This document shows, in pieces, positions 1-35,722 of a stretch of 35,722 nt of DNA (the stretch's first letter is position 1; each line of letters begins with the position of its first letter). The position numbers were made by a program, and so were the translations under genes. The stretch comes from Candidatus Hestiella sp. (GTDB taxonomy: Archaea; Thermoproteota; Thermoprotei_A; Sulfolobales; Acidilobaceae), in the NCBI GenBank assembly GCA_015522625.1, contig WALX01000133.1:1-35722 (forward strand), written 5' to 3'. The notes below the pieces were generated by a model, which was given only the letters and a program-made list of their open reading frames with translations, was not told where the DNA came from and ran no database searches.

Positions 1-158
1 GAACCGCTCATCATACAGGGAGGCCTTGCACCTAAACGCCAAAGGATCCACCCAGCCTCTAGTGCAATAACAAGTTTATTAAGGATATGATAACTAAGTT
101 ATTTTAAAGGTATTTATGCCGAAAGCTAAAACTCATGACCTCACTTAGTGGTGTTCTA
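1..158. other. Edge region, possibly containing a truncated coding end
   Basis: No complete gene fits here. Read on the minus strand, bases 1-60 give an open, protein-like stretch (RGWVDPLAFRCKASLYDERF) that runs off the left edge. It may be the start or a fragment of a gene lying mostly outside the window, but I do not recognise it. Bases 61-158 are AT-rich and show no convincing gene; they also do not encode the missing catalytic part of the recombinase fragment next to them. Confidence 0.25.
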
Positions 159-611
159 TCAAGCCGTGAGCGACCTCTTATACACTACAACTTTCTCTTC
201 AAACAAATTCTTGTAGTACTTGGTTGTATCTTCTCTTTTCACCTTCTTCTTTTTGTATTCTCTCAAGAACCCCTCAAACCCCTGATCCCAGCTTAAGACA
301 ACATCGCTAGGGAATAAACCCATCACCTTATTTACATCCTCCTTAACAATGCCCATACTTCGTAGTAGTTTGGTAGTGCCTAGGACTTCCCTAAACTCCT
401 TTTCGCTAATAAGCAATAGCAAGATTTTTAGTCTGTTATCATCGATTTTTGATTGTCTGTTCATCGACCTCCACATCATAACCCTGCTAATATCTAAGGC
501 TCTCTGAACCTCTGCCTTACATTTCTTACCTATCACATAATCTAACAACTTGTACCTATCCTCATCACCTATTTTACTTAGATCTAACTTCTCATACCAC
601 TCCCCACTCAT
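159..611 (-). pseudogene. Tyrosine recombinase (archaeal integrase), N-terminal fragment
   Basis: The 150-residue product looks like the N-terminal part of integrases found in crenarchaeal viruses and plasmids. A helix-turn-helix-like region (about residues 20-60, with ALDISRVMMWRSMNR) is followed by the start of the core-binding domain (DTTKYYKNLF, about residues 127-137). The reading frame then runs into an unrelated tail (VYKRSLTA) and stops. The catalytic domain with its R..HxxR..Y residues is absent here and from the remaining bases to the window edge. A GGGGGAT ribosome-binding site precedes the ATG at 611. The fragment ends before the catalytic half, so it should not recombine DNA by itself. 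It may be either a decayed integrase or the Int(N) half of an SSV-type gene split by integration. It lies 112 bases from the tRNA-derived repeat at 723, which supports a link to tRNA-targeted integration. The family call rests on remembered sequence patterns, not a search. Confidence 0.6.
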
Positions 612-662
612 ATCCCCCAGATTTCATATCAGCGGATATCATCAGATATAAGTGTTTCATTT

Positions 663-710
663 TCTCACATAAATACTGAAATGGATTTTCTCAAGGTCTT
701 TCATGTGAGA
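663..710. repeat. 8-bp inverted repeat beside the att copy
   Basis: TCTCACAT at 663-670 is matched by ATGTGAGA at 703-710. An 11-base direct repeat, ACTGAAATGGA, also occurs at 675-685 and 716-726, the second copy running into the tRNA-derived repeat. Such small repeats beside an attachment site could be recombinase arm sites or a terminator hairpin for the flanking sequence. No function is shown. Confidence 0.4.
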
Positions 711-722
711 GGTGAACTGAAA

Positions 723-770
723 TGGAGCCGCCGGCGGGATTCGAACCCGCGACCACTGGCTTACAAGGCC
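723..770 (-). repeat. att copy: 3' fragment of tRNA-Thr (48-bp direct repeat, left)
   Basis: These 48 bases are identical to 2336-2383, the 3' part of tRNA-Thr(TGT), from the anticodon arm through the T arm, acceptor strand and the encoded CCA. Beyond 770 the sequence diverges completely from the tRNA gene, so this copy cannot make a tRNA. A detached tRNA 3' fragment is the classic footprint of site-specific integration into a tRNA gene, which leaves an intact tRNA at one end and a partial copy at the other. Confidence 0.92.
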
Positions 771-1200
771 CTGAGATATAAATACTGGCGTTTCAGCCAA
801 CATTATTAGTGAAACATTTATGCAAAATTGATTATTAAGACGTGTAATCATATATGTCTACTGAAATATTACCTTAGACATGACATATCGTTAAAAGAGC
901 ATGAAGTCTCAGAAATCTTTCATAGTCTCCCTGGAACACGTATGCTACTATACGCAAGTATATGCTCTCTTCAGTCTTCATATTCCATCTCTACTCCATT
1001 CCAGACCTGAGCGACATACTGGCATAATTTCTTTCAAGACATTCCTTCATGAGGTGTTAGTAGTGCTCGCGGATGTGTCACTATCTCAGACTTGCTGAGT
1101 CATGTTTGTAGGCGAAATCGATATTAGGACTTTCGGCAACTTGAGAACCTACATTAAACTACAGTAAGCGAGCTCATGTAAGCGTAAGTGCTCACGAGGG
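771..1200. other. Element interior with no convincing gene
   Basis: The 430 bases between the left att copy and the vapB promoter contain only short overlapping open frames with compositionally odd translations. I see no recognisable domain and no good ribosome-binding site. It is probably decayed element DNA. Confidence 0.4.
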
Positions 1201-1241
1201 TCTTTAAGGTTTGGGTGAGTATTTACTCTTTGGAGGGGTGA
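1201..1241 (+). promoter_or_regulatory. Putative vapBC promoter and ribosome-binding site
   Basis: TCTTTAAG at 1201-1208 resembles an archaeal TATA box, and the strong ribosome-binding site GGAGGGGTGA lies at 1232-1241, just ahead of the ATG at 1247. The RBS is what decides the antitoxin start. Confidence 0.45.
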
Positions 1242-1246
1242 TTGTG

Positions 1247-1474
1247 ATGAGTAGTAAACCAAAAACCATCACGGTTAGGCTACCTCCGTGGGTCTCAGAG
1301 GAGGAGGCCCGGAGAGCTATAGAGGAGGTAGTAGCGAAGCTCTGGGGTCGGATTAGTATCGAAGAGGTTAGAGTGAAACTCGGCGTGAAGAGGGAGCAGC
1401 TATTAGAGGATATTGAGGTGGGAGAATACGACGTAAAAGAGTTACGTAGACATGAGAGGGAGCGGCTATCTTGA
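1247..1474 (+). CDS. Putative antitoxin of a VapBC-type pair
   Basis: The product is about 75 residues and opens with a beta-strand-like KTITVRLPPWVS, followed by a helical charged region (SEEEARRAIEEVVAKLW) and an acidic/basic C-terminus ending RRHERERLS. The layout, a DNA-binding-like N-terminus followed by a helical tail, and the position just upstream of a PIN-domain gene both fit an antitoxin. The exact antitoxin family is not clear. ATG 1247 is chosen because GGAGG lies 10 bases upstream; GTG at 1244 is also possible. The stop codon TGA overlaps the TTG start of the toxin gene (TTGA), implying coupled translation. By analogy the protein binds and neutralises its partner and represses its own promoter. 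Confidence 0.7.
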   Translation: MSSKPKTITVRLPPWVSEEEARRAIEEVVAKLWGRISIEEVRVKLGVKREQLLEDIEVGEYDVKELRRHERERLS

Positions 1475-1815
1475 CAATATTAGATACCAGTATTGTGATA
1501 GGCCGGATCCGCGAGAGGAAGCTCATAATCGAGGATATAACTGTCGTGACTCTTGTAGAGTACCCTCGAATAGTATACTACAAACACTTCCAAGGCAACG
1601 TTATATTCCCCGTAGAGCAAGACTACCTTACCGCCCATAAACTTCAATTGCAACTACTAAAAAGAGGACAGCCTCAAGCATTCGCCGACTTACTAATAGC
1701 TTCCATAACACTAAACAGAGGAGAAAGGCTAGTAACAAGAGATAAAGATTTTAGAGTGATAGCCGAGGTAGCCTCCGAACTAGGCTATGAGTTCGAGTTA
1801 GAACTGAAAACGTGA
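1471..1815 (+). CDS. vapC: PIN-domain ribonuclease toxin (VapC family)
   Basis: The 114-residue protein has the normal size of a VapC toxin. The acidic residues expected of the PIN active site are visible: D5 in the N-terminal MTILDTS strand, E30 in TLVEYPRI, D73 in AFADLLIAS, and D91/D93 in TRDKDF. These residues bind divalent metal and cut RNA; in characterised members the target is usually tRNA or rRNA. The gene begins with TTG inside the antitoxin stop codon. It sits inside the tRNA-Thr-bounded element, where a toxin-antitoxin pair would favour retention of the element. All key residues are present, so it appears functional. Its specific RNA target cannot be told from sequence. Confidence 0.9.
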   Translation: MTILDTSIVIGRIRERKLIIEDITVVTLVEYPRIVYYKHFQGNVIFPVEQDYLTAHKLQLQLLKRGQPQAFADLLIASITLNRGERLVTRDKDFRVIAEVASELGYEFELELKT

Positions 1816-1952
1816 AGATTGAGATTGAAGACGTAAGGACATCCCGAAGAGGATGTAGCACTAATTGCAGAATGTAAGCGCGGAGTATAACATGTGGTAA
1901 AACATAACGTGATCTTCTCCTCGCTTCAAAAAGTCGGTCTTCCACGGTGGTT

Positions 1953-2005
1953 GCCTGTGTATGGTATTTTCGTTATTTTGGTAACTTTGGTAACCATACA
2001 CAGGC
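1953..2005. repeat. 13-bp inverted repeat, long hairpin
   Basis: GCCTGTGTATGGT at 1953-1965 is the exact reverse complement of 1993-2005, with a 27-base AT-rich spacer. The stem is perfect. It may be a recombination or replication site of the element, a terminator after vapC, or the ends of a tiny inserted sequence. Confidence 0.7.
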
Positions 2006-2110
2006 CCCTCCCTCATCCACCTCATCTTTGTCGGTGGTTCATCGAAAGCTACATCGACAGGTACCACTTGACCTGCCTTACGGGAAGTTAAGCATAACCT
2101 CCAGCCCCTG

Positions 2111-2157
2111 ATGGTAACCTTACTCTCATCGGTGCAGGAGAAGAGAGATGTTACCAT
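2111..2157. repeat. Imperfect hairpin (8 bp plus 5 bp stem)
   Basis: ATGGTAAC at 2111-2118 pairs with GTTACCAT at 2150-2157, and after a small bulge CTCTC at 2123-2127 pairs with GAGAG at 2143-2147. It lies in the otherwise gene-free part of the integrated element. Function unknown. Confidence 0.45.
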
Positions 2158-2335
2158 TCCTTCTTCTTATTAATAGACCTTTCCCAAGTATTTAAATGCT
2201 TCCCTAGTTGTCAAAATACATTAAATACTCAAATAAGCAGATAGTCTATATTTCCTTGAGGCTTCCATAGTAAACTGAACCAGTCCGAAGAGCTAGGTAA
2301 TCAGTTAGTTGTCAATAAGGAAACCTTATATGAAT

Positions 2336-2383
2336 TGGAGCCGCCGGCGGGATTCGAACCCGCGACCACTGGCTTACAAGGCC
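2336..2383 (-). repeat. att copy: 3' part of intact tRNA-Thr (48-bp direct repeat, right)
   Basis: Identical to 723-770. This copy belongs to the complete tRNA gene, so integration preserved tRNA function. Confidence 0.92.
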
Positions 2384-2432
2384 AGCGCTTTCGGTACCCA
2401 CGCAGGATCCTACCGGTCTGAGCTACGGCGGC
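2336..2432 (-). tRNA. tRNA-Thr(TGT) with a D-arm intron
   Basis: The acceptor strands GCCGCCG (2432-2426) and CGGCGGC pair. The anticodon arm reads CTGGC-CTTGTAA-GCCAG, giving anticodon TGT, and the T arm is GCGGG-TTCGAAT-CCCGC. CCA is encoded at 2338-2336. Pairing D-stem GCTC with GAGC requires removal of about 20 bases (2409-2390), a non-canonical intron near tRNA position 22/23. The 3' part (2336-2383) is duplicated at 723-770, marking this gene as an integration target. The intron lies outside the duplicated part, so integration leaves it undisturbed. Confidence 0.93.
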
Positions 2433-2494
2433 ACCAAGTATCTTTCACATAAAGAGGTTTTTAGCATTTACTCTCTGCCTAGAAAGAAGGTGAA

Positions 2495-3526
2495 ATGGAT
2501 TTGGGCAAGGAACAAATGGAATACTATGCATTGCTCTCTGGCTTCCATCCAACGCTTCCTAATGATGAACTTAAGGCCATACTAGAGGCAAACGACTACG
2601 AATGGAATTTCATATATAGGTTCGATGAGGTTTTCCTAATACGTGGCGAGATCGATCCTGAAAGAATAATAGAAAGAGCTGCTTATGTAAAGGAGATTGG
2701 AAGGCTCATTGCCTATTATAGCGTAGAAAGCATTGACTTCACCGGGGTAGCCCAAAAACTTAAGGTACTTAGATTAAAGGATGCAAGGGTCGATGCAATT
2801 AGGCTCAAGGGTTACTCCTCTTCACTAAGCCTAAGTAAAATAGAAATATCATTAGCAAGGGAAATAGAGAAAATAGGTATAAACGCTACTACAAAATCGA
2901 AAAACCTTGTTAGGGTAATAATTACTGAAGGCGTTGCAATATTTGGCCTTCTACTATCTAAAAAGAAAGGTACCTTCTCTAATATAAAGAAACCTTTCAA
3001 CAGGTCAGGGCAAATAGACCAGTACCTATCAAGATTGTTTCTAAACTTGTCTAGGGCTAGAAAGAACTCTACTCTTCTAGATCCATTCTGCGGTACTGGA
3101 GGCATAGTATTAGAGGCCTGCTTGCTTGGTATAGCAAGACCTCTCTGCATGGATATTAGTGAAGAAATGGTCCTTGGCTCAAAGTCAAACTTCCTTGCCC
3201 TAAATGAATGTAGATCATTTTGCATAGCAAGGCATGACGCCTCAAGGCTCCCTATAGTAGATGAAAGTGTTGATGCAATAGCCACAGATCCCCCTTACGG
3301 AAGGGCTTCAAGCACAAGGAAGATGGGGTATGATTTCATCGTTTCTGAGTTTTTGGAGGAAGCAATGAGGATATTGAAGAGGGGTTCATATATAGTTTAC
3401 GCAGGACCTTATGAAAAAAGGCCCCACTCATTTGCATTGGATAAAGGCTTCAAGCTTGTTAAGCATTACGCTATGTATGTTCACTCTGGCCTAAATAGGG
3501 AAATAGTAGTAGCTAAAAAGCCGTAA
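2495..3526 (+). CDS. trmG10: tRNA (guanine10-N2)-methyltransferase, Trm-G10 type
   Basis: The 343-residue protein has an N-terminal THUMP-like RNA-binding region (about residues 55-155) and a C-terminal class I methyltransferase domain. The AdoMet-binding motif DPFCGTGG is at 196-203, the acidic ribose-binding residue follows in CMDIS (D220), and the N2-guanine catalytic motif DPPYGRAS is at 265-272. DPPY followed by GRxS is characteristic of archaeal Trm-G10 and eukaryotic Trm11, which methylate G10 of tRNA. The start ATG follows GGTG at 2490-2493. It lies 62 bases from the start of tRNA-Thr on the opposite strand. Length is normal, and I see nothing missing. Confidence 0.9.
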   Translation: MDLGKEQMEYYALLSGFHPTLPNDELKAILEANDYEWNFIYRFDEVFLIRGEIDPERIIERAAYVKEIGRLIAYYSVESIDFTGVAQKLKVLRLKDARVDAIRLKGYSSSLSLSKIEISLAREIEKIGINATTKSKNLVRVIITEGVAIFGLLLSKKKGTFSNIKKPFNRSGQIDQYLSRLFLNLSRARKNSTLLDPFCGTGGIVLEACLLGIARPLCMDISEEMVLGSKSNFLALNECRSFCIARHDASRLPIVDESVDAIATDPPYGRASSTRKMGYDFIVSEFLEEAMRILKRGSYIVYAGPYEKRPHSFALDKGFKLVKHYAMYVHSGLNREIVVAKKP

Positions 3527-3575
3527 CGAAACAGTTAAATATCTTATAGGCGAATGTAATAATTGATAAGCAAAA

Positions 3576-3737
3576 ATGGAACAGCTATATACTATGAAAG
3601 AGGCTTCAAAGCTGCTTGGAGTTCACGTAAGAACCATTCAAAAATGGGATAGGGAAGGTAAGATTAGGTGCGTAAAAACTGTAGGGAGGAAGAGAAGGGT
3701 TCCAGAATCAAAAATAAGAAGGATTTATAAGTATTAA
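3576..3737 (+). pseudogene. IS607-type TnpA, helix-turn-helix domain only
   Basis: The 53-residue frame opens [20 protein letters not shown] and continues [12 protein letters not shown], the MerR-like DNA-binding head of IS607 serine recombinases. In intact relatives this is followed by a linker and a catalytic domain with the nucleophilic serine (YARVSS). Here the frame stops right after the wing ([10 protein letters not shown]). The remaining piece could still bind DNA, but it cannot recombine it. The tnpB remnant starts 14 bases downstream. It was missed by length cut-offs but is clear from the motif. Confidence 0.75.
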
Positions 3738-3751
3738 GAAAGTAGTGGAAA

Positions 3752-4111
3752 ATGCAAGGAAGCTCTTTGAAGACCCTTAGCTACAAGATAAAGCATGACT
3801 ATGATACTAGTGGGTTCTTGTGTAGCTATAAGCACCTCCTCCAAGAAGCAATAGATATCATTTGGGATAACATTAGTTGGGTTGAGAAGGAGCAGAGGAA
3901 GCATTATTACGTTAGGAAACCAATTCCGATAATTCCAATGCCGAGGGATTTTAAGAGAAACCTAAGAAATGTCTTGCTTAAAGATTGGGATTACGCTAAA
4001 CATTATGTAGACTCAGAAAGGGGAAAAGGCTATAATACCTCAAGCCTGATGATCCCCAAGGCTTTGATAGGCGTAAGGCTGCGAATGCCTATGAGCAACT
4101 ATCAAAGCTGA
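3752..4111 (+). pseudogene. TnpB (IS605/IS607 RNA-guided nuclease), N-terminal fragment
   Basis: Residues 1 to about 89 match the start of archaeal TnpB proteins: SYKIKHDYDTSGFLCSYKHL, the DIIWDNISW segment, and the FKRNLRN...WDYAKHYVDS block that normally precedes AIKTAYS. After HYVDS the sequence turns into an unrelated tail (ERGKGYNTSS...), marking a deletion junction near base 4018. The RuvC acidic residues and the zinc finger (about 300 residues) are gone. A second frame, open from 4036 through the DUF302 start, reads PDDPQGFDRRKAANAYEQLS and LNPLGRILSC, and may be left-over coding sequence from the far side of the deletion. Confidence 0.75.
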
Positions 4112-4167
4112 ATCCCCTAGGAAGGATTTTAAGTTGCAATGCCCTTTTTCTCAAATGGTGGCAACTG

Positions 4168-4557
4168 TTGAAAACCTATAAATCGAAATATGGATTCCAA
4201 GAACTCAAGAGGAAGGTGGAAAGCCTAATAATAAGAAACGGCATGAACATAATGGCTAGGATAGATTACAGTAGCATTGCGGAAGGCATTGGTATGAGGC
4301 TAAATAGCTCTATTCTCTACCTCTTCGGAAACCCAAGGAGGTGCACTATGATAATGAGAAACAATATGAGGGCTGGCCTTTATCTACCCCAAAAGGTACT
4401 CCTGTGGGAAGACAAAAATAAAAACTCCTTTGTTTCCTACGAACCATTAAGCGAACCTCTCTCGCAGCTTAGCGGATCTGGCAACGAATACATAAAAAGT
4501 GCAGAGGAAGTCTTAAAGGAAATAGTCTTTGAGGTCTCTACTGGAGAACCTTCTTAG
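4168..4557 (+). CDS. DUF302 family protein
   Basis: The 129-residue product shows the DUF302 pattern along its length. An opening helix ([20 protein letters not shown]) leads into [14 protein letters not shown], then [36 protein letters not shown], the stretch most typical of the family (FGNP...LPLKVLVWED...). DUF302 proteins are small soluble domains of unknown biochemical role. The TTG start at 4168 is supported by GGTGG at 4157-4161. The frame stays open upstream to 4036, so the original N-terminus may have been altered by the neighbouring transposon remnant. The 3' end overlaps the convergent phosphoglycerate mutase gene by 20 bases. Confidence 0.8.
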
Positions 4558-5158
4558 ACTTTATTAAAAGTTTATCCTCGTTGGAATCCCACTCGGTTTC
4601 ATAAATTATAGGTTGCCCAGTAGGTATCTCTACTTTCGGTATAACGTCTTCTGAAATGTTCTCAATGTACATAACTATTGACCTAAGGCTGTTGCCGTGC
4701 GCGACTACCAAGACATTTTTCTGGTATTTCAGGTCCATCACTATGGCATTTTTGAAGAAAGGAATAGTTCTCTTCTGAGTATCTTCAAGGCTCTCCCCAT
4801 TTGGAGGCTTCACCCTATAGCTCCTCCTCCATATCCTTACCTGCTCGTCACCATATTTCCTTGCAGTTTCGGCCTTGTTCAGACCCTGCAGGTCTCCATA
4901 GTTCCTTTCATTCAGCCTCCAATCCTTTATTACTGGCATTTTATATCCAAGAACCATCAATACTAAGTCAAGCGTTTCTATAGCCCTTTGCAAAACGCTA
5001 GTATATGCCACATCGAACTTGTAGTCCTTTAAAAGGAAACCAGCCCTTATTGCCTCCTGCCTACCCTTCTCTGTTAGAGGTACGTCAACCCAACCGGTGA
5101 ACCTGTTTTCCTTGTTCCACAAGGACTCTCCATGCCTTAGCAGGCAGAGTATTGCCAT
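4538..5158 (-). CDS. gpmA: 2,3-bisphosphoglycerate-dependent phosphoglycerate mutase
   Basis: A cofactor-dependent mutase interconverting 3- and 2-phosphoglycerate in glycolysis and gluconeogenesis in the cytoplasm. The histidine phosphatase signature [10 protein letters not shown] lies at the N-terminus (phosphorylated His9). R58 in QRAIETLD, the ERNYGDLQG loop with E84, and VAHGNSLR with His154 complete the active site. ATG 5158 is preferred over the in-frame TTG 5170 and GTG 5167 because GGTGA (5168-5164) then sits at a normal distance; the protein is 206 residues. Many archaea use the unrelated cofactor-independent type, so a GpmA-type enzyme is worth noting. Its stop lies inside the convergent DUF302 gene. 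Confidence 0.92.
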
Positions 5159-5266
5159 TTTGCTCACCAAAAATCTTTTGGATATATCTACTTAAAAGTT
5201 TTGGTATATTAATTTATTGAAACATCAGATCAAGCAGCTAAATAAAAATAGAGAGGCCCGCGCTAA

Positions 5267-5341
5267 TGCCGCGGCCGGGATTTGAACCCGGGTCACGGGC
5301 TCGAAGGGCCCGCATACTGGGCCGGGCTATACTACCGCGGC
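5267..5341 (-). tRNA. tRNA-Glu(TTC)
   Basis: The acceptor strands GCCGCGG (5341-5335) and CCGCGGC pair. The D stem GTAT/ATGC is the usual Glu type and the T arm is CCGGG-TTCAAAT-CCCGG. The anticodon arm is CGGGC-CCTTCGA-GCCCG, which places TTC at positions 34-36 and puts C rather than the near-universal U at position 33. No intron, and CCA is not encoded. The promoter lies in the 27-bp repeat just upstream. Confidence 0.9.
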
Positions 5342-5351
5342 TCCCCCAAAT

Positions 5352-5378
5352 AAGTAATCGAAAATTGTTTTAAAATGT
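5352..5378. repeat. 27-bp direct repeat, copy 1 (tRNA-Glu promoter)
   Basis: Identical to 5403-5429. On the minus strand it contains ATTTTAAAACA centred about 30 bases upstream of the tRNA-Glu 5' end, the right spacing for its TATA box. Confidence 0.85.
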
Positions 5379-5395
5379 TTCTACCTAAATGGTAA

Positions 5396-6100
5396 TCATC
5401 TAAAGTAATCGAAAATTGTTTTAAAATGTACCCTAACTATTTCTTTATTTAGCGGTAACGCAACATTGTATATAGGTATTCCCTTAAGGAAAGCAAACTT
5501 TGTTCCATTATGAGCATGGCCATGGATTGCCACATCAGGCCTAAGCTTTACGATAACCTGCTCCATTCTAGAGCTATAGAGCCAGTTATAGGCAGAGGAT
5601 CTTTCTCCCCTTAAGGTAACCTTAGAGAGGCCATAATGAGAAAGGAGGACTACTTTGTTGGCCTTCTTTCTGGCCTCCCTTAGTAATACCTCTACATTAG
5701 AGATTCTTTTCTCGTATACTTCTTTAATGTTTTTTATGTGCAACGCCTGCCACCTAGTAGGTCTTTCCAAGGCACCCGTAGTACCTACTATTGCAATCCT
5801 ACCGCCACAATCTATTGCTGTGCACTCATCAGAAAGCCAGGTTACTTCAGGATATGCTTTCCTCAGCTCCTCCCATATCTCTGAGTATTCTTCGTTCCCA
5901 AAGACTGCTATTATCTTTGTATCTGGGAATTTTTTGCTAATAATATCAAAAACAGGGCCGGCCTGTTCTTTTTCTCCTCTATCTATTATATCACCAGCTA
6001 AGAGAAAAACGCAGGGTTCTTCCTTAAGGTTTAACCTTTCCATTGATTCCCTAAACAGTTGAATATACCTTGGCGAATGTATATCGGCTGTTGCAACCAT
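5396..6100 (-). CDS. Calcineurin-like metallophosphoesterase
   Basis: The 234-residue protein contains the ordered metal-binding motifs of the superfamily: D6-x-H8 (ATADIHS), GDIID at 36-40 followed by RG, GNEE at 68-71 in place of the usual GNHD/E, SHYG in the middle of the second half, and GHAHNG near the C-terminus. These place a dinuclear metal site in a cytoplasmic phosphodiesterase or phosphatase; the substrate is not evident. The last residues (VHFKTIFDYFR) are encoded by copy 2 of a 27-bp direct repeat whose other copy lies 51 bases away as the tRNA-Glu promoter, so this C-terminus may be a recent acquisition. It appears monocistronic. Confidence 0.85.
   Translation of the reverse strand: MVATADIHSPRYIQLFRESMERLNLKEEPCVFLLAGDIIDRGEKEQAGPVFDIISKKFPDTKIIAVFGNEEYSEIWEELRKAYPEVTWLSDECTAIDCGGRIAIVGTTGALERPTRWQALHIKNIKEVYEKRISNVEVLLREARKKANKVVLLSHYGLSKVTLRGERSSAYNWLYSSRMEQVIVKLRPDVAIHGHAHNGTKFAFLKGIPIYNVALPLNKEIVRVHFKTIFDYFR
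5403..5429. repeat. 27-bp direct repeat, copy 2 (inside phosphoesterase 3' end)
   Basis: Identical to 5352-5378 and offset by 51 bases. This copy encodes most of the phosphoesterase's last ten residues. Confidence 0.85.
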
Positions 6101-6218
6101 CTTGGACCTCAGTTCTGCAATATCTCACCACCTTTCAGACTGCCCATCGTGCTTCATTGGCCCAAGAAGAATATTATGCTCAAAGCTTATTTGGTTATAA
6201 GAAAAGATTATAATCAGG

Positions 6219-6977
6219 CTAGGCCTTAGCTTCTCCCTTAGCCTCCCTTTCTTCCTTTTCCCCTTCTTCTTCCTTCTTTTCTTCCTTTTCTCCGCCGGCA
6301 TACTTAACCTTAATATTAATGTTTACCTCCTTCGAACCGATGTATTGGTAAATGTCCCTAAGGAGGAGCTGTAGTTTTGACTCAAGATCAACCACCCCTA
6401 TTGCCTCTCCTGGGAGGTTTATGTTTAAAGAGTCGTCTTTAGACTCTACGGCAACCTTGTCCTTTAGACCAAGCCACCTCTCTGCTAGGTATTTCACTTT
6501 ATCCTCCATAGTATCTATCTTCCTTACGACTTCTAGTGATATTGATAGCTCCTTGCCAGCTAAGGGGTGGTTAAAGTCTATATATGCAAACCTTTCCGCT
6601 ATTCTCTTTATAACCCCAACCCTGCCACCGAGTTCAACCTTCTGGCCGACCCTAGCAGGTATGTTGTACCTTTTAAGCTGCCTCAAAGGTATTTTTATTA
6701 TAAGATCCCCCTTAACTTCCCCATAGGCTTTTTCTGGTGGGGCCACGATCTCCTTTTTCTGCCCAACTTCCATTTTTTTAATTTCCTCATCGACGGCCTC
6801 TATCAAGTGGCTCTTCCCGACGACAACGAGGTATGGCCCATAGCTCCTGTTTGGGTCAAAAACTCCCGAGGCCTTTGCCTCTTCAAGATACGTCGTGTCC
6901 TGCACCTTATAGTCTCCGTCTTCCCTTACCCTTATCGTGTAGTTTATCAGTACGAAGTCTCCATCATTAAACACCAT
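6219..6977 (-). CDS. FKBP-type peptidyl-prolyl isomerase (SlyD-like)
   Basis: Residues 1 to about 155 form an FKBP domain with an inserted flap as in SlyD and archaeal long FKBPs: FVLINYTIRVRED at the start, LIEAVDEEIKKMEVGQKK, PPEKAYGE, and the FNHPLAGKEL strand that closes the domain. It catalyses prolyl cis-trans isomerisation and probably acts as a chaperone in the cytoplasm. A C-terminal extension of about 95 residues ends in a lysine/glutamate-rich tail. ATG 6977 is preferred because GAGGTG lies six bases upstream; ATG 6986 would abut it. The stop of the PUA gene overlaps this start region, so the two are probably co-transcribed. Confidence 0.88.
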   Translation of the reverse strand: MVFNDGDFVLINYTIRVREDGDYKVQDTTYLEEAKASGVFDPNRSYGPYLVVVGKSHLIEAVDEEIKKMEVGQKKEIVAPPEKAYGEVKGDLIIKIPLRQLKRYNIPARVGQKVELGGRVGVIKRIAERFAYIDFNHPLAGKELSISLEVVRKIDTMEDKVKYLAERWLGLKDKVAVESKDDSLNINLPGEAIGVVDLESKLQLLLRDIYQYIGSKEVNINIKVKYAGGEKEEKKEEEGEKEEREAKGEAKA

Positions 6978-6978
6978 C

Positions 6979-7485
6979 TCATCCACCTCTTCTTAAATAC
7001 CATCCCAAATCTTTTAGTGGGTCAACTACTTTAATTTCTTTATTTTTCATATATATAGCTTTGCCTACGCCCCAACCGAGGGGCTCGCCTCTTTCATTTA
7101 CAACAATAGAGATACCCTTGCGGAATTCTATTATGTGCCCTTCTAAAACTCTCCTATTATACAAAAATACTTTTTCTCCAAAGCCATCAACCCTGTTACA
7201 TATTCTTAAAAAACACAACCTCGAAAGCCTCTTTGATAGCATTAGGCTTGGATAAAAAACCTTGCCCTTGATATAACCTACATAAAAGCCTAGCGAATAA
7301 AGGTATTTTTTAGTAACAGGCTTCGGAAAAAGGGGTAAATCAAAGACATCTTTTCTCCCATTTCTCGAGAGGAATACTGGGTTTGAAAGAAAAGAAGAGA
7401 GAGATACTCCAAGTGCCCTCGCAAAGCTCTCTACCTTTTTCAAGTCACTTTTAGGAAGTAAAGCTAAATCCTCCTCATCCTGCAT
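6979..7485 (-). CDS. PUA-domain protein (Nip7-like / methyltransferase companion)
   Basis: The 168-residue protein has an N-terminal helical part and a C-terminal PUA RNA-binding domain (RRVLEGHIIEFRKGISIVVN, then ERGEPLGWGVGKA), the arrangement seen in archaeal Nip7-like proteins and in the PUA arm of NSUN6-type methyltransferases. It directly follows an NSUN-type methyltransferase gene and overlaps its end by 22 bases, so it may supply RNA binding to that enzyme. The start ATG 7485 (MQDEED) is my choice; a longer frame to 7533 would overlap the methyltransferase by 70 bases. Precise orthology is uncertain. Confidence 0.72.
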   Translation of the reverse strand: MQDEEDLALLPKSDLKKVESFARALGVSLSSFLSNPVFLSRNGRKDVFDLPLFPKPVTKKYLYSLGFYVGYIKGKVFYPSLMLSKRLSRLCFLRICNRVDGFGEKVFLYNRRVLEGHIIEFRKGISIVVNERGEPLGWGVGKAIYMKNKEIKVVDPLKDLGWYLRRGG

Positions 7486-8456
7486 ATGAAGAACCCCTCC
7501 GTCCAGTGCCTGTGCGGCCAGAGCCTTATGCATTTAGACACCTCCGCATTAAACTCAACCCCATTATACTCCACAAAAGCCTTATCTCCAATAGGCGAAG
7601 GGGTACGTAACACCTCGACATCCTTTCTCCTCTCTAAAACCTTGTGTATTACGTATTCGCCTTCCTCTACAGCTGTTGAACACGCTGCATACAGAACCTC
7701 ACCGCCTTTCTCTACCAAGTCGAACGCCTTGTTTAGAAGCTCATATTGAATTGTGTGTATTTTCTTTAGATCATCCCTAGTATACCTTGCCTTCCTACCT
7801 GGATCCTTCCTAATTATTCCCTCGCCTGATGAAGGTGAGTCTAGTAAGATCATATCAGCTCCCTTTATTTTGAGTTTTCTGGCATCATGTCTTAAAATTA
7901 AGTAATTTGAAAAGCCCATCCTCTGTAAGTTTGACCTCAAAGCCTTTATCCTCTTCCTCTTATATTCAACTGCTATCAACCTAGAGGAGTCCTCTGTTAG
8001 CTGTAATATCTGAGTTGCCTTTCCACCTGGCGCGGCTGCCATATCAACTATTGTTGTATATTTTCTTGGATCTAAGAGGTATGCTACTAGCATTGAACCC
8101 GGATCCTGTATATAGTAATACCCCATCATGTACTCATGAGTCGCGCCAAGGCTGTAGGGGGAGAAGGTGACTTCGTATCCGTGGGGAAGAAAAGGGATCT
8201 TGCTTACCAAGAACTTCTTTTCCTTTAGCCTCTTCTCTACTTCATTGCAGGCTATCAGAAAATCGTTGCACCTATAGCTTTCTGGCATGGGTTTCTCATT
8301 TACCTTTAGCAATTCCTCTGTCTCTTCCATGCCTAAGAGCCTTAAATATCTCTCGACTACGTAGCTGGCGTATCCAAACCTTCTCGACAGCCCTAGGGCC
8401 TCCTTCGAAACCTTATATCCAAACACCTTTTCATCTATAGTTTTAAACGTTTTCAT
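7464..8456 (-). CDS. NSUN/RsmB-family RNA cytosine-C5 methyltransferase
   Basis: The 330-residue protein shows YIQDPGSML (116-123), AdoMet motif I DMAAAPGGKATQ (138-149), an acidic ribose ligand in VEYKRKR, and motif VI with the nucleophilic cysteine (AACSTAVEEGE, C259). These identify an m5C methyltransferase acting on tRNA or rRNA. Motif IV, usually DAPCSGEG, reads DSPSSGEG (206-213), so the conserved release cysteine is replaced by serine 209. Other archaeal enzymes of this type usually keep the cysteine. The gene is divergent from nadM and leads the PUA and FKBP genes. Confidence 0.87.
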   Translation of the reverse strand: MKTFKTIDEKVFGYKVSKEALGLSRRFGYASYVVERYLRLLGMEETEELLKVNEKPMPESYRCNDFLIACNEVEKRLKEKKFLVSKIPFLPHGYEVTFSPYSLGATHEYMMGYYYIQDPGSMLVAYLLDPRKYTTIVDMAAAPGGKATQILQLTEDSSRLIAVEYKRKRIKALRSNLQRMGFSNYLILRHDARKLKIKGADMILLDSPSSGEGIIRKDPGRKARYTRDDLKKIHTIQYELLNKAFDLVEKGGEVLYAACSTAVEEGEYVIHKVLERRKDVEVLRTPSPIGDKAFVEYNGVEFNAEVSKCIRLWPHRHWTEGFFICRMRRI

Positions 8457-8491
8457 TATGCTCCAATATTATAATATTTTATAGGCTAAAA

Positions 8492-8504
8492 AATTCTATA
8501 TAAA
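8492..8504. promoter_or_regulatory. Shared TATA-like element between the NSUN gene and nadM
   Basis: The near-palindromic CTATATAAAG in the 59-base divergent gap fits a TATA box for the leftward methyltransferase gene, with transcription starting near 8470 ahead of GGAG and the ATG at 8456. A second AT-rich box near 8475-8483 (TTTATAGG) could serve nadM. The assignment rests on spacing only. Confidence 0.35.
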
Positions 8505-8515
8505 GGGGACATATA

Positions 8516-9049
8516 ATGAAGACATTTAATAGGCTCGTGTTTCCAGGGAGGTTCCAGCCAGTACACTACGGGCACATAAAGGCCATAGAATATGCACTGG
8601 AATTCTCAAGAGAAGTTATAGTTGTAGTGGGGTCTGCGCAAGAAAGCTACACCATAAGGAATCCGCTAACTGCTGGGGAAAGGATAATGCTACTAAGGGT
8701 TGCATTTGAAAGGGAGTTTGGAGATGACTACTGCAAGAGAATATTCATAGCACCGATTATAGACACTGAGATGAACAAGGTTTGGGTACAATATTTAAGG
8801 ATGCTACTGCCAGAGTTCGACGGGGTGGTCTCTGGAAACCCATTGGTTTTGAGCCTATTCAAGGATATGGGGTATTCAACGCTCATTCCAAACATTTATA
8901 AAAGAGACACATGTAAAGGAACCATAATAAGAAAAAATGTAATAGATAATGGAGGAGAACGAATAAGTTGCGTACCGGAATATCTCTTGGAATTACTAAA
9001 GAAAGTTGGATTTATCGAGAGGCTAAGATCACTCTCACAAGAGGATTAA
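8516..9049 (+). CDS. nadM: Nicotinamide-nucleotide adenylyltransferase
   Basis: NadM joins NMN and ATP to make NAD+ in the cytoplasm. The nucleotidyltransferase signature GRFQPVHYGH is at 11-20, RNPLTAGER follows at 48-56, and the second phosphate-binding motif appears as GTIIRK at 135-140 in place of the more common ISTTxIR. The 177-residue length is that of archaeal NMNAT. The gene heads a plus-strand run with a kinase-like protein set, separated from the next gene by 51 bases. Confidence 0.93.
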   Translation: MKTFNRLVFPGRFQPVHYGHIKAIEYALEFSREVIVVVGSAQESYTIRNPLTAGERIMLLRVAFEREFGDDYCKRIFIAPIIDTEMNKVWVQYLRMLLPEFDGVVSGNPLVLSLFKDMGYSTLIPNIYKRDTCKGTIIRKNVIDNGGERISCVPEYLLELLKKVGFIERLRSLSQED

Positions 9050-9100
9050 GTAAAAAGGCATTTAAATTTCTTGGAACATCAATTTTCTTGGTGAGAAAGC

Positions 9101-9583
9101 TTGGAAATAAAGGTTTTGGAAGTACCCATTCCTGAAGAAACAAGCATAATAGTTGGCCAGAGTCACTTCATAAAAAGCATCGAAGATATATATGAATCGT
9201 TGGTAACAAGCTGCCCATCAATAAAATTCGGGCTAGCTTTTTGCGAGGCTTCTGGAAAGAGGCTCATCAGGCATGAAGGAAATCATGAAGGCCTAGTAAG
9301 CCTTGCAATAAATGCATGCAAAACAATATCAGTAGGCCACGTATTTGTTATTTATATAAAGGAGTCCTGGCCAATAAACGTGTTAAACTCCTTGAAAGGC
9401 GTACAGGAGATAGTTTCGCTCTACGTAGCTACATCAAACCCGCTAAAGGTTATTGTAGCAGATCTTGGAGAAAGCGCCGCACTTTTGGGAGTCTCAGATG
9501 GTTTTAAACCACTCGGCGTGGAAACTGATGATGACAAGGTAGAAAGAAAGGAGTTGCTGAGAAAGTTCCGATACAAACTGTAA
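9101..9583 (+). CDS. Adenosine-specific kinase family protein (DUF355)
   Basis: The 160-residue protein matches the archaeal DUF355 family: IVGQSHFIKSIEDIYESLV, KFGLAFCEASGKRLIRHEGN, and the C-terminal KVIVADLGESAALLGVSDG are the recognisable blocks. One family member was described as an adenosine-specific kinase, though the physiological role is poorly fixed. The TTG start follows GGTGAG at 9090-9095. The gene lies between nadM and a P-loop kinase-like gene, so all three may deal with nucleotide or cofactor metabolism. Confidence 0.82.
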   Translation: MEIKVLEVPIPEETSIIVGQSHFIKSIEDIYESLVTSCPSIKFGLAFCEASGKRLIRHEGNHEGLVSLAINACKTISVGHVFVIYIKESWPINVLNSLKGVQEIVSLYVATSNPLKVIVADLGESAALLGVSDGFKPLGVETDDDKVERKELLRKFRYKL

Positions 9584-9594
9584 GGTGGACAAAG

Positions 9595-10191
9595 CTGAAG
9601 GGAAGGCTTGCCATAGCAATTACCGGTATGCCTGGAAGTGGGAAAAGCTACTACTCAAAGCTCATTTCTGATGCTATGAAGGCACCTATATTTGCAATGG
9701 GGGATGTAGTAAGGGAAGAAGTTTCCTTAAAGGGTCTGCCGTTAACTATAGAAAATGTTGAAAGGGTCGCAACAGAGCTGAGGGAGAAGCGGGGTAAAGG
9801 TATAGTAGCATTGCTGCTCCTTAAAAAAATAGAGGGTTGTAATAGCAATATTATATTAATAGATGGTATAAGGAGCTTGGAAGAGATTGAGGTTATAGAG
9901 AAAAAATATGACGTGTGCCTAATCGCAATTCATGCACCGCCAGCAATAAGGTTTAAAAGGATCATGGAAAGGAATAGGGGTGGTAAAGGAATAACACTCG
10001 ACGAATTTAAGTTTAGGGATATGAAGAACTTGGAGTATGGAATTGGGGAAGTGATTGCTCTCTCCGACTATATAGTAATAAACGATGTAGATAAGGGATC
10101 GAGCGAGACCTTTAGGAAGGTACTTGGTGCAATAAAAGATGGCTCGTGGAAAAGTTATTGTAGAGGCGGAGTTAAGGCCTACAGAGGATGA
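9595..10191 (+). CDS. UPF0200 P-loop kinase-like protein
   Basis: A dephospho-CoA-kinase-like NTPase with Walker A GMPGSGKS and a FAMGDVVREEV segment. ILIDGIRSLEEIEVI, a kinase-like DGIR motif, and RFKRIMERNR, a lid-like arginine region, follow. The substrate is unknown. The usual ATG at 9628 would begin inside the Walker A motif and remove the first beta strand. The in-frame codons upstream encode LKGRLAIAIT, exactly the missing strand, and the only start-like codon with a good ribosome-binding site (AAGGTGGA, 9582-9589) is CTG at 9595. I therefore give 9595 as start, with the caveat that CTG starts are rare. The 3' end overlaps UPF0201 by 53 bases. Confidence 0.8.
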   Translation: MKGRLAIAITGMPGSGKSYYSKLISDAMKAPIFAMGDVVREEVSLKGLPLTIENVERVATELREKRGKGIVALLLLKKIEGCNSNIILIDGIRSLEEIEVIEKKYDVCLIAIHAPPAIRFKRIMERNRGGKGITLDEFKFRDMKNLEYGIGEVIALSDYIVINDVDKGSSETFRKVLGAIKDGSWKSYCRGGVKAYRG

Positions 10192-10576
10192 GGAAAAGGT
10201 ATTAAAGGCAATATCAAATGTCTTTGAAGCAGAGCAGCTAGAAATCCTAGACCAGGGAGATTATAAGCTGATAAGAGGCTACTCATCAACCCTTCGCTCC
10301 CTAACGAAGTTCCATCGCCTGCTCAGGATTCAGGCTATACTGGAATCCGCTAGGTCTTATATGATAAAAAGGACAAAGGGCAAAATGCTTTCCATAATGA
10401 TACACAAACAAGCTGCATATGTGAATAAAATCAGCTTTATATCATGGGAGGAAGAGTCCCCCCTAGGGGCCATAAAAATCTACGTGAAGCACAGAAATAT
10501 AGAGGATGTAATCGACTGGCTTGCTCCACAGACCTCTAGAGGTAAGCCTCTATGGGAAAGGAGTTTGCCAGAATAA
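10139..10576 (+). CDS. UPF0201 family protein
   Basis: The 145-residue product opens with VEAELRPTEDEEKVLKAISN, the hallmark of the archaeal UPF0201 family, and carries RGYSSTLRSLTKFHRLLR and RIQAILESARSYM helices downstream. Solved members resemble RNA-binding folds of the L5 ribosomal protein type, but no activity is established. It overlaps the end of the UPF0200 gene; the pairing of the two is common in archaea and suggests joint expression. Confidence 0.88.
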   Translation: MARGKVIVEAELRPTEDEEKVLKAISNVFEAEQLEILDQGDYKLIRGYSSTLRSLTKFHRLLRIQAILESARSYMIKRTKGKMLSIMIHKQAAYVNKISFISWEEESPLGAIKIYVKHRNIEDVIDWLAPQTSRGKPLWERSLPE

Positions 10577-10591
10577 TTTTGCTGAGATAAT

Positions 10592-11497
10592 TTAAATGGT
10601 AAACCTGAATCTGGCTAAGTCCCAAGCCAAGACAGACCTTGGAAAAAGCTTCCTAGCCTCTCTCTCTATTTCATAGGCTTCATATCCCTCATACCTAGAA
10701 CTTACATGGGTCAATATTAGCAACTTAGCGCTAACACTTATAGCTTCCTCGGCAGCCCCCTTACCTGTGCTGTGACAGAACTCCTCAGCCTCCTCCCTAT
10801 TTTCCTCCGAAAAGGTAGACTCATGCAACAAGACATCAGACTTCTTGATGCCATCGACCACCTTTTTACACGGTCTAGTGTCACCGGTATAGGCTATTCT
10901 AAAAGGGTCAAGCTTCACTAACAAACCTTCTTTATTACCATTAAAAAGCATTTTCCCTACATGGGGTCCTGGCCTGATACCTAGCCTTTCCATTTCAGCT
11001 TTGTTTATTCTTGGCCTTAAGTTCCATTCCAATACAAAACCATAGGACTCCCTTGAATGGCAAGTCTCATACCAATAGAGGAGCAATTTATCCTCCCTTT
11101 GATTGAAGAGTTGCATATTGCCAGAGCCCTTTATTTCAAGAAGCCTCACCTCGAAGCCCAGATTCGAGCCCTCAAGTATTAATGCACCCTCTATAAAATT
11201 AATGACGTCTTTTGGGGCAACTATTGCTAATGGCATCCTCCTTGAATTCAAATACATCGATTGGAGAAGACCAGGCAAGCCATTTACATGATCGCCATGT
11301 CCATGGGTAATCAATATTGCATTAATCCTTGTTATGGGTATCGAAGCCTTACTTAACCTTATCTGAACGCCTTCACCGGAATCCAGCAAAATGATATTCC
11401 CAAGCCAATCCCTCAAAACATGGGATGATGTAAACCTTCTCTCCCCAGGGAATGCACCACCCGTTCCAAGGGTAATGAGCTCTATCCACCTCGACAA
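10592..11497 (-). CDS. rnz: Ribonuclease Z (tRNA 3' endonuclease)
   Basis: RNase Z cuts the 3' trailer from precursor tRNAs after the discriminator base. The metallo-beta-lactamase fold is shown by LGTGGAFP at the start, the zinc motif HGHGDH (65-70), the ETCHSRESYGF region, AYTGDTRPC, LLHESTF (the HST-like exosite region), and ILTHVSSRY near the end. At 301 residues it is the short form. Most tRNAs here lack encoded CCA, so this activity is needed. The gene is last in a minus-strand run with aEF1-beta, a zinc-ribbon protein and RqcH, 23 bases after the membrane protein gene. Confidence 0.92.
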   Translation of the reverse strand: MSRWIELITLGTGGAFPGERRFTSSHVLRDWLGNIILLDSGEGVQIRLSKASIPITRINAILITHGHGDHVNGLPGLLQSMYLNSRRMPLAIVAPKDVINFIEGALILEGSNLGFEVRLLEIKGSGNMQLFNQREDKLLLYWYETCHSRESYGFVLEWNLRPRINKAEMERLGIRPGPHVGKMLFNGNKEGLLVKLDPFRIAYTGDTRPCKKVVDGIKKSDVLLHESTFSEENREEAEEFCHSTGKGAAEEAISVSAKLLILTHVSSRYEGYEAYEIEREARKLFPRSVLAWDLARFRFTI

Positions 11498-11520
11498 CTC
11501 CTAATACCTCTGCAAGCAAG

Positions 11521-12117
11521 TCAAATATGCCTACCAATCCGTCCCTTTATCTTATTATAATAGTGTTCCCAATCAATCTTAAATATTATTATTCCAAAAA
11601 CTATGAACGCTATCGTTAATATGGCACCAATTGTTGGTTTCGCTAGGGTAAGTAGAGAAGATATTGCTAATATTACCTTTAGTTCTATGTATACCTCTAG
11701 CGCTGTCTTTATCAGCTTTGCAACAACTAGGGCGAATATCGCTTTTAATAGAGAAACTTCCACGGCCCCAGCTGCAATAAAGAGATAGTCATCGAATGGA
11801 AAGATGGGTATAACCGCTAATGTAAAAAGAATTATATAGAAAGTGTTGCTGTCTGACACCTTAGAAAGAAACATAATGTTTCTGTTCTTCCTAAGGCTTT
11901 TCTTAAAAAACTTTCCAGCCAAGTATATTATGATCTTAGACAATATAGCGCCTAATGAAGCCAGCACTATTAGAGGCCAATAATAAGCGTCCCCCAATTT
12001 TAGTATAGCCGTTGCAGTTATTATAGTATATGGAGGACCGCCAAACGGGATCACATTAGATACAAAGGAAATTGAAAATATGGAAAGGTAAATGAAGCTG
12101 TCTGTAAGAATGGGCAT
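11521..12117 (-). CDS. VTT/DedA-like membrane protein
   Basis: The 198-residue protein has about five to six hydrophobic segments. The block PFGGPPYTIITATAILKLGD, then LASLGAILSKIIIYLAGK, resembles the VTT (SNARE-associated, DedA) domain, where a glycine-rich loop dips into the membrane. Those proteins act as lipid scramblases or transporters. A second hydrophobic hairpin around VIPIFPFDDYLFIAAGA is also typical. It sits between aEF1-beta and RNase Z with gaps of 5 and 23 bases. The family assignment is from pattern and could be wrong at the subfamily level. Confidence 0.65.
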   Translation of the reverse strand: MPILTDSFIYLSIFSISFVSNVIPFGGPPYTIITATAILKLGDAYYWPLIVLASLGAILSKIIIYLAGKFFKKSLRKNRNIMFLSKVSDSNTFYIILFTLAVIPIFPFDDYLFIAAGAVEVSLLKAIFALVVAKLIKTALEVYIELKVILAISSLLTLAKPTIGAILTIAFIVFGIIIFKIDWEHYYNKIKGRIGRHI

Positions 12118-12122
12118 ACCAG

Positions 12123-12398
12123 CTATTCACTTATTCTGCTAATGCTTTCAACCTCGACCTCTTCGACTCCATCAACATCCTTTATCTTTGACTCTAGCTC
12201 CTCGGTACCCCCCTCCGTGTTTTCCTCCATTGATATCAGCAACATTAAGGACTTTAAACCAAATGCTATCGGCTCTTCTTTGCTGTCAAGTATCTTATAT
12301 GATCCAGGCAACTTTTTTTCTATTGCAACTTTAAGGTCGCCTAGGTTTACATCCAAAGAATTCGGCATGACCTTTAAGAGAACAGCTACCCTTGCCAT
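12123..12398 (-). CDS. ef1b: Elongation factor 1-beta (aEF1B)
   Basis: The 91-residue protein has the compact form of archaeal EF-1 beta, which exchanges GDP for GTP on EF-1 alpha. Recognisable parts are MARVAVLLKVMPNSLDVNL, PIAFGLKSLMLLISM, and the acidic C-terminus DVDGVEEVEVESISRI. The zinc-ribbon gene lies 14 bases upstream, a pairing widely conserved in archaea. Length and all core features are normal. Confidence 0.93.
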   Translation of the reverse strand: MARVAVLLKVMPNSLDVNLGDLKVAIEKKLPGSYKILDSKEEPIAFGLKSLMLLISMEENTEGGTEELESKIKDVDGVEEVEVESISRISE

Positions 12399-12412
12399 TC
12401 ATTATCACCCTG

Positions 12413-12622
12413 CTAAGGTCCTATGAAACCGCAGTTGGGGCATTGATACTTGATGCCCTGTTTCCTGCACTTAGAGCATCTCCATATCAAGGCACTTCCG
12501 CAATTTGGACAATAAAAGACAACAGCTTTTTCCTTGGGATGTATTATTTTCCCACAGCTCGTACATATAGGTGGCTGAACCGAATCCAGCATGTCCATCT
12601 TTTTTACCGTGGTCACTGTCAT
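12413..12622 (-). CDS. Zinc-ribbon RNA-binding protein (COG2888-like)
   Basis: The 69-residue protein carries four CxxC pairs: CTSCG, CPNCG, CSKC and CPNCGF. They form two zinc ribbons, with C pairs near residues 19-22, 36-39, 46-49 and 58-61. This short archaeal family is linked to translation by its constant position beside aEF1-beta. I use the ATG at 12622 (MTVTTVKK) because GGAGGG lies about 10 bases upstream; the open frame extends to 12688. Confidence 0.87.
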   Translation of the reverse strand: MTVTTVKKMDMLDSVQPPICTSCGKIIHPKEKAVVFYCPNCGSALIWRCSKCRKQGIKYQCPNCGFIGP

Positions 12623-12736
12623 CTCATTTACCCTCCTATCTAATTCGATTCTAGGTTTTAAAAATATAATGTATAAGGCACCGCACAAGGATAGAAACTA
12701 TCAATTCTTGAGGCCTTTGCCTTTTTATTATTAGCA

Positions 12737-14683
12737 CTATATACCTCTAGGCCTCTTCAGCCCTTTATTTTCACCCTTTTTTATATAAGATACTGAAGAC
12801 TTCCCTGGAAGCCTAGAGATGATTTCCTCTTCATCCATTCCCAGAATGAGTAGTTGGGAATCTCTATCTAAATTCTTTGAAAACTCCCTTTTTAGTTTTT
12901 CTGAAAGATCCTTCTGCCCAAGGCTACCCGGAACGATTTTTGCATAAATAAGTGACTGCTCCCTAACACTACCCTCGCTACCGGATATTATTACTGGTAA
13001 GCTTTCCTCATCAAGCGCTACACCAATAAATATACTTACCTCAACGTGGTTTATGAAATTCTTCCTACCATAAATCATGAAAGACCCCTTCACCAAATAC
13101 TCTCCAGAGGGAGGCGACTTTGAGACCTGGTCACCATAGACCCAATAAGCGTCTATGCTTCCTATGCCTGCCTTCCATGCCTTGCTATAAGCAACGGCTA
13201 TCTTTGAAGCCTCTATTAGGTCTTCTTCACCTACGTTTCCATCGTTGAAAACAATAACAGCGGGTGAGCCATGAATGTCTGCATGAATAAATATATCCCT
13301 ATCCCTCAAATACTTCCTTACAAGGCTCTCGTTCTGATCTGAGTTTCTACCGCCTATTGCAAGGTAGCAATTCTTTGTTATAGTCCAGTGGTACCTTTCA
13401 TACCATTCTCTTTTTCTGTTTCGTATCCTCTGTTTAACCTCTCCTAGCATGATTTTGCCGTTTATCTCCTCTAGCTTGGTTTCCATCTCTCCTATAGATT
13501 TCCATGCCCTCTTGGACTTCGACTTGAGCTCTCCTGCCTCTCTATACAGCCTAACTATAGCCTTGTCCAAAGTACTATCATAATATAACTTGATTTTGGT
13601 TCCATTGTAGTCTATTATAGCATACCTCTCCTTCCTGTTGTCTTTAAGTACACCCCTACAAGAGATTCCATTAGCCTTCAAACAAGCTAGGATGCCGGAA
13701 AACTCAGGGTAATTTTCACCTATTATTTCTGCTTGTTTTTCAAGGTCTTCAGCCTCCTCCATGAGCTTCCTATACAAAAGCTTATTTTCTTCTATACTGT
13801 GCATTAATTTTGATCTTTCTGCCTCCAGCCTCTGCTCAACACCGCCCTTTAATATGAGGTTAAAATAGTCATCTAGCGCAGCGTCAAAGGAAGAATACTC
13901 TACGAAATTTCCACCATTTTCAGCAAATGATCTTGGCATGAAAGGCGTCACCTGGATAGGCAAACCTTCTTCACTATAAGATATATATCCCTTCCCCATC
14001 AACGCCTCTTTGACTATACCCCTCATGCTATTGATTAATGTATCTGCATCTGCCATTTTTAGCCTTTCAGGCCCCAAGCCTTTGTCTAACCCGGCTAAAT
14101 ATGTGACCTCTTCAGCGACTTCACCAGGTATTGATAGGCCTAGGATCAAGCCCCTTACCACATCCCTATAACCCTTTATTTTCTCTATGAGCAATTCACC
14201 AGTAAGATCCCATGGCCTTTCCCTTATGATGCTCGGGGCCACATAACTCGTTTTTGGTCTCACCACCCTGTCTTTGAAGCTTACGCTCTTCGTCGTACCT
14301 ATTATTATACCATTTTTATCTAAAAGCACTCCTGAACCCTTAGGTAGGAGTTCTACAACAAAAGAAAAGTCACCTATGTCGATTTTAACAACCCTGTCAA
14401 AACCAACTTGATAAACATCCCTTATTCTCAAGCCCCTAGTGTATTTCCTCATTAAAAGCGCAAAGTTACCTTCCTTGAAATGCTGAGAAGGCTTAATTCT
14501 CTGTGTAAAATAAACCCTCTTGGCAGGTTCTACTAGCATAATGTTGCCCACGTCAACCTTTACCTTCATCAACACAACATCGTTTTCTTGGTAGATGTTG
14601 TCTATCCTTTTTCCCCTCAGTTTTCCCCCTGTTGTATTAACCCATGAATATACGTCGAATGAAGACATGGATTTCCTTGCCAT
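12737..14683 (-). CDS. rqcH: RqcH / NEMF / Rqc2 homologue (NFACT protein)
   Basis: RqcH binds stalled large ribosomal subunits carrying peptidyl-tRNA and recruits tRNA to add a C-terminal tail. This 648-residue protein has the NFACT-N region (SSFDVYSWVNTTGGKLRGKR), a central part, a long coiled-coil-like stretch (about residues 280-400) and the NFACT-R domain (YLAIGGRNSDQNESLVRKYL, then HADIHGSPAVIVF). The C-terminus is basic. The length fits archaeal members. It follows an unrecognised small gene by 18 bases and leads, 114 bases on, into the zinc-ribbon / aEF1-beta / membrane / RNase Z run. Confidence 0.9.
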   Translation of the reverse strand: MARKSMSSFDVYSWVNTTGGKLRGKRIDNIYQENDVVLMKVKVDVGNIMLVEPAKRVYFTQRIKPSQHFKEGNFALLMRKYTRGLRIRDVYQVGFDRVVKIDIGDFSFVVELLPKGSGVLLDKNGIIIGTTKSVSFKDRVVRPKTSYVAPSIIRERPWDLTGELLIEKIKGYRDVVRGLILGLSIPGEVAEEVTYLAGLDKGLGPERLKMADADTLINSMRGIVKEALMGKGYISYSEEGLPIQVTPFMPRSFAENGGNFVEYSSFDAALDDYFNLILKGGVEQRLEAERSKLMHSIEENKLLYRKLMEEAEDLEKQAEIIGENYPEFSGILACLKANGISCRGVLKDNRKERYAIIDYNGTKIKLYYDSTLDKAIVRLYREAGELKSKSKRAWKSIGEMETKLEEINGKIMLGEVKQRIRNRKREWYERYHWTITKNCYLAIGGRNSDQNESLVRKYLRDRDIFIHADIHGSPAVIVFNDGNVGEEDLIEASKIAVAYSKAWKAGIGSIDAYWVYGDQVSKSPPSGEYLVKGSFMIYGRKNFINHVEVSIFIGVALDEESLPVIISGSEGSVREQSLIYAKIVPGSLGQKDLSEKLKREFSKNLDRDSQLLILGMDEEEIISRLPGKSSVSYIKKGENKGLKRPRGI

Positions 14684-14701
14684 TTTTAACTCCTTTTTGA
14701 A

Positions 14702-15118
14702 TTACAATTCCCTTACAACCTTTTTATCCTTGAAGATCCACCTATACTTTTCGTAGACAAAACAGTCTAATATGACATCTTCGCCCTCTCTAACTATAGA
14801 AAGACCCTCCAACGGGTTCTCTGGGGGATTGGGCAGAACTCTAGGCTTTGTAGTACCGGAATAGATAAGCCTACCTCTAAGCCTCTTCCACCAATACCTT
14901 CCATAGTATTCATATATTGTCTTGCCACTCTTGCCTTTTGGTTTATAGACCTTGTGAACAGGCTTTAAATAATAACCTTTTTTAGATGCCAAAACATTAT
15001 ACCTATAGATCTCTTCCTTCACACTATCGAGCAAACCTACTATGTCGCCATAACCACCTACGACCCTTACCCTACATTCGGATAGGGGCTCCTTCGGCTT
15101 TTCTAAATCATCCCCCAA
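14702..15118 (-). CDS. Unrecognised basic protein upstream of rqcH
   Basis: I do not recognise this 138-residue protein. It has a conserved-looking core, CRVRVVGGYGDIVGLLDSVK, then an aromatic and basic segment YEYYGRYWWKRLRGRLIYSG leading to TTKPRVLPNPPENPLEGLS and an ending KYRWIFKDKK. The basic and aromatic middle is compatible with nucleic-acid binding. It is not low-complexity or spurious in look. The start is a TTG at 15118. It is 18 bases upstream of rqcH on the same strand, so it may act with it. No membrane segment or signal peptide is visible. Confidence 0.75.
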   Translation of the reverse strand: MGDDLEKPKEPLSECRVRVVGGYGDIVGLLDSVKEEIYRYNVLASKKGYYLKPVHKVYKPKGKSGKTIYEYYGRYWWKRLRGRLIYSGTTKPRVLPNPPENPLEGLSIVREGEDVILDCFVYEKYRWIFKDKKVVREL

Positions 15119-15193
15119 CGCTGGTCATCTCGTCGCTGGGAATTTCACAGCCCTGTTATTTAACCTCTACGCATCGGTCTTAAATTATAATGA

Positions 15194-15298
15194 AGCCGAG
15201 GCCGGGATTCGAACCCGGGTTGTAACGGGTCTCTGGCAACGATGGGCAGGTTGCTCGCTACTGCAGCCCGCCGCCTTAGACCGCTCGGCCACCTCGGC
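15194..15298 (-). tRNA. tRNA-Cys(GCA) with a canonical intron
   Basis: The acceptor strands GCCGAGG (15298-15292) and CCTCGGC pair. The anticodon arm is GCGGG-CTGCAGA-CCCGT with anticodon GCA, and the T arm is CCGGG-TTCGAAT-CCCGG. About 30 bases (15260-15231) interrupt the anticodon loop after position 37, the canonical archaeal site. CCA is not encoded. On the minus strand GTTTTATTTACC (15335-15324) lies about 31 bases upstream and is a fair TATA box; it overlaps the wtpC stop. Confidence 0.93.
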
Positions 15299-15334
15299 TT
15301 CATTAGGATATGTGCCTTTGAGGGTAAATAAAAC

Positions 15335-16387
15335 CTAACGTTCAACAGACAGCCCTTTCTTCAAGAACACTACCTTAGATGGGTCTATGCAAAGCCTCAC
15401 CCTTTCCTTTAACCCCTTCTTTTTGCTAGAAAATGCCATTATCAAAATGTCGAAGAGTCTTATCGAATAGAGGTAACCATAGCTAGTTACTTGTATGTCT
15501 TCGACAAGCCCCTCATAACAGCTCCAACCATCGATCTTCTTATCAAGCACTACGTCAACAGGTTTAACGGCAATATGAGTAGTTTTGTCGTTTACTTTAA
15601 TCTTTTCCCTATCTACAGCAAAACATACGCGACCCTTAGGGCATATAAGCGATCCTTTCTTCTCATACACTTCGTATATGTTCCAGTTTGATAGGTAAGT
15701 TGCCAGCTCAAGCGTTGTAGGATTCGAATATACCTCAGAAGTTTTACCCCTTTCCAAGATCTTTCCCCTATACATAAAAAGAAGCTTAGAGTCTGGGTAG
15801 AGTACATTCTCAATAATATGGGTTACGTGTATTATCGAGGTATTGAACCTCTTTAATGCCCTAAGGGCCTTCATTATAGACAATCTTGCATTTGGATCTA
15901 GGTTAGATAATGGCTCGTCGAGCAGGAGGAGGCTTGGTTCTGGGGCTATTGCCCTTGCTATGGAAACAAGCTGCTTTTGCCCATAGCTCAGTTCCCTTGG
16001 CTTTTTATCCAAAAGGTTTCCTATGGAGAGTATCTCTGAGACCCTCTCAACTCTGTTTTTTCTTTCCTCCTTGCTCAATTTCTTAAATTTTAACCCAAAC
16101 TCAATGTTCTGCCTTACTGTCATGTTTTCAAATAGAACTATGCTTTGGGGCACATATCCGATATTTCTCTTCTCTATTGGTAATCCCGTTATATCTATTC
16201 CCTTAAAGAATATCCTGCCTGAAACTGGCTTATAGAAGCCTAGTATTGTTTTTAAAAGGGTTGTCTTTCCGCTACCATTGGGCCCAAAGAGGACTACGTA
16301 ATCATTATCTTCAACTTCAAAGGTTAATGGCCCTAGAGTGAAGTCACCCAGCTTCATTACCAATGCCCCAACCCTTAATAATGTCAA
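15335..16387 (-). CDS. wtpC: Tungstate/molybdate ABC transporter ATPase
   Basis: The ATPase powers oxyanion uptake. Walker A GPNGSGKT is at 35-42, the Q-loop around GYVPQSIVLF, the signature LSYGQ at 133-137, Walker B LLLLDEP at 153-159, and the switch histidine at 190 (HVTH). A C-terminal extension of about 130 residues resembles the regulatory/oxyanion-binding TOBE region found in molybdate and tungstate ATPases. The TTG start at 16387 overlaps the wtpB stop (TTGA). The substrate is inferred from the partner proteins, and sulfate or another oxyanion cannot be excluded. Confidence 0.85.
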   Translation of the reverse strand: MTLLRVGALVMKLGDFTLGPLTFEVEDNDYVVLFGPNGSGKTTLLKTILGFYKPVSGRIFFKGIDITGLPIEKRNIGYVPQSIVLFENMTVRQNIEFGLKFKKLSKEERKNRVERVSEILSIGNLLDKKPRELSYGQKQLVSIARAIAPEPSLLLLDEPLSNLDPNARLSIMKALRALKRFNTSIIHVTHIIENVLYPDSKLLFMYRGKILERGKTSEVYSNPTTLELATYLSNWNIYEVYEKKGSLICPKGRVCFAVDREKIKVNDKTTHIAVKPVDVVLDKKIDGWSCYEGLVEDIQVTSYGYLYSIRLFDILIMAFSSKKKGLKERVRLCIDPSKVVFLKKGLSVER

Positions 16388-17208
16388 TATATCTGCCCTC
16401 TTACCCTGAATATGGCCCTGAACAAAATAAAAATAGCTATGACTATTATTACAAGCGCCGCGGCGAATTTTACTGCCTGAAGTATTCCAAACGTGATATA
16501 ACTTTCATAAATGAAAATAGGCGAAGGATAAACCGTTTTTTTATAAAAGAAAACGTAGTATGCAATTATGAAAAGCGCACCAGCCTCTGATGTGGCCCTT
16601 GCCCATGTTAACAGGGCCCCATTTAGTATCGATCTTTTGATACTAGGAATCGTTACCCTAAAAAAAGTTGCAAATCTTGAAGCACCAAGGCTCCTAGAAA
16701 CGAGCTCTACCTCAGGATCCACCATGGCTATAGAAGATTCCACAACCTTTATAGTATAGGTAGATGAAAGGTATGAGACTGCTAAGATGGCACCAAATAT
16801 AGTGTCTAATACCGTTATTCCAAACCTGTGTAGAAAAGGACCTACACCATATTGTGAAGAGAAGGCAAGCAAAACCATTAACCCAACGACTATGTGTGGT
16901 ATAACTATTGGTATATCTATTAGCGTTTCGAGGAGACTTTTGAACTTAAAATCATATCTTGCCATTACATAGCCTAATGGCACACCGAATAGGACTGCAA
17001 AAACCGATGTAATTGTTGAAATTATTAGGGTAACCTCGATGGATAGCATAAAAGACCTGTTCTCTAGGGATGTAACAAACCCACTCCCGCCAAGGACTAA
17101 CAGGAGCACTAGCGGATAGGCAAAGAAAAGCAATATCAATAAAGAAAAAACAACAAGGAATGCAAAAAATGGTAGGGAATTTAAACTCCTCACCACTGCA
17201 CCACTCAT
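16384..17208 (-). CDS. wtpB: Tungstate/molybdate ABC transporter permease
   Basis: The 274-residue integral membrane protein has about six hydrophobic helices and a permease (BPD_transp_1) signature in the loop facing the ATPase: VELVSRSLGASRFATFFRVT, then IPSIKRSILNGALLTWARA. The leading part (FGVPLGYVMARYDFK...TLIDIPIVIPHIVVGLMVLLAF) matches oxyanion permeases of the WtpB/ModB type. ATG 17208 overlaps the wtpA stop by ATGA, showing tight operon organisation. Both partner genes are intact. Confidence 0.87.
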   Translation of the reverse strand: MSGAVVRSLNSLPFFAFLVVFSLLILLFFAYPLVLLLVLGGSGFVTSLENRSFMLSIEVTLIISTITSVFAVLFGVPLGYVMARYDFKFKSLLETLIDIPIVIPHIVVGLMVLLAFSSQYGVGPFLHRFGITVLDTIFGAILAVSYLSSTYTIKVVESSIAMVDPEVELVSRSLGASRFATFFRVTIPSIKRSILNGALLTWARATSEAGALFIIAYYVFFYKKTVYPSPIFIYESYITFGILQAVKFAAALVIIVIAIFILFRAIFRVRGQIY

Positions 17209-18353
17209 TTAAATATGCTTATGAGAGTCGTTTGATTTACTGGCTTGACAAACGGCCTTACCTGTGCTGGGACGCCTGAATAGTTACCATAAACTATTCC
17301 AGGGACTATCGGATCAATTCCGTAATGCTTCAATATCGTTTGACCCTTGGGGCTGAATAACAGCAAAATAAAATCAACCCCCGCCTCCTTATTCGAGGCC
17401 TTGTTTGGAATTGTTATGGTATATACTACCGGATTACAAGCAAAAGTTTTGCTTGTTCCCAGCTCTGTCCACGTCACGTTAACTCTATGATAATAGGGAA
17501 CGTAGCTTAAATTTCCTAGGTTTATTAATGGTGGTAAAGTGATGTAAGTTATATTTACACCTTTGCTCCTGTAGAATTCTACTTGAGGCATTGCGTTTGA
17601 TAAATAAGAAGAGAGTATGAAATTTATAGAATTGTTTGTTGCCATAAGGCTCAACAAGTCTATTTCTGTGTTCCTCATATAGTATTTCTTTGGGTTTTTA
17701 TATACATTATTATATAAATATGAGGAGTTGCCAAAGAAGGTCAACCCGGCCAGTTTTAGGACGCATTGCGCTTGGTAACCACTAGGATCCGTAAAGGGAT
17801 TTGACACACCTATAATCGATGAAGGGTTGAGAGCTATGATAGAAAATATTTCCTTCCAGGTCTGGTTCCATTGGCTTGTGTAAGGCTTAAGCGTTTCTGC
17901 CTTTTTCCACAAGGCATATACCTCTTTGCCAACCTTGGTTTGCAAATCTACTATTATTACCATCTGTGTTGTCCCAAAGGCTATCTCATAGCTAGCTGTA
18001 GCAGGGAACAGGATAGATGGAATGCTTGTAGTGTCAGCAGAAGCTACGGCACTGAACTCATTTGTAGCTTTCTCTTCATGAGCTACCTCTTCGCTGCCTT
18101 TAAATAAAGGCGTTCCTAAAGGTATTTTGTGGTATATATTGGCAAATTCCTTTAACATAGCACCAAAAGAAAATTTCAAAGTACCTGCCGCGCCTATAGT
18201 AAACACGTTTAAGCCACTTGAACTGCTGGTCACATTTGGTTTAACCGTAGGGGCACTACTTGAAACCCTATGGGAAAAATAGTACGTAGTGGGTACCCCT
18301 ACAACCAATCCAATTACAATTCCTATAGCCAAGTATGCCCAAAAATTGCTCAT
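17205..18353 (-). CDS. wtpA: Tungstate/molybdate-binding lipoprotein-like protein
   Basis: The extracellular solute-binding component. An N-terminal hydrophobic segment (FWAYLAIGIVIGLVVGVPTT) and a Ser/Thr-rich linker anchor it outside the membrane. The binding domain starts at VFTIGAAGTLKFSFGAMLKE and includes ASADTTSIPSILFPATASY and FGTTQMVIIV, matching WtpA/ModA-type oxyanion binders. The C-terminal lobe has EAGVDFILLLFSPKGQTIL and YGIDPIVPG. ATG 18353 is used; GTG 18362 is in frame. The gene begins the operon, preceded by a short gap and a ribbon-helix-helix gene. Tungsten is a known cofactor in hyperthermophiles, consistent with the context. Confidence 0.85.
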   Translation of the reverse strand: MSNFWAYLAIGIVIGLVVGVPTTYYFSHRVSSSAPTVKPNVTSSSSGLNVFTIGAAGTLKFSFGAMLKEFANIYHKIPLGTPLFKGSEEVAHEEKATNEFSAVASADTTSIPSILFPATASYEIAFGTTQMVIIVDLQTKVGKEVYALWKKAETLKPYTSQWNQTWKEIFSIIALNPSSIIGVSNPFTDPSGYQAQCVLKLAGLTFFGNSSYLYNNVYKNPKKYYMRNTEIDLLSLMATNNSINFILSSYLSNAMPQVEFYRSKGVNITYITLPPLINLGNLSYVPYYHRVNVTWTELGTSKTFACNPVVYTITIPNKASNKEAGVDFILLLFSPKGQTILKHYGIDPIVPGIVYGNYSGVPAQVRPFVKPVNQTTLISIFK

Positions 18354-18385
18354 AGCAACCACGGTTAGGTAAACTTTGCTACAAA

Positions 18386-18411
18386 AAATTTATGGATGTT
18401 TGTATCTTACA
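18386..18411 (-). promoter_or_regulatory. Putative wtpABC promoter with a nearby short palindrome
   Basis: On the minus strand CATAAATTT (18394-18386) is a reasonable TATA box placing transcription near 18364, at the wtpA start, so the message may be leaderless. The palindromic TGTAAGATACA (18411-18401) lies just upstream and is a possible operator for the ribbon-helix-helix protein encoded next door. Both are inferences from spacing. Confidence 0.35.
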
Positions 18412-18423
18412 CCTACATATTTT

Positions 18424-18591
18424 TTACTGCTTATATATTTCTGCGTCCAAATAACGCCTTATAGCGTTCCTTATGATTTCGCTTCTATTCATTCCTCTTT
18501 TCAATCCTTCTTTATCTATCTGGTATAGGGTACCAACATCTATCCTAAAGCTTATTATCCTTAGGTCTGGCGCTCTTCTTGAGCTCTGCAT
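18424..18591 (-). CDS. Ribbon-helix-helix (CopG-type) transcription regulator
   Basis: The 55-residue protein has the RHH pattern: a beta strand (LRIISFRID), helix A (TLYQIDKEGLKRG) and helix B (NRSEIIRNAIRRYLDAEI). Such proteins bind short palindromes as dimers. ATG 18591 (MQSSRR) is preferred over the TTG at 18618. TATAATT-like sequence lies about 30 bases upstream, suggesting a leaderless message. The gene points into wtpABC with a gap of about 60-70 bases, so control of oxyanion uptake is a natural guess. Confidence 0.75.
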   Translation of the reverse strand: MQSSRRAPDLRIISFRIDVGTLYQIDKEGLKRGMNRSEIIRNAIRRYLDAEIYKQ

Positions 18592-18707
18592 AGCCCGACA
18601 CCATATCGGTAATACCAATTATAGCAAAATTAGCTTCCTGATATATTACATAACCATAGTCAAATCCGTAAGTATCATTGTTACATACGAAAGTATTTCT
18701 AAGAAAG

Positions 18708-18719
18708 GCTTAAATATTA
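18708..18719 (+). promoter_or_regulatory. TATA box of tRNA-Met
   Basis: GCTTAAATATTA is centred about 30 bases before the tRNA 5' end at 18744, the expected distance for an archaeal tRNA promoter. Confidence 0.5.
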
Positions 18720-18743
18720 TTAAAACATAGAAAATCCTATTGG

Positions 18744-18849
18744 GCCGCCGTAGCTCAGGAGGTTAGAGCGCCGGACTCATACGGCCCTTTAACCGAAAAT
18801 CGTGCTCTGGGAAATCCGGAGGTCCCGGGTTCGAATCCCGGCGGCGGCA
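18744..18849 (+). tRNA. tRNA-Met(CAT), elongator type, with a canonical intron
   Basis: The acceptor strands GCCGCCG and CGGCGGC pair, the D arm is GCTC/GAGC, the anticodon arm CCGGA-CTCATAA-TCCGG carries CAT, and the T arm is CCGGG-TTCGAAT-CCCGG. About 32 bases (18782-18813) are inserted after position 37. CCA is not encoded. The body resembles archaeal elongator tRNA-Met; the CAT-bearing tRNA-Ile2 is the alternative. Confidence 0.92.
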
Positions 18850-18876
18850 CGTCCTGCTGGCTAATCCAACAAAAAA

Positions 18877-20340
18877 TCAATAGTATATGCTTGATATGCT
18901 CTTAAGTAAGAAAGGAGAATATATACCAAGTACTATGATGGCTATTGCACCTATCAACAGCGCCACTGTGTATGTCTTGCTTAGCTTTACGTTGCTCTTG
19001 CCCTTAGATACTATTTCCCTAGAAGCTATTATATAGTAAACTGAGCTTATGCCGCTGTTGATTAATGCTATTAATACTAGCCATAGGCTATAGCCAGAAG
19101 TTGATATGAAAAGGTAAACCTTACCCCAGAAGCCCATAAATGGTGGTACTCCTAGGAGGCTCAACAGCAATATTAATATAGAAACAGCAGCTACTGGATG
19201 GCTGCTTAGCATGCCCTGTAGATCGCTCAGTCTCTTGTTTGAGTCCCCAACAAAGGCAAACAAAGGCGTTTTTGCTATCCCATAGGCTATTGTCTGCAAA
19301 GCAACCGCAAAAAGCGCTAGTTTCAAAAGTACAGGATTACCTATGCCAGCAAAATATGCCGCAGCAGCAATCGCCGCAAAGATATAGCCAGTATGGGCCA
19401 TGCTGCTATATGAAAGTATCATCTGGAAATTTCTTGTTGTCAGTGCGGAAATGTTTCCGTAGATCATGGTTGCCACAGCAAAAACAGCCACTATTATTGC
19501 AGTATAGTTGGAAATTGGGTCAGCGCCATGGATTGAATAGCTAAACACCACTATGGTTCTAGCGATAATAGCTATAAAGCCTAGCTTTATTACCCCTGCG
19601 ACGAAGGATATGCCCCTGCCGTCTCCTCTTCCATAGACTTGTGGTAGCCACCAGTGGAATGGGAACAGACCAACCTTAAAGCCTAATGCTGCAAGGAAGA
19701 GCAACACGGCCATGCTTGCAATCCTTATGCTACCTTTAGTTAACGGTAGGAGTGATGAGAAGGAAAACTCCATAGGGGCGTGCTTTGGCGTGATAGCCAA
19801 AAATGCTATCCATGCTATTAATATAAGTGTTGCTATCATGCCTACCATAACGTACCTTATAGCAGCTTGTTTGCTTTCTTTTGCATCTGGAAGGGAAACA
19901 AAAATATAGCTAACTAATGAAACAATTAGCCATGATGCCAGCAACATCAAGGCATCGTTTGATCCAGTCAAGAAGAATAGGCCAAATAGGGTTAACGGTA
20001 TAAGGCTATACATAGCTGGACTTGATCTCCACCTCGCTCCAACGTTTCCTACCGCTACAAGGAATATTATGGATGTTATAGAAATACCGAGCAATATCAC
20101 TGATGTAAATGAGTCCTGTATTACTAAACCATTATAGAATACAAGGTAGTGAGATAGAGAAGCGTATAGTGTCAGTATTGCTACTATAAAGAAGGTCCCT
20201 ATGCTTATCGCTGAAATTACTAGCGGCCATATGCTTTCCTTGTTTGACACACCCGTTATTGGCGCTATCAAGCCGAAAGCAAGCGTCAGATAAAGGAAGA
20301 ATTCTATAACGGAATTTATACCAATCATATCTATCACCAT
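18877..20340 (-). CDS. nuoN: Complex I subunit N (antiporter-like)
   Basis: A 487-residue integral membrane protein with about 14 hydrophobic segments and the antiporter-like (ND2/NuoN) domain. Blocks such as ALGFKVGLFPFHWWLPQVYG, with the functional lysine (K229), and LSYSSMAHTGYIFAAIA are typical. It forms part of the proton-pumping arm of complex I. The start ATG overlaps the nuoL stop by seven bases (ATGGTGA). It is the last gene of the operon, and tRNA-Met follows on the other strand. Length is normal. Confidence 0.92.
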   Translation of the reverse strand: MVIDMIGINSVIEFFLYLTLAFGLIAPITGVSNKESIWPLVISAISIGTFFIVAILTLYASLSHYLVFYNGLVIQDSFTSVILLGISITSIIFLVAVGNVGARWRSSPAMYSLIPLTLFGLFFLTGSNDALMLLASWLIVSLVSYIFVSLPDAKESKQAAIRYVMVGMIATLILIAWIAFLAITPKHAPMEFSFSSLLPLTKGSIRIASMAVLLFLAALGFKVGLFPFHWWLPQVYGRGDGRGISFVAGVIKLGFIAIIARTIVVFSYSIHGADPISNYTAIIVAVFAVATMIYGNISALTTRNFQMILSYSSMAHTGYIFAAIAAAAYFAGIGNPVLLKLALFAVALQTIAYGIAKTPLFAFVGDSNKRLSDLQGMLSSHPVAAVSILILLLSLLGVPPFMGFWGKVYLFISTSGYSLWLVLIALINSGISSVYYIIASREIVSKGKSNVKLSKTYTVALLIGAIAIIVLGIYSPFLLKSISSIYY

Positions 20341-22394
20341 CCGAAGTATATTAATAACATTACTATGCTTACCATCGCTATGTATATTGCTACAAGATAG
20401 TCGGTTCGTCCCCTGAAGAAAGTCCTTAATCCGAGCGATGTGAGTTCTCCAGCTTTCACCAGTACCCTATGATAGAAAAGATCTATAGCAACGTTGATAA
20501 CGTTAGATATCCACGATAGCCCCATAAACGGATATAAGAAGAGATAGTAAAGGCCAGAATTGATGAACCACCTATCGAACAAGAACGTGTGTATTGCCCT
20601 TAAAGCTGAGCTCCTCTCCAACAAGCCCATGAAGTTGTACCGCCTGTAGTAGAGCAACGCAATTATTATGAAGTCTATTATTATTAATGTAGTTATGGTT
20701 ATCGTTGAGGCATCTATTGCTACATTAAATACAGGGAAGGCTTTTATACCCAACGTCTCAAACATGCCTATAGCTAGCCCCTTTCCTGTATAAATCCATA
20801 ACACCCCCAAGACTATTGCTGCTAAAGCCAATACAGTATACGGGGCAAGCATAAGTATTGGCGCTTCCTTTAGATGGTGCTTGGATTCCTTGTTTTTAAT
20901 GTAAGGGGGTTCATGGAAAACCCTTATTATTAACCTCGAAATATAGGCTGCAGTAAAGAATACCGCAAAAACCGCGAAGAGGTACAGGCCAAGATAACCA
21001 GTTTTGCCAACGTTCTCTAGTACAAGTTCCTTACCGAAGAAGCCGCTAAAAGGTGGTATGGCTGCCAAGCTTAATCCAGAAAGCCACATGGCAACGGCAG
21101 TTACCTTCATGTATTTCGAGTAGTTGCCCATATGATCTATAAATCTGCTATTGGCCACATGAAGGGCATACCCTGCTATCAAGAACAGCGCAGCTTTAAA
21201 TATAGCGTGTGCCAAGAGCATTGCTATCCCTGCAACCTCTGCGTCAGCCATGACGTGAAAGTTGTGAGTCGTAACGAAAAGGCCTCCAGCAGCAACAGCA
21301 AGTATCATGTAACCCAAGTATTCCGCCGTTGAATATGCCAGTATTAGCTTAAATTCATTGCTTACTATCGCCATTGTAGCCATAATAAATACAGTGGTTA
21401 CTGCTATTCCTGCAAGTATGTAGAAGTATTCGTGCGTTTGAGAAACAGCTAGGGCACTCGCAGCCACTGCCCCTACAAAGAATATTGGTGCAAACCTCAA
21501 TACAAAATATACACCAGCCTTTACCATCGTTGCTGCATGTATTAATGCAGAGACTGGCGTTGGACCGGTCATAGCAGTTACAAGCCATTCATGGAATGGA
21601 AACTGTGCGCTTTTTGATATGGCTCCTAGCGTGAATATGAGCAAAAACGCCGCAAGCATACCTTTAGATGCCAGCTCCCCCATCCAAGCACCTGCGCTTG
21701 AATAAACTGAGAGGAGATTCATCGAATAGTGGGCTAGGAAGAATAGACCGGTTATCCCTATCAAGAACCCTATATCGCCTATCCTAGTAAATATCATTGC
21801 CCTAAGACCGCTATTACTTGGCTCAAAATACATTGGTAGGCCCAATGCCTTTCTGTTTGGAACGCCTACCCAGTACTTTTCTTCATCTGTATACCAATGG
21901 CCTATTAGCGCATAGCTTGCAAGGCCTGTACCCTCCCATCCTATAAACATAAGGATTAGGTTGCTAGCATCCACAAGGAGCAACATGCTGCCAACGAAGA
22001 ATGACATGAAAAAGAAGTACCTTTGCACTCCCCAATCTTTCTTCATGTATTCAATGCTATATGCAACTATTAAGAAGCTTAGCCAAGAAACTATGGTAGA
22101 CATTATTGCGCCTAGACCGTCTAAGTAGGCACCTACCTTTATTTTGAGGAAGGTTACCCAATACCACGATGTCTGCGCTATTATCACTTCGTGCCTTATC
22201 AATACATAATATAAAGCAAATGTTGATATTATCGAAGAGATAAGTATGCTCAATACACTTATTAAATCATATACCTTTTCATTTCTTACTCCTACGAGCC
22301 ACAGTATCGCCAGTACGCCTGCTGCAAAAAATGGGGACAGCCATATTGAATTCCATTCCCACCAGTTCCCATAAACAACTACCATAAACATCAC
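20334..22394 (-). CDS. nuoL: Complex I subunit L
   Basis: The 686-residue antiporter-like subunit is long, as usual for NuoL, because of its C-terminal lateral helix and last transmembrane segment. Typical parts are LIMFIGWEGTGLASYALIGH, KSAQFPFHEWLVTAMTGPTP, VSALIHAATMVKAGVYFVLR and LAYSTAEYLGYMILA, with the conserved lysine and glutamate residues of the proton path. The GTG start (GTGATGTTT) overlaps the nuoM stop (TGA). Confidence 0.93.
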   Translation of the reverse strand: MMFMVVVYGNWWEWNSIWLSPFFAAGVLAILWLVGVRNEKVYDLISVLSILISSIISTFALYYVLIRHEVIIAQTSWYWVTFLKIKVGAYLDGLGAIMSTIVSWLSFLIVAYSIEYMKKDWGVQRYFFFMSFFVGSMLLLVDASNLILMFIGWEGTGLASYALIGHWYTDEEKYWVGVPNRKALGLPMYFEPSNSGLRAMIFTRIGDIGFLIGITGLFFLAHYSMNLLSVYSSAGAWMGELASKGMLAAFLLIFTLGAISKSAQFPFHEWLVTAMTGPTPVSALIHAATMVKAGVYFVLRFAPIFFVGAVAASALAVSQTHEYFYILAGIAVTTVFIMATMAIVSNEFKLILAYSTAEYLGYMILAVAAGGLFVTTHNFHVMADAEVAGIAMLLAHAIFKAALFLIAGYALHVANSRFIDHMGNYSKYMKVTAVAMWLSGLSLAAIPPFSGFFGKELVLENVGKTGYLGLYLFAVFAVFFTAAYISRLIIRVFHEPPYIKNKESKHHLKEAPILMLAPYTVLALAAIVLGVLWIYTGKGLAIGMFETLGIKAFPVFNVAIDASTITITTLIIIDFIIIALLYYRRYNFMGLLERSSALRAIHTFLFDRWFINSGLYYLFLYPFMGLSWISNVINVAIDLFYHRVLVKAGELTSLGLRTFFRGRTDYLVAIYIAMVSIVMLLIYFGW

Positions 22395-23953
22395 CTACCT
22401 AAAAAAGATATGATAAATGATATTGCTGAGTGGTTTAGCCCATTCATTAGCGGATTTATGTACAAGAAAAATACAAACCCAAAAACTGCAATTGCCAGCA
22501 TGGAAAGCTTAAACCCATCAATCTTTTCGTGTTCCTTGACCTCACCTCTCATCTGTCCATAAAATACCCTACGCATCATTACAAAAGAATAGGTTGCCGT
22601 TATTGTTAGGGATACAATTAACAGGAACGTGAAGCCTATCAACCCGCCTAGGCTACTTAGCGCAACCGACTTAACCACACCCATTACAATTAATATCTCA
22701 CTCCACATGCCTATTGTTGGTGGTATGCCGGATAGGTTCATAAAGCCGAACAGGGCCAAGGCGGCGGTGAATGGGTACATCTTTGCTAGCCCTCCCATCT
22801 TCTTTATGTTCCTTAGGTTCCCAAGTTCCGTTATAAACACACCTGAAACCATGAAAAGTATGGCTTTTCCTATTGCATGAGAGAGATATATTAGCATTGC
22901 GCCTGCAATACCATAGGAAGTCAGGGTCGATAAGCCTAGGAGCATATATCCCATCTGGCTTATACCAGAATACGCAAGAAATCTTTTGAAATCAGCCTGG
23001 CGAACGGCAAGAAGACCTCCATAAATGAGCGTGAGAAATGCTATGCCGAGCAATATAGGTCTCCAGCTAAGCATTATTGATGGGAAATACTGAAAGACAA
23101 ACCTGGCTAACGCGTATCCTGCCAAACCAGTTAGGTTAGAGGAGAGGAGGGCCGATATGGGCGTTGGAGATTCTGCATAGGTATACGGGGCCCACATATG
23201 GACACCAAATATTGCCATTTTCACGAAAAGCCCAATGGTCATCAAGAGGGCAATTGCAACAGCTGCCTCCCCAAGCTTTGCTTGCAGGGAGCCCACAGGC
23301 GACAGAACCCCATTGCTTAACGTCATATAATTAAATGACCCTATCACATATCCAAGGTAAAGAATGCCCGTGAGGAGTATTACAGCGCCTATGTGGGTCC
23401 AAACGAAGTATAGCAAGGAATACCTTTTCCTGTTGCCATAGCCGTAATAGGCTATAAGCAAAAACGACGAAGCCAGCGTTCCTTCAAGAAATATATAAAA
23501 TTCTATTAGGTTTGTGGAATATGCAATGCCAAGCATTGTTACAGCGAAAAGATTGTATAGAAAAGTATAGGCCCCTAGATTAGGAGCAGATACTTTCTCT
23601 TTCTTTAGTTCCTCTATCCTGTTCTTCATGTATTTAATGCCATAAAATGCTACAAACGCTGTAACTATTGAAATTCCTATAACTATTGGGGCTGAGAGAC
23701 CATCAACGGCAAAGTAGAAGGTACCTATCTTATACTTTACCAAATTTATTGACAAAGGATCGACTATCCCCTTGTAGATTTGGCCCGTGGCATAATAATA
23801 TAAAACCAAAACCAATGGGATAAGCAATGATATGGCTGATATGTCGATCAATGCCTTTACTGCCTTTTCGTATCTTCCAAGACCCCAAGCTATAATGCCC
23901 AAAAACAGTGGAAGAAGAAACGAAAGCCAAAGGTATGGAAATGACAACATCAT
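22391..23953 (-). CDS. nuoM: Complex I subunit M
   Basis: A 520-residue antiporter-like subunit with about 14 transmembrane segments. The block NLIEFYIFLEGTLASSFLLI carries the conserved glutamate, and VKMAIFGVHMWAPYTYAESP, TPISALLSSNLTGLAGYALA and LAYSGISQMGYMLLGLSTL complete the pump core. It begins two bases after the nuoK stop (TAA CC ATG ATG). In this operon M comes before L, unlike the L-M-N order of many bacteria. Confidence 0.93.
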   Translation of the reverse strand: MMLSFPYLWLSFLLPLFLGIIAWGLGRYEKAVKALIDISAISLLIPLVLVLYYYATGQIYKGIVDPLSINLVKYKIGTFYFAVDGLSAPIVIGISIVTAFVAFYGIKYMKNRIEELKKEKVSAPNLGAYTFLYNLFAVTMLGIAYSTNLIEFYIFLEGTLASSFLLIAYYGYGNRKRYSLLYFVWTHIGAVILLTGILYLGYVIGSFNYMTLSNGVLSPVGSLQAKLGEAAVAIALLMTIGLFVKMAIFGVHMWAPYTYAESPTPISALLSSNLTGLAGYALARFVFQYFPSIMLSWRPILLGIAFLTLIYGGLLAVRQADFKRFLAYSGISQMGYMLLGLSTLTSYGIAGAMLIYLSHAIGKAILFMVSGVFITELGNLRNIKKMGGLAKMYPFTAALALFGFMNLSGIPPTIGMWSEILIVMGVVKSVALSSLGGLIGFTFLLIVSLTITATYSFVMMRRVFYGQMRGEVKEHEKIDGFKLSMLAIAVFGFVFFLYINPLMNGLNHSAISFIISFLGR

Positions 23954-23955
23954 GG

Positions 23956-24270
23956 TTATGCACGCTCCTCCTCGAGCTCATCTGAGCTAAGGCTGCCAGT
24001 ACTTCTAAGGTATGCAACAATAATTGCAACAACAACTATAATTTCCGCCGCAACCGATGAAACTATAAGTATACCGAAGTAGGTCGCGGCTATTGCATTA
24101 AAAGAGAGGAGGGACAAAACAAGGAGTAAAAGGCCATTAAATATTACCTCTATCGATAAGACCTGTCTAAACAGGGACCTTGACGATGCCACACCATAAG
24201 CCCCGATTCCCATTATAACCGAAGAGACGACCATCACAACAGCACCAGTTAGCATATCTAATGCCATCAT
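23956..24270 (-). CDS. nuoK: Complex I subunit K
   Basis: A 104-residue membrane protein with three hydrophobic helices. The membrane-buried glutamate characteristic of NuoK is in VLSIEVIFNGLLLLVLS and a second acidic residue lies in VAAEIIVVVAIIVAYL. Stop and start overlap with nuoJ by ATGA. Normal length. Confidence 0.92.
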   Translation of the reverse strand: MMALDMLTGAVVMVVSSVIMGIGAYGVASSRSLFRQVLSIEVIFNGLLLLVLSLLSFNAIAATYFGILIVSSVAAEIIVVVAIIVAYLRSTGSLSSDELEEERA

Positions 24271-24761
24271 TTCTTTTCACCCCTCTTTGAGATACTTATA
24301 GCTTCTACAATTGTTGCTGCTTGTGCAATTACTATTAAGACTATTACAGGGAAGTAGTGGCTTAACAAGCCAGCTGCTGCCTGCGATGGGCTTACATACC
24401 CTGGATGTGCATAGAGCTTAAAGAGCCCACCTCCCATTACAATAATTATTACTGCAATCGATAAAAAAGTACCTGTAATAAATCCTAAGAATGGTTCTTT
24501 CGTCTCCTTACCCCTTGCACCTATCATCGATATGGTAATTATGATGAACATAACCGCAGCCCCTACATATATTAATACCTGAAATGCTGCAACTATACCA
24601 TACCCAATTAATGCCAGCATAGAAGCTATTATTGAAGCTAACACATCTAGCATGACGCTTGCATAAACTAGGTCCTTAATTTTTACCACATAATATGCAG
24701 CAGCTATTGATGCTACACCCAATGCAATCGTGAAAAACGGCAACATTGTATACATATGCAT
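24267..24761 (-). CDS. nuoJ: Complex I subunit J
   Basis: A 164-residue membrane subunit with five hydrophobic helices. The conserved block LIGYGIVAAFQVLIYVGAAV with the characteristic Tyr-Val-Gly-Ala helix kink identifies NuoJ. The start ATG touches the nuoI stop codon directly (TAG ATG). The C-terminus is a short KRGEKK tail. Confidence 0.92.
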   Translation of the reverse strand: MHMYTMLPFFTIALGVASIAAAYYVVKIKDLVYASVMLDVLASIIASMLALIGYGIVAAFQVLIYVGAAVMFIIITISMIGARGKETKEPFLGFITGTFLSIAVIIIVMGGGLFKLYAHPGYVSPSQAAAGLLSHYFPVIVLIVIAQAATIVEAISISKRGEKK

Positions 24762-25382
24762 CTAACCCGCCCCCTTTTCACCTTCTCCTTCAACTTTTTG
24801 ATTTTTTTCTTCTTTCTCGCCCTGTTTTTCAAGCTCTTCCATATATGGCGTCTTTACGAGGCCCCTACTTTCATCAAAGTAGTATTTTACTGGTATGCCC
24901 TCCTTAAACTCTATATTTTCCGGTTCCTTTTGAAAATCTTCAAGGGAAAGTATCATATCATTCATGTTTTCATAAACTATATCGTGATAGGGCACATGAT
25001 ATAACGCTTCAGTAGGACATACATCTACACAAAGACCGCAGAATATACATCTGTTATAGTTAATCACAGGATACTTTTTGATCATATACTTCTTCAATTT
25101 CTCGTTATATACCTTAATAGAAAGCATCCTCATTGCCGCTGCAGGGCATATCCTTGCGCATGAAGAGCAGCTTATACACTTTTCCTTAATTAATACTATA
25201 AATCCTCTATATCCTTTATTAAGCTTTATGTATTCATGAGGGTATAGTAAAGTTATCCTGTTGGGGTCAAAGAAATACTTTAACCCTACTGCAAGCGCAC
25301 CAATGTTTCCTGCAAACACCTTTCCCAGCGGATTTCTCTTAGGGTTCTTTTTTAGTGAGACCTTTGCCGGCACATCGACCAC
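24762..25382 (-). CDS. nuoI: Complex I subunit I (ferredoxin-like, two [4Fe-4S])
   Basis: The 206-residue peripheral-arm subunit carries electrons through two [4Fe-4S] clusters. The motifs are CISCSSCARICP (C69, C72, C75, C79) and CIFCGLCVDVCP (C112, C115, C118, C122), both complete. An acidic lysine/glutamate-rich C-terminal tail extends it beyond the typical length. In this complex I without NuoG and NuoF, electrons must arrive here or at NuoB from another carrier, such as reduced ferredoxin. nuoH lies one base upstream. Confidence 0.94.
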   Translation of the reverse strand: MVDVPAKVSLKKNPKRNPLGKVFAGNIGALAVGLKYFFDPNRITLLYPHEYIKLNKGYRGFIVLIKEKCISCSSCARICPAAAMRMLSIKVYNEKLKKYMIKKYPVINYNRCIFCGLCVDVCPTEALYHVPYHDIVYENMNDMILSLEDFQKEPENIEFKEGIPVKYYFDESRGLVKTPYMEELEKQGEKEEKNQKVEGEGEKGAG

Positions 25383-25383
25383 C

Positions 25384-26448
25384 TCATATTATCCCAAAAT
25401 ATGCCTCAGCTAGTCCAATACCAAAGGCTAATAGCGCTAAGGGAATTAAAATCTCCCATGCAATGCCTAAGGCTTGATCTAACCTATACCTCCCGTAAAC
25501 GCTCCTCAAGAAACTCATAATCCCCATGATAACGACGGCCTTCAATGAAACTATCAGGCTTGGTATGAAGTAACCAGTTATTACTCCTGGAGTTGGGCGA
25601 TAGGGAGCCCACCCTCCAAGGAAGACTAGGGTTATCAATATGCTAAAGACCCACCTCCTGATATAGGCCCCACCCATGTTTAGGCCATAAAGCAAACCAC
25701 TATACTCTGTAAATGGGCCTGCAACCAACTCGCTTTCTGACTCAGGTATTTCGAATGGAAAACCACTTGTACTCATCAACACAGCAATAAAGACAACAAA
25801 CAATGCTATTGGGTTAATTAAACCAAGCCACTTACCTGACATCTGCAGGTTAACTATTTTCACCAAGTCGTAAGACCTTGTCATAGCAGCAGCCGTTAAT
25901 AAACCGAGAACTGAGATGAGCTCATATGACGTTATCATGAACGACTCCCTAACGCTACCTGTTATAGAGAACTTGTTGTTACTAGCCCATCCCATCATGG
26001 TAATAAACAATGGGGAAAGGGTTGCAAAAGCAACAGCGACTAAGAGGCTATAACCACTAGGAATTGGAAAATAAGGCTTTACAGAAGTTAGCGGTACCGC
26101 TTCGAGAGGTAACAATGCAAGCACTACCATAACTATTGGCGCTAATAGGTATTGTAGGGTATCAACAGTCTGGGGCGTAATTATTTCCTGCATTGCATAC
26201 CTAGTTAAGTCGGCTAAGAGTTGTATTGCACCACCTATTCTTGGAGCTATTTCCCATGGCCCATACCTCATTTGAACGTATGCAGCTGCCTTCCTTTCAA
26301 ACCATAATATAAATATAGCAACGATAATTGCGGTTATTAGACCAGGTATGATTAGGAATTGGTAAACCGGAGGATAGAATATTATATCATAAACAATAAC
26401 CTTGTACACTATATAGCACGCATAATAACAGGGGTTCATCAGCCTCAC
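25384..26448 (-). CDS. nuoH: Complex I subunit H
   Basis: The 354-residue membrane subunit couples quinone reduction to proton pumping. Conserved parts include WFERKAAAYVQMRYGP, IGGAIQLLADLTRYAMQE and the acidic loop GFPFEIPESESELVAGPFTE followed by YSG. The GTG start overlaps the nuoD stop (GTGA). The first roughly 25 residues (MNPCYYACYIVY...) are unusually Cys/Tyr-rich; a downstream start is possible but no better start is visible. About eight hydrophobic segments are present. Confidence 0.92.
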   Translation of the reverse strand: MRLMNPCYYACYIVYKVIVYDIIFYPPVYQFLIIPGLITAIIVAIFILWFERKAAAYVQMRYGPWEIAPRIGGAIQLLADLTRYAMQEIITPQTVDTLQYLLAPIVMVVLALLPLEAVPLTSVKPYFPIPSGYSLLVAVAFATLSPLFITMMGWASNNKFSITGSVRESFMITSYELISVLGLLTAAAMTRSYDLVKIVNLQMSGKWLGLINPIALFVVFIAVLMSTSGFPFEIPESESELVAGPFTEYSGLLYGLNMGGAYIRRWVFSILITLVFLGGWAPYRPTPGVITGYFIPSLIVSLKAVVIMGIMSFLRSVYGRYRLDQALGIAWEILIPLALLAFGIGLAEAYFGII

Positions 26449-27710
26449 CTATCAAATGCTGGTGGAAAGTAATCAAAGCTACCGTATATAGCTGGAAGAT
26501 CCATAAGTCTATGTCCAGGCATCACATACTTAAAGGCTATGACATTCCTAAAGGAAGGAGAAACCACCCTTACCCTATAAGGCAAGTTCTTTCCATCGCT
26601 TTCTACATAATAAACTATCTCTCCCCTACCAGCCTCAACCCTTGCAAAGGATTTTCCTGGTGGTACTTTCAAGGAGGCAAAAATTGGCATGAGCTTTATC
26701 CTGTACTTTGGAGAATAGCTTATTTTGCCTTCATAAACGTCTTTATATAACTTAGGTGCAGTTTTCCAGAACTTTTCATGCATAAAATTCTCCCTAGGAT
26801 TCCTCTCGAGCCAAGTGACAACCTGATCTATAATATTGAGGCTTTGCCTTATTTCTTCAACCCTAGCCCATGCCCTAGCTAATGAATCGCCTTCCTCAAA
26901 AACAGGTATTTCAAAATCGACATCTCCATAAGCTTCATAAGGTTCGTTAAGCCTAACATCATACTTTATACCACTAGCCCTGATGTTAGGGCCTACGAGC
27001 CCTAGCTCTGCTGCCTGATTCTTAGTCAGCACTCCAACGTTTTCTAACCTACTTCTTATATTTGGGTTGTTCAAAAATATCTTAGCATATTCATTCAACC
27101 TCTTTCTCATATACCTTGTTGCCTTCCTTGCGTCCTCTGGGAAATCATCAGGTATGTCCCTTCTAACTCCTCCAAAGACCGGATAGGTATGCGTAAGCCT
27201 TGCACCAGTCAGCCTCTCAGCAAGATCTATAAATACCTCCCTGTCTCCAAATCCCCACATATATAAAGTCGAGTGACCCAAGAATACCCCAAATATCCCC
27301 ATACCATACAAATGACTTGCAACCCTGTTTATCTCACATAGTAAAGTCCTTAAGTACCTAGCTCTTTCCGGTGCTTCTATCCCTAACAGCTTTTCCACAG
27401 CCCTTACATATGGAAGTGTTATATTACAAGCGTCCAATATTGCTATCCTTTCAAAGAGCGGTATGTTTTGGATCCAGTCCCTTCCCTCTGCAAGCTTTTC
27501 CATGGTCCTATGAACAAAACCTATATCAGGATCGACCTTTACCATTATGTCTCCATCAACTTCTACAAATATCCTCATATGACCAGAACCGGGGTGAGCT
27601 GGACCTATCATTACTTCATACCTATTCTTGCTAGCCTTCGCTATTTCCATTCCTGGAAGGTGTATCCCTCTACTATTTGAAGTACTAACTTCCACTTTCA
27701 TCACCACCAC
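26445..27710 (-). CDS. nuoD: Complex I subunit D (49-kDa type)
   Basis: The 421-residue catalytic subunit of the quinone site resembles the large subunit of [NiFe]-hydrogenases but lacks the nickel ligands. Visible: IGPAHPGSGHMR near residues 35-46 carries the quinone-binding His pair, GFVHRTMEKLAEGRDW follows, VGVLTKNQAAELGLVGPNIR is typical, and the C-terminus VMPGHRLMDLPAIYGSFDYF lacks the hydrogenase DPCxxC. It is therefore of the respiratory quinone-reducing type. It overlaps nuoC by 10 bases. Confidence 0.94.
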   Translation of the reverse strand: MVVMKVEVSTSNSRGIHLPGMEIAKASKNRYEVMIGPAHPGSGHMRIFVEVDGDIMVKVDPDIGFVHRTMEKLAEGRDWIQNIPLFERIAILDACNITLPYVRAVEKLLGIEAPERARYLRTLLCEINRVASHLYGMGIFGVFLGHSTLYMWGFGDREVFIDLAERLTGARLTHTYPVFGGVRRDIPDDFPEDARKATRYMRKRLNEYAKIFLNNPNIRSRLENVGVLTKNQAAELGLVGPNIRASGIKYDVRLNEPYEAYGDVDFEIPVFEEGDSLARAWARVEEIRQSLNIIDQVVTWLERNPRENFMHEKFWKTAPKLYKDVYEGKISYSPKYRIKLMPIFASLKVPPGKSFARVEAGRGEIVYYVESDGKNLPYRVRVVSPSFRNVIAFKYVMPGHRLMDLPAIYGSFDYFPPAFDR

Positions 27711-28189
27711 TTCGTTGCATTGTATGCTGCATAGTCCACCTCTATGTTTTCGCTATCTTCCTTAATAATAAAGTCCTTCCTTAAGGGCTTCAATGCAGCT
27801 ACGACCGGTGTTAACATCAAGAGGCGTAGATCTGGATGGCCATCAAAGACTATACCAAAGAATTCATACACTTCCCTTTCCTGAAATTCCGCACTCATCC
27901 ATACAGTGGCTAGGCTTGGAATGTGTGGATTGTCTCTATCTGTGAAAGTTGATAAGCCTAGAACATACTTTGAAAGCTCTTCGTTCAGATAACCCGAGAT
28001 GTGATACGTAACCATAAATTGCTTCTTTTGGATATAATCAACAGCAGTTACAGACTTCACGTGGTCAAAGCCAAGTTGTTTTAGTTTTATTGCTGACTCC
28101 TTCAATTTCTCTAAAGGCACGACAATGTCTATATATCCCTTATTATCCTCGATTTTTACAACATTGTCGCCAAGTGCTTCCTTAATCAT
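27701..28189 (-). CDS. nuoC: Complex I subunit C (30-kDa type)
   Basis: The 162-residue peripheral-arm subunit has the signature around SAEFQEREVYEFFGIVFDGH and PDLRLLM with preceding FMVTYHIS. It contacts NuoD and NuoB. The ATG at 28189 (MIKEALGD) overlaps the nuoB stop by eight bases and is the compact-operon choice; GTG 28228 would add 13 residues and a 47-base overlap. The stop lies in the nuoD start region. Confidence 0.9.
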   Translation of the reverse strand: MIKEALGDNVVKIEDNKGYIDIVVPLEKLKESAIKLKQLGFDHVKSVTAVDYIQKKQFMVTYHISGYLNEELSKYVLGLSTFTDRDNPHIPSLATVWMSAEFQEREVYEFFGIVFDGHPDLRLLMLTPVVAALKPLRKDFIIKEDSENIEVDYAAYNATKWW

Positions 28190-28817
28190 ATCTTGTAGTG
28201 AGATCAACTCTTTCACCCCTCCATCCACAAAGATCCTCTTTTGGAATTATGTATTTTTTATCTTCACGCCTTGACTCTACTATCCATTTTGATGCAAGGG
28301 ATTTGTTTTTCAGCATCTTTTGTAGCTCTATAATGGATCTGGCAATGGCCTCAGGCCTTGGAGGACACCCTGGTATATATATGTCTATGGGTATTACCTG
28401 CCACGGCCTTACGATGTTGTAGCTATTGTAGAATATCCCACCATCCAGGGCACATGATCCCATAGCAATTGCAAATTTTGGATATGGCATCTGCTCCCAG
28501 ACAATCCTAAGCGTGCAGGCCATCTTCTTCGTTATTGTGCCTTCAACTATTATCAAATTTGTCTGTCTAGGACTCACCCATGGGAGCGAGCCAAACCTTT
28601 CATTATCAAACCTAGGCCCCCAAGCAGCCCCTATTTCGCAACCACAACAGCTCGTCATCAAGTGTACCGGCCAAAGGCTAAAAGAAGTAGCCCAATCTAT
28701 CATTTTAGCTATCTTTCCCTTTAGCAAGGACTCTTTTGCCATTTTGGCTACAGTATCTAGATCCCCATAGAGCAGGTTCAGCCTCTCTTCTTTCTCCTCC
28801 TTGTTATCACTACCCAC
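28182..28817 (-). CDS. nuoB: Complex I subunit B (N2 cluster)
   Basis: The 211-residue subunit holds the terminal [4Fe-4S] cluster N2 that hands electrons to quinone. All four ligands are visible: adjacent C57 and C58 in MTSCCGCEIG, C122 in GSCALDGG, and C151 in PGCPPRPE. SLPWVSPRQTNLIIVEGTIT is the conserved adjacent block. The start is GTG at 28817. It follows nuoA by 32 bases, the largest gap in the operon. Confidence 0.93.
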   Translation of the reverse strand: MGSDNKEEKEERLNLLYGDLDTVAKMAKESLLKGKIAKMIDWATSFSLWPVHLMTSCCGCEIGAAWGPRFDNERFGSLPWVSPRQTNLIIVEGTITKKMACTLRIVWEQMPYPKFAIAMGSCALDGGIFYNSYNIVRPWQVIPIDIYIPGCPPRPEAIARSIIELQKMLKNKSLASKWIVESRREDKKYIIPKEDLCGWRGERVDLTTRYD

Positions 28818-28849
28818 GCGCTACACCCCCCTGCACCGACTATGTTGCT

Positions 28850-29254
28850 TCACCCTAATATCCACTCCTTAATACGCTTTGATTCATGAGCTGCATATGC
28901 CAACAATGGCGTGAATATGACAACCATTATTACATAAAACAGTATTGATTTAAATGTAAAGGTATGGGGAGATGTGGCAATAAATGTTAGGATGACTACT
29001 GCAGGCTCTACAGTCAAAAACATTATCAAATAGCCGAAGTATTGGAATGGTACCCTAGCCTTACCAACACCCCTTGGTGGGTTTGATGATTCAAACGGGA
29101 TTTTCTTATACGGCTCCTTCTTTTCTATATCATAACTTGCTTTCAATAGCCACCTCAAAATGTAAATAACAGCAAATAGAAGTGCAAGGATAACAAGGGG
29201 TACAACAAACAAAGCATTCGCAGAGATTACCAGCGGGCTATAGGCAAACGTCAA
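28850..29254 (-). CDS. nuoA: Complex I subunit A
   Basis: The 134-residue membrane subunit has three hydrophobic helices with the loop VPFQYFGYLIMFLTVEPAVV, where the conserved glutamate in the second helix matches NuoA. The preceding basic loop (KKEPYKKIPFESSNPPRG) is the part that meets the peripheral arm. It starts with TTG at 29254, preceded by GGGGGTAG. It is the first gene of the 11-gene operon. Confidence 0.92.
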   Translation of the reverse strand: MTFAYSPLVISANALFVVPLVILALLFAVIYILRWLLKASYDIEKKEPYKKIPFESSNPPRGVGKARVPFQYFGYLIMFLTVEPAVVILTFIATSPHTFTFKSILFYVIMVVIFTPLLAYAAHESKRIKEWILG

Positions 29255-29290
29255 TCTATTCTACCCCCTTAGTTAGTTTAATTAAATAGA

Positions 29291-29300
29291 TTTATTTATG
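29291..29300 (-). promoter_or_regulatory. Putative TATA box of the nuo operon
   Basis: CATAAATAAA (read 29300-29291) is about 40 bases ahead of the nuoA TTG and would start transcription near 29270. A second AT-rich box, TATATATA at 29318-29325, lies further up and could serve either direction. Confidence 0.35.
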
Positions 29301-29408
29301 TTTTTACCTTCTTTTCATATATATAATTGATGCTTTTTAGCTTAGTTTAAATCTTTAACTTTTAAAAAACATTTTTTATTTAAGACTCCAACGCTACACC
29401 AAGAAGTG

Positions 29409-29417
29409 TTTAAGCAT
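29409..29417 (+). promoter_or_regulatory. Putative TATA box of the prefoldin operon
   Basis: TTTAAGCAT is centred about 30 bases ahead of the prefoldin ATG (29444), so transcription would start a few bases before it and give a near-leaderless message. Confidence 0.4.
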
Positions 29418-29443
29418 AAAAACCAATCAGCCTACAAGAGATA

Positions 29444-29836
29444 ATGGGGAGAAAGTTGGTAGAAAGGATACCGCCTGAAGCGGAGGCAAAATATAATAAA
29501 TACCTTAAGTTAAGGGATACATATAATGTCATAATACAGCAGAGGTTAAATGCTGAGTCTTCACTAGGGGAAATAGAAAAGGTTCTTGAAAAGCTAAAAA
29601 ACCTTGATGAGAGCACAGAGCTGTTCAAGATGTCCGGCTTCGTATTGATTAGAAACAAAAAGGAAGACCTGATGAAAGAGCTCGAGACGAAAAAGGAAGA
29701 TCTAGAACTCAAAATAAAGGCATTAAAGAATCAAGAGAACGTGGTAAAGGATGAGATGGACAAGCTGGCAAACGAATTAAAGCAAATGCTTGCTGGATTA
29801 GGCTTATCTAAAGGTATTGGAGGAGCTGGAGGATAA
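29444..29836 (+). CDS. pfdB: Prefoldin subunit beta
   Basis: The 130-residue protein is a coiled-coil chaperone subunit. The two long helices (about residues 10-50 and 70-120) flank a beta-hairpin (ELFKMSGFVLIRNKKEDL). With the alpha subunit it forms the prefoldin hexamer that delivers unfolded proteins to the thermosome. A short glycine-rich tail (KGIGGAGG) ends the protein. It leads a plus-strand operon with DHH, XPF, DUF371 and JAMM genes. Confidence 0.93.
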   Translation: MGRKLVERIPPEAEAKYNKYLKLRDTYNVIIQQRLNAESSLGEIEKVLEKLKNLDESTELFKMSGFVLIRNKKEDLMKELETKKEDLELKIKALKNQENVVKDEMDKLANELKQMLAGLGLSKGIGGAGG

Positions 29837-29856
29837 GGAGAACAAGTGAAATTGGG

Positions 29857-30888
29857 TTGGAAAACAGCAACCTTGCTGATTTTTTAAATAATTTCCTCCA
29901 ATTCATAGACAATAGTAAAGGGATAGTAATTACATCCCATGCAAATGCAGATGTTGATGCAATCTCATCATCATTTCTTATGCAAAGCATCTGCATGGAA
30001 CTAAACAAAAAATGTTGTGTCCATTTCGAAAGCATTTCTAAGGAAGCAAAGATTGTACTCGATAAACTAGGAATAGGCTCATTGCAGTGCAAAGACTTGA
30101 ATGTTAATCAAATTGTAATCCTTGACACGGCAAACGTTTCACAAATGGGAGAAATAGGAAAAACGCTAATTAGGAAAGAAATAAAAAAGTTGCTTATAGA
30201 CCACCATAAAGAAGGTGAGCTCTCCAAAATTGTAAACCTATATTATGTAGACAACGAAGCCTCCTCAACCACAGAAATACTAGTAGAACTAATGGAAATG
30301 CTCTCGATAAGGCCAGATAAAGACATTGCAACGCTTGCCATAATGGGAATTCTTGCTGATAGCGGAAACCTGGAGAGGGCAAAGCTTTCTACTTTTCGAA
30401 GCCTTGTGTACCTTATAGACCATGGAGGGAACTACAAAAAAGCAAAAAAGATATTGAGAGAGGCTTTCGGCTTTGTAAATGAAGAGTTCCCTGCCAGAAT
30501 GGCAAGGTTAAAAGCGCTGAGTAGGACAATGCTGGGCAAGGTCTGTGGGAATTTGATAATTGCACTATCTGAAGTAGGAGCTTACGAATCAGATGCTTCT
30601 AGAATAATCATAGACATAGGAGGGGATATAGCAATTACCTTAAACGAGAAACGAAAGGGTATAGGAAGAGGGTCTATAAAGATATCTGAAAGGGCCGTTG
30701 AAAGGGGTGTTGATGCTTCTAGAATCGCTAAGCGTCTCAGTACTTTTTTTAATGGAAGCGGCGGTGGTCATAGAGGGGCAGGTATTTTCACCTTTAGCCG
30801 AGGAGTAGATAAGGAAAAAATTTTCAATTACGCGATACATATTATTAATAATGAGGAATGTAAAAGCGGCCGTGAAAGGAATGAGTAA
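29857..30888 (+). CDS. DHH-family phosphoesterase (RecJ/NrnA-like)
   Basis: The 343-residue protein has the DHH catalytic domain and the DHHA1 C-terminal domain. Motifs: TSHANADVDAIS with H28/D32/D34 (metal-binding), LDTANVS with D90, LLIDHHKEG with the DHH at 115-117, GILADSG with D168, and GSGGGHRGAGIF at 300-311 in the DHHA1 domain. Relatives degrade short RNA (oligoribonuclease type) or cyclic dinucleotides. All metal ligands are present. The start is TTG at 29857. It overlaps the XPF start by eight bases. Confidence 0.85.
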   Translation: MENSNLADFLNNFLQFIDNSKGIVITSHANADVDAISSSFLMQSICMELNKKCCVHFESISKEAKIVLDKLGIGSLQCKDLNVNQIVILDTANVSQMGEIGKTLIRKEIKKLLIDHHKEGELSKIVNLYYVDNEASSTTEILVELMEMLSIRPDKDIATLAIMGILADSGNLERAKLSTFRSLVYLIDHGGNYKKAKKILREAFGFVNEEFPARMARLKALSRTMLGKVCGNLIIALSEVGAYESDASRIIIDIGGDIAITLNEKRKGIGRGSIKISERAVERGVDASRIAKRLSTFFNGSGGGHRGAGIFTFSRGVDKEKIFNYAIHIINNEECKSGRERNE

Positions 30889-31615
30889 TAGGGAAGACAA
30901 GGTAAAGAGAATATACGCAGATGTAAGGGAAGAAGAATCCGGCATCCCAAAGCTATTGGAATCCTATGGAATTATAGTAATAAGAAGGCAACTAGAAGAA
31001 GGGGACTATATAATACCAGAAGGTCCAATAATAGAAAGGAAAAGTTCTTATGATTTCGTGAAATCACTATTTGATGGTAGGCTTTTCGATCAAGCAAAGA
31101 GACTTTCTGAAAATTACCAGCACATTATATACATTGTCGAGGGAGACTTTAGGAGGGTAGTCTATAGGTGGAAGAACAGGGAAAAGCAAATAGAGGCTGC
31201 AATGATATCCCTTATTATCGATTTTAATGCGAAGGTCTTGTGGAGCATTGATAGGTTGTCCACAGTCAATTATTTAATTTCATTACTAAAGAGGGCTAGC
31301 AACAGAGATTTTAATATGGACTTCGTGATACACAAAAAACCTAAAATCAACGATAAAAGGGAGTGGCAACTATATATTCTCCAATCCTTTCCAGGTATTG
31401 GAAATAAGACAGCTGAGAGGATACTCGAAGAATTTTCTACATTAGAAAGGTTCTTTAATTGTAATGTTTCCGAGCTTTCAAAAGTTTTAGGTGAGAAAAA
31501 GGCCATTAAGATAAGAGAAATAATAAAAGCTCCCTATAAAAGAAACCCAAAGGGTAGAAGCACACTGGACATGTTTTACTTAAAGGATGAAAGAAATGAG
31601 AGAGGAGACCTTTGA
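30881..31615 (+). CDS. xpf: XPF/Mus81-type structure-specific endonuclease
   Basis: The 244-residue protein is the short crenarchaeal XPF without a helicase domain. It cuts branched DNA such as 3' flaps. The nuclease domain shows YADVREEE at the start and the catalytic ERKxxxD motif (IIERKSSYDF, from residue 51). It is followed by a tandem helix-hairpin-helix domain (FPGIGNKTAERILEEF). The C-terminus, RSTLDMFYLKD, resembles a PCNA-binding peptide, which known crenarchaeal XPF enzymes need. ATG 30881 (MSNRED) overlaps the DHH stop; an earlier ATG at 30851 is in frame but unlikely. Confidence 0.9.
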   Translation: MSNREDKVKRIYADVREEESGIPKLLESYGIIVIRRQLEEGDYIIPEGPIIERKSSYDFVKSLFDGRLFDQAKRLSENYQHIIYIVEGDFRRVVYRWKNREKQIEAAMISLIIDFNAKVLWSIDRLSTVNYLISLLKRASNRDFNMDFVIHKKPKINDKREWQLYILQSFPGIGNKTAERILEEFSTLERFFNCNVSELSKVLGEKKAIKIREIIKAPYKRNPKGRSTLDMFYLKDERNERGDL

Positions 31616-32039
31616 GACTAGGTGGTTTGTGTTTAACGCATATGGTCACAAGAACATTAGGGCAAAGCACAGAACAACGCTGGAGATAACAAAGGACGAC
31701 TATGTAACATATAGGGGGGACTGCATAATAGCTATAAGCTCAGAAAAGTCAGCAAAGGACTTTCCTGCGTGGCTGGTAGATGACATGAGAAACAACACCT
31801 CAATAATAATAGCTGTGTTTTGTACAAGAAACGCCTGTGATAGCGTCATTGGCTTCGGTAGCAGAAACCTTGTCCTAAGTGGTGAAAACAAAATCATCTT
31901 TAGGAAAAGCACGTACATTGAACCTTCTACTGCAATGATCAGGGCAAATAAAGCAGCCTTAGAAATAGACAGGAAATTAATAAATGACATTAAAAATGGG
32001 GAGAAGGTGAAGATAATGATTACGGCTCTACGCGGGTAG
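31596..32039 (+). CDS. DUF371 family protein
   Basis: The 147-residue protein matches the archaeal DUF371 family: FNAYGHKNIRAKHRTTLEIT, then YRGDCIIAISSEKSAKDFP and EPSTAMIRANKAALEIDR. The GHxxI...HxTTLE and GDC motifs are the hallmark. No enzymatic role is known. ATG 31596 gives a better-spaced ribosome-binding site than ATG 31587; both overlap the XPF 3' end. It is followed by the JAMM gene two bases after the stop. Confidence 0.85.
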   Translation: MREETFETRWFVFNAYGHKNIRAKHRTTLEITKDDYVTYRGDCIIAISSEKSAKDFPAWLVDDMRNNTSIIIAVFCTRNACDSVIGFGSRNLVLSGENKIIFRKSTYIEPSTAMIRANKAALEIDRKLINDIKNGEKVKIMITALRG

Positions 32040-32041
32040 GG

Positions 32042-32755
32042 ATGATAGCCTTGGATAGAAAATATCAAGATCTAAAGGTTACTGAGGCCTCATTAATTAT
32101 TTCTTTGCTATATAGGTTGATAACAGCCCTTGAGGATACTTACGACGATGCTTACGATCTCTTTAATGCTAGTATAAACGCTAACGACATAACTCCCATT
32201 GACATGATAGCAAAAAAGAGGGAAATAAGGGTTGGAGTAAATGCACCTTGGGATTTCGAGAACGTAGAGGAGGAGATTGACAACAGAAAGTTGAAAATAG
32301 TTAAGGAAAGATACGCCAGAAACCACGTAAGCATTGAAAAGGTATACAGTCTTATACCACTAATCCCCTATAAATATGACATCAACATTATAAAGGAGTT
32401 TGCAAGGAAAACGACATCCACAGGGATAGAATACCTATTGCTGTATGATGAAAACTCAAACCTAACAATACTTGAAGGTGAACTCTTCAGGGTTAGGCTA
32501 CCATTTGTTAAGGTAATATATAACATGCATACACATCCATTGGGACATTGCGGACTTTCACAACCTGATGTAAACAGCGGCCTGGATTTGCTAAGCGAAG
32601 GGGGGATCAGCTCTTCCGCTTCAACTGAAAACTGCGCAGTAATAATGCACAGGGTTGGCTTGGTTCTTGAGGATGATTATATAAAGATAAAATCATCGAA
32701 AGGAAAGGTAGGTGGGAACCTTACCTCTATAAAGTTCAGCAAAATAATATATTAG
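32042..32755 (+). CDS. JAMM/MPN metalloprotease-like protein with unknown N-terminus
   Basis: The 237-residue protein contains the JAMM zinc-protease motif H-x-H-x7-S-x2-D in MHTHPLGHCGLSQPD (H163, H165, S173, D176). A candidate for the upstream catalytic glutamate is E130 in TGIEYLLLYD. Such enzymes remove ubiquitin-like modifiers (SAMP/Urm1) from proteins in archaea. The first 120 residues (helical then mixed) match nothing I recognise. The downstream block SGLDLLSEGGISSSASTENC keeps the fold. It is last in the prefoldin-DHH-XPF-DUF371 run and ends one base from the convergent EF-2 stop. Confidence 0.75.
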   Translation: MIALDRKYQDLKVTEASLIISLLYRLITALEDTYDDAYDLFNASINANDITPIDMIAKKREIRVGVNAPWDFENVEEEIDNRKLKIVKERYARNHVSIEKVYSLIPLIPYKYDINIIKEFARKTTSTGIEYLLLYDENSNLTILEGELFRVRLPFVKVIYNMHTHPLGHCGLSQPDVNSGLDLLSEGGISSSASTENCAVIMHRVGLVLEDDYIKIKSSKGKVGGNLTSIKFSKIIY

Positions 32756-32756
32756 C

Positions 32757-34970
32757 TTATGGCCCTAAAAGGTCATCAAGCCTTGGCGGCCTAGGGGGTA
32801 GTCCCTTTCTCTGCCTTATCTTCTTTATCAGGTCATCAAGGAGAGAATCTGGAACTGGGGCCCACCTGCTAAACTCTGTTCCCCAGAAAGCTTTCCCGGC
32901 AGTAGCGCCCCTTAACTCTTGAGATATGTCGAAGCTCTCTGCAACTGGGAGCTCGGCCGTCACCAATGCCTGTACCTCTGCCTGCCTGACATCAAGAATC
33001 TTTCCTCTTTTCTTACTTATTATTGCTGTCACTTGACTGAGATAGTCTATTGGAACTTTTATGTCAAGTTTCTGTATCGGCTCTAGTAGCGTTGGCTTTG
33101 AAGTAAGCATGGATGCCCATATTGCGTTTCTTACCGCAGGATATATTTGTCCGGGACCCCTATGGACAGGATCTTCATGTATCTCTGCATCATGTAGCAC
33201 AACCTTTAGTCCCCTTACCGGTTCGGCAGCGAGAGGCCCTTCCTTTACAGCTATCCTAAACCCTCCTAGTATTGTGTCTTTTACTTCCTTTAGGTACTGC
33301 ACACCAGAAGTCATGTCAACAAACATGTTTATGTTCTCATCAATAGACCAAATTCTCCTTGCCTCATCATAATCCCATCCGGCTTTGTCCCTAAGAATCC
33401 TACCTCTTTCCCTTGCATCCTGATCTTCACTAACCAAGCCCTTCTGAACCAAGCTTATGGTTTCTTCATTAAGAGGCTCAACACTGATGTAGAACCTGTT
33501 GTGCTTGTTAGGGCTCTTTCCTTCAAATGTCTTGCTAGCCTGCTTTACAGACTCCCTATAGACAACTATTGGCGGGGATGCCTTGACCTCTACGCCATAA
33601 AGCTCTTTAAGCATCCACATCGCTATCTCAAGGTGCAACTGCCCCATGCCAGAAATAAGGTACTCACCAGTTTCCTCGTTTATTTTTATGACCAAATTAG
33701 GGTCTTCCAGCGTTAGCTTCTTCAATGCATCTATCATCTTAGGCAAGTCCTGGAGCTTTAAAGGTTCTATGGCCGAGGTCACGACAGGTTCGCTTATATA
33801 ATGCATCTGCTCGAATGGGGCGGCCTGCGACTTGTATGCGATGTCGACTATTGTTTCACCCGACCTCATCCCTTCTATTCCCATTATTGCTGCTATGTTT
33901 CCAGCAGGTATCCTACTCGTTAGCTCTCTAAAGGGACCCATGTAGAGGCTTACTTGAAGTATCCTTCCTTTATGATCACCTGAAACGATGTAGACCTCCT
34001 TGCCAGGCTCTAAGATGCCTGAAAATACCCTCCCAGTAGCCACTATCCCTGCCTTTTCTACTTTGATAGCGTTTGCATAGAAGACTAAAGGACCGTTTGG
34101 GTCAGCTTCCATCATAGCTTTTCCAAGCTCCGAGTCTAGGCTTCCCTTCCATATCTTTGGAATCCTATACTTCTGCGCCTCCTTTGGGTTCGGTATGAAC
34201 TTAACTACCATGTTAAGCAATGCATCCCATATCGGGGCTTTTTTTGATAGCTCTACGATCCTTTCCTTACTTTCGGATGAATAAGCATCAATTATTTGCT
34301 GGAAAGTTATCCCTTTTTTTGTGGCGTCCGGTACTGTAAGGGCCCATTTGTCCTTTGCACTACCAAAAGCTACATTTCCCTCGGCTGGGTTTATTTTCCA
34401 CTTATTTTTAAACTGTGGCTCAGCATACATGTCAATAAGGTTGTTTATATCCCTAATTATTTCTACAAACCTTTCCTGTATCTGTTGCGGACCATATTTC
34501 AGTTCTTTTATAAGCCTATCTACCTTGTTTATGAAAAGTATAGGCTTCACCCTTTCTCCAAGGGCCTGCCTCAGAACAGTCTCAGTTTGGGTCATTACAC
34601 CTTCAGCTGCGTCGACAACTATTATACCCCCATCTAAAACCCTTAGGCTCCTTGTAACCATACCAGAAAAATCTACATGCCCTGGAGTATCTATAAGGTT
34701 GATGACATACGGCTTCCCATTTACCTCATGATACAAGCTTACGTTTGCAGCCTTTACCGTTACCCCTCTCTCTTTTTCTACATTCAAATAATCTAATAGC
34801 ATCGCTTCCCCGGCAACCCTTTCCGAGATTATTCCAGCGCCCGCTAATAGAGTGTCACTTGTTGTAGTTTTACCGTGATCGATGTGAGCAACTACCCCTA
34901 TGTTCCTAACCTGCTCTATATTGGCCATTATCTTCTCAATTTCTGATACCAGCTTTACCCTGGCTCCCAT
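32757..34970 (-). CDS. fusA: Elongation factor 2
   Basis: The 737-residue GTPase moves tRNA and mRNA through the ribosome. The G domain shows [12 protein letters not shown] (P-loop), RGVTVKAA (switch I), DTPGHVDF and NKVDR. Domain II (about residues 300-390) and domains III-V follow in normal order. The diphthamide loop near residue 600 reads [19 protein letters not shown] and keeps the histidine that is modified to diphthamide. GGTGG precedes the ATG. The stop is one base from the JAMM gene. Confidence 0.96.
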
Positions 34971-35179
34971 TTTCCACCAGCTCCTCGTTCAAGAGGGGGA
35001 GTAATAAAAAAAGGTTAAAAAATAACATGTTAGTAGATTCTGTTTGATGTTTTACCAATTCTAACTAAAATTCCTTAAAACGTATTAGAGAATCCAAAAA
35101 ATTCGTTGTCTCCAGGACCAAAGCAAAAGACTATGAAGGTAGCGCTCGATCAAACAAAAACAGAGAAAATTACCGGCAA
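34971..35179. other. Intergenic region upstream of EF-2
   Basis: About 210 bases, AT-rich, with the EF-2 ribosome-binding site (GGTGG near 34977) and a T-rich TATA-like stretch around 35005-35030 for EF-2. I see no RNA gene or ORF that I can support. Confidence 0.4.
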
Positions 35180-35722
35180 TTATGGGTTAAAAAAGTATTC
35201 CGACTTATTGCCCTTATCGATAACCTTAATCCCTAAACTTAGTAACCTAGACCTTATCTCGTCCGCTAGGTCATACATTTTGTTCTCCCTTAGCTGCCCT
35301 CTTACCTCAAGTATAAGGTCTATTAGCTTCGTAGAGATCTCCCTTTCGGAAGGGACAAAACCTTGTAGCATGATCTTATCTAAGATCCCATAAAACCTGT
35401 TCAGCTCATAAAGGACTTTATAAAAATATGACACAAGGGCAAATGATTCAGAGAATTGTACCTCTTTGTAATATAGTTCGGTAAGAGCCCACAAATACTT
35501 TACGGCTTCCCCCATGTTGAAGTCATTATCCATAGACCCATACCACTTATTAGCCAAGTCAATGGTGCTTAGGAGCGTTGCTAAATCCCTGTCATTAATA
35601 TAACTTACATATTCTTCTTTTTGGATTCTTTTCATTAAATCCTGTGCAATAAAGCTTAGCCTATCAAAAAGCTTCCTCGCCTGGCTCAGGCTTTGATCCG
35701 AATACTCAATAATTGTTCTGTA
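35180..35722 (-). CDS. cysS: Cysteinyl-tRNA synthetase, C-terminal part (truncated by window edge)
   Basis: The 180 visible codons run off the right edge. They match the C-terminal helical domain of CysRS: TIIEYSDQSLSQARKLFDRL, then MDNDFNMGEAVKYLWALTEL and the end MYDLADEIRSRLLSLGIKVI followed by DKGNKSEYFF. The enzyme charges tRNA-Cys, whose intron-containing gene lies at 15194. The catalytic Rossmann domain (HIGH, KMSKS) would be upstream of base 35722, outside the window. The open frame has no start in view. Confidence 0.9.
   Translation of the reverse strand, partial: YRTIIEYSDQSLSQARKLFDRLSFIAQDLMKRIQKEEYVSYINDRDLATLLSTIDLANKWYGSMDNDFNMGEAVKYLWALTELYYKEVQFSESFALVSYFYKVLYELNRFYGILDKIMLQGFVPSEREISTKLIDLILEVRGQLRENKMYDLADEIRSRLLSLGIKVIDKGNKSEYFFNP

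Follow-up and report, generated by a model that had tools for sequence, protein, structure and literature searches.

Integrase-less toxin–antitoxin cassettes with a shared end at the tRNA-Thr(UGU) gene of an acidilobacean archaeon and its relatives

Introduction

How does a toxin–antitoxin (TA) pair come to lie between a tRNA gene and a detached piece of that gene, with the only trace of a recombinase outside the pair of repeats? The question is posed by a stretch of 35,722 nucleotides (the window) from contig WALX01000133.1 of Candidatus Hestiella sp. In bacteria, cis-mobilizable elements (CIMEs), which are integrase-less and flanked by att sites, are known to accrete site-specifically at tRNA genes (PMC5704250). 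In archaea, elements inserted in tandem at a single site have been described, as have classical integrases (PMC8371274, PMC6563490), integrons occur in MAGs (PMC9668308), and nearly all vapBC loci of Sulfolobus islandicus are flanked by IS relics (PMC3718332). We put at about two in three the probability that the locus holds one of a family of integrase-less, CIME-like cassettes for which the 3' half of tRNA-Thr(UGU) serves as the core and which are moved in trans by integrases of the Phage_integr_3 type.

Results

The tRNA-Thr(UGU) gene is intact (2336–2432, minus strand), and its 3' 48 bp, from the anticodon stem to the 3' end (the inner core, 2336–2383), recur exactly on the same strand at 723–770 (the outer core), 1613 bp away. 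The repeat extends to 53 bp with one mismatch (718–770 and 2331–2383), and chance is excluded as its origin. A VapB-like gene and a VapC gene lie between the cores, which confirms the perfect tRNA-Thr copy bracketing a TA pair that was described in an earlier note on this DNA. The anticodon was read off the sequence: its loop is CTTGTAA, which makes this tRNA Thr(UGU) and not GGT, a call made by ARAGORN because an insertion of about 21 nt in the D arm misleads it. This insertion, which is common to family f1, is probably a non-canonical intron and lies outside the insertion core; the orthologs in G056 and G174, 76 nt long and called TGT, lack it. A third tRNA-Thr core, such as the earlier note had proposed to look for, was not found in the window's own assembly (93% complete), where only other tRNA genes were matched, and contigs of the same genome gave no good match to the first 160 bases of the window, the left edge of which is the end of the contig. 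Upstream of the tRNA lie a 53-aa MerR/HTH_17 ORF (3576–3737) and then an ORF (3752–4111) with no family match.

From core to core the cassette measures 1613 bp (723–2335). Its two plus-strand genes encode a VapB-like antitoxin of 75 aa (1247–1474), which gave no match in a family search and is conserved in seven relatives, and, following it, a VapC toxin of 114 aa with a PIN domain (1471–1815). The matches of the latter are weak but consistent (NCBIfam VapC, E 2e-5, below that model's cut-off; Pfam PIN, E 1.9e-4 and 22.4 bits, for a cut-off of 23.6; a PDB VapC chain, E 9e-5), and its acidic residues Asp5, Glu30, Asp73, and Asp91 are invariant in an alignment of five sequences. Such a PIN toxin, its acidic residues conserved and its gene preceded by that of a small antitoxin, suggests a VapBC pair, for which toxin activity and TA function are predicted. 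Att-type direct repeats flank the cassette, and neither integrase nor transfer genes lie inside, as in CIMEs; the earlier description of the element as a non-autonomous VapBC carrier is thus supported. A dispersed repeat of about 300 bp (1948–2250, ends approximate) makes the cassette longer here than in G018, the copy of which lacks it. The repeat is MITE-like, with several copies in G002 (72–79%) and incomplete ones in the window's own genome. Because the tRNA and VapBC are also present at 94% in G002, an independent assembly (contig matching WAJZ01000044, Candidatus Hestiella acidicharens, Acidilobaceae), we reject an artifact affecting the whole cassette.

In a DNA search of 60 relatives, the VapBC segment was found outside the genus at 79–89%, mostly beside copies of the tRNA-Thr core. 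The genomes analyzed in this work are for the most part fragmented MAGs. At least six unrelated TA types occupy the space that separates the core from the tRNA, and their order is shuffled: VapBC (type A), DUF3368 PIN with UPF0175 (B), AF2212 with PIN (C), TumE (D), HicAB (E), and MazE/AbrB with PIN (F). Read outward from the tRNA, the arrays are A in G000, the window's own genome; A with a remnant of B in G056; B-A-D in G018; D-B and others in G005; C-A-F in G011; E-A in G010; E-F on one contig and C-D on another in G020; C in G032; C-B in G115; B in G174; and E in G064, G065, G012, G025, and G048. Decayed TA pairs are present in several of them. Type E measures 755–764 bp from core to core in five of six genomes and type C 1152–1161 bp in four, and homology spans the whole cassette, with the flanks at background on both sides. 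The VapBC DNA is 87–89% identical to that of G056, G018, and G011, as compared to 66–70% for EF-2 (at the protein level, 89–91% versus 68–75%), and type C DNA from G115 (family f8) is 88–91% identical to that of three family f1 genomes. Since cassettes are more conserved between families than EF-2, which is among the most conserved genes, they have been transferred horizontally. No carrier was found among viral contigs (VapC and end-pattern scans) or plasmids (VapC search). In G015 (locus L059, contig C8, 1822–15182), the 13 kb between tRNA-Thr and a core copy hold type I restriction genes and, as read from sequence, CRISPR type III-like genes, a defense island in the same slot.

Alignment of the DNA before displaced cores revealed a shared end, consisting of TGCATAAACGTTTCAG, about 14 further nt, and CTGAAACATCTGTATTTGTATCTC, after which the core begins. 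The end is about 75 bp long and comprises an inverted repeat (TTTCAG/CTGAAA) and an AT box; in the window it occupies 773–845 on the minus strand, with the inverted repeat GTTTCA/TGAAAC at about 790–816 and the AT-rich box beside the core. A model of 77 positions (R1), made from 13 ends with the core left out, scores the window's end at 54 bits, and at E 5.9e-9 with the window excluded from the model. A scan of 214 genomes of the order found R1 ends immediately beside a tRNA-Thr core in 16 of them, which belong to five families. Of the 20 matches outside the training set, 16 directly adjoin the 3' segment of a tRNA, 10 of them recognized by motif and 6 by eye; at random positions, the frequency of the strict T-arm motif is 0.35%. 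Only five of 398 genomes from the phylum have a match at E 1e-6, and all five fall in the window's order. No consensus structure that would represent a folded hairpin was found in the end (0 pairs). The tRNA-proximal end of the cassettes is poorly conserved between types, which counts against the reading proposed below.

Beyond the outer core lies a minus-strand ORF of 150 aa (159–611), which gave no useful match in Pfam, PHROGs, NCBIfam, or PADLOC. It does align to intact integrases of 428–437 aa in relatives (tblastn E 2e-18 and 1e-19), and the one tested, of 437 aa, carries PF16795 (Phage_integr_3) in its C-terminal part (E 5.5e-23). By this homology, what the earlier note had called a recombinase-like fragment is what remains of the N-terminal part of a tyrosine integrase. 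This stump is missing 36 internal residues and all that follows about residue 180 of the homolog, including the catalytic half, and is therefore a pseudogene. At more than 20 loci in relatives, the homologous gene starts about 50–200 bp after a whole tRNA gene (Arg, Gly, Thr, Asp, Ser, or Trp) and reads away from it. As the stump begins 107 bp beyond the repeat copy (718–770), the simplest view is that it was the first gene of an older element, one formerly placed right next to this tRNA. Between the outer core and the stump is a TTTCAG/TGAAAC repeat (643–683, minus strand), weak when taken alone (E 0.91), at the place where intact elements carry one. G029, G018, and G059 likewise have integrase relics immediately beyond an att core; together with the tandem arrays of relatives, which share this layout, these relics bear out the earlier idea of two successive insertions, the outer one decayed.

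Intact elements supply a connection between the shared end and integrases of this family. In G128, a 17-kb element at tRNA-Arg has an intact integrase, a TTTCAG/CTGAAA repeat before it, and, on its far side, an R1-type end and a core; a similar element with an intact integrase, the same arms, and a tRNA-Arg core is found in G059, where additional cores, TA genes, and the remnant of an integrase come after it. At tRNA-Thr(UGU) itself, an intact integrase is present in G164 (contig C14; loci L208 and L209) between identical 43-bp cores 32 kb apart.

Discussion

We propose that the first arrival at the tRNA would have been an older integrase-bearing element, of which the stump at 159–611 would be what is left. 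The VapBC cassette would then have inserted at the tRNA, restoring the 3' end of the gene from its own core and pushing the older element outward behind the displaced copy at 723–770. Such cassettes would excise and insert as small circles through core-by-core recombination, performed in trans by a classical, non-splitting tyrosine integrase of the Phage_integr_3 type that recognizes TTTCAG/CTGAAA arms, and the TA pair may keep the cassette in the cell through post-segregational killing and may add defense. Mobilization in trans is the economical reading because the cassette ends are common to integrase-bearing elements. Several observations count against the proposal: the far core in G164 is not preceded by an R1-type end, so that we can only infer an integrase acting on the tRNA-Thr cassettes; no intact member of the stump's integrase family turned up in the genome from which the window comes; no excision product was seen; and comparison of the DNA beyond the outer core with that following unoccupied tRNAs, the empty-site check envisaged in the earlier note, yielded no clean pair.

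Alternatively, one could envision the cassettes as CIME-type relics, the immobile remains of larger integrase-bearing elements, passively inherited and kept by TA addiction. Integrase stumps beside cores and decayed pairs in several arrays would be expected of such relics, tandem accretion is known in bacteria (PMC5704250), and the divergence of the cassette between G000 and G002 (VapBC DNA 97%, EF-2 94%) is about that of EF-2, as vertical descent would give. However, the same types, with the same lengths and ends, are found in different families, in differing order, and are conserved beyond EF-2, and we thus regard passive inheritance as unlikely. Less probable still, in our view, is the spread of cassettes through uptake of DNA and ordinary homologous recombination of its tRNA-Thr region with the resident one, with no site-specific step: the location of all cassettes of these types at the same tRNA would provide the shared sequence, but homology stops at the cores, so both crossovers would be needed within about 50–100 bp, and the cassette end has arm-like repeats common to integrase-bearing elements.

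That the outer core and stump were joined by a chimeric assembly is very improbable. G002 has neither, and the 91 bp at 547–637 form a fork, common to the end of contig C92 and to C133, at which C92 leaves the integrase after codon 22; however, the fork itself or its shared side takes in the core, the cassette end, and codons 1–22 of the stump, and the layout of a core followed by an integrase recurs in other genomes. The fork is probably, and most simply, a deletion variant within the population. On C92 (locus L009, 80–760), integrase codons 1–22 are joined to the 3' remnant of a VapC-like gene and to a dispersed repeat that has multiple copies. The 487-aa gene after this stretch looks like a 4-hydroxybutyryl-CoA dehydratase, and its ortholog follows the locus in G002. 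The split SSV-type integrase suggested earlier, with its C-terminal half to the left of the window, can be dismissed even though a C-terminal integrase piece abuts a core in G029, because intact homologs stand undivided beside whole tRNAs with att outside the gene, so that integration does not split the gene in this family (in suicidal SSV-like integrases attP lies inside it), while the stump has an internal deletion, the core copy is 107 bp outside the ORF, and a search of the window's own genome for the C-terminal half, which had also been proposed, found none.

Several known systems resemble these cassettes in part. Like CIMEs (PMC5704250), they lack an integrase, are bounded by att sites, and lie in tandem with other elements at a single tRNA; unlike CIMEs, each consists of one TA pair, unrelated types have a common end and fixed lengths, and they extend across archaeal families, with no conjugative parent or parent ICE seen. 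Arrays of small cassettes with TA cargo in shuffled order, often with no integrase nearby, are also typical of integrons and CALINs (PMC9668308), but here the core is half a tRNA gene, the platform is a tRNA gene, each cassette has two genes, the end lacks the folded structure of an attC hairpin, and the related integrases are of the Phage_integr_3 type. Archaeal classical (pNOB8-like) integrases (PMC8371274) likewise use tRNA cores of 40–50 bp and leave the gene whole after integration; the differences from classical and suicidal integrases are that the catalytic domain here is PF16795 and that the cassettes themselves have no integrase. The S. islandicus islands (PMC3718332) share the enrichment of VapBC in horizontally acquired DNA and the use of tRNAs as targets, whereas the present cassettes are flanked by tRNA cores with shared arms. 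With the Phage_integr_3 (PF16795) relatives, the stump shares N-terminal homology and a start just after the tRNA end, and the catalytic domain is absent. The tycheposons of Prochlorococcus are tRNA-linked cargo elements, some of them without full machinery, and in this they are like the cassettes; they differ in being much larger and bacterial and in having, as a rule, their own recombinases. In the literature searched we came across no account of TA cassettes that share ends at tRNA genes of archaea, which is not proof of novelty.

It is tempting, although we would not give it even odds, to regard tRNA-Thr(UGU) in archaea of the Acidilobales/Desulfurococcales type as an integron-like platform at which integrases encoded by other elements would act in trans to capture, stack, and shuffle small standard-end cassettes with TA or defense genes. 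Recombinase-free minimal cassettes, piled up at a single tRNA, would offer a concrete and testable route for the spread of TA pairs between thermophilic archaea, and the arrays would be archaeal cassette arrays apparently mobilized in trans outside integrons. Orphan integrase stumps and tRNA fragments would then be explained as leftovers of older rounds, and the 77-position end model locates such arrays. G018, G024, and G066 have a second class of arms, TGTTGCA/TGCAACA, at cores of the tRNA-Arg type, with arrays of AF2212 and PIN pairs in G018 (locus L053, contig C42, 1845–3628) and G024 (locus L217, contig C1, 5107–7575).
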